A stretch of 64,000 nt of DNA from Fragilaria crotonensis (taxonomy: Eukaryota > Bacillariophyta > Fragilariophyceae > Fragilariales > Fragilariaceae): NCBI GenBank assembly GCA_022925895.1, contig JAKSYS010000218.1, forward strand, positions 1 to 64,000, read 5' to 3'. Shown here piece after piece: positions 1-64,000 of this stretch (position 1 is the stretch's first letter; every line of letters begins with the position of its first letter). The translations under genes and the position numbers were made by a program. The notes below the pieces were generated by a model. The model was not told the origin of the DNA. It ran no database searches and saw only the letters and a list, made by a program, of their open reading frames with translations.

Positions 1-2044
1 AGGGTTGCTCCAGTATGAAACCTTAATTTGTACGAATAAAAATTTGAACAGCATTCTAAACAAATATATATTTAAAGATACATGAATATCTATTAATGTG
101 AACCTGAACACGTCAGAAATTATGGTACAAGTACCGTACTGTTGTGCTGCAGTATGCAGTCTATTCCCACAACAACCGAATCTTTGAGTACATTGCTCGG
201 ACATGTACTGGAGTACTCGGAGTACGTCTTAAAGTTGTTGCAAAAACAACAGGTTGAAGGTGGAATAGCAATTTCCACTTCAAAGCCGCAGCCACTAATT
301 CTACCGTTCTACCCCGGGTTGACTAAAAGGAGCTACTAAGTAAGCATTTGTCATCTGAAGCAAATTGCGTAATGCCGTAAGGACAATTGAATCATTATTG
401 TACTGAACGGTGATAGCAGTTTGTTTATGATGTTTTCTCAAAGCCTCATTTATGATTAAGAGGCTCAAAGTTGCATCAAAATCTCTATGTAGGTTGGTTT
501 ATCATGTTATAAACAAGAATCATGATGAAGTAACCCCGTTTGTATAAATTATAGTCAAATGGATGTTCTTACAGGTGGTACGGTTCATCATTTTGGTGTA
601 CAATGCTTCATTTCTGGAAGCAAACTACAAAACATTTTGTCATCCTTTTGTGTTGACACCTTGCTCAGAACTGAGTTCACTTAATCACTTCATTTCACAT
701 TTGCTAGATCATGGCAGACACCAATATCATCTCCTCGTCATTTTACTAGTAATGTAACTGCTTGCTGCAATTGAGCTGCTCTCACAGTTGGGAATGTTGC
801 TTGTGGATCTGTATGTGCACAGGCTTTTAGCAGCCTTGAAAGAAGCAAGTCCTTCTTATTGGAACTGCAGAGTCAACACTTGCTTGCTTGCCTTGACCAA
901 ACAACCCTTCTTTGCATCTGGTGTGCAACATTTAATTGTGCACCAGACCATCATGTTTCTTTGTTCAGAGCCTTTATTTCATGCACCCATAGTCATAGTC
1001 CAGTGCAAAAATAATCCCAAAGCTTCTTTACCTCTTGCTTAATTTTCTGCTCTTATTGTTCTCATCATCTTGTTTTTGCAAACAGGAGTACAAATAGTAC
1101 TTTAGGTCCCCGCTTAGTTCATTGCAGCCAAGATCATCAGTTTGCATTGTAATGTGATGTTTCATTTCAGGTTGATATGAGACATTCTTCCTATCATCAT
1201 GCATCCTGCTGGCCTGCTGGTTTCCATAATCAACTCTACCACAGTCCCTACAATACCATGATGTACGTTCAAGTCACCTGCCAGTCTGATGACAGCTATG
1301 CCAGAAACAGCTGTTAATTACAATGCTTGTTGCATGTTGTTTTTGACAGCATCATCTTTGTCCACATGCATTTGTTGCTGCCACAACCTTTTCAGGTTGC
1401 CACTACTACAGGGTACGGAAAAGCAATTGTATTTGGGGTTCATTCCTCTTGTCTGCAATAGCTTTTGGTTGGGTTGATTCTTGTATATGAATCATCTTCA
1501 GCTTGAGCAACAAGGTCGACAACATTATCAATCCCAATTGTGAAAGTTGCTTGTCTATATACTTTCTTATGTTTCTGTCATGGTAAAGTAGGTTTTCTTC
1601 TTCCTCCGTGAACTTCCCTAGCTACTAATTCCTCATCACATTTCTACATGCTGTTTGTGAATGTGCTTTGCTAGTAACAAAGAAGGATGATATCAGTGCA
1701 GCATAAAATGTATTAATCATGTGACACCCTCATTTGCTCCCATTCAGGAGGGTCATAAACAATGTCACAGCTGATGTTTGTACATGTCTATCATACCATA
1801 TTGGAATTCCGCTACTTCATCACTATCCCTTTCACCACCAAGGTTGAATACTTTTAACAGCGTTGAGTGATAGAAAAGTGCCACATAAGTATTAAATTTG
1901 GGAGTTTCGCAAAGCACAGTTTAAAGAAAATCGAAGATAGGGAGGCCTGCTCCGGAGTCCGGATGTAGGCATTATTCGGTCTGACGATGAAGGCTGTGGT
2001 TGAAGCTCCCTACTGCAGATCATACAATTGGCTCTCTTCCGTCA
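1..2044. other. AT-rich intergenic region, no supported gene
   Basis: All reading frames are short and show no domain I recognise. A segment at about 229-291 matches, in inverted orientation, part of the foldback at 49,311-49,353 (shared words include TTAAAGTTGTTGCAAAAA and GGAATAGCAATTTCC), so at least part of this stretch is dispersed-repeat DNA. The word CTCGGAGTAC at 216-225 recurs elsewhere between genes. The rest may be decayed transposon sequence, but I cannot name a family. Confidence 0.4.
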
Positions 2045-3010
2045 TTACTCCTTGATCGCTTCAATGATGAACATTGGATCATTGTATCCACTTGGAACCT
2101 TCGCCGTGATGTCGAATGCTTGTCGTTCCTTGAAACCGCCAGCATATTGAAAATAGCCATTAATTAGTTCCAAATGCTGTCGATCATTCATACTCAACCA
2201 CATGCGGATGGCCTTGGTTGGAAAACACCGATTGGACTGGCTGATTATTACTTTGCCGCCGGGTCTTAAGACGCGATGTACTTCCCGCAACACCTCTATA
2301 GGCTTATTCAAATAGTCAATCGAAACAACGCACGTCACCACATCAAACGAGTTGTCTGGATATGGCAGCGTCACGTCTACATTCAGATTCTTCGCTTGAT
2401 AGTCCGTCAATTGATCATTGAATTTCAATTCCAGCGGATTCATTCCCGTCGCCGAGATTCGTTTCATAATTTTCGGAAATTCCAGTGGGTAATGACTCAC
2501 CCACGACGAACAAATATCCAATATTTCGCTGTTCGGCGGTATAGCATTGCGATAATACTGCGTCAGGGCCGCCACAGCGGGTTCATCAATGTGATAGACC
2601 AGTCGGGGGATGGCATAAAAGGCGGAATCCTCAGTTTCATCCTCGCGCTCAAAATCGCGAGGCGTAAATGGCGGTTTCCCGGGCGGCCACACCGTCACGA
2701 GACGGACGGGAGTGACGGGAAACTGGTAAGGAGTTGAATCGCCTGTGAACCGACGCACCAACATGCCGCGGGTGCGAGGGTTGTTGGGACCGTCGTATTG
2801 CATCTCAATTTCAGAATCAATGTAGCGAGGATTGTTTCCAACTGTTTTAGCATTGCACGAGGTCGGGTCGGATGCCATGACAACAGCCGATGTGAAGAAA
2901 GTTGCGGCTGTTGAAGACAGAAAACGAGCGCGAGTTGGGAATGGGGAAGAGTAAGCGCTAGAGCGAGAAGCCCAGAGCAAAACACTCGCGAATCGTAGCT
3001 GTGTCCACAT
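2045..3010 (-). CDS. SAM-dependent methyltransferase (class I, Methyltransf_11-like)
   Basis: A 321-aa protein if translation starts at the ATG at 3010; a longer open frame runs upstream to 3154. The N-terminus is hydrophobic and Ser/Ala-rich with S-S-A-Y-S-S, which could be an organelle-targeting presequence, perhaps plastid (inference). The C-terminal half has the class I fold: motif I as E-I-L-D-I-C-S-S-W near residue 165, the acidic D-N-S-F-D-V-V-T segment, and R-V-L-R-P-G-G-K-V-I-I-S, typical of the Methyltransf_11 family. The usual glycine-rich motif I (GxGxG) is replaced by C-S-S-W, so the SAM-loop chemistry is unusual. Substrate unknown. It is an intact single exon, transcribed away from the membrane-protein gene at 3,968. 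Confidence 0.8.
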   Translation of the reverse strand: MWTQLRFASVLLWASRSSAYSSPFPTRARFLSSTAATFFTSAVVMASDPTSCNAKTVGNNPRYIDSEIEMQYDGPNNPRTRGMLVRRFTGDSTPYQFPVTPVRLVTVWPPGKPPFTPRDFEREDETEDSAFYAIPRLVYHIDEPAVAALTQYYRNAIPPNSEILDICSSWVSHYPLEFPKIMKRISATGMNPLELKFNDQLTDYQAKNLNVDVTLPYPDNSFDVVTCVVSIDYLNKPIEVLREVHRVLRPGGKVIISQSNRCFPTKAIRMWLSMNDRQHLELINGYFQYAGGFKERQAFDITAKVPSGYNDPMFIIEAIKE

Positions 3011-3967
3011 TACGACAACGCTTCGGAAGATTTGCCTTGGGAAAGTGAGATGACAAGCTTTTTTTGTTTGGTGGAACGAGGATTTGCTATGGAGTGTTGT
3101 TCTGATTTCTGACGTGGGATTGCTGATTCGTCCAAGCGCCAGTGAGTGTATCATACTCGAATATTCATACTGATTATTACTCGTACTCAGTATTGTACCT
3201 TGTACGGTAGTACAGTACCAGTGTACCAGTAGTGACTAGTGAGTAGCGATACATACACGGCAGGCCCATTTATCCTTAGCCTCAGTATGTACCATGTAAC
3301 ATGTACCTGGTACAGTACTACGTATTGTACTATGTACTACTAGTATATGATGTATGATGTGCATCTAACATGCATAATCGTATGATGCGAGAAGTACGAG
3401 TACGGAGAACTACTGTAGCACAACGACGTCGGACCTGGGATACCGGATACCCTGGTACTTCTAGCTTCTATAGGAATACTTGTACCGTCATATAAAAACA
3501 TTCAAGGCTATTTACACTACGGTCGACAAATAAAATCTTGTTTTTGAATTATATTTTAATTTTCATGTTTCATCAAGGCGCCTTTTCCCCCACAACAATA
3601 CGACCTAGTAGAGTAAGCATCTACTACAAATATATTTTAGCATGTCAATGTTAAGTCGTCTGCATACAGTAGGGTACATCCTACAGCCCACTACCGACCA
3701 TGACAACGGACAACCGAACAAGAAAACTTGACACGTGGCATGACGGAGTGACACACATGGTACTCTTTCATTTCTTGGTACTGTAGTAAAATCCAGTATC
3801 CAGTATTCTACCGGTAAAAGTAGTACAAGTGTCACGGAGAACGCATTCGCCTATACGCAGACAAGTGCTTTCAGCATTCAAATGTGTATGCATATCATTT
3901 TTCACCGTCATCAATAAACACTCAACACGCAAACCAAGCACGAGCCGAAGTGACGAGACGAGACGAA
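3011..3967. promoter_or_regulatory. Divergent intergenic region, GTAC-rich
   Basis: About 950 bp between two divergently transcribed genes, so it should hold both promoters. Positions 3,160-3,450 are dense in GTAC, AGTACT and TACCAG words (for example TACAGTACCAGTGTACCAG), a style that recurs in most intergenic stretches here. I see no defined promoter element or RNA gene. Confidence 0.35.
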
Positions 3968-5683
3968 ATGCGAGGTGTGGATCTGTTTCTTCGAATACAA
4001 GTACTCGTAGCTGCATTGGTTGTTAACGCAAGGGCTACAGTACTTGGTATCAGCGACAAAATGCCACGTGCATTGGCGTCTGAAGCGCAACCGATCCAAA
4101 TCCTCCTCCGACGACATTTACCAATTGCATTGACATCAATATCAACGCAGCAGCAACCAACCGGACTGGGCAAAGCAAAAAGGAGAAAGGAGGCGACATG
4201 GTTCAATCGCGGACTTTTTGGAATGTCTGATGTGACATCTACTCCGGATGAAGTGGCTGAGACTGACACTGGCTTGCCAATGGCGTTCGAGAGTGCACAC
4301 ATGAGACGTGTATTGCAAGTAACAACACCCACCGGTAGTTTGTCGCCTAATCGAAATCCTACGAGCAGTCCTTCTGTCCAACTTGTTCCGTCTACGACAT
4401 CGCCGATGTTGACTAGAGACCCAACGTCATCGAATATGCCGTCAGCTTTTCCATCCTTTGTTCCTTCTGCGATACCTTCGGATGTTCCCTCGCACAGCCC
4501 ACCAACGTACAGTAACAGCCCGTCCGGACTGCCCACTGCCCAACCCACCGTTGGACTTCCTACGGCACCCACAAACAAACCTACGATATCTCCGTCTGCA
4601 TTTCCGACGACCGATCCAATTGATATCACCCGTGGTGTCGTGGAAATGGTCCTTCAGAATATGCCATACATGAACGAATCTAGCGTTGGTATTTGGGAAC
4701 AGACGACGAACAAGCATGTCATTTTATACTGGAATAACCGCCCATTTCCTACCATTAACATTGTCAACGTGAACACTGTGCTGCTGGGGCAAGAAAATGT
4801 TGTCCTTCCAGATGGACAACGATTTCGACGTCTCGAAAATGGGGAAGTAACTTCCCAACTCAGCATCCAGTACGAGCAAAACATCACATTATCTAACGTC
4901 GCCGAAAACGACAGAATAGAAGACAACCAAGACGTGATTTTCTTGGACCCCTTCGAACGTGATCAGGCCACCTACGTGGACAATCTCGTGACCAATTTGA
5001 ATTTAGGACAAATGGGCGCCGAGATTAATATCCTACGAATGGCTGTTTTGGAAGGCAGTCCTTCTGTTCCAACCACCTTGAGTCCGATTCCCACAGGAGC
5101 ACCTGTTAGTTTCGTTTCCAACGCGGACGGCGGACTCTCGGTCGGTGCCATTGCCCTCATTGCGACAGCGCTCTTTCTGGTCGTGACATTCGGCTCAATT
5201 GGATATCTGTACTTGAGAAAGAGGCAACACGAACACGACCTGGTGTGGGCGGCCGATCACGCCCGGCCCATCCAACGGGAAGATGAGTTCACTGCCGAAA
5301 TGGAAGATTATCCAACAGTAGTACAGTCCGGACGAAGCAGTCCCCGAGAAATGCCCATTGTCGATGAAGGCGACGAAGATAGTAACGATGATGACGAAAC
5401 GGTAAACGCGTATTCGACAGGTCCCTCGGAAGCCTACCTGAATGATTTACCCGGTGATGATGATGACGAGGATGATCCCACATTGCCGTATACGCCCGAC
5501 TCGGGCCATCATGTGAGAGCCGCAGTGTCGTTTGATGATTCGTCACATGTGCTGGATGTTGATAACGACGAGGAAATTCATCCGGTCAGCCCTCTGGAAG
5601 CCACGTCCTCCAGCGCAGGCAGCGTGAATGACCCACCATCCATGTGGGCGTTCCAAGTGAAGGTGACGGATCTCGAAGACTAG
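3968..5683 (+). CDS. Type I membrane protein with PSxxPS stalk
   Basis: A 571-aa single-exon protein. The ATG at 3968 is chosen because it opens a signal peptide (M-R-G-V-D-L-F then a hydrophobic run ending V-N-A-R-A); the open frame before it lacks an ATG. Order: signal peptide (1-22); Ser/Thr/Pro stalk with P-S-x-x-P-S repeats (about 115-215); an ectodomain of about 150 residues beginning R-G-V-V-E-M-V-L-Q-N-M; one membrane span (about 390-415) followed by K-R-Q; and an acidic cytosolic tail with D/E runs such as D-D-D-D-E-D-D. The same plan is seen at 36,081 and, without the stalk, at 5,853. Function is unknown; a surface or silica-associated role is only a guess from other diatom PSxxPS proteins. 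It converges on the next gene with a 169-bp gap. Confidence 0.75.
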   Translation: MRGVDLFLRIQVLVAALVVNARATVLGISDKMPRALASEAQPIQILLRRHLPIALTSISTQQQPTGLGKAKRRKEATWFNRGLFGMSDVTSTPDEVAETDTGLPMAFESAHMRRVLQVTTPTGSLSPNRNPTSSPSVQLVPSTTSPMLTRDPTSSNMPSAFPSFVPSAIPSDVPSHSPPTYSNSPSGLPTAQPTVGLPTAPTNKPTISPSAFPTTDPIDITRGVVEMVLQNMPYMNESSVGIWEQTTNKHVILYWNNRPFPTINIVNVNTVLLGQENVVLPDGQRFRRLENGEVTSQLSIQYEQNITLSNVAENDRIEDNQDVIFLDPFERDQATYVDNLVTNLNLGQMGAEINILRMAVLEGSPSVPTTLSPIPTGAPVSFVSNADGGLSVGAIALIATALFLVVTFGSIGYLYLRKRQHEHDLVWAADHARPIQREDEFTAEMEDYPTVVQSGRSSPREMPIVDEGDEDSNDDDETVNAYSTGPSEAYLNDLPGDDDDEDDPTLPYTPDSGHHVRAAVSFDDSSHVLDVDNDEEIHPVSPLEATSSSAGSVNDPPSMWAFQVKVTDLED

Positions 5684-5852
5684 GTCTGCAGAACACGCTA
5701 TGACGTACATTGTTGTGACACGGCACACGGCACAATGGCCGACCGGTAGACTACTACATAGATTAATGGGTATGTGTTAAAACTGATGTAATACCCGGTC
5801 CTTGGTGAAACGCAGAAGGTTTTGAGATATGATAAACAAACACAGGACACAA

Positions 5853-6743
5853 TCAGTTGTTGGCGATGCTGGAGGCGTATCCATCCAAGGAGTATCCGTA
5901 GCTTTCCATCGAGCTGACAGACGCCGCATCGTTCAAGCCTCCAGATTGGTCACGATTGGTTCTATATCCACCGGTCATGCCCTGCTTGTAGTACGCAGAA
6001 AGAGAGGATGAAATGTCGTCCGAGATGACAGATTCCGGGTAGGGACCGGCCGTAGTGTAAACACTTTGACGTGGAATCTCATCATCCTTCCCGTCTGCAT
6101 CTGGGTGCTGCTCAGTTGTGTCCCCCAACCTTTCCTTCCCAGATTGACCCGATCTCCACGCCATGTACAAGGCGAATCCAAGCAAGAGGGACGCCAATAC
6201 AGCAATGACAATTGCGGCAATAATGATACCATCATACCCTGAGTTTGACGTTGGTTGCATGTCCAGAGCGCCGCTGTTCAAGTCACTTCTAGCTGCCACC
6301 ACGGACGATCCCAGTCCCGTCTTATCATCGACGGCCTGCAGTTTTGCCAACAGTGAAGCTTGATTCCCAAGTCCATCGAGTTGCATGGCACCGACTTCTG
6401 TTTCCGTGGGCACATCACGATCAGTCCTCCAATAGGATTTCCCCTCAAAGGTAATTCTGTAGGAACTCGGTGTTTGGACCCCATCTATCAATTCTCGCAG
6501 TGAGACTTGCCGGAAATTGTACTTGTAACCGCGTTCCGCCACGGATTCTTCGAAATTGGCCTCCATCCATTGTGACACCGTGACTGTGAGTGCGACCGTA
6601 TCGACAGGCACCCCTGTTGCCAACGCCAGAGTCACATCGAAGGGTATGAGATCGACATCTTCCGTGACAATTGATGTTGTATAATTGTCGGATAACTCGC
6701 GAACAAAAAGTCCCTGAAGTGGACCCGACATCCAAGAATCCAT
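5853..6743 (-). CDS. Single-span membrane protein, relative of the stalked family
   Basis: A 296-aa open frame starting at the ATG at 6743, preceded in frame by a stop. It has an ectodomain (1-165), one span at about 170-193 (I-I-I-A-A-I-V-I-A-V-L-A) followed by R-S-G-Q-S-G-K, and a Ser/Tyr/Gly-rich cytosolic tail with many potential phosphorylation sites. The segment F-D-V-T-L-A-L ... S-Q-W-M-E resembles V-T-M-V-L-V-G ... A-A-W-E-K-T-T in the 36,081 protein and V-V-E-M-V-L-Q ... G-I-W-E-Q-T-T in the 3,968 protein, which I read as the same membrane-proximal domain. No signal peptide or PT stalk is present. An upstream first exon beyond an ATTAAG-like acceptor may be missing from my model. Confidence 0.65.
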   Translation of the reverse strand: MDSWMSGPLQGLFVRELSDNYTTSIVTEDVDLIPFDVTLALATGVPVDTVALTVTVSQWMEANFEESVAERGYKYNFRQVSLRELIDGVQTPSSYRITFEGKSYWRTDRDVPTETEVGAMQLDGLGNQASLLAKLQAVDDKTGLGSSVVAARSDLNSGALDMQPTSNSGYDGIIIAAIVIAVLASLLLGFALYMAWRSGQSGKERLGDTTEQHPDADGKDDEIPRQSVYTTAGPYPESVISDDISSSLSAYYKQGMTGGYRTNRDQSGGLNDAASVSSMESYGYSLDGYASSIANN

Positions 6744-8384
6744 CTTAATATATTGAAGTTGGGGCAGTTAAGGCTTGTGGAGGTGCTTGATGGTCACGTA
6801 CTCGGACTGGAGTAGTTATTGGAACCGAATTGAGATTTTAAGGTCTAGTATGCACGTTCAGAATACGGAATGGGACGATGGTGAATTTCACCTGCTCCAA
6901 ACTTCCAGCAAGATCCGTTTTCGTAACTGGAACAGGTACAGTTCAAAGATGTTCAAAAGGAAGTGAAACAAGAGAAAGCTTTAGTGCGTCTCTTTTCCTC
7001 TTCTTGTGCCTTGAGCAAACACCAACTTGTACTTGATGATGATACTTCTGGCTCGATGCGAAATCGTTCTGAGCTGGACTTTCGTGAGACCACGGGACGA
7101 TTGTTCGAATCGTTTATTGCTCTCTGCACCCTGGGAGATTGACTGCGTGCACGTGCACTCACTGGTATGTCGTACGAATGCACACGATGGGCTCCTTCCC
7201 CTCCCTCCACCAAGACGTGCGCTAACTAAAAAAATAAAACATAAAACCTCTTATGTATCCTTAAATTCCGCGTATCATACATTTTCTTAAGTCCACACAC
7301 CATCACGACAAAGACAACACTGGCAGGCGCTTTTCGTTCTATGCATAGATGATAGGCACATGATACAACGCCGGGCCCACCCCGAACGGAAATAATCCGA
7401 GAAAATGCGTCGACCAAATCATTTCTTGTGTGTGTGCATATTTGAATGCGTGCTCTTGATCCCAAAACCGCAACGCACAAACGAAAAAAATTCTTTCTTG
7501 AATCGAGCCGACACCGCCAGTATGCATAGCTTTGAGAGAACATTACGAAGAAACGGTACAATAGTGCATAAGTATGCAGTACTCCGAACATGTGCCATGT
7601 GTAGTACTTGTACTGTACCTCTGCACAGCAACTGTACTCCGAGTAGCTCTCACAATTAACACGGACCGAATTTCAGAAAGTTGTGTGACTTAATAAAGCC
7701 ACCTCCCCAGTCAACTAACCAAAAATTGCAACCTGATGTTAAACTTAACCAAATACTACAATGTACAGTCACTTTACTACCACATTTTGCTGGACGTAAC
7801 TTAAGTTAAAGCTAACATGGATTGTCTGAGAGAAGAGTAGTTATATACTCGGAGTACTTTAATGCACCGTAGCAAAATGAGCATGATATTTTGCACATTG
7901 GCCAGAAATTGTGATTATTCTTGCTTTAAGATGTCACTTCCTTTGCAATGCTTGCCACATCAGGAAATGTTGTAATTGACTCCTAATGTCACCCTGCCGA
8001 GGCCTAAGAAACTAAGCAGTACAAGTACTGGAGTACTACTAGTAGTACTCCGAGTAATTTGATCTTGACTGTTGCCTACACTACTGGAGTACTAGTACTT
8101 ACCGATACTGTGCCTTGTACTGTACTGGAATGCCCCATGTCAGTACGTCGGTTTTGCAGTAGAACGTACCGGTAGAACGTTGTTCCTACCGTAGACCGTA
8201 GTCTACCGTAGTAGGAGTACTCCTACTGCCGGCCGAAGTTGTCACACTCGTCCCTCTGCATCCACCATCAACCATCAACCATCAGCCATCAACCATCCAC
8301 GATCAGCTATCAGCAGACTATCATCGGAAGAAGAACAACAAGCGACACACGGAGGGATTGACAACAACAGTACAAGTACGGACC
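6744..8384. other. Intergenic region upstream of ELP1
   Basis: No supported gene. It contains two copies of the word CTCGGAGTAC in either orientation at 7,634-7,643 and 7,848-7,857, and a third at 8,045-8,054 inside a near-palindromic GTACT cluster (8,018-8,060). A CCATCAA-type heptamer repeat lies just upstream of ELP1. Confidence 0.4.
8262..8313. repeat. CCATCAA-like short tandem repeat
   Basis: A run of imperfect CCATCAA/CCATCAG units ending about 70 bp before the ELP1 start codon. It probably lies in the 5' untranslated or core promoter region. Simple repeat; no function is evident. Confidence 0.6.
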
Positions 8385-11300
8385 ATGAGAAATCTAGTCC
8401 TCCTCCAGGAGAAACGGCATGCCGTCGCCAATGTCGTAGATCTCTGTCATATTGACGATGGCATCCAAGAGTCTTCCGTCGTTTTGACAAATGATGGCTC
8501 GCTAATCGCACAACGGTGGCAACAACAACTGAATGGCGACTGCAGAAACTGGTTCCAAGTCACTTTTGTAGACCCTCAGATTGTATGTCTTTCCAGAAGT
8601 GGAGCTATTGTATCCGTACAACCAGAAACAGGCGATCAAGAGCTTGTTGGAGCGTTTGATCATGGTATTATAGATGGAAAATGGAGTCCAGATGCTGAAG
8701 TGCTCGCCCTGGTAACTCTCACCGAGAATGACGACGGAACAACGAATGGAGTCCTCTTGACCATGACAGCTGAATTCGAAGTATTAAATGAGATTGTACT
8801 TGAAAAATTCGATGAAAATTCCCAAGTATCCCTCAGCTGGAGACCCGATGGCACACTTCTGGCTTTGAACACCCTTGAAACACTCGACAACATTCGCCGC
8901 ATTCGCACCTATAAGCGAGATTCGCTCGCCCTGCATTCTGTCGGCCTTTCGGAAGATGGCTCTGGTAAACTGGTGCCGAACCTCCATCCACCCCTTTCAT
9001 GGGCCAGTTCTGGATGTTCCAACCTCATCGCATCAGTTCAACGCAAAACCAAGAGGACACAACTGGTCGTCTTCTTCGAACCCAATGGGCTTCGTCATCG
9101 TGAATTCGACCTGCGTTCGCTCGCTACAGTTAAGTGCTTGTGCTGGAATGCACTGTCAGATTTGCTGGCTGTATCTCTTGAAGACGACGATGGGTCGTCG
9201 CGCCTGCAATTGTGGCATCGAAGCAACTATCACTGGTACTTGAAATATGAATGGAAGTTTGAATCACAAATTGTTTGCACAGTGTTTCACGAGGAACAAC
9301 CTTACCGCCTCTTTCTCGGCCTCACACATGAATGGAGGGAATACACGTGTTGTTGGGACGTTTCTACCTACTCTGTCATTTCGAACGACGGGTTTACTGC
9401 GTTCTCTATCGATGGAGCCATTCTCAAGTCGACACCCTTGCACAAGGCATTAGTGCCACCGCCCATGTACGCCAACAGCATCACTCTCACTCATGCTGTG
9501 CGACAAGTTGTTTTTTTCGGAGAACTAGTTGTGTTATACTTGTCGAACGGCTGCCTATGCACAGTTGACTCGATTATTCCGCGACCAATGGTTCCATGGG
9601 AGACCACATTGGAGGTCGATGTTCACGCACTACGACATTTGGTGGGTGTCAAATCGAACGATTCGACCCTAGAGCTAATTGCTGTTGCATTCGACAATCG
9701 ATTAGTCGAAATACAATTGGATTTGGAGAAAAATGTGGCGAGCATTACGAATACCATCCCAATGGAAGGATCCGTATTGAAAATTGTGAATTGGTCGGAT
9801 TGCGCCAACGGAGCTCTTATCGAGTTGGATGATGGGGAGCTGCTCGAATACTTAGATGGCCATGTCGTTCCTTCCTCCCTTGAACCACTCTTGGAACCTT
9901 GTCCATGGATCGCTGCGCTCTATCACGCTGCCGACATGGACGCGGAACCCGAACATCCACACCGGGAGCGACTGGTCGTTGGCCAGTCGGCTCGCTCCCG
10001 TCTTTACTGCCACGATCGGCTATTGGCAGATTCTGTTTCCTCCTTCATTCTCTCAACTGCTCATCAATTTGTTTGCTTCGTCACGGCCGGAGCTCATTGC
10101 CAACTTCGCAGTCTGGCTCTGACATCCCTCCACAACTTTGATCCCCTAATGGGATCCGATGAGCAAGATTCGGATGGCTATGAGCCTCGGAACGTCGAAA
10201 GAGGAGCAAGATTGGTGGCCGTCCTGCCGAATCAACCAACTGTAGTTCTTCAAATGCCACGGGGGAATTTGGAGGGTATCTTTCCGCGATCCTTGGTCCT
10301 GCCCTATGTAATGACCAAAATCAATTCGGGTGATTTTGGGATAGCATTCACCATGATGAGACGACACAAGGTTGATCTCAACTTGATCGTCGACCTTGAC
10401 TGTGCAAAGTTTCTTGCCGATGGAGTGGTGAAATTCATTGAAGATGTCAAGCCAGTGGATTTTTTGAATCTATTCATCTCAACACTGCAGAACGCTGACG
10501 TGACCCGGGATCGATATATTCTGCCGTCGTGGTTCCATCGAACGTCCTCGACGAGTATTGCAGACGACTTTGATGTGACAACCAAGGTGAATCAAGTTTG
10601 TCAAAGAGTGCGAGCTGTTCTCACGGAAGCCGAAGAGCGCGGAACGACTTGTGGAGGGCGAACTGTCGCTGACGGATACTACCTCCTTCCTATTCTATCC
10701 ACATATGCCAAGGAAGATCCGCCGAAACTTGAACAAGCTCTCTCCATGATTCGCGATAAAGCTATTGCTCAACATTCTGCATCCAACAAGAAACCGCCGC
10801 TACTCTCCGAGAAAGCCCAGAGCTCGATTCAGTATCTGGCCTTTTTGGCAGACTACAAATTGCTCTTCGAGACGGCTCTTGGAATGTACGACTATGAATT
10901 GGCCAGAGCTGTTGCCCGTAATTCTCAGATGGATCCGAAGATCTATCTTCCTCTTTTGAAACGCCTTAACTCACTCCCGGAATATTTCTCCAAGTACGAA
11001 GTTGACATACGCCTCAAGCGCTACGAGACAGCCCTCTCCAACTTGTACACTTCCGGTATCCAAAAGGAGAATCTTGATGCCTTCGAAGCAACGGAAGGCC
11101 AAGTCTTCGGGAACGGGTTCGACCAATGCCTCGAGTTGATTGAGAAACACGGTTTGCATCGTTTGGGTCTGCAGCTGTATAAATATGACACTGAAAGGGA
11201 ACACCTTCTCTTGCGATCCCTTGGCGAAAATCTGCTGCAACAAGGTAAAGCCAAGGCCGCACTCTCAATCTTCCTCTCAGCCGATCCAATGGATCTTGAT

Positions 11301-12383
11301 GGCGCGAAACGAGCCGCTCGGTTGTGTGGTGATTGGAGGTACTATTTCACATTGTCGACAGAGACACTTGCGTCCGCTCCTGCCGAAGCACAGGAAATCC
11401 GCCGCCGACAAGTGGCTAATGAAATTGCACAAGAAATCGCTGCTGGACGAGGCGGAGTCGGCAACAACACACGAGATGCGCTTGCCGACGCTGCGCGAAT
11501 ACTGATCGACTATGGATCAGACATCGTCGGTGCCGTTGACATATTGAACTCAGCCGAGATGTGGGCCGAAGCACGGCGACTGGCAATATTGCACGACAGA
11601 AATGACCTTGTCAAGAAGACAGTGGATGCTGCAGTCTCGTATGCAGACGGAATGATGAGCGATTTTGAAGAAAAGAAAATTCGTTTTGAGAAGACCAGTC
11701 AGCGATATGTAGAAGTGCTGCGGATTCGAAAGGATGCCATTGCAGAAGCAGGTGGGTTGGAGGCAGGAGACGCACTTGACCAGGGAGATGATGCTGGTAG
11801 TCTCTTTTCTCTGGCATCCACGTCCAGTTTACGAAGTACGGCAAGTGCTGGATCAATGGGTAGCGTTCGATCGGTCGCTAGCGTTTCGACTGTGATCACT
11901 GTCGGGCAGCAATCGACGTTTACCATGAACTCAGAACACGACCGGGAACGACACAAGTCGAAGTTTAACAGCATTGGCAAGAAGGAAAAGAAGAAGAGTA
12001 AAAGGAAGGGACCAAAGAAGAACAAGCTTCGCCCGGGAAGCGAAGAAGAACTGAAATTTCTTGTGGACACGCTAAAGAACTGCTGCGTCGATATAAACTA
12101 CACCGCAATCATTGACGAAACAGCTTTTTTCCTAAGTCAAGTCGGCCACATGGAGTTAGCGCGGCAGCTGTACGAGAGTTACGAGTCTCTCCGGAATGCG
12201 GTGAACGCGATTCAAACCGATCGACAAAAGACCGATGCCGTCGAGAGGATGGACATGGCTCGAAACGCTAGAATGGCGGGCAATACCAACCCTGCAATAA
12301 CGCTGCCCTGCGAATCCGTGGTTAACGCACTTCAATGCGAAACCTTGTCGACTGTGCTTACAGATCTCTTCTCCTACTTTTAA
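8385..12383 (+). CDS. ELP1: Elongator complex protein 1 (IKAP/ELP1)
   Basis: The largest Elongator subunit, a 1,332-aa cytosolic scaffold needed for tRNA wobble-uridine modification. The ATG at 8385 gives M-R-N-L-V-L-L, matching the conserved M-R-N-L start of ELP1 proteins. The N-terminal half is WD40/beta-propeller-like. The segment R-R-H-K-V-D-L-N-L-I then N-L-F-I-S-T-L-Q-N-A-D-V-T is the hallmark following the propellers, and the C-terminal part is helical and TPR-like. A strongly basic stretch at about residues 1,195-1,216 (K-K-E-K-K-K-S-K-R-K-G) corresponds to the tRNA-binding basic region. Length is close to the human (1,332) and yeast (1,349) proteins. Single exon, uninterrupted over 4 kb, in contrast to many genes further right. 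Confidence 0.95.
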   Translation: MRNLVLLQEKRHAVANVVDLCHIDDGIQESSVVLTNDGSLIAQRWQQQLNGDCRNWFQVTFVDPQIVCLSRSGAIVSVQPETGDQELVGAFDHGIIDGKWSPDAEVLALVTLTENDDGTTNGVLLTMTAEFEVLNEIVLEKFDENSQVSLSWRPDGTLLALNTLETLDNIRRIRTYKRDSLALHSVGLSEDGSGKLVPNLHPPLSWASSGCSNLIASVQRKTKRTQLVVFFEPNGLRHREFDLRSLATVKCLCWNALSDLLAVSLEDDDGSSRLQLWHRSNYHWYLKYEWKFESQIVCTVFHEEQPYRLFLGLTHEWREYTCCWDVSTYSVISNDGFTAFSIDGAILKSTPLHKALVPPPMYANSITLTHAVRQVVFFGELVVLYLSNGCLCTVDSIIPRPMVPWETTLEVDVHALRHLVGVKSNDSTLELIAVAFDNRLVEIQLDLEKNVASITNTIPMEGSVLKIVNWSDCANGALIELDDGELLEYLDGHVVPSSLEPLLEPCPWIAALYHAADMDAEPEHPHRERLVVGQSARSRLYCHDRLLADSVSSFILSTAHQFVCFVTAGAHCQLRSLALTSLHNFDPLMGSDEQDSDGYEPRNVERGARLVAVLPNQPTVVLQMPRGNLEGIFPRSLVLPYVMTKINSGDFGIAFTMMRRHKVDLNLIVDLDCAKFLADGVVKFIEDVKPVDFLNLFISTLQNADVTRDRYILPSWFHRTSSTSIADDFDVTTKVNQVCQRVRAVLTEAEERGTTCGGRTVADGYYLLPILSTYAKEDPPKLEQALSMIRDKAIAQHSASNKKPPLLSEKAQSSIQYLAFLADYKLLFETALGMYDYELARAVARNSQMDPKIYLPLLKRLNSLPEYFSKYEVDIRLKRYETALSNLYTSGIQKENLDAFEATEGQVFGNGFDQCLELIEKHGLHRLGLQLYKYDTEREHLLLRSLGENLLQQGKAKAALSIFLSADPMDLDGAKRAARLCGDWRYYFTLSTETLASAPAEAQEIRRRQVANEIAQEIAAGRGGVGNNTRDALADAARILIDYGSDIVGAVDILNSAEMWAEARRLAILHDRNDLVKKTVDAAVSYADGMMSDFEEKKIRFEKTSQRYVEVLRIRKDAIAEAGGLEAGDALDQGDDAGSLFSLASTSSLRSTASAGSMGSVRSVASVSTVITVGQQSTFTMNSEHDRERHKSKFNSIGKKEKKKSKRKGPKKNKLRPGSEEELKFLVDTLKNCCVDINYTAIIDETAFFLSQVGHMELARQLYESYESLRNAVNAIQTDRQKTDAVERMDMARNARMAGNTNPAITLPCESVVNALQCETLSTVLTDLFSYF

Positions 12384-12505
12384 CAAGAATGCCGTTCTTT
12401 AAATTGGTGTTTACGACTCTACAAGACATCCTTTCCATTCCCACCTCTAGCCACGCCAAAAAATAGCAGATAGTGAAAAGGGTTCACAAAACTACATCGC
12501 CCCAC

Positions 12506-14024
12506 TTAAACATCAATCGTGGTGGATCCAAGCTCTTCATAGCCATCGCGGCGTTGCTGAAAGAATTTCCAAGTGAGCCAGATTCCAGCAAGGACAACGA
12601 CGCCAATCAGCGTCCACACAAAGGGTCCGACTTTACTCTTTTCATCGACAGGCATCTCACAAACGAAGTTCCATCCGCAGTAGGAAGAAAGGCAATCCGA
12701 GTGTTCATTGCACGACGCACCCAATCCAAGCTGAGCCTCACATATTGGATTAGTGAACCCCTCGCAGCGACCGGAGTCACAATCACTTCCTTCGAGGCAG
12801 ATGCAATTGTTGTCCATCAAACCCTTTTCGTTGGAGCATTTGAAAAGGTGGCATTTTGCTTCACCGGCACAGTCCGAGTCTTCATCGCATGGCATGCAGG
12901 AGCCGAACTTTGAGATGCAGACGCCGCTGTCACACCGCCCAGTAGTACAATTGGAATCCACGTCGCATTGGGCTCCAACACAACGGCTAAACGTGAAGAG
13001 TGTCTCAGAAGAACATTCCTTGGATTCACACTCCTTGCCTTCCGAACAAAGAGATCCCGCGACATAACCATTGCTGCGGATGGGGAAAACTCCTGGGGCC
13101 ATGAGAGCCCTGATGCGGTCCAAATAACCTGGGTATGGAGTGGTGCCCTTGGTCATCATGTGCGCTTCGACACCGTCAACGAAAGGATGTAAAAAATCTT
13201 GGGCGTCGAGCCCGATGTAGGCCACACCAGTGGAATCTGGACCGAGGACAATCATATTTCCAAAATGATTCGCGCCGAGTCCGGGCGACATTGGGACCTG
13301 AGCAATAAGGTTTAGACACATGTTATATCATTTTAGTAGTCCAGGAACATTTCAAGGAAACCGTTTTTCAGTGTTACTTACTGGATCGTATGCAATTCCG
13401 AGAGTGGGCGATTCTTTGGTGTTGACGAAGCGATACATGCGCGCCGATGGGATTAAATCACAAGGAGCGTCAATGGTGGGAGGCTGACCAAAGGTAATAA
13501 CGTAAGGGTTAAGGTCCACCAAGAACAATGCTGCAACAGCAGCCACAGCTCCGCCTTGACTGTGTCCCGTAATCACGACACACTCATCCTTGTCCACACA
13601 AGTCTTGGCACAATCACGGACGGCTTTTTCGACATCGTAGCGGTAAGTTGTATTGTATGCGCCGAAAAATCCAATGCGACTCGTGCAGCATTTCTGCGTC
13701 CCGGCCACATCGACGCAGATATCTTGATTACCGATTTCAAGATTTTGCTTCCAATCATCCCATGTAAGGGATGTTCCTCGGGAAGGCAACAAAGCAGTAA
13801 CCATCTTTCGTCTTGGCAGTCAGGGCCTGGTCAGGTTCCCTGTTGTAGTATCCAAAAGCGGAGTAATCCATAGTAAGTGTGTCATTTGGAGCGGTCTCCA
13901 AATACGCCAGATCCGACAGTTCTGCTGCAATCAACGTCAAATCCATGACTGACTTTGACAATACAAGATCTGACTTGACCAACGGAGCCGCAAGGGCGAG
14001 GACAACAGCCGCAATCTTCATCAT
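12506..14024 (-). CDS. Membrane-anchored class 3 lipase with Cys-rich repeats (one frame break)
   Basis: A two-exon gene, about 477 aa. The start at 14024 (M-M-K-I-A-A-V-V-L-A-L) gives a signal peptide. The alpha/beta-hydrolase domain has the nucleophile elbow G-H-S-Q-G-G, a likely catalytic Asp in D-P-V-P and a likely His in V-E-A-H-M-M. An intron at 13,298-13,381 (84 nt, GTAAGT...CAG) falls exactly inside D-P|V-P. Then come Cys-rich EGF/Dickkopf-like segments (C-x-E-G-x-x-C spacing), a membrane span (V-W-T-L-I-G-V-V-V-L-A-G) and a short tail. At the GGG run 13,780-13,782 the frame shifts by one: C-F-V-A-F is followed by P-R-N instead of the lipase-typical R-G-T. One extra base there, or a sequencing error, explains it. 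It ends 123 bp from ELP1, convergent. Confidence 0.82.
13298..13381 (-). other. Intron of the lipase gene
   Basis: On the minus strand the donor is CCA|GTAAGTAAC and the acceptor GCTCAG|GTCCCA. Removal joins G-I-A-Y-D-P to V-P-M-S-P-G in frame and restores the D-P-V-P motif known from class 3 lipases. Confidence 0.85.
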
Positions 14025-14560
14025 GATGGAGTGACAGTTACGTCGACAACTGTCAACCAAGACAGGCGCTGTAAACTTGTTGATGATGTGCGATATTGGC
14101 AACTGGCAGTAAATCCACCCGAATCCTGGATCGTCGCGATCCTGTGAAAGGATTGTACGAAGATTCACCCTACTAGGCCTGTAATACCACGCGTACAGAA
14201 ACATTTCAGGAGGCGTGACGCATGTTGTCATGTCGAATGCACAGGTCGCAGCATTTACGTGTGCAGTATACTATGTACTGTGGATGGGTTTGTTTACCGT
14301 ACCAGATACTCCCTAGTACAGTAAAACAGTATTGTTGTATTGTTTAGCCATGTATGCATAATGCATACTGTCGTATCCGGCACAAGTGCAATTGTTTGGT
14401 GTGATGAAGTTTAAAAGAGACACGTGACAACGGGTGGAAAACAGGTGACAGGCGGTGCAGAATTAAGGAACTACGACTCTAGTATTGGTGTAGCTGCATG
14501 TCGGCGGAATGAAAGTTGGTTGTATGAAAATCTAGCACACGTATGAGGGATCTTAACATC
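14025..14560. other. Intergenic region between lipase and trpD
   Basis: About 535 bp holding the lipase promoter and the trpD 3' end. GTAC-rich words occur at 14,270-14,330. I see nothing else in it. Confidence 0.4.
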
Positions 14561-15851
14561 TTAGGACTTGGCGGCTAACGCTTGACTGACCTCAATCCAT
14601 TTTTCTAACACCTCAGTAGCCTTCCCAGACACCAAGGTTTCTCGAGCAAGCTTGCAGCCGTCTTCAATGGAATCCGTTATTCCATAAACGTAGCATCCCA
14701 TACCAGCGTTCAAGACGATGGCGTCACGTTTGGCATCTGTCTCATCTCCCCCCATCAAAACTTGCTTAAACTTTTCAGCGTTTTCTTCTGGTCCTCCACC
14801 TTTGAGATCCAAAATGTCGCAACGAGGAATACCAATATCGAGCGGATCAAAGGTAAAGAATTTCTCTTCGTAGCGCTTTGGCTCTCCTGCAGCGGCGACG
14901 TTCTTGATCTAAAGAGAAAGCAGGTTGAGTCGGCGAAACACTGTGCAGAAGACCCCATCTAGGCAAGATCGCCGCAAAACTCACCTCCAAAATTTCAGCA
15001 GGGCCCAATGGACTAATCTCATCCAAACCCACTCCATGAACGACAACTGCGTGATCGATACGACCAACTTCTTTGAGAGCGCCGGCCATGAGAGGCATCA
15101 ACTCGGGATGAAACACCCCAATCACGGCTCGTTGTGCTCCTGCCGCATTCGTCATGGGTCCCAAAATGTTGAAGCACGTTCGTACTCCCAGTTTGGATCG
15201 AACAGGAGCAACAAATCTCATGGCCGGATGGTTGATGGGTGCGAACATGAATGCTACATTGCATTGTTCGACACACTTGACAATATCCGCTGGCTGCAGA
15301 TCCACTTTGACGCCGAGCGCCTCGAGGACGTCGGCCGACCCACAGCGAGATGAGACGGAACGATTTCCCGCCTTGGCGACAATACATCCGCAGGCGGCAC
15401 TCAATACCACCGAGGCTGTACTAATGTTAATGGTATCTGCACCATCACCGCCCGTTCCGACAATGTCCAACAATCGTTGGTCTCCCAAATCAACAGCGTT
15501 GCAGGCGCTGTTCATGGCCTTGACCATGCCGGCAATCTCGGAGGGAGTTTCCTCGCGAGCGCGAAGCAATGTGAGGAGCGCACCGACTTGAATTTCATCG
15601 GCACCGGAGAGGATGGCACCAAAGGCTGCCTCCGTTTCGTCCGAAGTCAAATGACGTTCACCTGCAATCAGGATTTCAATGTAGGGTTTCAGACTGGTGG
15701 ATGTGGAATGTGCAGACGCAGACATTGTTGCAACTTGAAAACGTTTTGCTAGTCGGCCTCGGGCAACGAAGGCGGGGGTAAAGGCGCTACCAGTGGATGT
15801 TGTTGTGAGTAGAGTCAGAGCAGTTGCTGTCGAGAGACAGATTCGCACCAT
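14561..15851 (-). CDS. trpD: Anthranilate phosphoribosyltransferase, plastid-targeted
   Basis: A 404-aa two-exon gene for the second committed step of tryptophan synthesis (anthranilate plus PRPP to phosphoribosylanthranilate). Exons are 14,985-15,851 and 14,561-14,908. The N-terminus is a signal-like hydrophobic segment followed by G-S-A-F-T-P-A-F, an ASAFAP-type motif for import into complex plastids, so a plastid location is likely. The enzyme core shows D-I-V-G-T-G-G-D-G (PRPP loop), N-I-S-T-A, K-A-G-N-R-S-V-S-S-R-C-G-S-A-D and N-I-L-G-P-M-T-N, all diagnostic of the family. The exon junction E-I-L-E|I-K-N-V is in frame. Intact; stand-alone, not fused to other trp enzymes. Confidence 0.95.
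14909..14984 (-). other. trpD: Intron of trpD
   Basis: A 76-nt intron; donor GAG|GTGAGT, acceptor CTCTTTAG|ATC on the minus strand. Both flanking exons are exact multiples of three, so this is a phase 0 intron. Confidence 0.9.
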
Positions 15852-17732
15852 GTTATGTTCATTGAACAGTGTGCATCCCTGGCGGTAGGTGTTGGGTCGT
15901 CGGATCGCGGCTGTGCGATGGATGTACGACCATCCATCGGATGCATCCGGAGATCGTGTGTCGTGTGTCGGGTGTCAGGGGGTCAGGAATTGACCCAATG
16001 GAAATCAACTACAGGTACTGGTACGAGTATCGTTCCGGCACATCATACTGAATACTGAGTATGAAACAAAACCACCCCTTTTGAGTAAGGCACGCACTCA
16101 GGCGCTCGGATTGCTATCATACCGGTATGTATACCTGGTAGCGTAGGTACTCCAACTCTTTGCTACAGTGGTACCTTGTACTTGTACCAAGTTCGATGAC
16201 GGACAACAATCTTGTTGGTAATAGTAATGAACGTTTCAAAGGCTCATTTCGATAATTGGAATAGACATTTAATCGGCACGTAGTCGAATAATCCGTATCT
16301 GCTGAGCGATGACAGTGTTTGGTTTCAAGCTGCTGTCAACAAACGTCAAGACTTTTGAATCATCAATGTGGTCATTGTCTGTTTTGTTATCTTCTTCATT
16401 CCCTTGTGTGTCATGAGCTAAGTTGATGGCAGCAGCTTCACTGGTGCACCAGCCTTTGACATTGGTGAACTCTGCACTGACATGAAGGTATGACCGCACC
16501 ATCTTCAACACCACTGTTGCATGCAACAATGATGGCGGGAATTGGAAGCTGCTGGTCCACGGTAGACACCAACACTCCCGTAGTAGTGTTCAAAACCTGT
16601 TACTCCAAATGCTGCTGCTGCTACTGCAGGGCTTGCATCTTGTATCACTCACACATGTCAAACAATGCAGCAGCAGCCACTGAGGAATTGGGATTCTTTT
16701 TGTAACATCTGCTCATGTGCTGCTCACAAGCCAGCCTTGTTATTCTCTCTTTCAGCTGAATGATGCGAGCCGACACAAGAAACGAATCGGCAATGCATGA
16801 GACAGAGCATGGAATGGCAGGGATGATTTGGTGGTAGGCTTGACTGTACTCACCTGTTGGAAAAGCCTGGCAAGTCACAGACTCAGAAAGAGGAGGGAAG
16901 CAATTGATTGTACTGGATGCTTTTGCTTGTGGACTACAAAATGTGGTTCTGGTGGCACCACTCATTTGGGTGGCTGCTGGGTTCACTAAATGATAAACTT
17001 GAATGAATAAGACGCGTAATGGCAATGATGAGAATGAATTGGAGTCCCTCTACTATGTTTATGTTAGAACGATGGAAAACAATGAACAAGATATGACAGT
17101 GCTGGCAGCAGGTCTTGAAGCAAAGCAAGCAACATCATCATGTGAATCAATGTATGCCAGCAGAGATGGAGTTGCATGGAGCTTTACAAAACTCACAGAG
17201 TGGATTGTCACTTGAGTCATCAACAAAAAGCAATTATTGACTCGCTTCAATTCCAGTATGTGAAGCAATGGTGGGAGTGTTTATGCAATGCAGAGGAACA
17301 TCATCAATTAAAACATATATGTATGAATGAGATTTTTGACATTCTTAAGAACAACCGAGGAAAGCAGAAGAGTATTTATACTAAGGTGGTTTACAATTTT
17401 TTGCAATCCCCTCTTTAAAGATGCTCTAGCTAGCACAGAACCCTGGGTGCTACCAGTTTCTTTCTTAATAAGCACGTTGTGCTTTGGGGTTGATGTTGAA
17501 AACCCTCAACAGCTTGCTACAAGGGGCAACTGGTTTTGCACAGCGTAGCAAAGGAGCGCGTGTGAAAGATGCACGAATCGAGACTACACGACATGACAGC
17601 CTGTTTCCAGATTCCTGATACCTGATATCATACGAAAAAGTGTACACAATTTCCTACTTTAGTATTCGCGAACCACAGTCTGTCCGTTAACCGCCTCCCC
17701 GTAGCAACTGTAAGAAGTTGTCACGTAGCACC
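15852..17732. other. Intergenic region, possibly decayed repeat DNA
   Basis: Short frames only (longest 126 codons, 16,645-17,025 minus) with no recognisable domain. Positions 15,990-16,200 are GTAC-rich. From about 16,260 to 17,450 the composition changes to longer, coding-like but broken frames, as also near 41-42 kb, which suggests an old transposon I cannot name. The last ~200 bp may belong to the LINE 5' untranslated region. Confidence 0.35.
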
Positions 17733-20408
17733 ATGACCGAAGGAACGGGACCTCCCACACCTCTCGGAGATCATCCCAATGGCGTAGATATCTCTCACCC
17801 TATCTATGCTATTGACAGTGTCAACTGGCATGAAACCCCGAAACAATTCACCGAAAACTACATGAATACCACATCAATGACTCTCCGAACCACCAACGAC
17901 GCTGCTTACAAAATTGTCGGAAACGCACACACCTGGAATCACTATACCCTCTTCGGTTACCATGCATACGACCACTGCTTTCAGTTTGACACACAGTGGC
18001 AACGCATGATCCACAACCAGACAGATACTCTCAAGTTCATCTGGGAGAGCTACAGCTATTTACTTATCTGGGAGAGCTACAGCTATTTACTTTCCCGCGG
18101 TATGAAAATCCCGAAGAAATTGGAACGCTGGGCCATCGACATTGCGCGCCCTCACTTGCTAACAAACAAGCCATCCGCTCTCACTGTCGACACTACTGAT
18201 CCAAGAAGCGCCCGCCGTATCTACGACGAAGACGAGATAATGGAAGACACAGACAGCACCGACAAAAAACTACCTGCCAACGACAACTGGACACCAGTCC
18301 AAGGAAAAACTAAACCGCGCGCCATCACCAACGAAGAGGCCAGAGACACTTCACTACCCGTATCGCCCTCCAGAAATCCAACCCGCCCGAGTTCCGAGTC
18401 CGCTATCCAGATGACGCAAACCCCATCCATTGTTCACCCAAACGCCAGCCAACAAACCCAAGCTCCAAAGAAAGGACTCAGCTTTGTTAAAGTCAACGAC
18501 GGCACACTGAGAGTCACAGTGCGATGGAAACCTGACAACTACAACAGCATCTCCGAAGACGACGAACAATGGAATCTTGCAGCCACGGATACGATCCACT
18601 ACATTCTGGAAACGGTATCAGATGCCATCCTTTTTCCGTGGAAGAACGGATCTACCACACCACACATACCCTCCCTGGAACTTACACCAGACAATCTCCT
18701 ACAGTTCCTCGCACCTAAAATCACCAAGATCGAGTCCATCCAAATGTACGTCTTCAGCTTCCGTCTCTGCCTAAGCACGGGTGCAGGCAAATGGATTGGC
18801 GACAAACAAACAAAGAAAAACCTAGAACGTCACAACGTTGAAGTAAACATCTCAAACTCATCGTGCGACAGCGGAGAAACAATTTTCTTTAAGCACCCAA
18901 AATACACACAGAGGAAGTACTACCTAGCTCATCTCCGCAGACATCTACAAGCCACGACCCCCTTCTTCGACATTGGATACCACCGCAAGACCCCAACCGG
19001 ACACGACATACCACATCTCACCATTAAATGCGGAGAGAACCACGTCGGACCTCTGACGGAGATACTTTCCGCCTACCTCGACGGAACCAACACCGCGGTC
19101 TTTCTGGGCAGACTCTTACTCTCCAAAATGAGCACGGCCGAAGTCGACGCTCTTTTCCAAACTCATGCGGACTACATGACGCACACTCGAATTATCACAA
19201 TGGCGCCAACAATACAAAACGTTGATCTCATCCGAAATGAACACCGCGGTACCGACATCCTGGAAAGAAACACCAGGGAATGGGCGACGTCACTAAAAGA
19301 CACAGCAGGCAACAGTCTCAGGTGCGATGCCGACAACGGAGGAGACTCTCGACGGGCGCAACTTCTAGTACCAGTGGAACACATGGCACAAGTCCACAAC
19401 CTCTTCAGCGAATACAAAGAGTGCATCTCCACCTTCAATCAGCGGGAAGCAGACTTCACAAACCTTATCCAGGAAGCGAGCCCCCCACAAGCCATTTACG
19501 TTCCCACAGTGGCAGTTCACAACAATCTCGCCCTCATCCAACAAAGAAGCGCATCCTCCGTCTGGAAAAATGCTCCCGCATCCGTTCGCAGCCCAGCTGG
19601 GACACCATCCTCGGGATACAGACCTCCCACTCTACCAACCAACCTACTCCCACACCCACCATTACTCCCAAACGCTATCTCCCAACTGTCGCAATCACCG
19701 CCAGCTCGTTCTGCACAGGCTGAAGGAACACCAAAAAAGACACACAACAAAGCCATGGACCCGATTCAGGAGCTAGATCTGACAGACGAAACGGCAACAA
19801 CACACTCACAAATGACGAAATCGATGACGACCCAAAATAAATTCGCGGAGATCGAGGCAAGCATTAGAAGACACCAACAAGCAGTCACAAAACATCAGGA
19901 AGATCTCGCTCAAGTAAACGAACGAGCTATCATCACTCTCACACTAGTCGAAAAAACAGCGGCGGACGTCCAGCAACTAACTGAACATACCACAGCACAA
20001 CTAACGGCCCTTCGAAATGAAATACGGAACGAAGCCGCACTCCAAGCCCAAGCACAACAAGACGGATTTGCAAGGATGATGCAACTCATTCAACAACTCA
20101 CGGCCACCTCCACAGAAAGCACGGCCCTTGATACCTGGCAACCTGCCGCACGATCACCAGACAACTCATGTCCCTCAGACGACGAAAGCGACCATCAGGA
20201 CTATGACACAATGTCCACTCAAACAATTGAAACCGATAACCACTCCTCCATGGCAGCGTCGCCGGTCAAAAAGAAAAACAAACGCAAATCACGTGACCCC
20301 GCTCTTGACACCATCATCAAAAATCTCAACCCTCCCTCTCCCCCTTCCGATCAGGATAAAAGTGCCCAATACAACAATCCCCGCACACCTGACGACGGGG
20401 AAACCTAA
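17733..20408 (+). CDS. LINE ORF1 protein
   Basis: An intact 891-aa open frame from the ATG at 17733 (an earlier in-frame TTG is not a credible start). It has no zinc knuckle. A central globular part of about 300 residues contains T-V-R-W-K-P-D and V-F-S-F-R-L-C-L-S, and I do not recognise the fold. The C-terminus is coiled-coil-like (A-E-I-E-A-S-I-R-R-H-Q-Q-A and Q-Q-L-T-E-H-T-T-A-Q-L), which could trimerise the protein as in other LINE ORF1 products, and ends in a basic K-K-K-N-K-R-K-S patch. A 27-nt exact tandem duplication (18,039-18,092) repeats nine residues. The stop overlaps the ORF2 start as TAATG. Likely role: RNA binding in the LINE particle (inference from position). Confidence 0.75.
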   Translation: MTEGTGPPTPLGDHPNGVDISHPIYAIDSVNWHETPKQFTENYMNTTSMTLRTTNDAAYKIVGNAHTWNHYTLFGYHAYDHCFQFDTQWQRMIHNQTDTLKFIWESYSYLLIWESYSYLLSRGMKIPKKLERWAIDIARPHLLTNKPSALTVDTTDPRSARRIYDEDEIMEDTDSTDKKLPANDNWTPVQGKTKPRAITNEEARDTSLPVSPSRNPTRPSSESAIQMTQTPSIVHPNASQQTQAPKKGLSFVKVNDGTLRVTVRWKPDNYNSISEDDEQWNLAATDTIHYILETVSDAILFPWKNGSTTPHIPSLELTPDNLLQFLAPKITKIESIQMYVFSFRLCLSTGAGKWIGDKQTKKNLERHNVEVNISNSSCDSGETIFFKHPKYTQRKYYLAHLRRHLQATTPFFDIGYHRKTPTGHDIPHLTIKCGENHVGPLTEILSAYLDGTNTAVFLGRLLLSKMSTAEVDALFQTHADYMTHTRIITMAPTIQNVDLIRNEHRGTDILERNTREWATSLKDTAGNSLRCDADNGGDSRRAQLLVPVEHMAQVHNLFSEYKECISTFNQREADFTNLIQEASPPQAIYVPTVAVHNNLALIQQRSASSVWKNAPASVRSPAGTPSSGYRPPTLPTNLLPHPPLLPNAISQLSQSPPARSAQAEGTPKKTHNKAMDPIQELDLTDETATTHSQMTKSMTTQNKFAEIEASIRRHQQAVTKHQEDLAQVNERAIITLTLVEKTAADVQQLTEHTTAQLTALRNEIRNEAALQAQAQQDGFARMMQLIQQLTATSTESTALDTWQPAARSPDNSCPSDDESDHQDYDTMSTQTIETDNHSSMAASPVKKKNKRKSRDPALDTIIKNLNPPSPPSDQDKSAQYNNPRTPDDGET
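18039..18092 (+). repeat. 27-bp exact tandem duplication inside LINE ORF1
   Basis: Two identical 27-nt units (18,039-18,065 and 18,066-18,092), each encoding I-W-E-S-Y-S-Y-L-L. The frame is kept. This looks like a recent replication or template-switch slip and may mark this copy. Confidence 0.95.
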
Positions 20409-20410
20409 TG
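20406..20410 (+). promoter_or_regulatory. TAATG stop-start overlap between LINE ORF1 and ORF2
   Basis: The ORF1 stop TAA (20,406-20,408) overlaps the ORF2 start ATG (20,408-20,410). The same UAAUG arrangement is known to drive coupled termination-reinitiation in the SART1 LINE of silkworm. Whether it works here is inference. Confidence 0.7.
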
Positions 20411-23400
20411 TCCGTATCAATCAATAAGATAATAGACGTCCTCACACCGCCTATTCCCGCCACCATATCCACAAACCACACACAGACTCCAATAACTCCC
20501 GCCAAAACTCCAGCACTGATTCAACATCACAGCACACACGCAACACTCCACACTTTCCGCCCTGGTCGTACCACGCTCCGTCAACCGCTAAACATAGATC
20601 TGACCTCATCGTACGGAGACTCTATCCACGACCGGGAACCATCAAGCATCCGCGTGTTCTTTCAAAACGTGAAGGGCCTCACATACTCCCACACAGGTGA
20701 AGACTACGCCTACTACCTTTCATGCACGGCATCAATGGGAGCAGACATCATCGGCATGGCTGAAACCAACTCCGCCTGGTCGCACCACCATCTCCGCAAC
20801 GCTTTACACCAACAAGCTAGAAAACAATACGAACAACACAAATTCTCCCTCAGCTCACCATCACAGGACATCGACCCGGTACCAGAAAAAGAAACATTTC
20901 AAGCTGGCGGCACCGTAACAATGGTGACAAATTCTCTAGTTCCCATGGCATTCGGAGAACCGCATCACGACCCCACCGGACTCGGCCGCTGGAGCTCGCT
21001 CAGTTTCGGAGGAAAAGATGAACGATTCCTCACCATTTTCACCGCCTATAGAGTGTGCAAAGGAAGCATCCAATCATCACCAATTGGCAGTGCCTTTAGC
21101 CGCGAATACGAACACCACCGAGGCAAAGGGATTAAAAACCCACAACCGCGCAAAATCCTGCTCACAGATCTCACTCAAGCGATTCAACATGAGCAAACAA
21201 AAGGTCACGCCATCCTTGTCATGATGGACTCCAACGGATGCCTAGAAGATGACACTGATCTCCAACTCTTTGCCTCAGAATGTGAACTCAATGACCTCCA
21301 CGCCAAAACACCGTCTCCATCAACGTTCATAGGCTCCACACATCGACGCATCGACCACATCTTCGGCTGTCTCCAGGTCCAACAGTCGGTCACATCAGCA
21401 GGGTCTCTGTCCTATATAGAGGGACCGCAATCTGATCACAGAGGTCTATTCGTCGATCTTGACCCCCAACATCTCCTCCATCGGACAACAGAACCACTGA
21501 ATATCTCGCCGGCACATGCACGTTCACTAAAAACAGGCAACCCAGAGGCAGTCGCCACATACCACGACGCGATGCTGGACTACTACGCTGATCACAACAT
21601 GATTCAACGGCTGGACAATTTGGTAAGAGACAAAGATAAAATGTCCATACCCACACTTCGTAAGCACCTTGAAAAGTGGGACTCCGATCAAGGCCGGGCA
21701 ATGAAACACGCAGAAGCTCTCCTCAACAGACCCAAGAAACCGTATGCATGGTCACCAAAACTAAGAAACGACGGATTGCTATACCGATACTGGAACCTCC
21801 GCCTCCGGGAAAAAACACACTCAGAAGATTACCATCATATCCTCCGCAGAATAGAAACACAAACACAACAACACAACCCAGACTTTATTCTCCCTTTCCT
21901 CGACATCCCACTCCCCATCTCAGAGATCCACAATCAACTCAAAAGTGCAAAACAGCATCTCAAAACCAGCCAATGCAATTCACCTGAACTGCGATACCGC
22001 TGCTACACAGATCTACTTGCCATATACGCCAACGACACAGATCCCTCCACACAAAAAGCATCTGAACGCCGCTCCAAAATTGTCACCAATACCATCAAGT
22101 CAGAACAGTGCAGATCGATGCATGCCAACATAAGAGCGACAGTAAAACCAAGCACAATGGAAAGTCTTAGCAGACTTCTGGTTCCCCACTGCCAAAATGA
22201 TCCCAGCCTTCCTCACAACTTCCAGGAGCTCCTCGCAACCACACCTACAGAAGACATACAATGGGCATCCATACTCGACAAAACATCCATCGAAAGCAAC
22301 CTTCTAAAATTCAACCGCGAACATTTTCGAGCTGCGGCGGCATCCCCCCGCGGCTAAGGAGAAATCCACGATAAACTTACTTTTACAAGTCTCTCGCCGG
22401 AAGCTGCTTCTCTACTTGACGGAACCATACCGGCAGAGTGGCACGGAAATGACGAACTCCTGAGAGAATTCTTGACGTCCTTCAGTATTCCTGACCGCAT
22501 AAAAGACACAACCCAAATCACCACAGCAATCTCTCAAGAAGACGTTCAAAAAGGATTCTCCAAATGGAAGGAACGCACTTCAACATCTCCATCTAGCCGA
22601 CACCTGGGCCACTACAAAGCTCTCATCCAAAACGAAACACTTCTCTCCAGTCTCACCAAGTTCCTCCAACTCATAGTCGACAAAGGCCTCGTGCTCCACA
22701 GGTGGTGCAATGCCGTTAACATCATGATAGAAAAGGACCAAGGACATCCAAAAATAACCAGACTCCGTATCATTCACCTCTTCGAAGCTGACTTCAACTT
22801 CTTCCTCAAACTCCAATGGGGTTCACGACTAGTACGACGAGCTGATGAAAAGTCTTTACTCAACGATGGCCAACATGGATCGGTCCCAAGACGCACTGCG
22901 ATGGATCCAATCATGCTCACCGAACTCACCACGGACCTCTGCAGAACGCTCAAACATAATTTGGCAAGATTTGACAATGACCCCTCTGCCTGCTATGACC
23001 GCATCATAGTCGCCCTCGGAATGCTTGCAGCCCGCCGCTGTGGAATGCCAACAAACGCCGTCAGCACCCACGCCTCAGCCCTCCAACACATGAAGTACAA
23101 GGTTAAAACGATACACGGCATCTCAGAAGAAACTTACCACGGGACACAGGATTCTCCCCTCTTTGGCACCGGACAAGGCAGCGGCGCCTCCCCGGCAGTA
23201 TGGTTGACTCTCGTAGTCACGCTTATGAACACGTTGGACAGAGTGATAAAACACAGAATGACATTTGAATCGCCAGACTCCCTCAGCACACACACCCGCC
23301 TAGTGGACGCCTTCGTCGACGACACCTCCCTAGGCTTTACGGACACAGGTTCACTCTCTCTCGAGGATCTCACCGCCACACTCTCTACCATCGCCCAAAC

Positions 23401-24467
23401 TTGGGAGAATCTTCTCTTCTACTCTGGCGGATCACTCAATCTCCAAAAATGCTCATGGTACGCAATGTACTGGGCCTGGAAATATGGCAGACCATATCTT
23501 GCGCCTATCAATCCCACCGATCACGACCTGCACCTCTCCACGCAAGGTAACAATGATACAAGCACTACTATCCGCCGCTGGCCGCTCAACAAAGCAAATC
23601 GCATCCTAGGGGTACCTCTCACCGGACGGAGACTTCACAACTCAACTCCAGATCCTCAAGAAGAAAGCCGACGCATTCGCCTACACACTCAGGTCCCCCC
23701 GCCTGACTCCACAAGATATCATCACGTTCCATAGAACCACCTACGGCCCATCCATGAGAAACGTGCTACCTGCACTCTCAGTTGACGAAGAGGAACTATC
23801 CATGGTCCAATCCAAAATTCTGTCGGCCATACTCAACAAACTCGGACACAAACTTCCAACAGAAATCCGCCACGGACCCATTGAGATGGGAGGCCTCGCT
23901 CTGATAGACCTTCGCACCGAAGTGGGAATCTCCCAACTAAAATACATGAGAGACGCCATCTATTCTGACAGTGAAGCTGGGAAACTCATCATAATGAGCC
24001 TGAAGTATAGCCAGATCGAAGCTGGCATCGCAGAACCACTCCTCGAACACCCGCAGATACACCTACAGTATCTCACTCCGACATGGCTACTATCCATAAG
24101 ACAGTATCTGTACCAACATAACCTCACGGTGTCCATCACGGACGTTCTCAAAGCACCTCTCAAAGGCCGCATTGATCAATGCATCATGTCATCTCCCAGC
24201 CTTGCAAACTACACGAAGTCCCAGCAGATTGATTTAAATCTCGTGCGACTGTATCTTCAAATCACCACACTTTCGGATATGACGGAGTCAGATGGACTGC
24301 ACGCGTGCAAATACAACATCAAAAGCCTTCGTAGACCCGACCAATCCATTAACAGCATCACATGGACTCAACAGGAACAAGTAACACAGTCGCAGACAAA
24401 GCTGTGGACCCGTTTCATATCGTCCGCTTACCTTCGATATGGAAATAAATGGCGTCAGACACCACTC
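20408..24467 (+). pseudogene. LINE ORF2, 5' part: endonuclease and reverse transcriptase
   Basis: Starts at the ATG at 20408, inside the TAATG overlap with ORF1. The endonuclease/exonuclease/phosphatase domain shows F-F-Q-N-V-K-G (Asn), M-A-E-T-N (Glu), M-M-D-S-N-G (Asp/Asn) and G-P-Q-S-D-H-R-G (catalytic Asp-His). The RT shows R-I-I-H-L-F-E-A-D, F-D-N-D-P-S-A-C-Y-D (motif A), G-T-G-Q-G-S-G-A-S-P (motif B) and F-V-D-D (motif C). An in-frame TAA at 22,355-22,357 breaks it; the same frame then continues with G-E-I-H-D-K-L-T-F-T. A frame change follows at about 23,620-23,640. The coding continues to 24,467, where the LTR element is inserted. Confidence 0.85.
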
Positions 24468-24851
24468 TGCAGTACACCGCACGTGCCCTTAGCGTAGTGC
24501 GATACAGTATACTATATTACTAGTATCCAGTACTACAATACAATGGCCATGTATAGTACTTGGATATACCGGTAGACTAGTAATACCATAGTACAGTGCA
24601 ACAATAGAACACTGATCCTGTACAACAGTACAACCGTACAACAGTAGAATGAGAACTGTCTGACATCTCTTGGAGACTCACTGAGTCTCCTAGATGAATG
24701 AAAGAGAACAGTCCAATCCCACCAAGGATGGGACTGCTCTCTTGTTTTAAAAACTAGTCTCATAACTTTTAATAAGGTGCAACTATTAATCCTTTAAAAC
24801 TAGCTACAAATTAGCCTCCAAAATAAAACTGATTACTTCGCGCGTAGGGCA
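24468..24851 (+). repeat. 5' LTR of the nested element
   Basis: 384 bp, TG...CA ends, preceded by the target duplication CACTC. By eye it is identical to the 3' LTR. Confidence 0.93.
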
Positions 24852-27800
24852 CAGTGAATTCACTCCCAGTAGTCAGTACATCACCATGACGAACAAAAAT
24901 AAAGGTAAGCGCAAAGCGTCTGAAAATTCGTCTGCGGAACATGTCGCATTCCGTCAGTCGAACCTCGCGTTGAATCCGCCGTCGATTTATTTTGATAGGC
25001 CCAAGAAATCGACAGAGAAATCTGACGATGAGGGCAACTATAAAAAAATCGACGTCCCGATTGAAGCCGGAAATGCGAACTCCAAAAATATCGAAAAGAG
25101 AATTCGTTTGTTTGGAGACTACGACACCTCGCCAGAAGCGTGGGTGAAGTGGCGCATAGAGCTCGAGGAGGTCATTCGTGACTATCCGCTCGAGTCTGGC
25201 GAACAAAAAAGCGTCTATGGCTCTTGCACTACTTAAGGGCAGTGCAAGAGACAAATTCCAGCAAACGTGGCGTAGACTCGATACGGAGAACGTAGCGGGT
25301 CCCGCACGACAGAGGAAGACTCCAAACGAGATTTTCCAGCTGGTAATGACGGAAGTTGGTAAGTCTTACTTCCCAATCTTGCATGCGTACCAGAAGCAGG
25401 TGGTGTACATGCAGCATTACCTACGTCTTGGAAGTCATACGGTTCGTAACTTTGCTACGCGTTTACGCGAGCTAAATAATTACTTACCGTATTTTCCACG
25501 GGAAGAAGGTAAGGCTGAACCGTCTAAATTGTCTGATGACGACTTGATTCAAATTCTCAACCAGGCGAAGCCTGAAGAATGGCAAGCGGTCATTCTTGGT
25601 GCGAACATCGAGCTTTATAAGTTCGATTTTCAAGGCACTGTTGATTATTTTGAGAAACTTGAACTCAGACAGGCACTTGAGGCCAAACGTCGTAAGGTGG
25701 ACAAATCCGATAACCCTGAGGGCACGAAAAGAGCAATTGGAACGGTAAGTCCGCTGACAAAATGGCAACGGCCAAAACACAGTCGTCTAAGTATAAGAAG
25801 TGTGCGCATTGCGGTCGTCGAATCATACTACGAAAGACTGTTGGTTTAACCCTGAGAACAAGGGAAACAGAAACCTGGTAAGAAAAATGTCGGTTTTACC
25901 GACCGAAATGTCTTGATGACGCAGGAGCAGCTTAACGCTATCCTTGAGCGTCTTCCACGCAACCAAGTCTGGCAAGCGTAAGGTCCGCGACTTTACACCC
26001 GAGAATTCGGATGCAGAAATCGTGGAAATGTTCAGTCCCAAGACAACCATTAGCACAGTAGAGACTAAAGAAGATAGTGACGAAAGTTCCATCTACTTTG
26101 GTTCATTTTCTAGTGAGATATTGCCATCCAAAGATGGCCATGGCAGTAAGAGACAAAAACAAAAACACAAAACCACCGAAGTCGTGGGCGAAGTGATGGG
26201 AACAGGCAAACCCGGCATTGTTCGCATTTTGCTAGACACTGGAGCATCTGCGACAATTATATAAGGATGCGATACGGGGCTTAACTGGACCGGTATTCAA
26301 AACATCACATACACGATGGCACACTATGGGTGGTCAATTCGTAACGAAACTGCAACGAAATTAAATTCAAATTACCCGAGTTTAGTGCGTCAAAGATAGT
26401 ACAATGGGTGTGTCACGAGGACACACATACGTTGCTGCAAGAATGCACAGTATGACATGATCATCGGTGCAGATTTACTATCAGAATTGGGTATCGAAAT
26501 TAATTTCAATACACAACGGATAGTATGGGAAGGTGTAGAAATTCCCATGAAAGAAAAACACGTAATATCCGATCTACAGAATGCTACAGCTATCTACTAC
26601 CACAGTATCGAACCTACGGTACTCAAGGAAGCAGAAGCGAGGCAGAAACGTATACTGGATGCAGACTATAGTGCGTTAGATCTGGATGACTACGCACACA
26701 TGGATACGCACCTAAGTAGCGATCAACAAAAACAACTCGTACGTTCGCTACGAAAGTATCCGAAGTTGTTTAGTGGAGGACTGGGCGTACTCAATGTACC
26801 GCCTGTACATCTCGAACTACGGCCCAAGTAAGGATGAGAAGCCGTATCACGCTCGTCCGTTCCCTGTACCAAAATGCTACGAGGAAACAACGAAGAAAGA
26901 AATTCAACGTTTATGTGACATAGGAGTATTAACGAAGTGCAATGACTCCGAGTGGGCGGCACCAACGTTCATACAGCCTAAAAGACTGGTGACGTTCGAG
27001 TCCTAACGGACTTTCGTGTACTTAATAGGTACATAAAACGTAAACCATACCCGTTACCCAAGATTGCAGACCTTCTTCAGAAACTTGAAGGGTTTAATTG
27101 GGCAACGGCTCTGGACTTAAGTATGGGCTACTACCATATTGTCCTGGATAAAGAATCCAGCTATCTATGTACAATGATTGTACCCTGGGGCAAATATCGC
27201 TACTGTCGCCTACCTATGGGTTTGAATGGCAGTCCTGACATCTTTCAGGCCATAATTAATGACATTATGGGCGATTTGCCTAATGTGCGTGCGTACTTAG
27301 ATGACATACTGATTACAACAGCAGGTTCCTACGAGGACCATCTTCAGCATGTTGAACTCGTGTTGCAACGCCTAACTGATGTTGGCTTTGCCGTTAACCT
27401 ACGTAAATCCTCGTTCGCTGTGACCGAGCTTGATTACTTAGGATATTGGATTACTCGTCGCGGTATCCAACCTCAACCTAAGAAAGTGGAAGCGATTATG
27501 CGGCTGACACCACCAACTACCAAACGGCAGTTAAGACGTTTCTTAGGTATGATCAATTACTACCGTGACATGTGGCGACGTAGAAGTCACATACTAGCAC
27601 CGCTTACGGCGCTGTGTTCTGCCAAAGCTAAATTTATTTGGCACGATAAAGAACAGAAAGCATTTGAAGACATTAAGGCCATAATAAGTCGAGAGACATT
27701 ACTGGCTTATCCTGACTTCTCAAAAGACTTTCACATTTATACGGACTCCAGTGATTATCAACTGGGAGCAGTCATAATGCAAAATGACCGTCCGTTAGCT

Positions 27801-29323
27801 TTCTACAGTAGGAAACTTAACAGCGCTCAAAAACGTTACACGACTGGTGAACAAGAGCTGTTATCCATAGTAGAAACACTTAAGGAATTCAAAAATATAC
27901 TATTAGGTCAAAAAACTGATAGTACATACCGATCATAAGAATCTCCTATATCAGAAAATGTCCACTGATCGTATAATACGATGGAGACTCCTGATAGAAG
28001 AGTTTGGACCTACCTTTCTACATATAAAAGGAGAAAAGAACGTCATTGCTGACGCCTTGTCAAGATTAGATGCGAACTTCAATGAGAAGTTACCAACAGA
28101 GCCTACAAATGATACGATGGCTTACATCTTCATGACAAAAACAGACGTTAAAGAAACTGACTTTCCGTTAAGTCCTATGCTAATCGCTAAATACCAACGG
28201 TTAGATAATGAGCTTAAACGAAGAAGTACGAAATCAAAAAGTCAGAACTTCAATACCAAAACAATTGAAGGAGTTGAGGTCATTACGTACCAAGGAAAAA
28301 TATATATATATTCCTATTCAACTTCAACAACGCGTAGTGGCTTGGTATCATGAGTATCTAGCACACCCAGGCGAATCACGCACTGAAGCAACGATACGAC
28401 AAACATGTACGTGGCCAAAATTACGTAGTCACGTTGAGACATTCTGTAAGACGTGTCGTACGTGTCAACTATTTAAGAAACAAAGGAAGAAGTATGGACA
28501 CTTACCTCCTAAGGAAGCTGAAGAACTTCCCTGGTCTCGTGTAAACGTAGACTTGATTGGACCATACGTTGTACGTACTCCAACGTCTACGTATACACTT
28601 CGTGCGTTGACTATGATTGATCCCGTAACAGGATGGTTCGAAGTCATAGCAATACCAGATAAGAACGCACATACTGTTATGGAAGCGTTTAATAATACGT
28701 GGTTGATGAGATATCCACCCTACATATAGGGTATGATAACGGTTCCGAATTCAAAGCACAATTCAAACAAATGTGCGAGAATTATGGTATGAAAGAAAAA
28801 CCGTCATCCAGTTACAACCCACAATCAAACGGTATTGTAGAACGAGTACATCAAGTACTGGGTAATGCACTTCGGACATTCGAACTCGAACAAAAAGAAC
28901 TCGATGCGAATGACCCTTGGGGACCGTTCCTAAGTGCAGCTGCGTGGGCAATACGTAGTACAGTACATACTACATTAGATGCTACACCCGGACAGTTAGT
29001 ATTTGGACGCGACATGTTGTTGCCCATCCAATTAAAGACGGATTGGGCTAGGATAAGACAACGTAAGCAAGATACTATTAACGCCAATAATAAAAAGGAA
29101 AATGCTAAACGCATTGAACACGAGTACCGTGTTGGCGAAAAAGTCCTACTAGAAAAACCAGGACTGATCTCCAAATTATCCGCCCCACGTACGGGACCTT
29201 ATCGGATTACTGAAACCTATGCTAATGGTACAGTACGCATTCAACGTGGCATTGTCAATGAACGTGTCAACATACGTCGACTAACACCATATAAAGAACG
29301 TACCGCCCAATTAGGGAAGCGAG

Positions 29324-29707
29324 TGCAGTACACCGCACGTGCCCTTAGCGTAGTGCGATACAGTATACTATATTACTAGTATCCAGTACTACAATACAAT
29401 GGCCATGTATAGTACTTGGATATACCGGTAGACTAGTAATACCATAGTACAGTGCAACAATAGAACACTGATCCTGTACAACAGTACAACCGTACAACAG
29501 TAGAATGAGAACTGTCTGACATCTCTTGGAGACTCACTGAGTCTCCTAGATGAATGAAAGAGAACAGTCCAATCCCACCAAGGATGGGACTGCTCTCTTG
29601 TTTTAAAAACTAGTCTCATAACTTTTAATAAGGTGCAACTATTAATCCTTTAAAACTAGCTACAAATTAGCCTCCAAAATAAAACTGATTACTTCGCGCG
29701 TAGGGCA
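29324..29707 (+). repeat. 3' LTR of the nested element
   Basis: 384 bp, identical by eye to 24,468-24,851, preceded by a purine-rich stretch (AGGGAAGCGAG) and followed by CACTC. Confidence 0.93.
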
Positions 29708-31580
29708 CACTCTCTCATGATAACACAGAAGATGAACAACCTGCCAGAGTCCACACCACTACCAAACAATCCAAGCCTACCAAAGTCTCTCCCACATGGT
29801 ACAACGCCTCAAGCGGCTACGAACAAAGTGGCAACGGATCTTATCATCTGGAGATCCTTCAGATCCAGACGACGACTCATCATCGCCTCAGACGGAAGTT
29901 TACTCCCTACAGCAGGCACTTTCGGCTGGAAAGTAACTACCGATAAACACAGCACGCTCTTCCAAGGCTCTGGTCCAATTGACGGCCCCATCGACATCGG
30001 CAGCTCCACACGCAGCGAACTGGGTGGCTTCACCGCACCTCTTCTTCTCATCACAATGATAGCAAGGAATTGGGGACTCCGTCACCGATGCAAATTCCGA
30101 TGGATAGTGGACAGTAAAATTGCCATCAACAGGGTGATCTTCACAGTACGAAAGGACTCCAGACCAACAAAACAACCGGACAATGTAGATTATCTCTCAG
30201 TCATTCGAGCACTTTATCGCGAACTCAGAAGGCCGATAAAAATCCAGTGGATAAAAAGCCACCAAGATGACAAGACGTCATATGACAAACTCTCCTCGGA
30301 CGCAAAATTAAACATCGATGTCGACAAACTTGCAACACACCAACACACTCGCCCAGCACCACGCTCTCAACCAAAGACGACGACTGCACATATTCCTGCC
30401 ACCAAAATCTCAATTACGATAAACAAAATTCGATACGCAAGCAATATCGACGCCAATCTTCGGTTCCAAATAAACGGCGGATACCTTCGCCAATATCTCC
30501 AAAAGAAGCATGAATGGTCTGATAGGACGTGGGACACAATCAATATTCCGGCTCTCGGACGTCATCTCAAAACGCTACCACTACATCATCACACCGCGCA
30601 TCAAATTCATACGACAAACAACCACTCTGGAATTCATCAACTGCGACAAAAATCAAAGACCCAGCTATTGCCTTATGCGTGCTGCGTGAAGACACCGGAA
30701 GACCAACAACATTTTCTCATGCAAACCCTGCTCGAGCAGAGGCACTCCGACAACTGACTAAAACGCTGACTGACAAAGACGCCCATCCGTACGGCATCAG
30801 CCTGGCCGCGTGCATAGAATCACATCTCAACGACCCGACAACAGAGGAAACCCGCCACTTGACACATTCGAATCTCGATACAAAGACGCCATAAACGACG
30901 CCATATACCACCAAAAACAAATTGGATGGCAGCATCTCATTCGCGGTTTTGCACTCTCTTGGCTTCGCCTCGCCTCCCTCAAACCTATCGACGATGGAAA
31001 ACCGGATACGCCACGAGGCCAACACCGCATCCATACATCTCTCTCGGCAAATTCACAAGTACGTCCGCGCCATCTGGCTCGGCCGGAATGACACACTCCA
31101 TAAACACACAGATGCAGCCAACGCTATCAAATATTCAGCAGAATCCACAGAAATTCGACACTACTTCTCTGATCCACTACTCCTTCCGCTGAGGACCGCC
31201 ACTATGTTTCCAACAGCAACCTCGAAAAACTTCTTCATAGCAGCCCATCCGTCCGCAGAAGATGGCTCCGACGCGTGAGAACTGCGCGCAACAATATGCT
31301 GAAGAATGGAAATCACAGCTCACCATCAGGACATTCTTCCCTAAGGCGACAACAACGGATCCAGAATCAACCCAACGACCCACCACAACGCCGACGACCT
31401 GAACCAAGTACACCAACATCGCCCCTATACCCAAGCATATCGAGCGGACACCGGACGACCACCGGACACAGCCACAGCGACACAGGCAAACACGAACTAG
31501 AACTACACAACAGCGCATGACCGCGTTCTTCCAGGACGACCCCGATACCCACAAACCAACCGGAAATCCTTCGCACATCT
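29708..31580 (+). pseudogene. LINE ORF2, 3' part: RNase H, Cys/His motif and PIP-like C-terminus
   Basis: Continuation of the LINE after the nested element. RNase H is clear at about 29,870-30,330: I-A-S-D-G-S (Asp), S-T-R-S-E-L (Glu), W-I-V-D-S-K (Asp) and W-I-K-S-H-Q-D-D (His/Asp). Downstream, C-C-V-K-T-P-E-D-Q-Q-H-F-L resembles the Cys/His motif near the end of many LINE ORF2 proteins. The frame changes near 30.61, 30.68, 30.85, 30.97 and 31.2 kb. The last frame holds Q-L-T-I-R-T-F-F (31,316-31,339), a stop at 31,400, then in the same frame Q-Q-R-M-T-A-F-F (31,508-31,531) before the final stop. Both fit the PCNA-interacting consensus Q-x-x-[ILM]-x-x-F-F. Confidence 0.8.
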
Positions 31581-31600
31581 GAAATTAGGGAAAGTGCTGG

Positions 31601-32609
31601 GGTTGGGTACCTGTACGATCTTGCCAAAAGTTTGTACTATAGGTAAACCTATATAATTTGTTTCAGCTCTCTCCTATATCACGAAAAAGTGTATGCATAA
31701 TATATGGCACAAAAGAAACACGTCGACGATCAAAGTTACAAGTGGCAAAGGAAATCTTTGACTTTTCTGACTGCTCATATAGCCTCATAAAACCGGTTTT
31801 GAGCGAATTCGGTAAAATGCGGGTTTCCACTTTTACTACTGGCGGTACATGTACCGTCGTACCAGTAGTAGGGTCTCCATTTCTCCATCGAAGGTTCGGT
31901 CTTCGGTCCCCGTTCCCTTTCCACGACACCACGAAACCACAACCCACGGAAAACAATCAGCATAGATTAGAGATTACTACAGCATACGTATGTATAAATC
32001 ATACTGCAGCATACAAAAACTCCGAGATACAATTAGGTCTTGAACGGAAGAAACATGCGTACAGGACAGTGGCATGGAAATCAGTGCACGTTAGAGTATG
32101 TAACAACTCTCCACTTATACGCACGAATTAGAGTGGTTCGGAGAAACTCAAGACTGCATTTGGAACGGAACTTGCGGGGTTTTCGAAAGTCTTCGTTCTT
32201 CGAATCAATGCGAGAAATGAATTCAGGGTACCGTTACGAATTTCAGACAAAATGATATATACAATTCCAAGCACTACTATATTTACCTATTGCAACCACG
32301 TATGTGATTTGTGGGATACTACGACATACGACACGTCAAGCGCTGAGTTCAACCAGGACCTGTGACGCGCAGCAGTCCGAAAAGTCACAACATCGACCAA
32401 AGGTCCGTCAAGACGTGTTCCCGCGTCTGTCTTACGAATCATTCTGAACAGTCGGAAATCTCGTTCGTCCACCCGCATTCCTTCTTGAGAGATCACAAAG
32501 AATAGCAAAATAAAGAGTCTTCGCTGCTCCGCTACCACAGCCCGATTTCAAATATTCAACCGCATCACATTAATCTGATCAATCAGTACAATTGCAACAA
32601 GACTCTCGT
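31601..32609. other. Intergenic region after the LINE
   Basis: Open frames such as 31,658-32,131 (+) and 32,287-32,538 (-) show no domain or coding signature I trust. I find no LINE tail or target duplication here. Nothing else is supported. Confidence 0.35.
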
Positions 32610-33252
32610 ATGGCTGCTAACAACTCACTTTACCGCTTGCCAATTGGTATTAACAACAAGGGAGCCGAGCTTCTATCACAAGGAAAGATTAAAGAGTCTC
32701 GAGTGCTGTTACTCAATGCACTTCAACATGCGAAAAAGATAGCGATCACATTGCGAAACCAGCTACCGCGAAGCATCAACAAGTCGGACACGGTGAACTT
32801 CCATTTCTTGACTCCGATACCGCTGACAGTTGAATCAGAAACTTTCGTCTTCACGCGACCAGTTCAGATTTTGGAAATGAAGGAATTGGTGGATTGCCAA
32901 GCTTTTGCTGGGGAAGTAACAAGTGCGATTGTGTTTAATGTGAGCTTGGGCTTCCACGCAGAGGGCCTCAGAGAATCAAAGCAACTGGCAAAGGCGCTCA
33001 GAGGATACAGATTGCGTTGGGATTGAGACAATACAGGAGACGAGTGACTAGCCCACTGCTTGACATTGGGTTGTTCAACAACATTGCGCACATTCATGTT
33101 GAAAGAGTGCATACGAAAGTGCGAATCGTTGTTTTTCAAATATGGTCTATCTCATGAAACGTCTTGACAAGAAGGAGTTGGATGAAGTAGATCTTTGTGG
33201 TTTCACAAGTGGGGCCCTTTGGCTAGTACCTATGTGCGCTCCTGTGGCATAG
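32610..33252 (+). pseudogene. TPR-like family member, broken by two frame changes
   Basis: Starts at the ATG at 32610 (M-A-A-N-N-S-L-Y-R-L). The start region N-N-K-G-A-E-L-L-S-Q-G-K-I-K-E-S has the signature of tetratricopeptide-like proteins that I associate with diatom multigene families; it is followed by F-T-R-P-V-Q-I and A-I-V-F-N-V-S-L-G-F-H. Coding evidence then moves to another frame (L-F-N-N-I-A-H-I-H) and to a third (M-V-Y-L-M-K-R-L ... C-A-P-V-A, stop at 33,252). Both moves equal the loss of one base, near 33,015 and before 33,142; with them the length is 215 codons. Function unknown. It is a decayed copy or suffers consensus errors. Confidence 0.55.
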
Positions 33253-34189
33253 TTTCTGCTCCGCATTTTTGGATGGAACTACATTAATCTAAGAGCTTTG
33301 AAATTCGAAACAGGATGTGTATCCTTCAACCGCAGGCTTAGTAAACAAGTGTCGTGCTTTGGCGACTTAGATTGCACTTCATTCTGCACGCGCTTGCTGC
33401 AAGGAACAGAGCCAATCCTCTCTCACTAGTTGACGCCTCTACTCTCCACCGTACAAGAACTCGAGAACGCCTAGCACGATCAACTCGTGTGTTATTATTT
33501 CATATTGGAGCTTTTATTGACAGTATTTGTCATGTTATGTCTCATTGATAAGGCCATCCGCGAGATGCGAGGAGCATGGTACCATACTTTTGTAACGATT
33601 ACCTGGCGAAGCACGCCTGCCATCCGCATTCATAGACACACGGCAAATAGTGTGTTTTGTACGGTGTGGACGCCACTCCCTGGATGACACACAACACATG
33701 ACACACTTTCACCATTAACGTCAGGATGAGACTTTCAAACGAGAATTCCCGTCATGACACACTTTCACCATTTACGTCAGGATGAGACTTTCAAACGAGA
33801 ATTCCCATGATAACAGCCGGCATGTGCACATCATACGCGTTCGCGTATGGTGTCTCGCATCTCGCATCTGCCGCATTGGAATGTGTATCAGGACTGTATT
33901 ACCAGGTACCAGGTATAAGTACTGGAACACACTTGAACGGTGCTACTGGTGGTAGCACCGCAAAGACAATACTTGTACTTGGAGTCTATTCCCGTTGCTA
34001 AACTCTGGCCGACGACCGGTTTACGCCGGCTTCACCAATCATTTCCGCGTACTTGTGTTTTCGTATTTTCGTCGGATGTCGTACGTTGTGCACACGGAAC
34101 TCCAGCTAGCCAACCCGGTGTCTGCGATTCCACGCTTTCACCATTGATCGAAACATCAGCATCATGCCGGTGTTATCGTTCGGACCAGA
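33253..34189. other. Intergenic region upstream of rimM
   Basis: No gene seen. It contains a tandem duplication at 33,697-33,806 and a short GTAC-rich stretch near 33,900-33,980. Confidence 0.4.
33697..33806. repeat. Tandem duplication, 54-bp units
   Basis: Units at 33,697-33,750 and 33,753-33,806 begin CATGACACACTTTCACCATT and differ at one base; two bases separate them. Confidence 0.9.
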
Positions 34190-35219
34190 ATGACTACAAA
34201 ACTGGTTACTCTCTTGATACTTCTGCTCTCCGACATTGAAGCCTTCCTTCATCACAGTCGATCCATTTTTGCAACTAGTAATAATCGACGAGATGATTCT
34301 CAATTTATATTGCTTGAGCGTCGTGAGAAAAAGAACAAATATGGCGATTTCTCAATGACTGACAAGCTTACTAAGGATCCCATGGACGCAATGATTGAGG
34401 CTGCATACGAAAAGAATCGACAGTTGGCATTGGATTTGAAAAAGCAAAAGGACCAATCTGCTGTGGAACCAGAAGTCGTCCCCGTTGACTTGGACCGCAA
34501 GAGAGTCCGCAACGAAATTTTATTTCCCGACAATCGCGACATTGACCCGTACGATCCCACAACATACGGCTTTATTGAATTAGGAACACTGTTGGGTGCA
34601 CACGGGGTTAAGGGAGAAGTCAAACTCGTGGCCGTGACAGATTTTGCGGAACGACTCTGTCAGCCGGGATTGCGACATTTGAAAATGCCAAATCGAAGGT
34701 CGCCGAGGAGAATACAGCTCTTGGAGGGCCGTCACCGCCAGGGTGATGAGTATTTAGTACGATTCGAAGGCGTCGGTGACCGAGACGCTGCTAACAAAAT
34801 GAGGGATTCGTATTGTATGCAGAAAGAAAGACCAAAGACCTTGGCGAGGACGAGTATATTGTGACGGACTTGGTCGGATTGGATATCTTTATGGAGAACG
34901 GATACAAGAACGACAATGATGAAGATCAAGGTGGCAAGTTCGTCGGCACAGTCAACGGGTAGTCCTGGCCGAAGAAATGAGCTCCATAGCCGGGTTGGGT
35001 CAAGATTTGTTAGAAATCTTGCTGCCTCGGGGACCAGGTGCGACAGCCTCCTGGAAGGATGAGTTAGTCCTGATACCGTTTGTACCTCAGCTTGTGCCTC
35101 GGGTAGATATTGCCAACCGATCTGTGTTCATATCGCCACCATTTGGACTATTGGATCTCACGTACGTTCGAGAGGAGAAAGTTCGTATCAAAGGATTTCT
35201 TCCACCAGGAAGAGAATGA
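34190..35219 (+). CDS. rimM: Ribosome maturation factor RimM, organelle-type (two frame breaks)
   Basis: RimM helps mature the head of the 30S subunit. The N-terminus from the ATG at 34190 is a signal-like segment (T-L-L-I-L-L-L-S-D-I-E-A-F-L) that suggests plastid import. The RimM core is clear: L-G-T-L-L-G-A-H-G-V-K-G-E-V-K-L, T-D-F-A-E-R-L, L-K-M-P-N-R-R-S-P-R-R; later I-V-T-D-L-V-G, L-L-E-I-L-L-P, L-I-P-F-V-P and the C-terminal PRC-barrel part. The reading moves frame at the G run 34,803-34,805 and again at the GGG before TAG near 34,951-34,953. Each equals one missing G. With both, the protein is 343 aa. A pseudogene is possible, but two G-run losses in an otherwise conserved gene also fit sequencing error. 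Confidence 0.82.
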
Positions 35220-36080
35220 TGAGCCCTTATTGTAGACTGTACGACGTATACTAACTACCCTGCTCATTCATTCGACTAGCAGTAGCAACTGTAACTGGCT
35301 TCACAATTCTGGAGTACTGGAATACTACAGTACTACTCCGAGTTGAATGTTTTGCAAGATTAAAACAGTGCCTCAATTGGGGTCTCAGGTCTCACGCGTC
35401 GTGGAAGCAGTCGTTGTTCGTCGCAATCTCGTCGCACTGTATACGTGCATATATGCGTTTCTCAGTACAAGTTTAAGTACTCCGTACACAGTGTGCAATG
35501 CAATCCCATCTAAAAGTTTCAAGCAACCCACGTCTGCGTTGTCCCGCGCAGTCGTGCGCCATGTTTTCGCGAGTAGGCGCACCACCAGCCTAACCCGTCG
35601 TCATCATTACCAGTCGGAGTAGGTCTCCTACATGTATCTTTATATGAACAAAAATCTTCATTCAATTATTCGTGGCGTGGATATCCAAAGTTAGTATTCA
35701 ACGGTCCATGTCTCCTCCACCGGCCCTCCCCCACTTGATTTCAAGCGCTGCCTGGTAGGTCGTACATGTATATCATACATGAATGCTGCGAGTACAAGTA
35801 CCAGGTCCCCATACAACAACACACATCATCACCAAAGCCATCCTTGCTGCTTGCAGTTACACCCGTTGTTACACAGTCCATACTCTAGCAGATAGATTGC
35901 AGCGACAATCCTCCTTGTTCGTCTTTGCCCTTCGTGAACGAGCTAGCGGCAATTCACAGCGGAAGAAAAGAAGAAGTGCCGACTGAAGACACAGCGAGTT
36001 TCAGGTTTCCGTCGTTGTTGCCATATATTTCCCTCTTTGGCCGACAGCGTTCCAGCTCTACTCTGCAGGAAACGGACCTC
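35220..36080. other. Intergenic region
   Basis: No gene seen. A GTAC-rich cluster with paired GAGTACTGG and AGTACTACTCCGAG words lies at 35,310-35,345, between RimM and the stalked membrane protein. The 5' part of the open frame leading into 36,081 (from 35,925) lacks an ATG and is probably untranslated leader. Confidence 0.4.
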
Positions 36081-38017
36081 ATGATTCATAAACGCGCCTT
36101 TGCCAACACCATGTGCCTTCGTCCACTTAGAGCTATGGTTGTGGCAGTGGCGATCTGTGTGCTGCTACTTCCAGGAGGCTATGCACAGAGTAACACGAGA
36201 AACCCTTCAGCCAACCCTGCATCACAGCAGAGTCCAATCACAGATCAGCCAGTGGGTCCCCCAATCGCCCCTGTTCCTGACACCCCAGAACCAACGGTGC
36301 AACCAATTCCGATCTCCCCCCTTTCCATACCTCCATTTGTCATTCCAACCCTAACATCCCAAGCCCCCGTCACAGTACCGCCATCTGCGGCTCCCGTATC
36401 AGCTATGCCGGTTTCCGAGCCTCCTTTTTCGGCTTCTCCAGTAACTCCTGATCCAACAAGTGGTGCCCCGGTCTCTCCTGAACCGACAAGTGGTGCCCCG
36501 GTCTCTCCTGAACCGACGAGTGGTGCCCCGGTCACTCCAGAACCCACAAGTGGAGCGCCAGTGACGGAACCTCCGACCACTGCTGCGCCTACCACAGAAC
36601 CACCCACCACAGAACCTCCCACCACAGAACTCCCTACCACTGGCTCTCCGACCATTGCGCCGTCAGTGTTGCCTGTGACGGATCAGCCAACGAAAAAGCC
36701 AACCACCGAAAAGCCAACCACCGAAAAGCCAACCGGGTCTCGGACCGACGAGCCCTCCAACTCTGAGCCAACAAAGTCTCCCACCCCTGCTCCGTCCAGG
36801 GCTCCAAGACCAACAACACCTGCTGAACCGCTGAACGGTGTGACTATGGTTTTGGTAGGCATCACAGCGTTGAATGCCGACTCCATTGCGGCATGGGAGA
36901 AAACAACAACTGAGTACATTGAGTCGTTCTACGACGATGTTTCCAACGCAAGGGACGTGGGTGCTAGCAACGTGGTCACTACCATTTCATTGACGAATCA
37001 GGCTACTGTGACCAGGCGACTCCTTTGGGGACGTTCCTTGCAATCCAGCGGCGGCCAGGTGCAGCTAACGTACAATCAAGAGCTGTCGTTTACTGCGCAA
37101 AATGACAAGGTGACGTCGGCTGATGTGGCGGCTGGGCCGTTTGATACGAGTAGTCGACGGACCGAATATGTCGTCACGTTGAGGAATTCGGGTGATGAGG
37201 GCTTGTCGAAAGTAGTTAGCGCAGAAGAAGTGGTCGTTCCAGAAACGAAGAGCACAAGCAGCAGTGGACTTTCAACTGGCGCAATAGCTGGGATTGCTGT
37301 GGGAGGCGCCATCGTTCTCATGCTCCTCATGTGGGCCATTTCCAAGTGGGTGCTATATCGATCGAATAAGCTCAGTGGGTACATTGGTGATGTTGAAGAT
37401 GCGCCACCGACATCTATCAAGACTGGACCAGATGATGTGAGCACCATGGATGGTTATTCCAAAGTTCGGTCCTCACGCGAGTCATTGGCAGGATACGGAG
37501 ACCAAAGGTAAGCGACCGCGGGCCAACGAATCGACGTTTAGTATTGGTAAACCTGTTTCTAACTTTCTCCCTCTCTAGCGTTGCGACTGTTGACTATGAT
37601 TACTCCAAGGCATATGGAGGAGGAGCCGACCATTCCGTGTCATCTGCGGGAGGAACTTTTGGTTCAAACCCCAACGCATTCGGCGCCAACCAAGGTGTTT
37701 TGGCGGCGGGAGCTTATCCCGACGATGGTTCTTACGAAGCGCCAGATGCTAATGTGCGCGAGGCTCATTGACATTTATGCTCCGGCTGGAAAACTGGGTG
37801 TGGTGATTGATACGCCCGATGACGGTGCTCCTGTTGTTCATGCCATCAAGGACAGCTCTGTCATCGCGGACAAACTCAAGTAGGCGATAAGCTTGTAGCT
37901 GTCGATGATGAGGATGTGAGAACGATGACAGCGATCAAGGTTTCAAAACTGATCAGTAGGAAGAGTGGAAACCCCACAAGGAAACTGAGTGTTATTCGTT
38001 CAACGGTGGTCGAGTAA
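36081..38017 (+). CDS. PT-stalk type I membrane protein with cytosolic PDZ domain (frame-interrupted)
   Basis: The ATG at 36081 precedes a signal peptide (A-M-V-V-A-V-A-I-C-V-L-L-L-P-G-G-Y-A-Q). Next is a Pro/Thr stalk with near-identical P-T-S-G-A-P-V-[ST]-P-E units (nt 36,460-36,550), T-E-P-P-T-T and T-E-K-P-T repeats; an ectodomain beginning N-G-V-T-M-V-L-V-G-I; a span at about residues 400-425; and a tail. A 71-nt intron (37,508-37,578) is followed by a second exon ending in a PDZ-like domain: D-I-Y-A-P-A-G-K-L-G-V-V-I-D, then V-G-D-K-L-V-A-V-D-D. Frame changes lie near 37,762 (one extra or two lost bases) and at 37,880 (A-A-G-T-A-G; one G lost). Corrected length 621 codons. Likely a surface receptor or adhesion protein with a scaffold-binding tail (inference). 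Confidence 0.72.
36460..36560 (+). repeat. 30-bp coding tandem repeat in the PT stalk
   Basis: About three and a half nearly identical 30-bp units encoding P-T-S-G-A-P-V-S-P-E, the third with T in place of S. Variation in unit number would change stalk length. Confidence 0.85.
37508..37578 (+). other. Intron of the stalked PDZ gene
   Basis: 71 nt, donor CAAAG|GTAAGC, acceptor CTCTCTAG|CGTTGCG. It splits an AG|C serine codon and keeps frame into V-A-T-V-D-Y-D-Y-S-K. Confidence 0.8.
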
Positions 38018-40041
38018 ATGACGCTAATTCGATGTGACGTTAACGTGATGGCCTAGTACTGTAGTAGTGGTGAACTAAACGTATTTGCGAAATAATCTGT
38101 GAAAAGTTTTACTGAACAGTCTAATCTTCCGAATTACCTCGAGAGCGGAGGTATAGGTTATCTTGCACTGTGTAATGCGTACGTTTGAGAAAAACAACAG
38201 CTGCGACATGCGAGAGCTTCGAGGACTCGTCGGTCTGGAGGTGCAATAGTGTCAGGATGTGTGTTCTAAACTAGAATCGTATTTGGGCATAGCACTCATC
38301 CCCAACACATCGGCAACTCCTAGATGATGTTGTTGTACGATGAATGTGGTTGACACAGTTATATTAGCGTTGTCGTCCGTTCGTGAGATGGCAAAGCTGG
38401 CAATCTGTCATTCTGCGTAAATCTCTAGCTTAATGAGGTAGAATAGGAGAGTTGCTTGTGCGTTCTAAGCTCGCATCCCTGGATTTATGAATATGATGAA
38501 TGCATTTCGAGATCTTCATCCTGATTCAATTGTTGTTGTCATGTCCGCGCGAATGTTGTAAAATGTGAATGCGTCATCACGCCTTGGCTTTCCCAGATCC
38601 CTTTCTCACCACGCGTCATCAGTGTTGCGTGTGTATTGTGTGTCGTTCAAGCAGTCTTTCGCGAGAAATCGACGTAGTCCATGGACTCGAGTAAGGGGAT
38701 CGTATCCGGATCGAAACTGAGTCTCGATGATTTCTTCCTGTGGAGTTGCAATGCTGCCTTGTTGTTTTTACTTGACAAATCCTTGTTATTGTTGTTGCTT
38801 TTCCTTGATGAGGGGTAGATCAATGTTTTCCCACACCGCAGTAATCCCAGGCGTGGCCCACATTGTCGTGGGGGATGGTCTGTCAAATCATGCGGTGAAG
38901 GGAAGCTTCCTTTAGGTCTCTGTACGGGGAAGGCTCCCGTCTTTGCATTGTTCACCATGGCGGAATTGTCTACTACAACAAGAGATAAAAAGAGCGATGA
39001 ATAGGTAGTTCAGGCTGACACCGAATGTCTTCCTCTTCCAAGTTGCACTCGAGGAACAAATTCCCGAAACTCGATTTATTTCGCCGAATAGGACGGCCAA
39101 CTCGAGATTGGAGATGGGACTCATCCCACGTGACCTTTCGAACGCAAAACATGTGCAAACTGCACCGAACAGCAATTTGTTGACGTGCGTTTTGTCGTTT
39201 GTATGTGCATGTACGTATAATAGAATACTACCTTGTAGTACTACTCGAAAGTCGAACGTGCCAAGTGCCAAGTGCCGAGCCAGAAAAATCATACACAACC
39301 CCGTAGTACGAGTCAATGTTCGGCGAACCCTCATCTGCTCATCTGATCCACCAATTAGGTGATGTCGTATATCTCTGTCCGCATGAAACAATTTGACCAT
39401 TGAAATGCGAGGGAAAGTAGATGTTGTTCCCGCAAAAATCAAATTCACGAAGGAGATCGGAGTTGACGAAAAGAGTTCCAACTTCCAACTCCGTGATGTA
39501 GATTTGTGGTACAGTGCTGGCGCCAGTACTAAAGTGCTCTATCGAGGATCGAGTGTGCACAAACGCTATGAAATCGCAACGATGCCCGATGCATTGGTGT
39601 CAGAAGTTTGAAATCTGTTTTTCTCGACACGAGTTTGTCATCTACCAGGTACTGGAGTAAGTGACCAAATAAGGCAGAGCTAATGTTTTCCAAACCCTGC
39701 GCTGGCGGGCTAATACCGGGCGGCTGTAAGGTGCAACCCCAAGCACCTCGATGCGCTCATGATACCAATATCTCTTAGTTTGTGGTTATTGTGGTAGACT
39801 AAGTATCGCTGTTGTGCTCTCGTACTTAAGTGGCTTACTTCGCTCTAGGATGTGTTTTGACGACATCGAAACCAAACTAGGTCTTTCAAACGAACAAGAG
39901 TGTCCAGTACTCACGACGATGATTTGCCACAGCTCTTTAGTTGCCACCTATTGAGTACTCGGAGTACATAGCATTCTGACTATCCAGGTCTGGCAAATGA
40001 ACAGCGGTACACTTCGTCAAACTCAGTTCACTTCTGGACAG
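38018..40041. other. Long mostly empty region
   Basis: Apart from a possible small gene at 38,647-38,958 (minus) nothing is supported. Several short frames overlap on both strands without domain signal. CTCGGAGTAC occurs at 39,958-39,967, within the leader side of the PITH gene 3' flank. Confidence 0.35.
38647..38958 (-). CDS. Possible small protein, unknown
   Basis: A 103-codon frame from an ATG at 38958. It has a Lys/Asn/Ser-rich middle (R-K-S-N-N-N-N-K-D) and ends S-F-D-P-D-T-I-P-L-L-E-S-M-D-Y-V-D-F-S-R-K-T-A, which reads like a conserved tail rather than random sequence. No family recognised; it may be a 3' exon of a larger gene. Low confidence. Confidence 0.3.
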   Translation of the reverse strand: MVNNAKTGAFPVQRPKGSFPSPHDLTDHPPRQCGPRLGLLRCGKTLIYPSSRKSNNNNKDLSSKNNKAALQLHRKKSSRLSFDPDTIPLLESMDYVDFSRKTA

Positions 40042-40686
40042 CTAATCGACGAAATGGGTACCTCGCTCTCCATCAGGAACTTCATGATCAGACGGCATCC
40101 CTTGACTCTCATACACTGTATCCACAGCCATTCGTTTCATCTTGGTTCCTTTTCCCTTGAGTCCCACGAACGTTATCTCAGTCGGTTGTTCCCCAGTCTC
40201 ATCGTAGTTGTCTTGTACAAAAATCGTGATGCTGCTAATGTTCTGAAATCTCCCAGCGGGCCGGCAGGGATAGTCGATCGATCCTTCTGCAAAGTGGTAT
40301 GGCGGTAACAATTCCAATTCCATCTGCGGAGGCATTTCTCGTGCTGTCTCAAAATCCAAATCATCACGATTGGTAAAGATGCGAATGCGTCGCGGCGGGG
40401 CTGTCAATTCGGATGTCGTGACGGAACGAATCGATATTGATTGAATCGTCACAGACTCGGTAAATGGAATGAACAAAAGCAATTCGGGATCGTCTTCTGG
40501 TGAAGTGAGCGAAGGCGTGTCAGTGAGACGTTCTTCGTGGAGTTTGAGCACGGATCTTCCTGCGTTCTCGACTTCCTCATTCAAGCAGAACATTTTGAGG
40601 AAGTCGATTAGAGGCCTAAGAGACAAACCAAGCTCGTCTCCTTGCTCATGGTCGTGCGAATGTCCGCTGCATTCCGGTGGATTCAT
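40042..40686 (-). CDS. PITH-domain protein (PITHD1/TXNL1-like)
   Basis: A 214-aa intact protein from the ATG at 40686; the open frame further upstream has no ATG. The N-terminus is Cys/His-rich (E-C-S-G-H-S-H-D-H-E), as in PITHD1. The PITH (DUF1000) beta-sandwich follows: L-L-L-F-I-P-F-T-E-S-V-T-I-Q-S-I, R-I-R-I-F-T-N-R-D-D-L-D-F, R-F-Q-N-I-S-S-I-T-I-F-V, I-T-F-V-G-L-K-G, and the terminal T-H-F-V-D. This domain binds the proteasome in TXNL1; PITHD1 is also proteasome-linked. There is no thioredoxin domain, so PITHD1 is the better match. Intact, unlike its neighbours. Confidence 0.88.
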   Translation of the reverse strand: MNPPECSGHSHDHEQGDELGLSLRPLIDFLKMFCLNEEVENAGRSVLKLHEERLTDTPSLTSPEDDPELLLFIPFTESVTIQSISIRSVTTSELTAPPRRIRIFTNRDDLDFETAREMPPQMELELLPPYHFAEGSIDYPCRPAGRFQNISSITIFVQDNYDETGEQPTEITFVGLKGKGTKMKRMAVDTVYESQGMPSDHEVPDGERGTHFVD

Positions 40687-42264
40687 GGCTGATATCAGGT
40701 TTTTCGGCAAGTATTTCTTGATTTTCACCTTTTGGGACCGATGCGAAATGCGATCCGAATCCAGCACATACTGTGTCACATCGTCAGCTTCGTCGAAACT
40801 CGTCAAATGAGGGACCTGCTTGTAGTACCAGGTACGTATACCGTATACCAGTTACTGTACTGGTACCTAGCGCAAGACTCCGAGTACGAATACTGTAGTT
40901 GTCCTAGTAGCACCGTCAACTGGATACTGGAATGTTCATCATGATACTACTAGCCGCACTGAGGGCATACAATACGACCTTTCGAAGTAGAACAGAGACA
41001 AGAGCACAACACATCTGAGTGGTAACTGGAAATGCATCATGAAGCCTCATGTCTTATGTACAGTTTCCACTGAAAAGAAGACTCAGCAGCTGCCACAATG
41101 CATTTGATTCTGGCACTCATCTAGTTCTGACAATTATGCGAGAAAAATGGTGAAGTGCAACTGGTACAACAGTCCCAGCCAAGATGCCAGAGACTGGAAT
41201 CATCATAATGAAAGCGCCTTTTGGTTACAACACTCCTCCATCGTTTTGACCATTTCACTGACTGCCTAATGCTCTGCAGATTCAATCCCGAGTCAGCAGT
41301 CAGGCAGCATTGGTGATGTTACAACTAACGGAGTCAGCATCACACCCTCCAGATCAGCAATGTTTTACAAACATGCCATCATTCATAATCATCAAAAATG
41401 TGGGCTCAGTGGCATCTTTGGAAAGGACTGGGCACAACCACAAGAACTTACAAACACAGCACCTACTGTAAGAGGTGAAACACTTCTCTGAATTCTATTT
41501 TGAGTCAAGACGATTTGTGTAGTTCGTCACCAAGTACTATGAAAGCAGCTTGCTGTTTGGTCATTGTTCTACGCACACCATTTCTTGGTGTGTGAGATTG
41601 AATGTCCATTTTCTAGATTTTTGATTGAAAAATGAGGTCTGCTGGTTTTGGGGAATGGGTTGCACAAGGTATGCTGCAGCAGGGCAGCATGATTTGATGT
41701 GATGTTGCTTGACACTGTGAACACCTGTCTTCCATAAAGTGAATGGAGAGCTCAAGTTTGTCATATAAAGGAAAAAATGGATCACAAATTGTAATGGCCC
41801 TGATGTTGTTGACATTATGGAATGTGTGTCATGCATGATTTGCCAAGGATACTTTGACATTCGTAATCTACCGGTGAGTGCGTGTCTTCATTGATGCCAC
41901 ACAGTATGGCTGATAGGAGTACCAGAGTTTCAGCGTGACATGCGAAGGTGGGCCTTGATGGAGACGGGTTGTGACATTATCCATCATGGTGATGTCATGA
42001 TTCAGAATCCTACCCGAGGCTAATTACGATTTTGCACCTGTGAACACTTGTCTTCCATAATGAAAGTCCCACAATAAGTGCCTTGATCCTGGAGTCGTGC
42101 TTCTGTGATGACTTGCGCACTATTTTTGATTTTGCGTGCAGAGCACGGAGAATGGTACCAGGTGCTGTATCTCGTATCACTCAGGTACTCGTCCTACACA
42201 TCGACCTGTACAATTTTGTTCACATGTACGCCCGAGTTGAGAACATCAACGAAACCATTCAGCC
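40687..42264. other. Intergenic region with coding-like but broken AT-rich DNA
   Basis: GTAC-rich just upstream of the PITH gene (40,815-40,950). From about 41,000 to 42,060 the sequence resembles the texture of 16.3-17.4 kb: short broken frames, no domain recognised. A short phrase (GTGAACACCTGTCTTCCATAA with one change) occurs at about 41,718 and 42,039. Probably decayed mobile DNA. Confidence 0.3.
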
Positions 42265-43942
42265 ATGGGAAATGCACCGGTCAAGATCGGCATCCGCTTG
42301 GAACAGAACGTTGTCGAAGCTGGCAATGTTTTAAAGGGTCAGGTTTATTTGTCAATCAGGAGTCGAGAGCAGCTGGCTCAAGGGATTCATCTCGTATTGA
42401 CAGGAATAAGAAGTCTTTGATTTTCAAAACCAAAACGGAACAAAATCGAGAAACTCGCGACAAGTTCACGACCTCATCGACGTTCCTTAACATGGATGTC
42501 CCTCTGAAGATCTTTCCAAAGGGCAGTTCCACCCGGACAATACGAATATCCCTTCGAATGGCCGCTCCCTGACAACATACCTTCGAGCATGGACTGTCAA
42601 CAGGGTGACTCAAGCTGCGCGATTGAGTATCAGCTGACAGCATATCTGTGCAATAGCAGGTCTATCAACGTTCTTCCTGATTTTTCTTCGAAAGTTACCA
42701 TCAGTGTTCTTGGATTCTCGACTGGTCAATCTCATGGCGTTCAAGTGGATTTGGAGGAATACAGAATCAAGTCGTGTTGCGCAGACCGAGGAACTATCGC
42801 AATGGGATGGGATGCTGACACCACAGTGGCAGCCCCGAAAGGAGTCATCAACGTCGGTATAATCGGGAAAAACGATTCGATCGTAGACACGCAATTTTTG
42901 AGCGTCCGATTGATGGAGACTGTAACTTGGTCGGTTCACGGACACACCGAGAAGCGTGAACGGAAGATTGCTTCGTCCGAGATTTATGTGACCGAAAATG
43001 CTCTTTGGAAGCCACTCGTCCAGCTTCCACCCAGACGAGAACGTTTCCGAAACCACTACGATGCTATGGGTGGAGATATTGGCGCTGACGTCTTTGAGAA
43101 CCGATGTGTCGCACGACTTGAGCTTGCCCAAGACGCCAGAGATTCATATCTTGGTAATCTTGTTAGTGTCCGTCACTCCTTAATTGTAACTGCTGTGACA
43201 CCTGGTGGCTGTTGTGTCACTTCTCCGGAGTCATCTGTGTTGGTCACTGTCCAACGTCGCATGCCTAACAGAGCGATGCAAACTGTTGCCTCTACCTGTC
43301 CCCAACCGTCGGCGCCGCCATTTGAAGATGAATTTGCTATTCCATCGGCAGACACGATCATGGGCCTTACGCCAACCTACCAAGATCCCCCATGGCGATT
43401 GCTGAGATCTTGCCAGAAGACTGGGCGCCACAAGAAGCGCCTGTGGTGACCATCCCTGCCAGCTCAGTTTACGTGCAGAGTGCAGCCTCCGCAGACGCAA
43501 CGAGTTTGGCATTCGGCACGATTCCATCCGCTCCCCAGGAGCTTGCTGAAGAGGCTCATCAGATAGCAAGAAATCTTGAAGAACTTCAATCTACGTTGAC
43601 TGCCTCAAGTCTCCACGGCAACTCTGGAACAGATGTTACAAAATCCTATCATGGTATCGACGATACAAAATCTTTCACCACACGTTCGTCGAGACCTTGA
43701 AATCGTGCAGCCGCCAGGATAATGACTACGCCCCAAACGCTCGCATATTGGCGTCGTCGATGGTGCCTCAATTTTATTGTCGACACATGCTGGCTTGTCT
43801 ATGGAGTCTTTCGCCTTCGGTTCGATTTCGCGTTCTCAGAGAGGTGGCACCGCTGGCTTCCGACATGGATGCCCAGCGAGAGTCGTTGGAGCGAGAGTTG
43901 GATGCTACCGAATACGCTGAATTACGAGCTGCCTTGGCATGA
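42265..43942 (+). CDS. Arrestin-like protein, copy 1 (several frame breaks)
   Basis: Starts M-G-N-A-P-V-K-I-G-I-R-L-E-Q-N-V-V-E-A-G (ATG at 42265), then K-G-Q-V-Y-L-S-I, the start of an arrestin N-terminal beta-sandwich. Y-E-Y-P-F-E-W-P-L-P then M-D-C-Q-Q-G-D-S-S-C-A-I-E-Y-Q-L-T-A-Y-L is the typical arrestin-domain segment; the arrestin C-terminal part runs through H-S-L-I-V-T-A-V. A helical tail follows (M-L-Q-N-P-I-M-V; L-S-P-S-V-R-F-R-V-L-R-E-V), ending at 43,942. The frame moves at about 42,415, at the CC and GG runs near 42,523-42,538, at CCCCC near 43,387, and twice after 43,620. Most equal one lost base. Arrestin-fold proteins link membrane cargo to trafficking or signalling. Paralog of the next gene. 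Confidence 0.68.
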
Positions 43943-44384
43943 GACGCCACTGCGACATGAGACGCCACTGCGAAATACTAATGTGCCGAGGTCATTAGTA
44001 GTGCATGTTCTGTATACTACGTTGTCGTTTCTTGCGATTTCGTGCTCTCATCTTTTGATGCCAGAATGGTTCCTTGCTATTATTTGTATGGATTCAGACA
44101 GTAGTTACTGGATGTTTGCTTATCTTTGCGGGTGATAAAGTTCGTCAGATCATAATCGTTGTTCAAAAGAGAAAGGACAGAACCATGAAACTGCCAACGT
44201 TGTCATGGAACGGAATTCGGTGCAGTCTGTGCGCTGCGTGGGTAACAAATCTTGAAATGAATATCACACGATCCGGAACGTGCAGTTGGGTTCAAGATGG
44301 AAGCATTGGTGCCCTACAACGGAAAATCTAGGTTTGAAAAGTCACTTTTGGTCGAACACATCGCATTTCACACTTTTCCTCATC
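43943..44384. other. Spacer between the two arrestin-like genes
   Basis: About 440 bp without a gene. An 18-bp phrase (GAGACGCCACTGCGA-type) is repeated just after the copy 1 stop. Nothing else seen. Confidence 0.4.
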
Positions 44385-45701
44385 ATGATCATGATCGACC
44401 TCGACGTGCGCCTCGAACAGAGCTTTGTTGAAGCTGGGGCTTAATGAAGGGACGAGTTGATCTTGCTATTCGTTTTCGCACTGAAGCTTCCTCTGGAATT
44501 CACCTGGTGTTGGTGGGCGAGAGTAACTTCAATCAAATGTTCGAATCCACCTCGAAGGTGGGGCACAAGATGAACCCCCAAGTTCGATCGAGCCAAATCT
44601 ACCATCATTCAGGCGACTATTCCTGTCAAGTGCTTCTCCGCTGGGTTTGTCGAAACTGGTCGTTACAACTTTCCATTTGAATATCAGTTGCCGGCAACTT
44701 TGCCTTCCACCATGGTCTGCCCCGGCGATGACGGAGGAGGCTGTGAAATCCAGTACAAACTCGTTGCGTGCTTGCCCAAGAATAGCGGAGAGCCAGTGCT
44801 TTCCAAACCGGTCTCAATTTGTGTCGTCGCTGCCTCAACTGAAAAGGAACTTCGTCGTGTCGAAATCCCATTGGAACAGTTCCCGATTAAGCACTGCTGT
44901 CTCATTGATCAGGGGTGTGTGACCTTGGGATGGGAAAGCGACACAACGGTTGGGTCCCCTGGAAGCTCTATCATAATTGGCATCGTGGGAAAGAACGACT
45001 CAGTAGTCCCAATCAGTTATTTAGTGGCGAGTTGGGATGAAGTCGTGACACTTCAATGTAACGGGAAATCAAAAGTGTTCAGTCGCACATTGTCGTCAAC
45101 TGAATCTTATCCAACAGCCACGCTCTGGGAGCCACAAAGCCAACTATCCTCTAGCCGTCGTCGATATTGGAACGGGGACATCGAAAGCATGATGCAAAAT
45201 CGACTAACTCTCAAACTGGTACTTCCGAAAGATGCAAGAGATTCATGTCAAGGGAGCCTTATTACCGTGCAACACACCTTGTCGGTAAAGGCCGTGATTA
45301 GTGAGTGGTGCACGGATTCCCCGGAGTCGTGCATTATGGTCACCGTCCAACGCCAAATCCCCAAGGGATCATCCATACTAGGGAGACCCACTGCTCGGAA
45401 GGCAACTGTGACGTTCGCGGCGACTCCAACAAACTTGTCACAACGGGGGCGTGAGGTCCGACAATGTCCTGTCAAGGCCGAGGCAATCGTCCACGAACCT
45501 GACGCGGGAGAATCGCAGCGTGATACTGGCCATGACACACCGATGGCCAATGCCAAGCTTGTCAAAAATCCTGATGCATGTGCTCTTGTCACGGCTAAAG
45601 ATGCCATGACAAATACCATGCCTTCAAGTAAGCGGGAAAAGACGAAAGACAACGAGCTCAGGCGCTGGAGCTTTGGAAACCGAAAGAAGAAGGCAGCTTA
45701 G
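44385..45701 (+). CDS. Arrestin-like protein, copy 2 (frame-interrupted)
   Basis: Starts near M-I-D-L-D-V-R-L-E-Q-S-F-V-E-A-G (ATG at 44385 or 44391). The frame moves at the GGGG run 44,435-44,438, where one lost G explains the switch to L-M-K-G-R-V-D-L-A-I. Another change lies at about 44,570-44,610. From there Y-N-F-P-F-E-Y-Q-L-P, G-G-G-C-E-I-Q-Y-K-L-V-A-C-L, I-K-H-C-C and P-E-S-C-I-M-V-T-V-Q-R parallel copy 1 almost segment by segment. The tail is different: basic, ending R-K-K-K-A-A, without the helical L-S-P-S-V-R-F region. Same strand, 440 bp downstream of copy 1: a tandem duplication followed by C-terminal divergence. Confidence 0.72.
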
Positions 45702-45993
45702 CAATGACTGGGAAACTACGACGTGACGTCATGGAGTCTGTCCCTGTTTATGAAGTAACGCAAGTAAAGAATGTCCGTTTACAGTTCATGGCTGATACTA
45801 TCACACATCGGCACAGAGTATTCCTGAAGTGAGAGCGTGTAGAAGTGAACTCGATAAGGCATCTAAAATTCTCCTTTACATTCAGTTTACCGCCTCTTTG
45901 GTGGACCTCCTCTGGTCAAACCGCCACTGGTCGCTTTGGATTGAGTCGTTTTGCGCCGGAAGTGCCAGTATCCTTTGGTGGTGGCTTAGACTT

Positions 45994-46700
45994 TCAGGCC
46001 GAGGTAACGGTGTTCAGCTTTCGTTCCAGCGCTTGGATAATCCTATTATCCGGATGGCACTACCGTTCTCGTACTGTGCTATCAAGTTTGGCGTAGTGTT
46101 GATCGAAGCCGCCAAGTCCTTTGTGAAAGTTTCATGGATGTACGTGCCTGAGCAATAGCCTTGGACAATTTCACGTCGACTTTGACAATCCGACCTGCCT
46201 CAGTAGCATCGTCCAATGTTCGGGCCGACATGATCATGCTTTTGTGGGTGTTGGCACCACCTGCTGTTTGTCTGTGTGTCAAATAGTGTTATAATAATAA
46301 AGAGGCAAACGCAAATGTCATTTAGACGGAGACGAGGAACGAAAAAAGTGAGTTAAAAATCGAGTCGTTGAGAATAGGTTATGAGATAGATTTCCAAACC
46401 GACGAAAAACCTCGACGATGACCGTCCGAAGCGTTCCAACGTCGTTCCTCCATTCTTTCACCACAACAACTACATCCTCGTCCTTCATCATTTTTGCACC
46501 CAAAACAGTGTTGAATTCCATCCCGATACAAGGATTCATGTAATTGTTACCGTACCGTTTCTCAGTCGTGACCAAGCCCATGGCCCTGGCCCGTTCCAAT
46601 TCACGTCCCGTCGTTGGAAGGGACATACGCATTCCGCCAGTGCCTCGTCCTGCATTTTGAGTCTCCCAATCTTGTCCGGAGGAAGGGTTTGCTGTGGCAT
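45994..46700 (-). CDS. MBF1: Multiprotein bridging factor 1 (frame-interrupted)
   Basis: MBF1/EDF1 bridges TBP and bZIP activators. The ATG at 46700 reads M-P-Q-Q-T-L-P-P; one base later the family-typical G-Q-D-W-E-T begins. Exon 1 ends V-T-T-E-K-R; a 284-nt intron (46,272-46,555) joins it to Q-T-A-G-G-A-N-T-H-K, then L-D-D-A-T-E-A-G and V-K-L-S-K-A-I-A-Q-A-R. The HTH_3 domain is K-D-L-A-A-S-I-N-T-T-P-N-L-I-A-Q-Y-E-N-G, then I-I-Q-A-L-E-R-K-L. Frame moves lie at GG near 46,669, AAA near 46,116 and T/CC near 46,052. Each equals one lost base, giving 141 aa, the normal MBF1 size. A Lys/Pro tail in a neighbouring frame could extend to 45,916. Three losses in so short and conserved a gene favour consensus error or a dead copy. 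Confidence 0.8.
46272..46555 (-). other. MBF1: Intron of MBF1
   Basis: 284 nt; donor AAACG|GTACGG, acceptor ACACACAG|ACAAAC on the minus strand. It joins T-E-K-R to Q-T-A-G-G in frame. The donor is not a strong consensus, so the exact boundary is moderately certain. Confidence 0.6.
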
Positions 46701-47404
46701 GATTGATTACTTGAGGCTGTCGTGCAGCAGAGTTTGCAATGGATTTGTGAGATCAACAACGTGCAAGGTGAGTTGGTTGTCGCTTTCCTTCTGTTTTTAG
46801 TATAAGTACGTTGGGCCGGGTACGATTGCACTGTAGTATCAGTACACCTTTTTCGGTAGACTGTATTCCCCAGTCCCCTGTCGCGAGGCAGACGACGAGC
46901 TTCAAGATTGTAGTACTGTACCAGTAGTACGTATTTTAGGTATTTTGTGATTATGTGTTTATATGCTGTGTTTGGCAAGAAGATGCGGCCCGCCGAGGCC
47001 CGAGGCCATAGTCGTGTACTGTCGTATGCATAATACTGAGTACTGTAGTAGTTCAAGTACCGGTACACGTACACCAGTGACAGTATTGTCTACCACACCG
47101 ATAAATTCAGTGTGTCATTGTAGGATTGTGCTACTGGTACCAGTACCCTGTCATTGTGAATATTACTTTATGGTACCAGAACAAGTGTTAGCAGCTGTCC
47201 CACGTTGATAGACGAAGCGGAATCAAGCGCGGTTGAAAGGGGCGGTGAGCCTTCGCACTGCGGGTTTGCGACGAAGCTTCTCAACGAAGTCCCATTGTCG
47301 ATTACAAGTGAGCCCAAGTCCTGCAAAAATACTTCACGACGCACGCAACTTATTGAAATAAATGCATATCATAGGGTATTTATAGATGTATCTTCGAGTA
47401 TGAT
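46701..47404. other. Intergenic region
   Basis: About 700 bp with GTAC-rich clusters (46,910-47,110). No gene seen. Confidence 0.4.
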
Positions 47405-48600
47405 CTACCAAATGAAGTTAGTGGGACGCATATCCTGTTTTGTGTCATATACCCCTTCAAAAATCAAGGCAACCGGCTTCTCAACGACCTCATCGCCAAT
47501 CGTCGTCCTAATCATCCCTTGCAACCTTATAATCAAGCGTCCAACCTGTCCTTCCATGGGAACGAATTCAACAGTGGGCGTCAGCTCTTGGGCGGGTGGT
47601 AACAATTGCGGTGGGATGGCAAAATCTTGCTGAACGCTGATATTCCATTGCTTTAAACGGGGTGGATCACCTTCGTCGTCTCCCTTTCGCAAAATGTCAC
47701 TAAGGATTTTTGCCATTCGGGTAGTGACTGTCATGTAGAGTTCCATGTCGGCATCCCATTCCGTGGGCCAAGGTGCAATGCGACTGGTGCCGCTGTCGGA
47801 GCGCACCAACATCCTGCAAAACAACGGAATGCAAAATGAGAATTACGTTTCGTCGTCCCGAGGTGTTGCAACGCCACCCAAAATCCAAACCGTACAAACA
47901 AGACATCCATGGCATGGAAAATTCCCATGTCACTTACCGATCAAAATGGAACGCCCCAAAAACATTTTGAACCGACACTTCGTAGGCTGACTCCTCGCTT
48001 TGCAACCAAGTTTGTGCCACGTAGAGGATATGCTCCACAGTTGCTGGGAACTCCATGGCCCTGGAGGATGTAAATCTTTTGAACATCAGCTTGGGCGCGA
48101 TGTGAGTTCCTGTCGCATCGTTGCCTAAAATTCCGCTTGCCCCGCAGGAGTCGTCGGGCCGCGTCTCCGTCGCTAATCGTGGAGGTGGAGGACGCTGATT
48201 GCTTGCAATAGGTCTTGGGATCCAGGATGGCGGAGGCGAACAGGTGAGGTAGAGTTTCAGGTGGATGTTCGAGAAAGGTGGATCCCATGTAGACTCCATT
48301 GGTGGTGATTGCGGTGGGATAGAAACCTTGCGAAATCACGGGCGGATCTTGATCGAAGGAAGCTTTGAGTTTTTGAAATTGAGCTACGAATACTTTGTCG
48401 CGGTAGGAAAGACCGTTTGTAGTTTCATTTGTAGGGAACTTCGAGTCATCCTTTGTACCGAAGAATCGTGGTGATTGCATTGAATCGAGGGGGAGAACCG
48501 GTGGAAGTTCTCGCTTGAACCGTATTCCAATTTGATTGCGATTCCAACTCCACAGTGACTTTGTCATCGAGCATCGAACTGCTGGCAGTCTGGGCGCCAT
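47405..48600 (-). CDS. Unknown conserved-looking two-exon protein (one frame break)
   Basis: ATG at 48600 (M-A-P-R-L-P-A-V-R). Exon 1 48,600-47,938, intron 47,814-47,937 (124 nt, GTAAGT...GCAG), exon 2 47,813-47,405. The reading moves frame by one within 48,140-48,190, between T-I-S-D-G-D-A-A-R-R and S-G-I-L-G-N-D-A-T-G-T; one extra base, for example in the GGGG of the CCTGCGGGGCAAG segment, explains it and gives 356 aa. The C-terminal half reads Q-T-W-L-Q-S-E-E-S-A-Y-E-V ... E-F-V-P-M-E-G-Q-V-G-R-L-I-I-R-L-Q-G-M and ends R-P-T-N-F-I-W. I do not recognise the family. No membrane span or targeting signal is obvious. Confidence 0.6.
47814..47937 (-). other. Intron of the 47.4-48.6 kb gene
   Basis: 124 nt; donor GATCG|GTAAGTGAC, acceptor TTTTGCAG|GATGTTG. 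Joins F-H-F-D-R to M-L-V-R-S-D-S-G. Confidence 0.8.
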
Positions 48601-49310
48601 TTTTCTACTTCTGCGATTCTCAGCAATGCATCCTCTGCACTAATGTGCTCCGCTGTAAAAAATCACTTTCACTATCGTGACGGTGGAGTTACTTGCACGC
48701 AGTTAAGTTGAATAATCTAGTGCTGAAGTAAGTTGATGCCAGTTCGCATCAAGACTGTGTCTCAGACGAAAATGGAAGAAGAGCACTCTGAGGAGCAATC
48801 AACCCTGATCACAGCACACTAGCGATGTCCACCTTCTGGCTGTTCATGATGCGTGCTCGCCACGGCTGCACGCTCAGTCGTCTTAATGTGTGTGTCGCCT
48901 TTCCGTTATTTGCGGTTACGGGTTCTGTTCGAGAGTACATGCCATTTGTACACGTACAAAACGGGGCTAACGGTACAGTAATCTGATGGCGAGTGCTCGG
49001 AGGACAAGTACCGGTACTCCAAGTACAAGATTACGAAGTTCAAAGGTCTACGTAGGTCTACTATCATAACAGGTACTGGTACTAAGTACCAGGTATGACA
49101 TATGACATACAAGGACACCTTGGAGTACATATGGCACTACCCGTAGTATTGCGTTTTCGTAGCCGCAATTGCACATCGATGAACACTGAACACTGGATGT
49201 CTCTACATTCTACATACTCTCGCTACTTCCTGCCTTCGTACTGAAGTACATATGTTCCGTAGTCGGGTACTACGGTGCCGCCTGAAAATGGCTTCAAGCC
49301 ATTTAAAAAA
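48601..49310. other. Intergenic region
   Basis: No gene seen. GTAC-rich from about 48,940 to 49,270. Confidence 0.4.
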
Positions 49311-49420
49311 GGGGAAATTGCTATTCCACCTGTTATTTTTGCAACAACTTTAAAACACCTCTTTTCTATATAGAAAACAGGTGTTTTTACAAAGATAACA
49401 GGTGTTTGTACAATTTCCCT
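49311..49420. repeat. AT-rich foldback (nested inverted repeats)
   Basis: An outer pair GGGGAAATTG ... CAATTTCCC, a middle pair CACCTGTTATTTTTG ... CAAAGATAACAGGTG, and an inner near-perfect palindrome at 49,352-49,386 centred on CTATATAG. The left arm, in inverted orientation, matches 229-291 at the left edge of the window. Probably a small non-autonomous element or its remnant. Confidence 0.6.
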
Positions 49421-49746
49421 GAAAAACTTTGAGCCACTTTATGGTGTAATTTTCATTACCTCTACAGGAAGGACCCCAATATCCATTGAATTACTACTAC
49501 ACATATGGCAATGATGTTCCATGCCATGTGGAGCTATGTTCCTTTGCTGTGCAGAAGAAAACAAATTTTGGATGACAGTGTGCAGTGTATTGATAATCAC
49601 ATTAGAAGCTGGTGCCTTGCTTGGAAATTTTGCCTCCAATTTTACATTGCATACAACACAAGTACTCTGTCTTGTGATTGCCAGAAATACAGATTCATTT
49701 TTGGTAAATAATTTCGCATGTTGAACCTGTTCACACTGCACTGGAA

Positions 49747-50335
49747 CTCCCTCCACCCAGTATTTATGGCTAAAAAATTTTGGTTCAGGGTTCACATTGA
49801 TTGTCTTTCAGTCATTTCACCATAGGCTGCTGCTTTATTTTCATGCATTGTTGACAAGCCCTTTGTTGTCTCAACCGATACAATTTAGAGAAATTCCACT
49901 TACAATGTGGTGCAGGTTTAACTTTTTGAATAATTGCATCTCCTTTTCTCAAGCTCTTTTTATAATTAAACCGTTTGTCCGTTATCTTTCATAAGTGCAA
50001 GACATTTATATTTTGCGCATTTATGTTATGCTTAGACTTTGCCATACAGACCTTCAACTTTGTTCTTCCCCCGCAGTTAAGCATGAACATACTGCATAAC
50101 TCCCAAGTCAAGGCACCTTAAATTATACTAATTTGTGAAGAGATGCTAAATGGGGGTCTGGAGCTGAAGAGTCCCACTTTCATTACTGTTCTTCATAATT
50201 TGGAATTTCAACACTTTTGAACTCCCAAATGAACATTCAAAGTTTGTTTTATTGTGGACAAAACAAATCTGATGACGTTTTGGTGAAGTACCAGATTTTT
50301 CTCTATTCATCCTTGTTTTTAGACGGACGAGGGAG
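49747..50335. mobile_element. Diverged older copy of the Stowaway-like MITE
   Basis: The left end CTCCCTCCACCC and right end GGACGAGGGAG are worn versions of the terminal inverted repeats at 51,049-51,808. Internal stretches align: GTCTTTCAGTCATTT, TCTCAACCGA, TTAGAGAAATT and GATGACGTTTTGGTGAAGTACCAG. About 589 bp. It has no coding capacity. Its AT content is higher than in the younger copy. Confidence 0.6.
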
Positions 50336-51048
50336 AACGCGGTACCTCCCAATACCAATGCACTGCATACAATCAGTGTAGCAGTACCTTGGAATGGGGT
50401 GAAATTTTTGTCAAATGATTATTCAACCAATGAACATTAAAAACTGTAAGAGTATATATAAATCAATAAATTATTTTGAGCCACTAAAACAAAAATGCCG
50501 CTTCCAAAATCATCAACAACTTAATCAATTCTTCCTCCAGTACATGAATGATTTAAACTTATGGTGCCTCAAAGCATTATCGAACTACATTACATTGGAT
50601 TAAATTGGATTCAACAACCTTCATTGTGATAAATGTTAAGTCCAACATGATATTTTTTTGTGGCTCGAAGCCATTTGTAGGCTGTTATGTGGTACTACCT
50701 ACTACTACCCTTAGGAAGCCGGAAGCGATTGTGCGGCACAATGTATGGCACAATTCGTGCCTTTTTTGCATTCAACATCATAAACGCAAGAAGCACTCCA
50801 GTGTATGGTGAAGTCGCACGCGGAAGGACTATAGTACTGTAGGACTGTAGTTAGTATAGGAGTTAAGTTCGGGAAAAAATCCGTGTGTTCGAAGTTCGAA
50901 TCACAGACGGAGAGAGGAGAGGCGGATTTCAAGGAGGACGGAGGACCCTCGGCTCCGAGCTCGGGGCACGAACTCGAATCAAAGATCATGCGTTGTGGAC
51001 GCTACTGTACCATCTATTACCGGTAGGCATATCCAGTACTACAATGTA
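50336..51048. other. AT-rich spacer between the two MITE copies
   Basis: No gene seen. A phrase G-G-C-T-x-x-A-A-G-C-C-A-T-T-T occurs both here (about 50,661) and at about 49,290, another sign of repeat debris. Confidence 0.35.
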
Positions 51049-51808
51049 CTCCCTCCGTCCGGATATAGCAGTCCCAACTAATATTTTAAAGGGGTTCCCA
51101 TCCGGTGTCTTTCAGTCATTTGGACGTAGGCTTTTGGTATCTTTCTACACGTTGGCGAGGCATGCGCTCTCTCAACCGACGCTACTTAGAGAAATTTCCG
51201 CATTGTGACAAAAAATTCCGCATAATTTGCATTCCATACGTCATGTTGAATGAAACACATGGAAACGGAACAGTATTCAAAGTAATGGCCACTAATAGTT
51301 ACATAAAGTTTTGAATGAGCCTTGTATGAGAAAAGTGTCCTTGCAATTAAGGACGATTTTTAATTAATCAAATCCGTTAGTTTTTCTATATGGTGCGATA
51401 TTGATTTAGTAAGCACATAAAGGGGTGAACAATGACCGTTAATGACTTCATGCAAAACTACCGTCAGTACTGCAACCTTTCAGGTATCACAGCGTTCTGT
51501 AAACGATTTTTTTTGTTTAGCCCCCAGTACGTTTTGTGTTCGTCATGTATAGTTGAAAAAGTCGTAACGGAAGCTTTGGGACCGGGGAGGTCATCTGCGC
51601 GAGTTAAAGCCTTAAGAAAAATTTATTTCGAAAATTGCGACCTGAAAACTCAATTTTGAACATTCAGATCGAAACGCATGCATTTGATGTTATACATAGA
51701 TCTATAGTGTTCATTTAGAGCAATGCAAATGACATGACGTTTCGGTGAAATGCCAGAATTTTCTCGACTGAAAGTTTAAGTGGGACTACTATATTCGGAC
51801 GGAGGGAG
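51049..51808. mobile_element. Stowaway-like MITE (Tc1/mariner-type), TA target duplication
   Basis: 760 bp flanked by TA dinucleotides (51,047-51,048 and 51,809-51,810). Terminal inverted repeats of about 28 bp begin CTCCCTCCGTCCGGATATAG on the left and, reverse-complemented, CTCCCTCCGTCCGAATATAG on the right. The CTCCCTCCGT start plus TA duplication is the hallmark of Stowaway MITEs of the Tc1/mariner superfamily, best known from plants. There is no transposase frame, so it would need a partner element in trans. Confidence 0.85.
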
Positions 51809-52069
51809 TACTATCCGGTACTACTAGTAATCGGAATGCAACGTACAAGTACTCCACTGGTACGACAAAAGTACTCGACCCAATGACAAATCCGGATCTT
51901 TTTTTGCCGAACGCTGTGTGTGGGTGTGTCGGGGTTAGGGCGGACGAGTCAATTTATCACGATCGTCGACTTGCCCTATGCATACACCCTCTATTCCGAG
52001 AACAGCCCATGAACGTACCAGTTCCAGCGCTTCCGCCCCATACTTCTACGTTGTCCAACACCCAACACC

Positions 52070-52720
52070 ATGTCTGAACCTTCTGCCAGCAAAAAAGCCA
52101 AGACCTCATCTCCTCACGACCTCTACTTTGAAGAGCAGAAGGCATTTATGAAAGCAAATGCTTTGGTGGGAGCTATTGTCGTCATGGGAATGGAGGACAT
52201 TCTAGAGGACGATGAATTTGATGATGATGACGACGACGAAGACGACTTTGACGCTTCGAAGTACACGGCCGAACAAATGGCGAGACTTCGTTTCATCATG
52301 GTCACCAAGAAACGAGATGCTGCCATGAAGCGCTACCGCCTCAAGTTGCTCGGTGAACAAGATGGGAAGCGGGGCATGATGTTTGACACATCTTTCTCCT
52401 ACGTTGTCTTTGATGAACACTTTTGCTTCGAGAGCGACTACAAGAAGGTAAAGAATTTGGCCGACAAATTTGATATGCTATTTGCTTTTACGGATACTGT
52501 GAAAACGTATGATGTGTGGTTGCACGACAACGAAGATGGTGAGGCGATGCTCTCGATGATCGACGGATTGGCCGAATCGTGGAAGGATCTTCTCCAGAAG
52601 ACCGATGCGGAACTCGGTATTGATACCGAGTATACTCGTCCTGGAGTGATGGCGTTTCTCGAACAGTTTGAGACGCTGGTGACAGCCAATGAAGATGTTA
52701 CGGAGTTCAACTATCAGTAA
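52070..52720 (+). CDS. Acidic soluble protein, unknown family
   Basis: An intact 216-aa protein. ATG at 52070; the N-terminus S-E-P-S-A-S-K-K-A-K-T is a possible nuclear signal. A strongly acidic run at about residues 46-60 (D-D-E-F-D-D-D-D-D-D-E-D-D-F) is followed by a helical part with M-V-T-K-K-R-D-A-A-M-K-R-Y-R-L-K-L and F-S-Y-V-V-F-D-E-H-F. No membrane span and no known domain. Acidic chaperone-like or chromatin roles are conceivable but unsupported. Confidence 0.65.
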   Translation: MSEPSASKKAKTSSPHDLYFEEQKAFMKANALVGAIVVMGMEDILEDDEFDDDDDDEDDFDASKYTAEQMARLRFIMVTKKRDAAMKRYRLKLLGEQDGKRGMMFDTSFSYVVFDEHFCFESDYKKVKNLADKFDMLFAFTDTVKTYDVWLHDNEDGEAMLSMIDGLAESWKDLLQKTDAELGIDTEYTRPGVMAFLEQFETLVTANEDVTEFNYQ

Positions 52721-52918
52721 GTGTGTATTAGACTGGAGTTATCGGACAAGCATCAGCGGCAGAATTGAGGGTCACAAATTGTGAATGAGAGGGGAGCCGC
52801 GGCCGATATTTCACGACGTTGATGCAAGCCACATGGCATGGGATTGAGTTGAGAGATTGCACAAAACTATAATTAAGTGCCGACTTGAAGCAATCCTCTT
52901 TCAGAACATTTTCTGTTT

Positions 52919-53860
52919 CTATGCAGCTGTAGTTCTAATCACGCTGTCCGGGTTAAAAGGACTCACATCCATGTCCAAACTCGCGCGGTTTGCTAGTGTG
53001 CGAATGTACATCATCGCTGTCATGTGATCCTCATCGCTGATACCAGCGGCCTGTAGGAGAGTTTTGGTACCATTGATTTGAGCCTCGGTAATCATTTGCT
53101 TAGCGGTCGAGTTGGCTCGAGACGTCAACAGGCTAGCTTCTGCATTCGCTGTGCGAAGTACGTTGTCCGACTCCAGCATGATACTATTCGCTTCAACGGC
53201 AGTCTGCTCACGTTCGATCTGAGCGCGTTGAAGGAACGCTTCCTTGTCGTTGCTTTCGCTTTGGACCCGACTATCCAACTGCTTGTTGGCGACCGAGTCG
53301 AGGATACTAATTCCACCCATATGGAACTGATCGAGGGTGCAGTGCACGGATGGTTGAGTCTCCCAGCGTTTCTGAACAGCATCGCGAAAACGCTGTTCGA
53401 CACGTCTGCGCTCTTGGAAGTACTCATTGAAGGAAATATAGATGGCTTCGTTCTTGATAGCATCCGTAGCTCTCGAAACAATCACGCTGCGGTAGGATGA
53501 AGCAAGATCTTTGTGCACATCACTAATTTCTTCTTGCTTGAGGAAAAAAGTGAAGTCAATATCAATATTGAACACGAGACCCACGGTTTCGTTATTGTCA
53601 CCGGACGAAAACACGGTGAGGTCTTCAAGTCTTTCATGATGAGCATCGGCTTGATAGGTGAGAAAACCTTTGGTGACGCCCAACGTGTAACGCCCTCGCG
53701 TGTAGACTTGACTACTGTCGACGGTGCCTGTGGTCTTGTCGCGGACCAGGGCATACTCATAGTACTCGACGTACGAGAAAGCCAATGGAACGAGAATTAC
53801 GGTCAGGAGAATGCCCACGATGAGTAGGCAGATTAAGGAGTTCCTGAGTTTCGGGTCCAT
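52919..53860 (-). CDS. SPFH/Band 7 membrane protein, copy A
   Basis: A 313-aa protein from the ATG at 53860 (M-D-P-K-L-R-N), chosen because a membrane span follows at once (about residues 9-31, L-I-C-L-L-I-V-G-I-L-L-T-V). Then E-Y-Y-E-Y-A-L-V-R-D, a prohibitin/stomatin-type SPFH fold, and a long Ala/Glu/Gln-rich coiled coil (R-A-Q-I-E-R-E-Q-T-A-V-E-A-N-S) as in flotillin and prohibitin relatives. Such proteins oligomerise into membrane microdomain scaffolds. Divergent to copy B, from which it is separated by a duplicated intergenic segment. Intact. Confidence 0.8.
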   Translation of the reverse strand: MDPKLRNSLICLLIVGILLTVILVPLAFSYVEYYEYALVRDKTTGTVDSSQVYTRGRYTLGVTKGFLTYQADAHHERLEDLTVFSSGDNNETVGLVFNIDIDFTFFLKQEEISDVHKDLASSYRSVIVSRATDAIKNEAIYISFNEYFQERRRVEQRFRDAVQKRWETQPSVHCTLDQFHMGGISILDSVANKQLDSRVQSESNDKEAFLQRAQIEREQTAVEANSIMLESDNVLRTANAEASLLTSRANSTAKQMITEAQINGTKTLLQAAGISDEDHMTAMMYIRTLANRASLDMDVSPFNPDSVIRTTAA

Positions 53861-53918
53861 GATGTTGACAGCTGTTGGGATCAAAGTCTGCAAAAGAGTG
53901 AGATGAGGTGGTCCACCA

Positions 53919-54326
53919 TTAGTCGGGAGTCGGGAGATGACACACGCTAACCAAACCAAAGTAAGCACGACTGAGTTTTCAGTCAGGCCTGTCAGGCCGA
54001 ACACGAACAAGTCCTGGTATGCGATTTGCACAGCAGATACGAAAACCAGGTTCAAGGTATAGTATCCTCATACGGATAGAGCTGCGTTACTACGTCCATT
54101 CTATTTCTTGTAGAACTACCGGTAGATTCATTAGTCGGGAGTCGGGAGTCGGGAGTTCTGACACACGCTAACCAAACCAACGTAAGCACGACTGAGTTTT
54201 CAGTCAGGCCTGTCAGGCAGAACACGAACACGTTCTAGTATGCGATTTGCACAGCAGATACGAAAACCAGGTTCAAGGTATCCTCTTACGGGTAGAGCTG
54301 CGTTGCTACGTCCACTCTATTTCTTC
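53919..54326. repeat. Duplicated ~195-bp segment between two divergent SPFH genes
   Basis: Copies at 53,919-54,109 and 54,131-54,326 share long exact stretches (for example GACTGAGTTTTCAGTCAGGC and TATGCGATTTGCACAGCAGA) with scattered changes. Each contains the palindrome GACTGAGTTTTCAGTC and a GTCGGGAGTCGGGAG microrepeat whose number differs between copies. The block sits where both promoters should lie, so each gene may use one copy. Confidence 0.85.
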
Positions 54327-54394
54327 TGGGTCGTGGCAACACGTCTAGAACTAGATTCCATATCTCGACGTCAGACTGCTCACTTTTCGCTACC

Positions 54395-55499
54395 ATGAAA
54401 GAATTTTGTGATCTAGAAGATGGGTCTGACACTAAGCCCTTCCGTCCCAGGGTCGATGCTGAACGGCACGTTCCTCGCGAACGCGTTTACCTTTGTGACA
54501 CCCGCTGTAAGCGCTGGACGTGGGGCATTGTGATTTTCTGCGTGTTGCTCTCTGTCGCTGTTATTCTCGGCGTCAGCATCAAACAGGTCGAAAGTACAGA
54601 ATACGGTGTCGAATACGACGTCCATACCAAGCAGCTCAACGACGCTATTCAAAGTGGAGTACTTCATGTTGGACCACCTGGGTGAGTTTGATGGTCGCAT
54701 GGTTGTATATCGATTCGGATTCGTTGTTTCTAACCGATTCGTCTCACCCATCAGATTTGAGTTTATCAAGTTCCCTTCGACGTACATCACGCAAGATGTA
54801 GCAGATACCTGCCTCTCCAGAGATGGGCTTGCCGTAGCTTTTGTTGCTACGTATCAGTTCCAAATGCCCGAGCAGTGGCTTCTCGCGGCGGTTCTCAAAT
54901 ACCGTAATTTCGAGAGGTGGGCTGCTTTAGTGGAATCGGCTGCCATGAGCGCTATCTTTCATGCATGCTCCGACTACAACATCACCGACTACCAAAACGA
55001 AAGGGGCATGATTCAACAGACTATGGAAGACAATATGCGCATCAAGCTCGAGGGAGAAGATGGATCTGGCGCGAGCGGTATGTATGCCAAGGCTATTTCC
55101 CTTCAACTGAAGAATGTGGGCCTTCCCGAGCGATACAGCACGGCTGTCGCGGAGAAGCAAGCGGCGAACGAAGATATCGCTCTGGCCATCAACCAACGCT
55201 CCCAGGAAGTGACAAAAGCACAGACAGCCCTCCTGACTTCCAAAGAGGAGGCGCGAAAGATTATGAATACCGCCATGAATGACGCCAATGTGACTTTGAC
55301 CCAGGCGAAACTCAAGGTCGAGGAAACTATATTTGCCTTTGAGACCGAGGCTGCAACTCTTGTCAGCATGAAGGACATGCTTAACCTCACTGTGGATGGA
55401 GTCCTTGGTTTGCTTGCGAATGATATGCTTGCTACAGTCCCGACTCTCAAGGTCAAGGCAAGCGAACCAGCGAGATTCTCACAGAAGTATCAGGAGTAA
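54395..55499 (+). CDS. SPFH/Band 7 membrane protein, copy B
   Basis: 343 aa, two exons (54,395-54,681 and 54,755-55,499), intron 73 nt. The ATG at 54395 gives a 45-residue hydrophilic N-terminus, a span (W-G-I-V-I-F-C-V-L-L-S-V-A-V-I), then S-T-E-Y-G-V-E-Y-D and, across the intron, G-P-P-G|F-E-F-I-K-F-P-S-T-Y. The SPFH core continues to a coiled coil rich in Ala/Lys/Glu (A-A-N-E-D-I-A-L-A-I-N-Q-R-S-Q-E-V-T-K-A-Q-T). Size and plan match copy A but sequence identity is low. The two may hetero-oligomerise, as prohibitin 1/2 do (inference). Intact. Confidence 0.82.
54682..54754 (+). other. Intron of SPFH copy B
   Basis: 73 nt; donor CCTGG|GTGAGT, acceptor CCCATCAG|ATTTGAG. Splits a GG|A glycine codon. 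Confidence 0.85.
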
Positions 55500-56327
55500 A
55501 GAGGTGAAAAAGTTACTTGATATGCAGTTGCACTTCAATCCACGCACATTAGTCACAAACAGACGAATAGTGGAAGCACGACAACTGTTCAAAACAGCTC
55601 GTGTGTGTTAACGTTTAATCCATCTACTGCTGGTAGTGTATTGTTTTTGTTGAGTTGCTACTCCAGTACAATCGATATTGGGCATTGCGACCACCTTTGT
55701 TAGCAACCGGTATCGTACAGGTAGTCGGCAGCACAACGACTCCGTCATGAGGCACAGCCTAGACTGGAATGACGAGTAGGGTCTATTTGTAGATACAAGT
55801 TGCAACGGATCCGTTTCAAGTAGACCCCCCTACTCAATCTTGGAGGAGAAGATGAGAAATACTGAGTTAGAAAATTTGCTGATCACTGATGTTTGACGAG
55901 CTCGTAAAATGTTCAGGATTCAGCAATATACTGCTGCAATCTGCAATATTCTTGCCTGTGGCCTGTGGCACCGTTTCCCTCCACCCGTATCCCGTATAAT
56001 TCAAGTATGCATATACTCAGTACTAGTACAGTACCTTTTGAAAGTCAGGACATACGAAAAACTCGGAGTGCTTCCGACGCCCTTTGTCTGTTTGTCCGCA
56101 GCGATACAGATGTACTGTATGTACCTGGTATGTCATACATGGATGAGCAAATCTGCATGTACGTAACACTACACCGCGTCATCGACTCTGCAATACGCCT
56201 CGAGTTTCCATGAACAACCACATCAAACTTCAGCACCATCTCGCGTTTTGTGCTCCTCCGTTCTCTTTACCTACCTCGTTTGCCTTGACATTGACACAGT
56301 TGAAATAATCCTCTATCAGGAACAACA
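55500..56327. other. Intergenic region upstream of CMC4
   Basis: No gene seen in about 830 bp; some GTAC-rich words at 56,010-56,170. Confidence 0.4.
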
Positions 56328-56546
56328 ATGCCATTTGTCTACACAGGAAAGGGTCGAAAGGGTGGAACCACTGAAAATGGTTCACCACCCGAATGTGCCG
56401 ACAAAGCATGCGCCATTCAATGGTGCATGGCGAAGCGCGATCACAAGGAAAAGCTGTGTCAGGCCTTTATTGATGATTGGAAAACTTGTCGGGACAAGTA
56501 TATGGCAATTCACGAAGCATCTAAAGCGGAGGCTGAACAACAATAA
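56328..56546 (+). CDS. CMC4: CMC4-like twin CX9C mitochondrial protein
   Basis: A 72-aa CHCH protein. Cysteine spacing in C-ADKA-C-AIQW-C-(x10)-C-(x9)-C is C-x4-C-x4-C-x10-C-x9-C, which is the pattern of CMC4 (p8-MTCP1), giving two CX9C pairs. Proteins of this family are imported into the intermembrane space by the Mia40 disulfide relay and are linked to respiratory-chain assembly. The ATG at 56328 gives M-P-F-V-Y-T-G-K-G; no cleavable presequence is expected. Short, intact, single exon; easy to miss. Confidence 0.85.
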   Translation: MPFVYTGKGRKGGTTENGSPPECADKACAIQWCMAKRDHKEKLCQAFIDDWKTCRDKYMAIHEASKAEAEQQ

Positions 56547-57548
56547 GAACAACCGACCAAGGAATTGTCGCCATGATGATGAACTTTCGTGTCGCATGTA
56601 TATCGGATTGTGGGATTAAAACCGTGAGGTGAATTCTCTATCCCAGTGTACTTGTCGCGTTCGTGTTGTATTCGCTCATTCTCAGGCAAAGCAGATCCCG
56701 CTGTTTTTCTGCTCAAGTTCAGGAAAAACTGCCGTTTTTCTCTTTTTACGAGATATCGGATGGATGCACTCTGAAGTATTCTGAGCGAGAACCTAGCATC
56801 AGTCAAAGCAATCCTACTATCACCATCCACCGACAAGCAATATACCACTGAATGTGTGGGTAACGTTACGATTGGCTCGACGACTTTCGGGCAGTATTAA
56901 CTGGTGGAAAGCAACAGACGCAACGACTCTAGCGTCCCTTTCGTCCACGATGTAATTTTATATAATAAACACCCTCCACACGTTTCCTTGACGGGATCCC
57001 GCACAAAGTTTGGCGTCATTGATACCGATATGAAATAGAGCCCTTCGGTACTGTCAGCCTTGAACTTCGTCTTTAGATAGACTTTGCGAGCAGAGTCACT
57101 TGATCGTTTCTGATGGGATTATTGACAACCATGTCCAGGTGTTTCTCTAGAGGTCCGATTCGCTCGAGCGTCCACATTAGGTTGTAGCATCGTGATTTAT
57201 GAGTTCCTGAGTCATGAGTATGCATATTGCGAAAGCCCCTTCGATCCCCTCATAGAAAACACTCTTCGGTTCGGTGTCCAGTACCTACTATTTCAGTACT
57301 CCAGTAGATCACTACAGTACCACTCCAGTCTCCGGTCAAGTCGACGGAATCGGATGTATGAGATTCGCAATACATCAATACATGCACACCGCGATCGAAC
57401 CGATTCAAGATCATTGTGGAACTGGCGATCAATTTCAGTGTGTGCTTATTGCTTACATTGGGTATAGACAATCTTGACTCTAGTCTACCGCGTTGGAGAC
57501 AGAGTCTGACTGCTCGTCTGCGTGTTATATACTGCTACTACTACTAGC
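56547..57548. other. Intergenic region
   Basis: About 1 kb with no supported gene; minor GTAC-rich words near 57,280-57,320. Confidence 0.4.
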
Positions 57549-58340
57549 ATGTCTCTGACGACCCGTCGTGTCATTGATGGGATCAAGGGCAAAGTTGGGG
57601 GATACTTCCGCCTACCGAGTCCACCCTTTGGTTTGACGTCATTTTGGAATTCGGTATTTCGTGATTGTGATCCCTCGACAGTTGTTGAATGGGGAGAGCT
57701 GACACTACAAAAGGACTTGATGGAGTACGAGTATCAATTGCGATCTATCAAGGATAATTCGTTGTCAGAGACGGCGACAACTACGTTCGCGAATACCATT
57801 GGTGTGCATCCGAACGAGGAGGGCAGATCAATCATGATTCTGGGTTCTGGCTATTCCAGATTGGGAGAAGACATGGCGACGCAGGGATGGAAAGGGATCG
57901 TCCAAGTGGATGTCGTCTCGAAGGCAATCCTAGACCTTTCCAAGCGATGTACTTCTTTGGACAAAACAGTAATGCAATGTGTCGAAGACGATGCTGTCGT
58001 TCTGTCAGCCTTCGACTCCGGAACGATGAACGCCGTAATCGATAAAGGATTGATGGATACACTCTTCCTAGGCGATGAACATGAAAAAATACAAGACATA
58101 ATGAGAAGTACTCATCGCGTGCTGAGACCAAATGGAATCTTGTGCATATTCAGCTTTTCTCACCCAGCGTATCTGTTGCCCAAGCTGATACCGAACGAAG
58201 ACTTGCGAGAAGACCCGAATCGTCAGTGGCATTCCGTGGAGGTGCAGCAGCTCGATACTGCGTTGCTGTATCGCTTCAATAAATCACAAAAACCCAAAGG
58301 TATCAAGATGGCGACTCAACCTTTCATAAAAAAAGCGTAA
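57549..58340 (+). CDS. METTL13/EEF1AKMT4-like SAM methyltransferase
   Basis: 263 aa from the ATG at 57549 (M-S-L-T-T-R-R-V). The N-terminus has F-W-N-S-V-F-R-D-C and E-W, typical of the small methyltransferases related to the eEF1A lysine methyltransferases. SAM motif I is I-M-I-L-G-S-G-Y-S-R-L-G-E-D; then V-Q-V-D-V-V-S-K-A-I; N-A-V-I-D-K-G-L-M-D-T-L is the conserved I-D-K-G-x-x-D-T/A-L motif; R-V-L-R-P-N-G motif follows. The substrate is probably a protein, not proven. The gene is intact and is followed by a broken antisense HAD fragment, so its 3' end lies in a duplicated block. Confidence 0.85.
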   Translation: MSLTTRRVIDGIKGKVGGYFRLPSPPFGLTSFWNSVFRDCDPSTVVEWGELTLQKDLMEYEYQLRSIKDNSLSETATTTFANTIGVHPNEEGRSIMILGSGYSRLGEDMATQGWKGIVQVDVVSKAILDLSKRCTSLDKTVMQCVEDDAVVLSAFDSGTMNAVIDKGLMDTLFLGDEHEKIQDIMRSTHRVLRPNGILCIFSFSHPAYLLPKLIPNEDLREDPNRQWHSVEVQQLDTALLYRFNKSQKPKGIKMATQPFIKKA

Positions 58341-58345
58341 ACATC

Positions 58346-58720
58346 GTTGAATGCCTCAGTGTCCGAATCGTCTTTTTGTCCTTGTTCGTATTGGGCAGCA
58401 AGTTTTGCTTGTGCCCTGTCACTTTCCTCCACGAAACAATGCTAATTCCCTGCAGGCTCAATAGAACGCACACGACTCAAATGAAGGCATTGCATTTCTT
58501 TTCATATCTCTCTTCTACACAGAAAACTACACGTGCCGTCATCCTGTTCATGTCTCACAGATGCTATAGAATAATTCTCCAAATGGTAAATGTCGTCATT
58601 AACGGTGTCGTGCAGATTTTTGCGCCATGCCTGGGGAGGGCCGTCTTGGAATTCATACCCGCAGCTGGATGATAGACCATGCATAAGATCAAGAAGGGCA
58701 GGCTCATGCATTGGGAATAG
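58346..58720 (-). pseudogene. C-terminal fragment of a HAD-like gene, decayed duplicate
   Basis: The minus strand reads D-I-Y-H-L-E-N-Y-S-I-A-S-V-R-H-E-Q-D-D-G-T, then after stops A-Q-A-K-L-A-A-Q-Y-E-Q. The intact gene at 61,285 has D-N-I-H-N-L-E-S-D-S-I-A-S-V-R-R-I-Q-D-D-G-T and A-Q-A-K-F-A-A-H-Y-E-Q. Nucleotide similarity along about 260 bp is clear. In-frame stops follow R-R-E-I and P-A-G-N. Only the last quarter of the gene remains, in the same convergent position behind the METTL-like gene. Confidence 0.82.
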
Positions 58721-59505
58721 GGCTTCATCAAAAAAATTCTGGCCTTGGGAAGCATTTCATAAGATTTGAATAGAACAATCTTCAGATTTGGAGCGGTTGT
58801 CAGAATTGTTCTATGCGCTGGTACATGAATAAATTTGAATTAGAAACATAGCAAGAACACATTCGAGTGCTTCACCAAGTGCCAGCTTGTAGCTCTCCAT
58901 GGCTCACCCACATGACCGCAAAGGATAGGATTGTGAATTTATAAGTTTTCAGCTTTTCTAGGAGATTGAACACTTCATCTCACCACTGAGGCATACCAAA
59001 CAGCAGAGGTGTAGCCAACTAAACAATACACCATGCCCTCAGCATACACTATTAAGATGAGAACAACATTGGGAGTTGCATTGAGGTTGCTTGATAGTAG
59101 TCTATTGATGAATCTGGCTGTGTCTGTCTGTTGGCCGATAGAAATTGCCATTCTCCCGGCAGTCCGCCAGCCGCCAGACGCCAGTGAACCTCGCATTCTC
59201 AACTCTCTGCAAGTTGACCCGCTCACACTCGCCTATAGGCATACTATCATACACACGCCCGCTGGACTCGTGGAGCCTGGGAAAGTGTGACTCGCGACTC
59301 GCGACTCGCGACTCCTGACTCCCGACTCGCCCAGACGGCGTTTTTGCAGTCGAGGCACGACTCGCCAAGTCGCAATGGATCAACGCGTGCTCTGTGCACT
59401 GTCACGATGTATCTGTGAGTAGAGATTTAGTCGCTCCTCTCATCACAATATTAAAAGAATACCAAACAAAAGCAACGACCCAACTTGTTGAAATCGATCG
59501 TCATC
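58721..59505. other. Intergenic region
   Basis: No gene seen. A short CTCGCGACT-type microrepeat (59,288-59,330) precedes the next gene. Confidence 0.4.
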
Positions 59506-60500
59506 ATGGATTTGTTTATTGGCGCTGTGGCCTACGGCTTTCAAATGTTCGAGCTTGGGGACACCATCGCGGAGCTGTGGAAGATGGAGCGATTGATGGC
59601 GGCGAGGGCGTGGCCATTTTGACATCGACCGTTCAAGCTGCGAGAGCTGCACAGAACCTCAACAACGCTTTGAGTACAAGACCAACAAGCAATACCATTT
59701 CAACTACTACTGCTACATTTTCCAACGTAGAATGGTGCCAATCGTCGCTGCGTGACAGCGTAGGTATGGCGAAGCTCCCGGACAGTGGACTTGCAAAGTG
59801 CGATGCGATGTCATTCTTTTCAAATGGTGACATTGTAAAAGCCAAGGATGATCTTTCGTGGTCGTCAGGGAAGAGGGTTGGCAGAGGGACACTCGGAACG
59901 CTCAAGTCCTTAGAGAGCAATGGCTTGTGGGTGGTTGAATGGTGGCAGGGCATCGGCGAACTTCACGCACATCAAACCAGGCTGCAGAAATGCGAACCCT
60001 CGGAGTACATTGTTGCATCCGACATTGTCAAGGCCAACTCCGATCTTTCGTGGTCGTCCTTGGGAAAGAGAGTGGCCAAGGGTACACTTGGGACCCTCAA
60101 AAGCAAGGACGATGACTTGTGGCTTGTTCAATGGTGGGACGGGGCCGGTGAACTATACGCTAGGAAACAGCAGTTTGAGAAATGCGAGCCAATGGAGTAT
60201 TTTCTCACAAGCGACGCTGTCAAAGCCAAGCATGATCTTTCAACGCCGTCCGGCAAGCGGGTTGCGAAGGGGACAGTCGGAACACTGAAGTCCCTACTAG
60301 AGAGCAATAGCATGTGGGTAGTTGATTGGGGCAAGAGCATTGGCGAATTGCAGACTATCCAAACCAGTTTGCAGAAATGCCTGCCGTCGGAGTATTGGCA
60401 AAAAGGAGATATTCTGGTCACAACCTGTGACTTCACTTTTGACAATGGTGAAAAGTCAGTTCCAAAAGGCACACTTTGCCGATATCAAGAGCCCGCCTAA
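59506..60500 (+). CDS. Protein with 3.5 SH3-like repeats of about 60 residues (one frame break)
   Basis: The ATG at 59506 opens M-D-L-F-I-G-A-V-A-Y-G-F-Q-M-F-E-L-G-D. At the GGG run 59,606-59,608 the frame moves; one lost G would join A-A-R to G-V-A-I-L-T-S-T-V-Q and give 331 aa. After a linker come repeats of the form D-I-V-K-A-x-x-D-L-S-W-S-S-G-K-R-V-x-x-G-T-L-G-T-L-K-S ... L-W-V-V-x-W-W-x-x-x-G-E-L ... L-Q-K-C-E-P-S-E-Y at about 59,825, 60,015 and 60,200, plus a shorter fourth. Each looks like a small beta-barrel (SH3-like). Family not recognised. If only frame 0 is used, the first ATG is at 59,766. Confidence 0.6.
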
Positions 60501-60980
60501 ATCATTGTTTAACATTCGTAAAAGACCCATTTCTGTTGTTTCAACCGATTTTGAACGCTCCATGCTAGGCTTTGCTCGCTCACATAGTAAGTAGCTTCTG
60601 TTTGTATGAGCCACAGCATCGTTATTCCGTGGATCCGGATACAGCCGTGCACGGAGCGAGGAAAAGTGAAGAGCAGTAGAAGCAGCTGAAGCAGAAACGC
60701 GTTTTACGACGGCCCCTACTAGATGTGGAGATTCCCAACAATTCAGCGCCCCTGGATCCCCCGCGGTATAGGTGGACTGACGCCAGTGGCGTTGATGATA
60801 TATGGCATCCACACGCGGTGACACCATTAGTGTCAGCACTATTTGCACTTCCTCATAACGAGAAAGAAAGAAGCGTGCACTTCCGGATCCTTTTAAGCCA
60901 AGGAACTCAGATTAGTACGAGTACGGTCATTAAAACGACATAGTGCTTCTTGCTGTTTCCGGCGTTCTCGAAGGAAATCC

Positions 60981-61241
60981 ATGAAGACAGCTTTTTTCTG
61001 TTGCTGGAATGCAAAGAAAAGAGATCGCAAGGAGGCAATCTCAAATGAGAATACGAATGCGGCCATTTCTGAAATGGCGCAGCAAACAGTGGAGACCGGA
61101 GCCGTGACTCCAACTCCGGCTGTGCTAGAGGTTGTCAACAACGCATCGGAGCAAAATGTTTCTATACGGAATGATACTAAATTTGCTTTATTGCTTCATC
61201 AAATCAAAGGACCCGACAGTATCAAGGCGAAGCCTCGTTGA
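60981..61241 (+). CDS. Small protein, unknown; 3' part may derive from a METTL gene
   Basis: An 86-aa frame from the ATG at 60981 (M-K-T-A-F-F-C-C-W-N-A-K-K-R). Hydrophilic, no domain recognised. The last ~75 bp (from D-T-K-F-A-L-L-L-H-Q) resemble the 3' end of the METTL-like gene at 57,549 (D-T-A-L-L-Y-R-F) and lie in the same place relative to the HAD gene, so the stretch could be a remnant of a second METTL copy. It may not be a gene. Confidence 0.35.
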   Translation: MKTAFFCCWNAKKRDRKEAISNENTNAAISEMAQQTVETGAVTPTPAVLEVVNNASEQNVSIRNDTKFALLLHQIKGPDSIKAKPR

Positions 61242-61284
61242 ATGAAACCTCCTTGAATGCCTAAGTGTTCGAGTCTTCATGTTG

Positions 61285-62502
61285 TCATTGTTCGTAGTGG
61301 GCAGCGAATTTTGCTTGCGCCCTGTCAATTTGTTCCACGAACCATTGTCGATTCAATATGGGTTCAATAGTGGGCACACGAATCAAATGAACACCCTGCA
61401 TTTCTTGAATCTCTTGTCCGGACAACAATCGATACGTGCCGTCGTCTTGTATGCGTCTCACAGAAGCGATAGAATCACTCTCCAAATTGTGAATGTTGTC
61501 ATCAAGAAGAATGTGGTGTTCTGCAGATGATGTTGATGACGTCGATGGTACCCATACGGGTTTACCAGCCCACGGCTCCCATTCGTTGCCTGCCCAAAAC
61601 TCATAGTCGTCATTGATGCCACACATTGGCAGCGAACCGAGAAATTCAACAATTTCGGCATCCCCGGTCGCCACAACCGTCTCTGGATCATCGTACTTGA
61701 GTAAACAATAAGTCCCCTCATTATTATCACCATCATACTTCCAACGTGCCCGAAAAAGTAATTCCCGCGGAAGCTCCAAATGTGGACGGACAAAGGTGGG
61801 GTAGTCTGGGTGTAGTCCCTGACTGAATGCTGTCACGGCTTCCGCAATGTCGGGCAAGTCCGTCCCGAACGTGCGAAAGACAAATCGTACTGGTTGCGAT
61901 CGTTCTGTCAAACTCTGGATGGTATCAAACAGTGCAGGTAGTAGGTGCGAGAGAATCTCGGGTAGATTGTCCTTGTTGGGGTGATGAAAGGCAACCCGTC
62001 GTTGCATTTCGTGATAGAGTGCCTGGTAGGGTTTACCGTGATTGTAGACGAATTGTTTGGAGAGCTTCTTGAATGCGGTCCGATAGTAAGGACAACAACC
62101 TTCAGGCCAGTCCCATCCAGTGTATAGGGGAGGAACCTCGTCGTCGGACTCGCCAATCAAGCTGCCGTCCCACCAATGAATCGGAACAATTGTGTCACTA
62201 TTATCCATGGACTTGCCCATTTCCAAGCTCCCATTAGGAATCTTCACAAATGCCGACTTGGCTAGAATTTTGTTGAGTGAGTCTTCACGGGTATCGCCTC
62301 CAGCTTCGTCGCCCACCAAGACAGTTTCGTTGATGTCAAAATGGACGACCAACTTGGTCTTATGAATGCTTGCGTTTGACAGCTCTACTGTTCCTCCAAG
62401 AGATCTCACTATCTCAGGAAGTCCTGACGTTGACGAGTTTGAAGGACTGCTTCCGGTAGCCATCAAGGTCATGGATACGAGCGCTCCTGCTGAAAAGAGC
62501 AT
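61285..62502 (-). CDS. HAD-like protein with D-x-N nucleophile motif
   Basis: 405 aa from the ATG at 62502, which opens a hydrophobic stretch (M-L-F-S-A-G-A-L-V-S-M-T-L-M-A); the ATG at 62463 is an alternative. The core motif L-V-V-H-F-D-I-N-E-T-V-L-V-G-D is the HAD motif I position, but the second Asp of D-x-D is Asn. F-R-T-F-G-T-D-L fits motif II and H-I-L-L-D-D-N motif IV. I recall a eukaryotic group of HAD-like proteins with F-D-I-N-E-T; enzymatic role unknown, and loss of the second Asp suggests altered or no phosphatase activity. Intact. Convergent with 60,981, 43 bp apart. Confidence 0.72.
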   Translation of the reverse strand: MLFSAGALVSMTLMATGSSPSNSSTSGLPEIVRSLGGTVELSNASIHKTKLVVHFDINETVLVGDEAGGDTREDSLNKILAKSAFVKIPNGSLEMGKSMDNSDTIVPIHWWDGSLIGESDDEVPPLYTGWDWPEGCCPYYRTAFKKLSKQFVYNHGKPYQALYHEMQRRVAFHHPNKDNLPEILSHLLPALFDTIQSLTERSQPVRFVFRTFGTDLPDIAEAVTAFSQGLHPDYPTFVRPHLELPRELLFRARWKYDGDNNEGTYCLLKYDDPETVVATGDAEIVEFLGSLPMCGINDDYEFWAGNEWEPWAGKPVWVPSTSSTSSAEHHILLDDNIHNLESDSIASVRRIQDDGTYRLLSGQEIQEMQGVHLIRVPTIEPILNRQWFVEQIDRAQAKFAAHYEQ

Positions 62503-62900
62503 TGGGTTTTTGTGGGAAATCCATCCGATCCACGCCGTTATGTTGTGATGTTCTGAGTTGTGATGTTGTGATGCCGTGATTCGCGTTTCACGTACGCGTA
62601 TATCAGATACAGTCCTATCGTCCTGTCCTACCCTACTGGTACAACGTACTAGCACGTCGTATGCTAGTAGGGTACTACCGGTAGGAGCGTTCGAAACACT
62701 AGGAGCTCCGACCACACTATGATACTCCCACTGCTTGTAGCTTGAAATTCTACGGAGCGTACGACTACTTCGAGTACACGATAGAGGTTGACCTGCGACT
62801 TATCCACATCATGATTCTCCATATAACAGAGTAGTAACAATATAACCCAAGAGATGATCTACTAGAGAGTTAGTTCATAACATGCAACAGTGATCTAAAT
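62503..62900. other. Intergenic region
   Basis: About 400 bp holding the HAD-like promoter and the 3' flank of the J-domain gene. GTAC-rich at 62,640-62,690. Nothing else seen. Confidence 0.4.
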
Positions 62901-64000
62901 TCAGCCAGAAGGGTTATGCGTTTTAGTGTGGGCTTCCCATGCCTCGGCAGTAACGTCCCACAGAGTCCTGCATAGCAATGTCTGTTGCGCATTGAATGTC
63001 CTTGGGATTTTGTCGGGATGGAGGAAGAATTTCAGTTTTCGTACGGCTGTGTTCGACGGCGGCGAGTATGGTGAGAACGGGAACAACAACACCTAGTACT
63101 ACTACTCTGTCCCTTAGGTCGATAGGGGACAACACGATATATTTCCAGCACGTACCTCGTTTCAAGACAGCTTCCCCACCCGATGACAATGCTTCTTTTG
63201 AAAATGGAGTAAACTTTTCTTGAAAGTACTCATGATGATCCACTAAAGAAAAGGTCGAATCGACCGTTCCAAGTAATTCTGCAATCGGTTTGGTGGAATC
63301 ATACCGTGGTGGCTGCTTGGCCCATGTCACGGTAATATAATGATTGAGCTTCGCGGGATCTTGAATCTTGGTTGACAATGCCATTCCCGAAGGCTGCGCG
63401 GGTGTCATTTTCTGCGGTTGTTGTGGCTGTTGATGGATGGGTTGCTGCGATGGTGCGTTCCCCGCTTGGTATTGGTATTGGTGTTGCGGTTTTTGTTGCT
63501 GTCCCTGATGCTGGTGCTGCTGCTGGGGAGTCGTGGCACTTGGTGTGCTGCTGGTAGGCATCGCTGGAGCACCATACAACGAATGCAAGAGGTTCAAGTT
63601 GAACCACGGTGTGACCGATTTGGTCACTGGATTCCATTGTAGCTGTTCTCTTGCCATGACTTGCGATACGACTTGTAAAAACCCATTCCAATCTAGAATG
63701 GGATCTGGATATTGAACTGGAGGTTGTTGGGCTGGATGAAAGAGAAACAAACACAAATCTCGGATTTCATGTGGCGTCAGGGCTCGTTCATCAAGGCTAT
63801 CCAAAACGTTGATACGGATTCCCATTTCACGATACCGATGCAGCGGAATACCATACGTCAACCACGGATTGCGCAAATACACTTCCACAGCTTCTCCCAT
63901 AAAGTCATCCAACACATCAGTGCGTGGCAAGTTGGATTCATAGTCCATGGAATTGTAAAATTCAAATACCTTCTCGTCGTCAGTGCAAGGCGCATGACGA
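62901..64000 (-). CDS. J-domain-like protein, 5' end beyond the window
   Basis: Exons: 64,000/63,948-63,156 and 63,046-62,901, with an intron of 109 nt (63,047-63,155). An ATG lies at 63948 (M-D-Y-E-S-N-L-P), but the frame stays open to the window edge (R-H-A-P-C-T-D-D-E-K-V-F-E-F-Y-N-S), so the gene likely starts further on. The N-terminal helical domain is followed by a Gln/His/Pro-rich linker (nt 63,400-63,530), then a C-terminal J-like segment spanning the intron: V-L-K-R-A|V-R-K-L-K-F-F-L-H-P-D-K-I-P, with the HPD motif of DnaJ proteins that stimulates Hsp70. The J domain at the very C-terminus is unusual. Confidence 0.75.
63047..63155 (-). other. Intron inside the J-like segment
   Basis: 109 nt; donor CGAG|GTACGT, acceptor GAACACAG|CCGTACG. 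Splits a G|CC alanine codon just before V-R-K-L-K-F-F-L-H-P-D. Confidence 0.85.

Follow-up and report, generated by a model that had tools for sequence, protein, structure and literature searches.

The window, as we call the whole stretch of 64,000 nucleotides analysed here, carries a LINE with two successive open reading frames, and near the end of the second lie two matches to the consensus of the PCNA-interacting (PIP) box. We take the genome to be that of a diatom: it has 19 matches to the silicon-transporter family, which marks diatoms and few other organisms, and 18 of them exceed the cut-off. The features of this LINE, and of a foreign LTR retrotransposon that interrupts it, are listed in Table 1; the first frame was labelled ORF1 because of its place. 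In the window copy (17718-20410) and in the relative L037 the stop codon of ORF1 and the start codon of ORF2 overlap in the sequence TAATG, while the relatives L044 and L053 have ATGA at the ORF1/ORF2 junction, an overlap that suggests coupled re-initiation.

Table 1. Features of the window LINE and of the element inserted in it.
Feature	Position	Strand	Basis
LINE overall	17718 to ~31660	+	ORF1, then ORF2 from 20408; contig C135 (window: its bases 1-64000) of the 62.1-Mb genome
ORF1, 896 aa, open	17718..20408	+	ORF list; sequence 20380-20430
ORF2 N-terminal part, APE-type endonuclease-like region and beyond	20408..22354	+	42.6% identity to L037 ORF2 residues 68-667
ORF2 RT core (FVDD)	22358..23731	+	62.6% identity to L037 ORF2 residues 669-1090
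ORF2 RT-to-RNase H region, cut by LTR element	23610..24494	+	49% identity to L037 ORF2 residues 1088-1371
LTR retrotransposon inserted in the LINE, foreign to it	24468..29623	+	Two identical 300-nt direct repeats; LINE parts on both sides
ORF2 RNase H domain and beyond	29660..30754	+	48% identity to L037 ORF2 residues 1425-1723
RRRWL anchor, end of C-terminal domain	31254..31268	+	Sequence; comparison with relatives; one frame off site 1
Predicted PIP box site 1, QLTIRTFF, at the family's C-terminal PIP place	31316..31339	+	Sequence; relatives' tails
Thr/Pro-rich tail extension between the PIP boxes	31340..31507	+	TGA 31400-31402; open in relatives
Predicted PIP box site 2, QQRMTAFF	31508..31531	+	Sequence; 12 of 13 compared rows
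Stop codon of the two-motif frame	31580..31582	+	Sequence; similar end in L002-L004
LINE 3' untranslated end, limit approximate	31583..31660	+	Similarity to L002-L004 until about CCTATATAATTTGTTT, divergence after

Architecture of the window LINE

ORF2 is broken in the window by a stop codon (22355-22357), by frameshifts and by the LTR element. Its pieces are collinear, at about 43 to 63% identity, with the ORF2 of L037 (contig C108; 959-6895, minus strand), which is open over 1978 aa. At the N-terminus the alignment shows conserved blocks of the APE-endonuclease-like kind, which may represent an APE-type endonuclease; Pfam gave no match there, either for the window part at E≤0.01 or for the whole ORF of L037 at E≤0.05.

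The two 300-nt repeats of the inserted element (24468-24767 and 29324-29623; the ends of the element are approximate) are identical, and a recent insertion is therefore suggested. A search for direct repeats of at least 40 nt between 16000 and 34000 returned, besides this pair, only a tandem pair of 56 nt, which lies outside the LINE; thus no long terminal repeats of the LINE's own were found in that interval. The tandem pair is a 56-nt unit duplicated at 33697-33808 with 96% identity; further downstream, an ORF of 528 aa (35925-37511) contains a Pro/Thr-rich repeat and, judged by eye, a likely membrane span. The sense strand of the LINE is strongly A/C-rich, with a GC skew of -0.24 to -0.31 and an AT skew of +0.2 to +0.32 over 18000-24000 and 30000-32000.

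Class of the element

The classification of the element as a LINE with a reverse transcriptase in a long ORF2 is based on matches to the Pfam family RVT_1 within its group: eight of 11 aligned RT cores matched at E≤10, the best with an E value of 4.8e-7, and the window RT core itself gave E 0.0041 with 17.3 bits, under the curated 29.6. The RNase H region of the window likewise matched RNase_H (Pfam) at E 0.0016 with 19 bits, under the curated 25.8, and an AlphaFold2 model covering the last 752 aa of the relative L008 contains an RNase HI fold, with a best E value of 5.4e-4. For the RT core, AlphaFold2 gave a poor model (mean pLDDT 45.7), and PDB sequence searches with ORF2 and three profiles gave no match. 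At E≤0.05, a Pfam search with five whole ORFs, including the open 1978-aa ORF2 of L037, assigned no family to any of them; since the RT cores do resemble RVT_1, annotation based on whole proteins could overlook this group of LINEs.

The group is not L1, because it encodes RNase H and because no strict PIP box was seen between its endonuclease and its reverse transcriptase: the 121 distinct ORFs compared, of which many are only partial, have five motifs outside the tail, none of them in that interval.

Two motifs in one frame

The sequence-only reading had placed QLTIRTFF at 31316-31339 and QQRMTAFF at 31508-31531, in one frame and 169 nt apart, and direct reading of the window bore this out. 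On the forward strand CAGCTCACCATCAGGACATTCTTC encodes the former (site 1) and CAACAGCGCATGACCGCGTTCTTC the latter (site 2), site 2 beginning 169 nt past the end of site 1 in the same frame, which amounts to 64 residues from start to start; both match the consensus Q-x-x-[ILM]-x-x-[FY]-[FY]. A TGA (31400-31402) lies between them, and the last stop of the frame is the TGA at 31580-31582. The intervening stop, also reported in that reading, is real in the window copy but is lacking in the nearest relatives, L002 and L003 (contigs C208 and C74), where the frame is open from 5' of the RRRWL anchor through the last stop. These two relatives are near-identical and have similar flanks, perhaps being two haplotypes. 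Their site 1 is one residue short (QLIRTFF versus QLTIRTFF in the window), their site 2 is unchanged, and together with L004 they end in NPSHI or NPPRI followed by a stop, similar to the end of the window frame. The window copy has a 1-nt deletion immediately 5' of site 1, and for this reason its anchor is out of frame with site 1.

When the surrounding 760 nt were simulated 3000 times with an order-1 Markov model, PIP motifs averaged 0.014 per region, all six frames counted, and no simulated region held a same-frame pair. A looser pattern at the DNA level matched four times in the window as a whole, against 1.49 expected, and four or more matches arose in six of 100 shuffles; as this enrichment is only mild, the motif by itself is weak evidence in the window. 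The copy in the window is dead and is unable to settle the question alone, while its genome can, and the weight of the case for the motif comes from the relatives.

The tail motif across relatives in the genome

A protein search of the same genome, with the last 280 aa of the nearest relative's ORF2 as query, returned at least 143 match rows. Three of these belong to the window copy and five are further pieces of copies already listed, leaving 135 places. The ends were examined at 94 of them, that is, 90 places plus four from among the lowest-scoring matches. From the 90 we left out, choosing after viewing, seven whose frame was lost or cut (L027, L034, L036, L041, L076, L092 and L093) and three that had no anchor in the 100-aa excerpt yet had site 2 (L005, L006 and L014). 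The 80 remaining in-frame anchored tails were thinned at 95% identity to 56 non-redundant ones.

All 56 have a Gln 16-17 residues past the RRRWL-type anchor; the full consensus is present at this site 1 in 45 and anywhere in the tail in 51. A strict PIP at site 2 was seen in nine tails, at both sites in three and at neither in five. When the frame-lost copies are not excluded, there are 68 unique tails, of which 55 have a strict site 1, 61 a strict motif somewhere and seven none. The distance from the start of the last strict PIP to the C-terminus has a median of 13 residues (range 11 to 76), typical endings being QSLLTSFFPRQSP, QTLLTNFFRRSSG and QTTIQSFFPTIQ. The five tails without a strict motif differ among themselves: both sites are decayed in L020, position 4 is occupied by V in L090, L039 ends in FL, the spacing in L071 is shifted by one, and L067 looks frameshifted. 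As for the four low-scoring matches, two near-copies carry QTLITSFF and the other two have Ser in place of the last aromatic residue (QTLITSFS and QTLITGYS). Outside the tail the ORF2 background amounts to five motifs, two of them in near-identical copies, over the 42,199 residues of the 121 distinct pieces.

It had been proposed that related copies be inspected for the motif at their C-termini and for a coding frame; the interpretation as PIP boxes withstood this check in this genome, where the motif has a fixed C-terminal place, lies in open frames of up to 1978 aa, and shows selection at its consensus positions (see below). Scans for the RT core gave 67 pattern stretches in viral contigs and 54 in contigs of prokaryote genomes, with no confirmed relative in either collection; as both collections are viral or prokaryotic, these scans say little on other diatoms.

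Constraint and structural setting of the tail

Ratios of nonsynonymous to synonymous differences (pN/pS) were calculated from 36 nearest-neighbour pairs. Identity within these pairs ranges from 47 to 98%, so that synonymous change is in part saturated and the ratios have meaning only relative to one another. The most constrained codons were those of PIP positions 1, 4, 7 and 8, with a pN/pS of 0.12 and a pS of 0.65, compared with 0.37 at positions 2, 3, 5 and 6, 0.31 in the linker, and 0.22 in the 40 residues preceding the linker. At site 2, the pattern QQRM-T-[ASE]-[FY]-[FY] is present in 12 of 13 compared rows (the window included, and several of them near-copies), the codons showing silent differences with the residues kept; in L020 this site is decayed. 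These comparisons of coding sequence point to selection on the PIP consensus residues.

In the AlphaFold2 model of L008 (one model, mean pLDDT 71.5) the last helix extends to residue 684, and pLDDT falls below 50 from residue 687; the Gln of site 1 is residue 688, so that the tag starts where the fold ends. The model thus places the motif in what is predicted to be an accessible, unstructured segment.

Doubled tails

The subfamily to which the window copy belongs comprises L005, L008 to L011, L020, L028, L033 and near-copies. Its members have site 1 at the family position and site 2, usually QQRM-T-x-[FY]-[FY], 35 to 65 residues further on, at 27-29 residues before the C-terminus in the relatives measured. 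The tail after the anchor is 79 to 108 residues long, versus a median of 29 in the others, and is thus some 50-80 residues longer than in most of the group. Site 1 is mostly worn in this subfamily, its final aromatic residue being lost in most members (QQLVTRYM, QRQVTQYM, QRSITQYI, QQRITQFM, QQVMTRYL), the window copy and L010 having kept its full consensus. The earlier description of the motif as C-terminal and doubled therefore fits the window's subfamily in both respects; as a general trait the doubling does not hold, since most examined relatives have one PIP.

L037, sister to the window's subfamily (95/89), is doubled as well (QQTVTQYF, then QMSILRYF), and so are L083 and L094, which lie far from it. 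Doubled tails are thus found in two clades of a tree that was built from 57 of 81 rows and 77 columns and has long branches; it needs two changes, with gain and loss not separable.

What the tail may bind

The genome has one PCNA place, on contig C150, matched by both Pfam halves. Two XPG_I matches share the best score, and one of them gave a host protein that we label FEN1-like on this basis; at the edge of the sequence piece analysed it carries QARMDSFF, which resembles the QQRMTAFF of site 2; the host therefore appears to use the same peptide pattern. We consider it very probable that the motifs of the LINE are PIP boxes and that the C-terminal tail of ORF2 which holds them is flexible, with mostly one box per tail and a second one in the longer tail of the window's subfamily; they would serve to dock ORF2p on PCNA. 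Binding of PCNA by the tail, and every later step, are inferred.

Peptides of the PIP type can be recognised by various partners, between which the consensus alone does not discriminate. The tail might thus mainly bind something other than PCNA, such as the 9-1-1 clamp or a factor of translesion synthesis or mismatch repair; we hold this to be unlikely, given that the columns of site 1 (Q; I/L/M; F/Y; F/Y) are those of a canonical PIP and that the FEN1-like host protein has the same pattern. A smaller chance still is given to the motif being a structural part of the ORF2 C-terminal domain, serving in packing or dimerisation, with a coincidental likeness to PIP boxes. The motif does follow the conserved domain directly and at a fixed spacing, but the confidence of the AlphaFold2 model drops at the motif start, a second copy of the motif is found 35-65 residues on in two clades, and the PIP positions are constrained where the intervening ones are not.

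That the similarity is kept at the level of RNA or DNA, for instance as a 3' signal for the reverse transcriptase, or that it arose by chance in A/C-rich sequence, might be suspected from the place of the motifs near the 3' end, from the base composition of the strand, and from the mild enrichment of the looser pattern in the window alone; we nevertheless regard it as next to negligible. Chance was ruled out by the simulations, with no same-frame pair among 3000, and by the family counts, with so few motifs in ORF2 elsewhere, while an RNA-level constraint is spoken against by the high synonymous divergence in the very codons of positions 1, 4, 7 and 8.

Returning to PCNA docking, the tail of ORF2p would bind PCNA loaded at a replication fork or at a repair patch, and this contact would bring the endonuclease and the reverse transcriptase to suitable target DNA. 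It could also hold the reverse transcriptase, or the host polymerase and ligase, on site during or after target-primed reverse transcription. Of the roles that PCNA might play, we favour recruitment to forks or repair patches. A wider picture, which we offer tentatively and rate a little below an even chance, is that in this diverse group of diatom LINEs with their own RNase H a canonical C-terminal contact with PCNA is a standing part of ORF2p; that the tail with two PIP boxes evolved twice, perhaps for engaging two PCNA subunits or for a hand-over from an old site to a new one; and that insertion would take place at forks or repair patches by way of this contact.

Comparison with known systems

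FEN1 and similar replication proteins have a canonical PIP near the C-terminus, as does the LINE tail, although FEN1 is a host nuclease and the diatom ORF2p a retrotransposon protein. The R2 element uses target-primed reverse transcription. It is a non-LTR element like the diatom LINE, but it has no PIP box and a role of PCNA is not known there, according to PMC10830420. PIP boxes in mobile-element proteins are already known, from pogo, Tigger and L1. The transposases of Pogo/Tigger and others, as described in PMC5371812, are likewise mobile-element proteins with a clamp-binding motif; these elements are DNA transposons or bacterial insertion sequences, whose proteins are unrelated to the ORF2p of the diatom LINE. 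We found no report in the open-access literature (subscription papers and preprints being outside our scope) of a LINE bearing RNase H in which a PIP at the C-terminus is shared across the group and at times doubled, and passages of PMC7017206 likewise have nothing on this LINE group.

The closest comparison is with human L1, whose ORF2p also combines an endonuclease and a reverse transcriptase and for which a link to PCNA has been reported. A PIP helix at residues 404-419 of L1 ORF2p was reported as needed for retrotransposition (PMC10830420, PMC6068448), and to this extent the analogy drawn in the sequence-only reading holds; as a settled contact it does not, since PMC7617806 proposes PCNA at another, unusual site in the wrist domain of L1 ORF2p. 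The contact site in L1 itself is in dispute (PMC7617806).

PCNA has been linked in L1 to the recruitment of RNase H2 (a speculation in the discussion of PMC6068448, on the ground that L1 lacks RNase H, and a model in PMC10830420) and to target choice (PMC10830416, PMC7617806), and has been tied to processivity or repair (PMC5371812). The diatom LINE should not need PCNA chiefly for bringing in RNase H2, because the element encodes its own RNase H; for this reason, and because an RNase H-bearing LTR element did not need RNase H2 (PMC6068448), this role seems the least likely one here. If the tail binds PCNA, the RNase H2 explanation therefore cannot be general; under the same condition, target choice and processivity could naturally be compared, within one genome, between relatives that have a single motif and those that have two.

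The two systems also differ. The PIP of L1 is internal, in a helix between the endonuclease and the reverse transcriptase, whereas the motif of the diatom LINE lies in the C-terminal tail and is sometimes doubled; and L1 has no RNase H domain (PMC6068448), whereas the diatom LINE encodes one. In the one genome covered here, an RNase H-bearing LINE group thus keeps a clean, canonical PIP motif at a fixed place.
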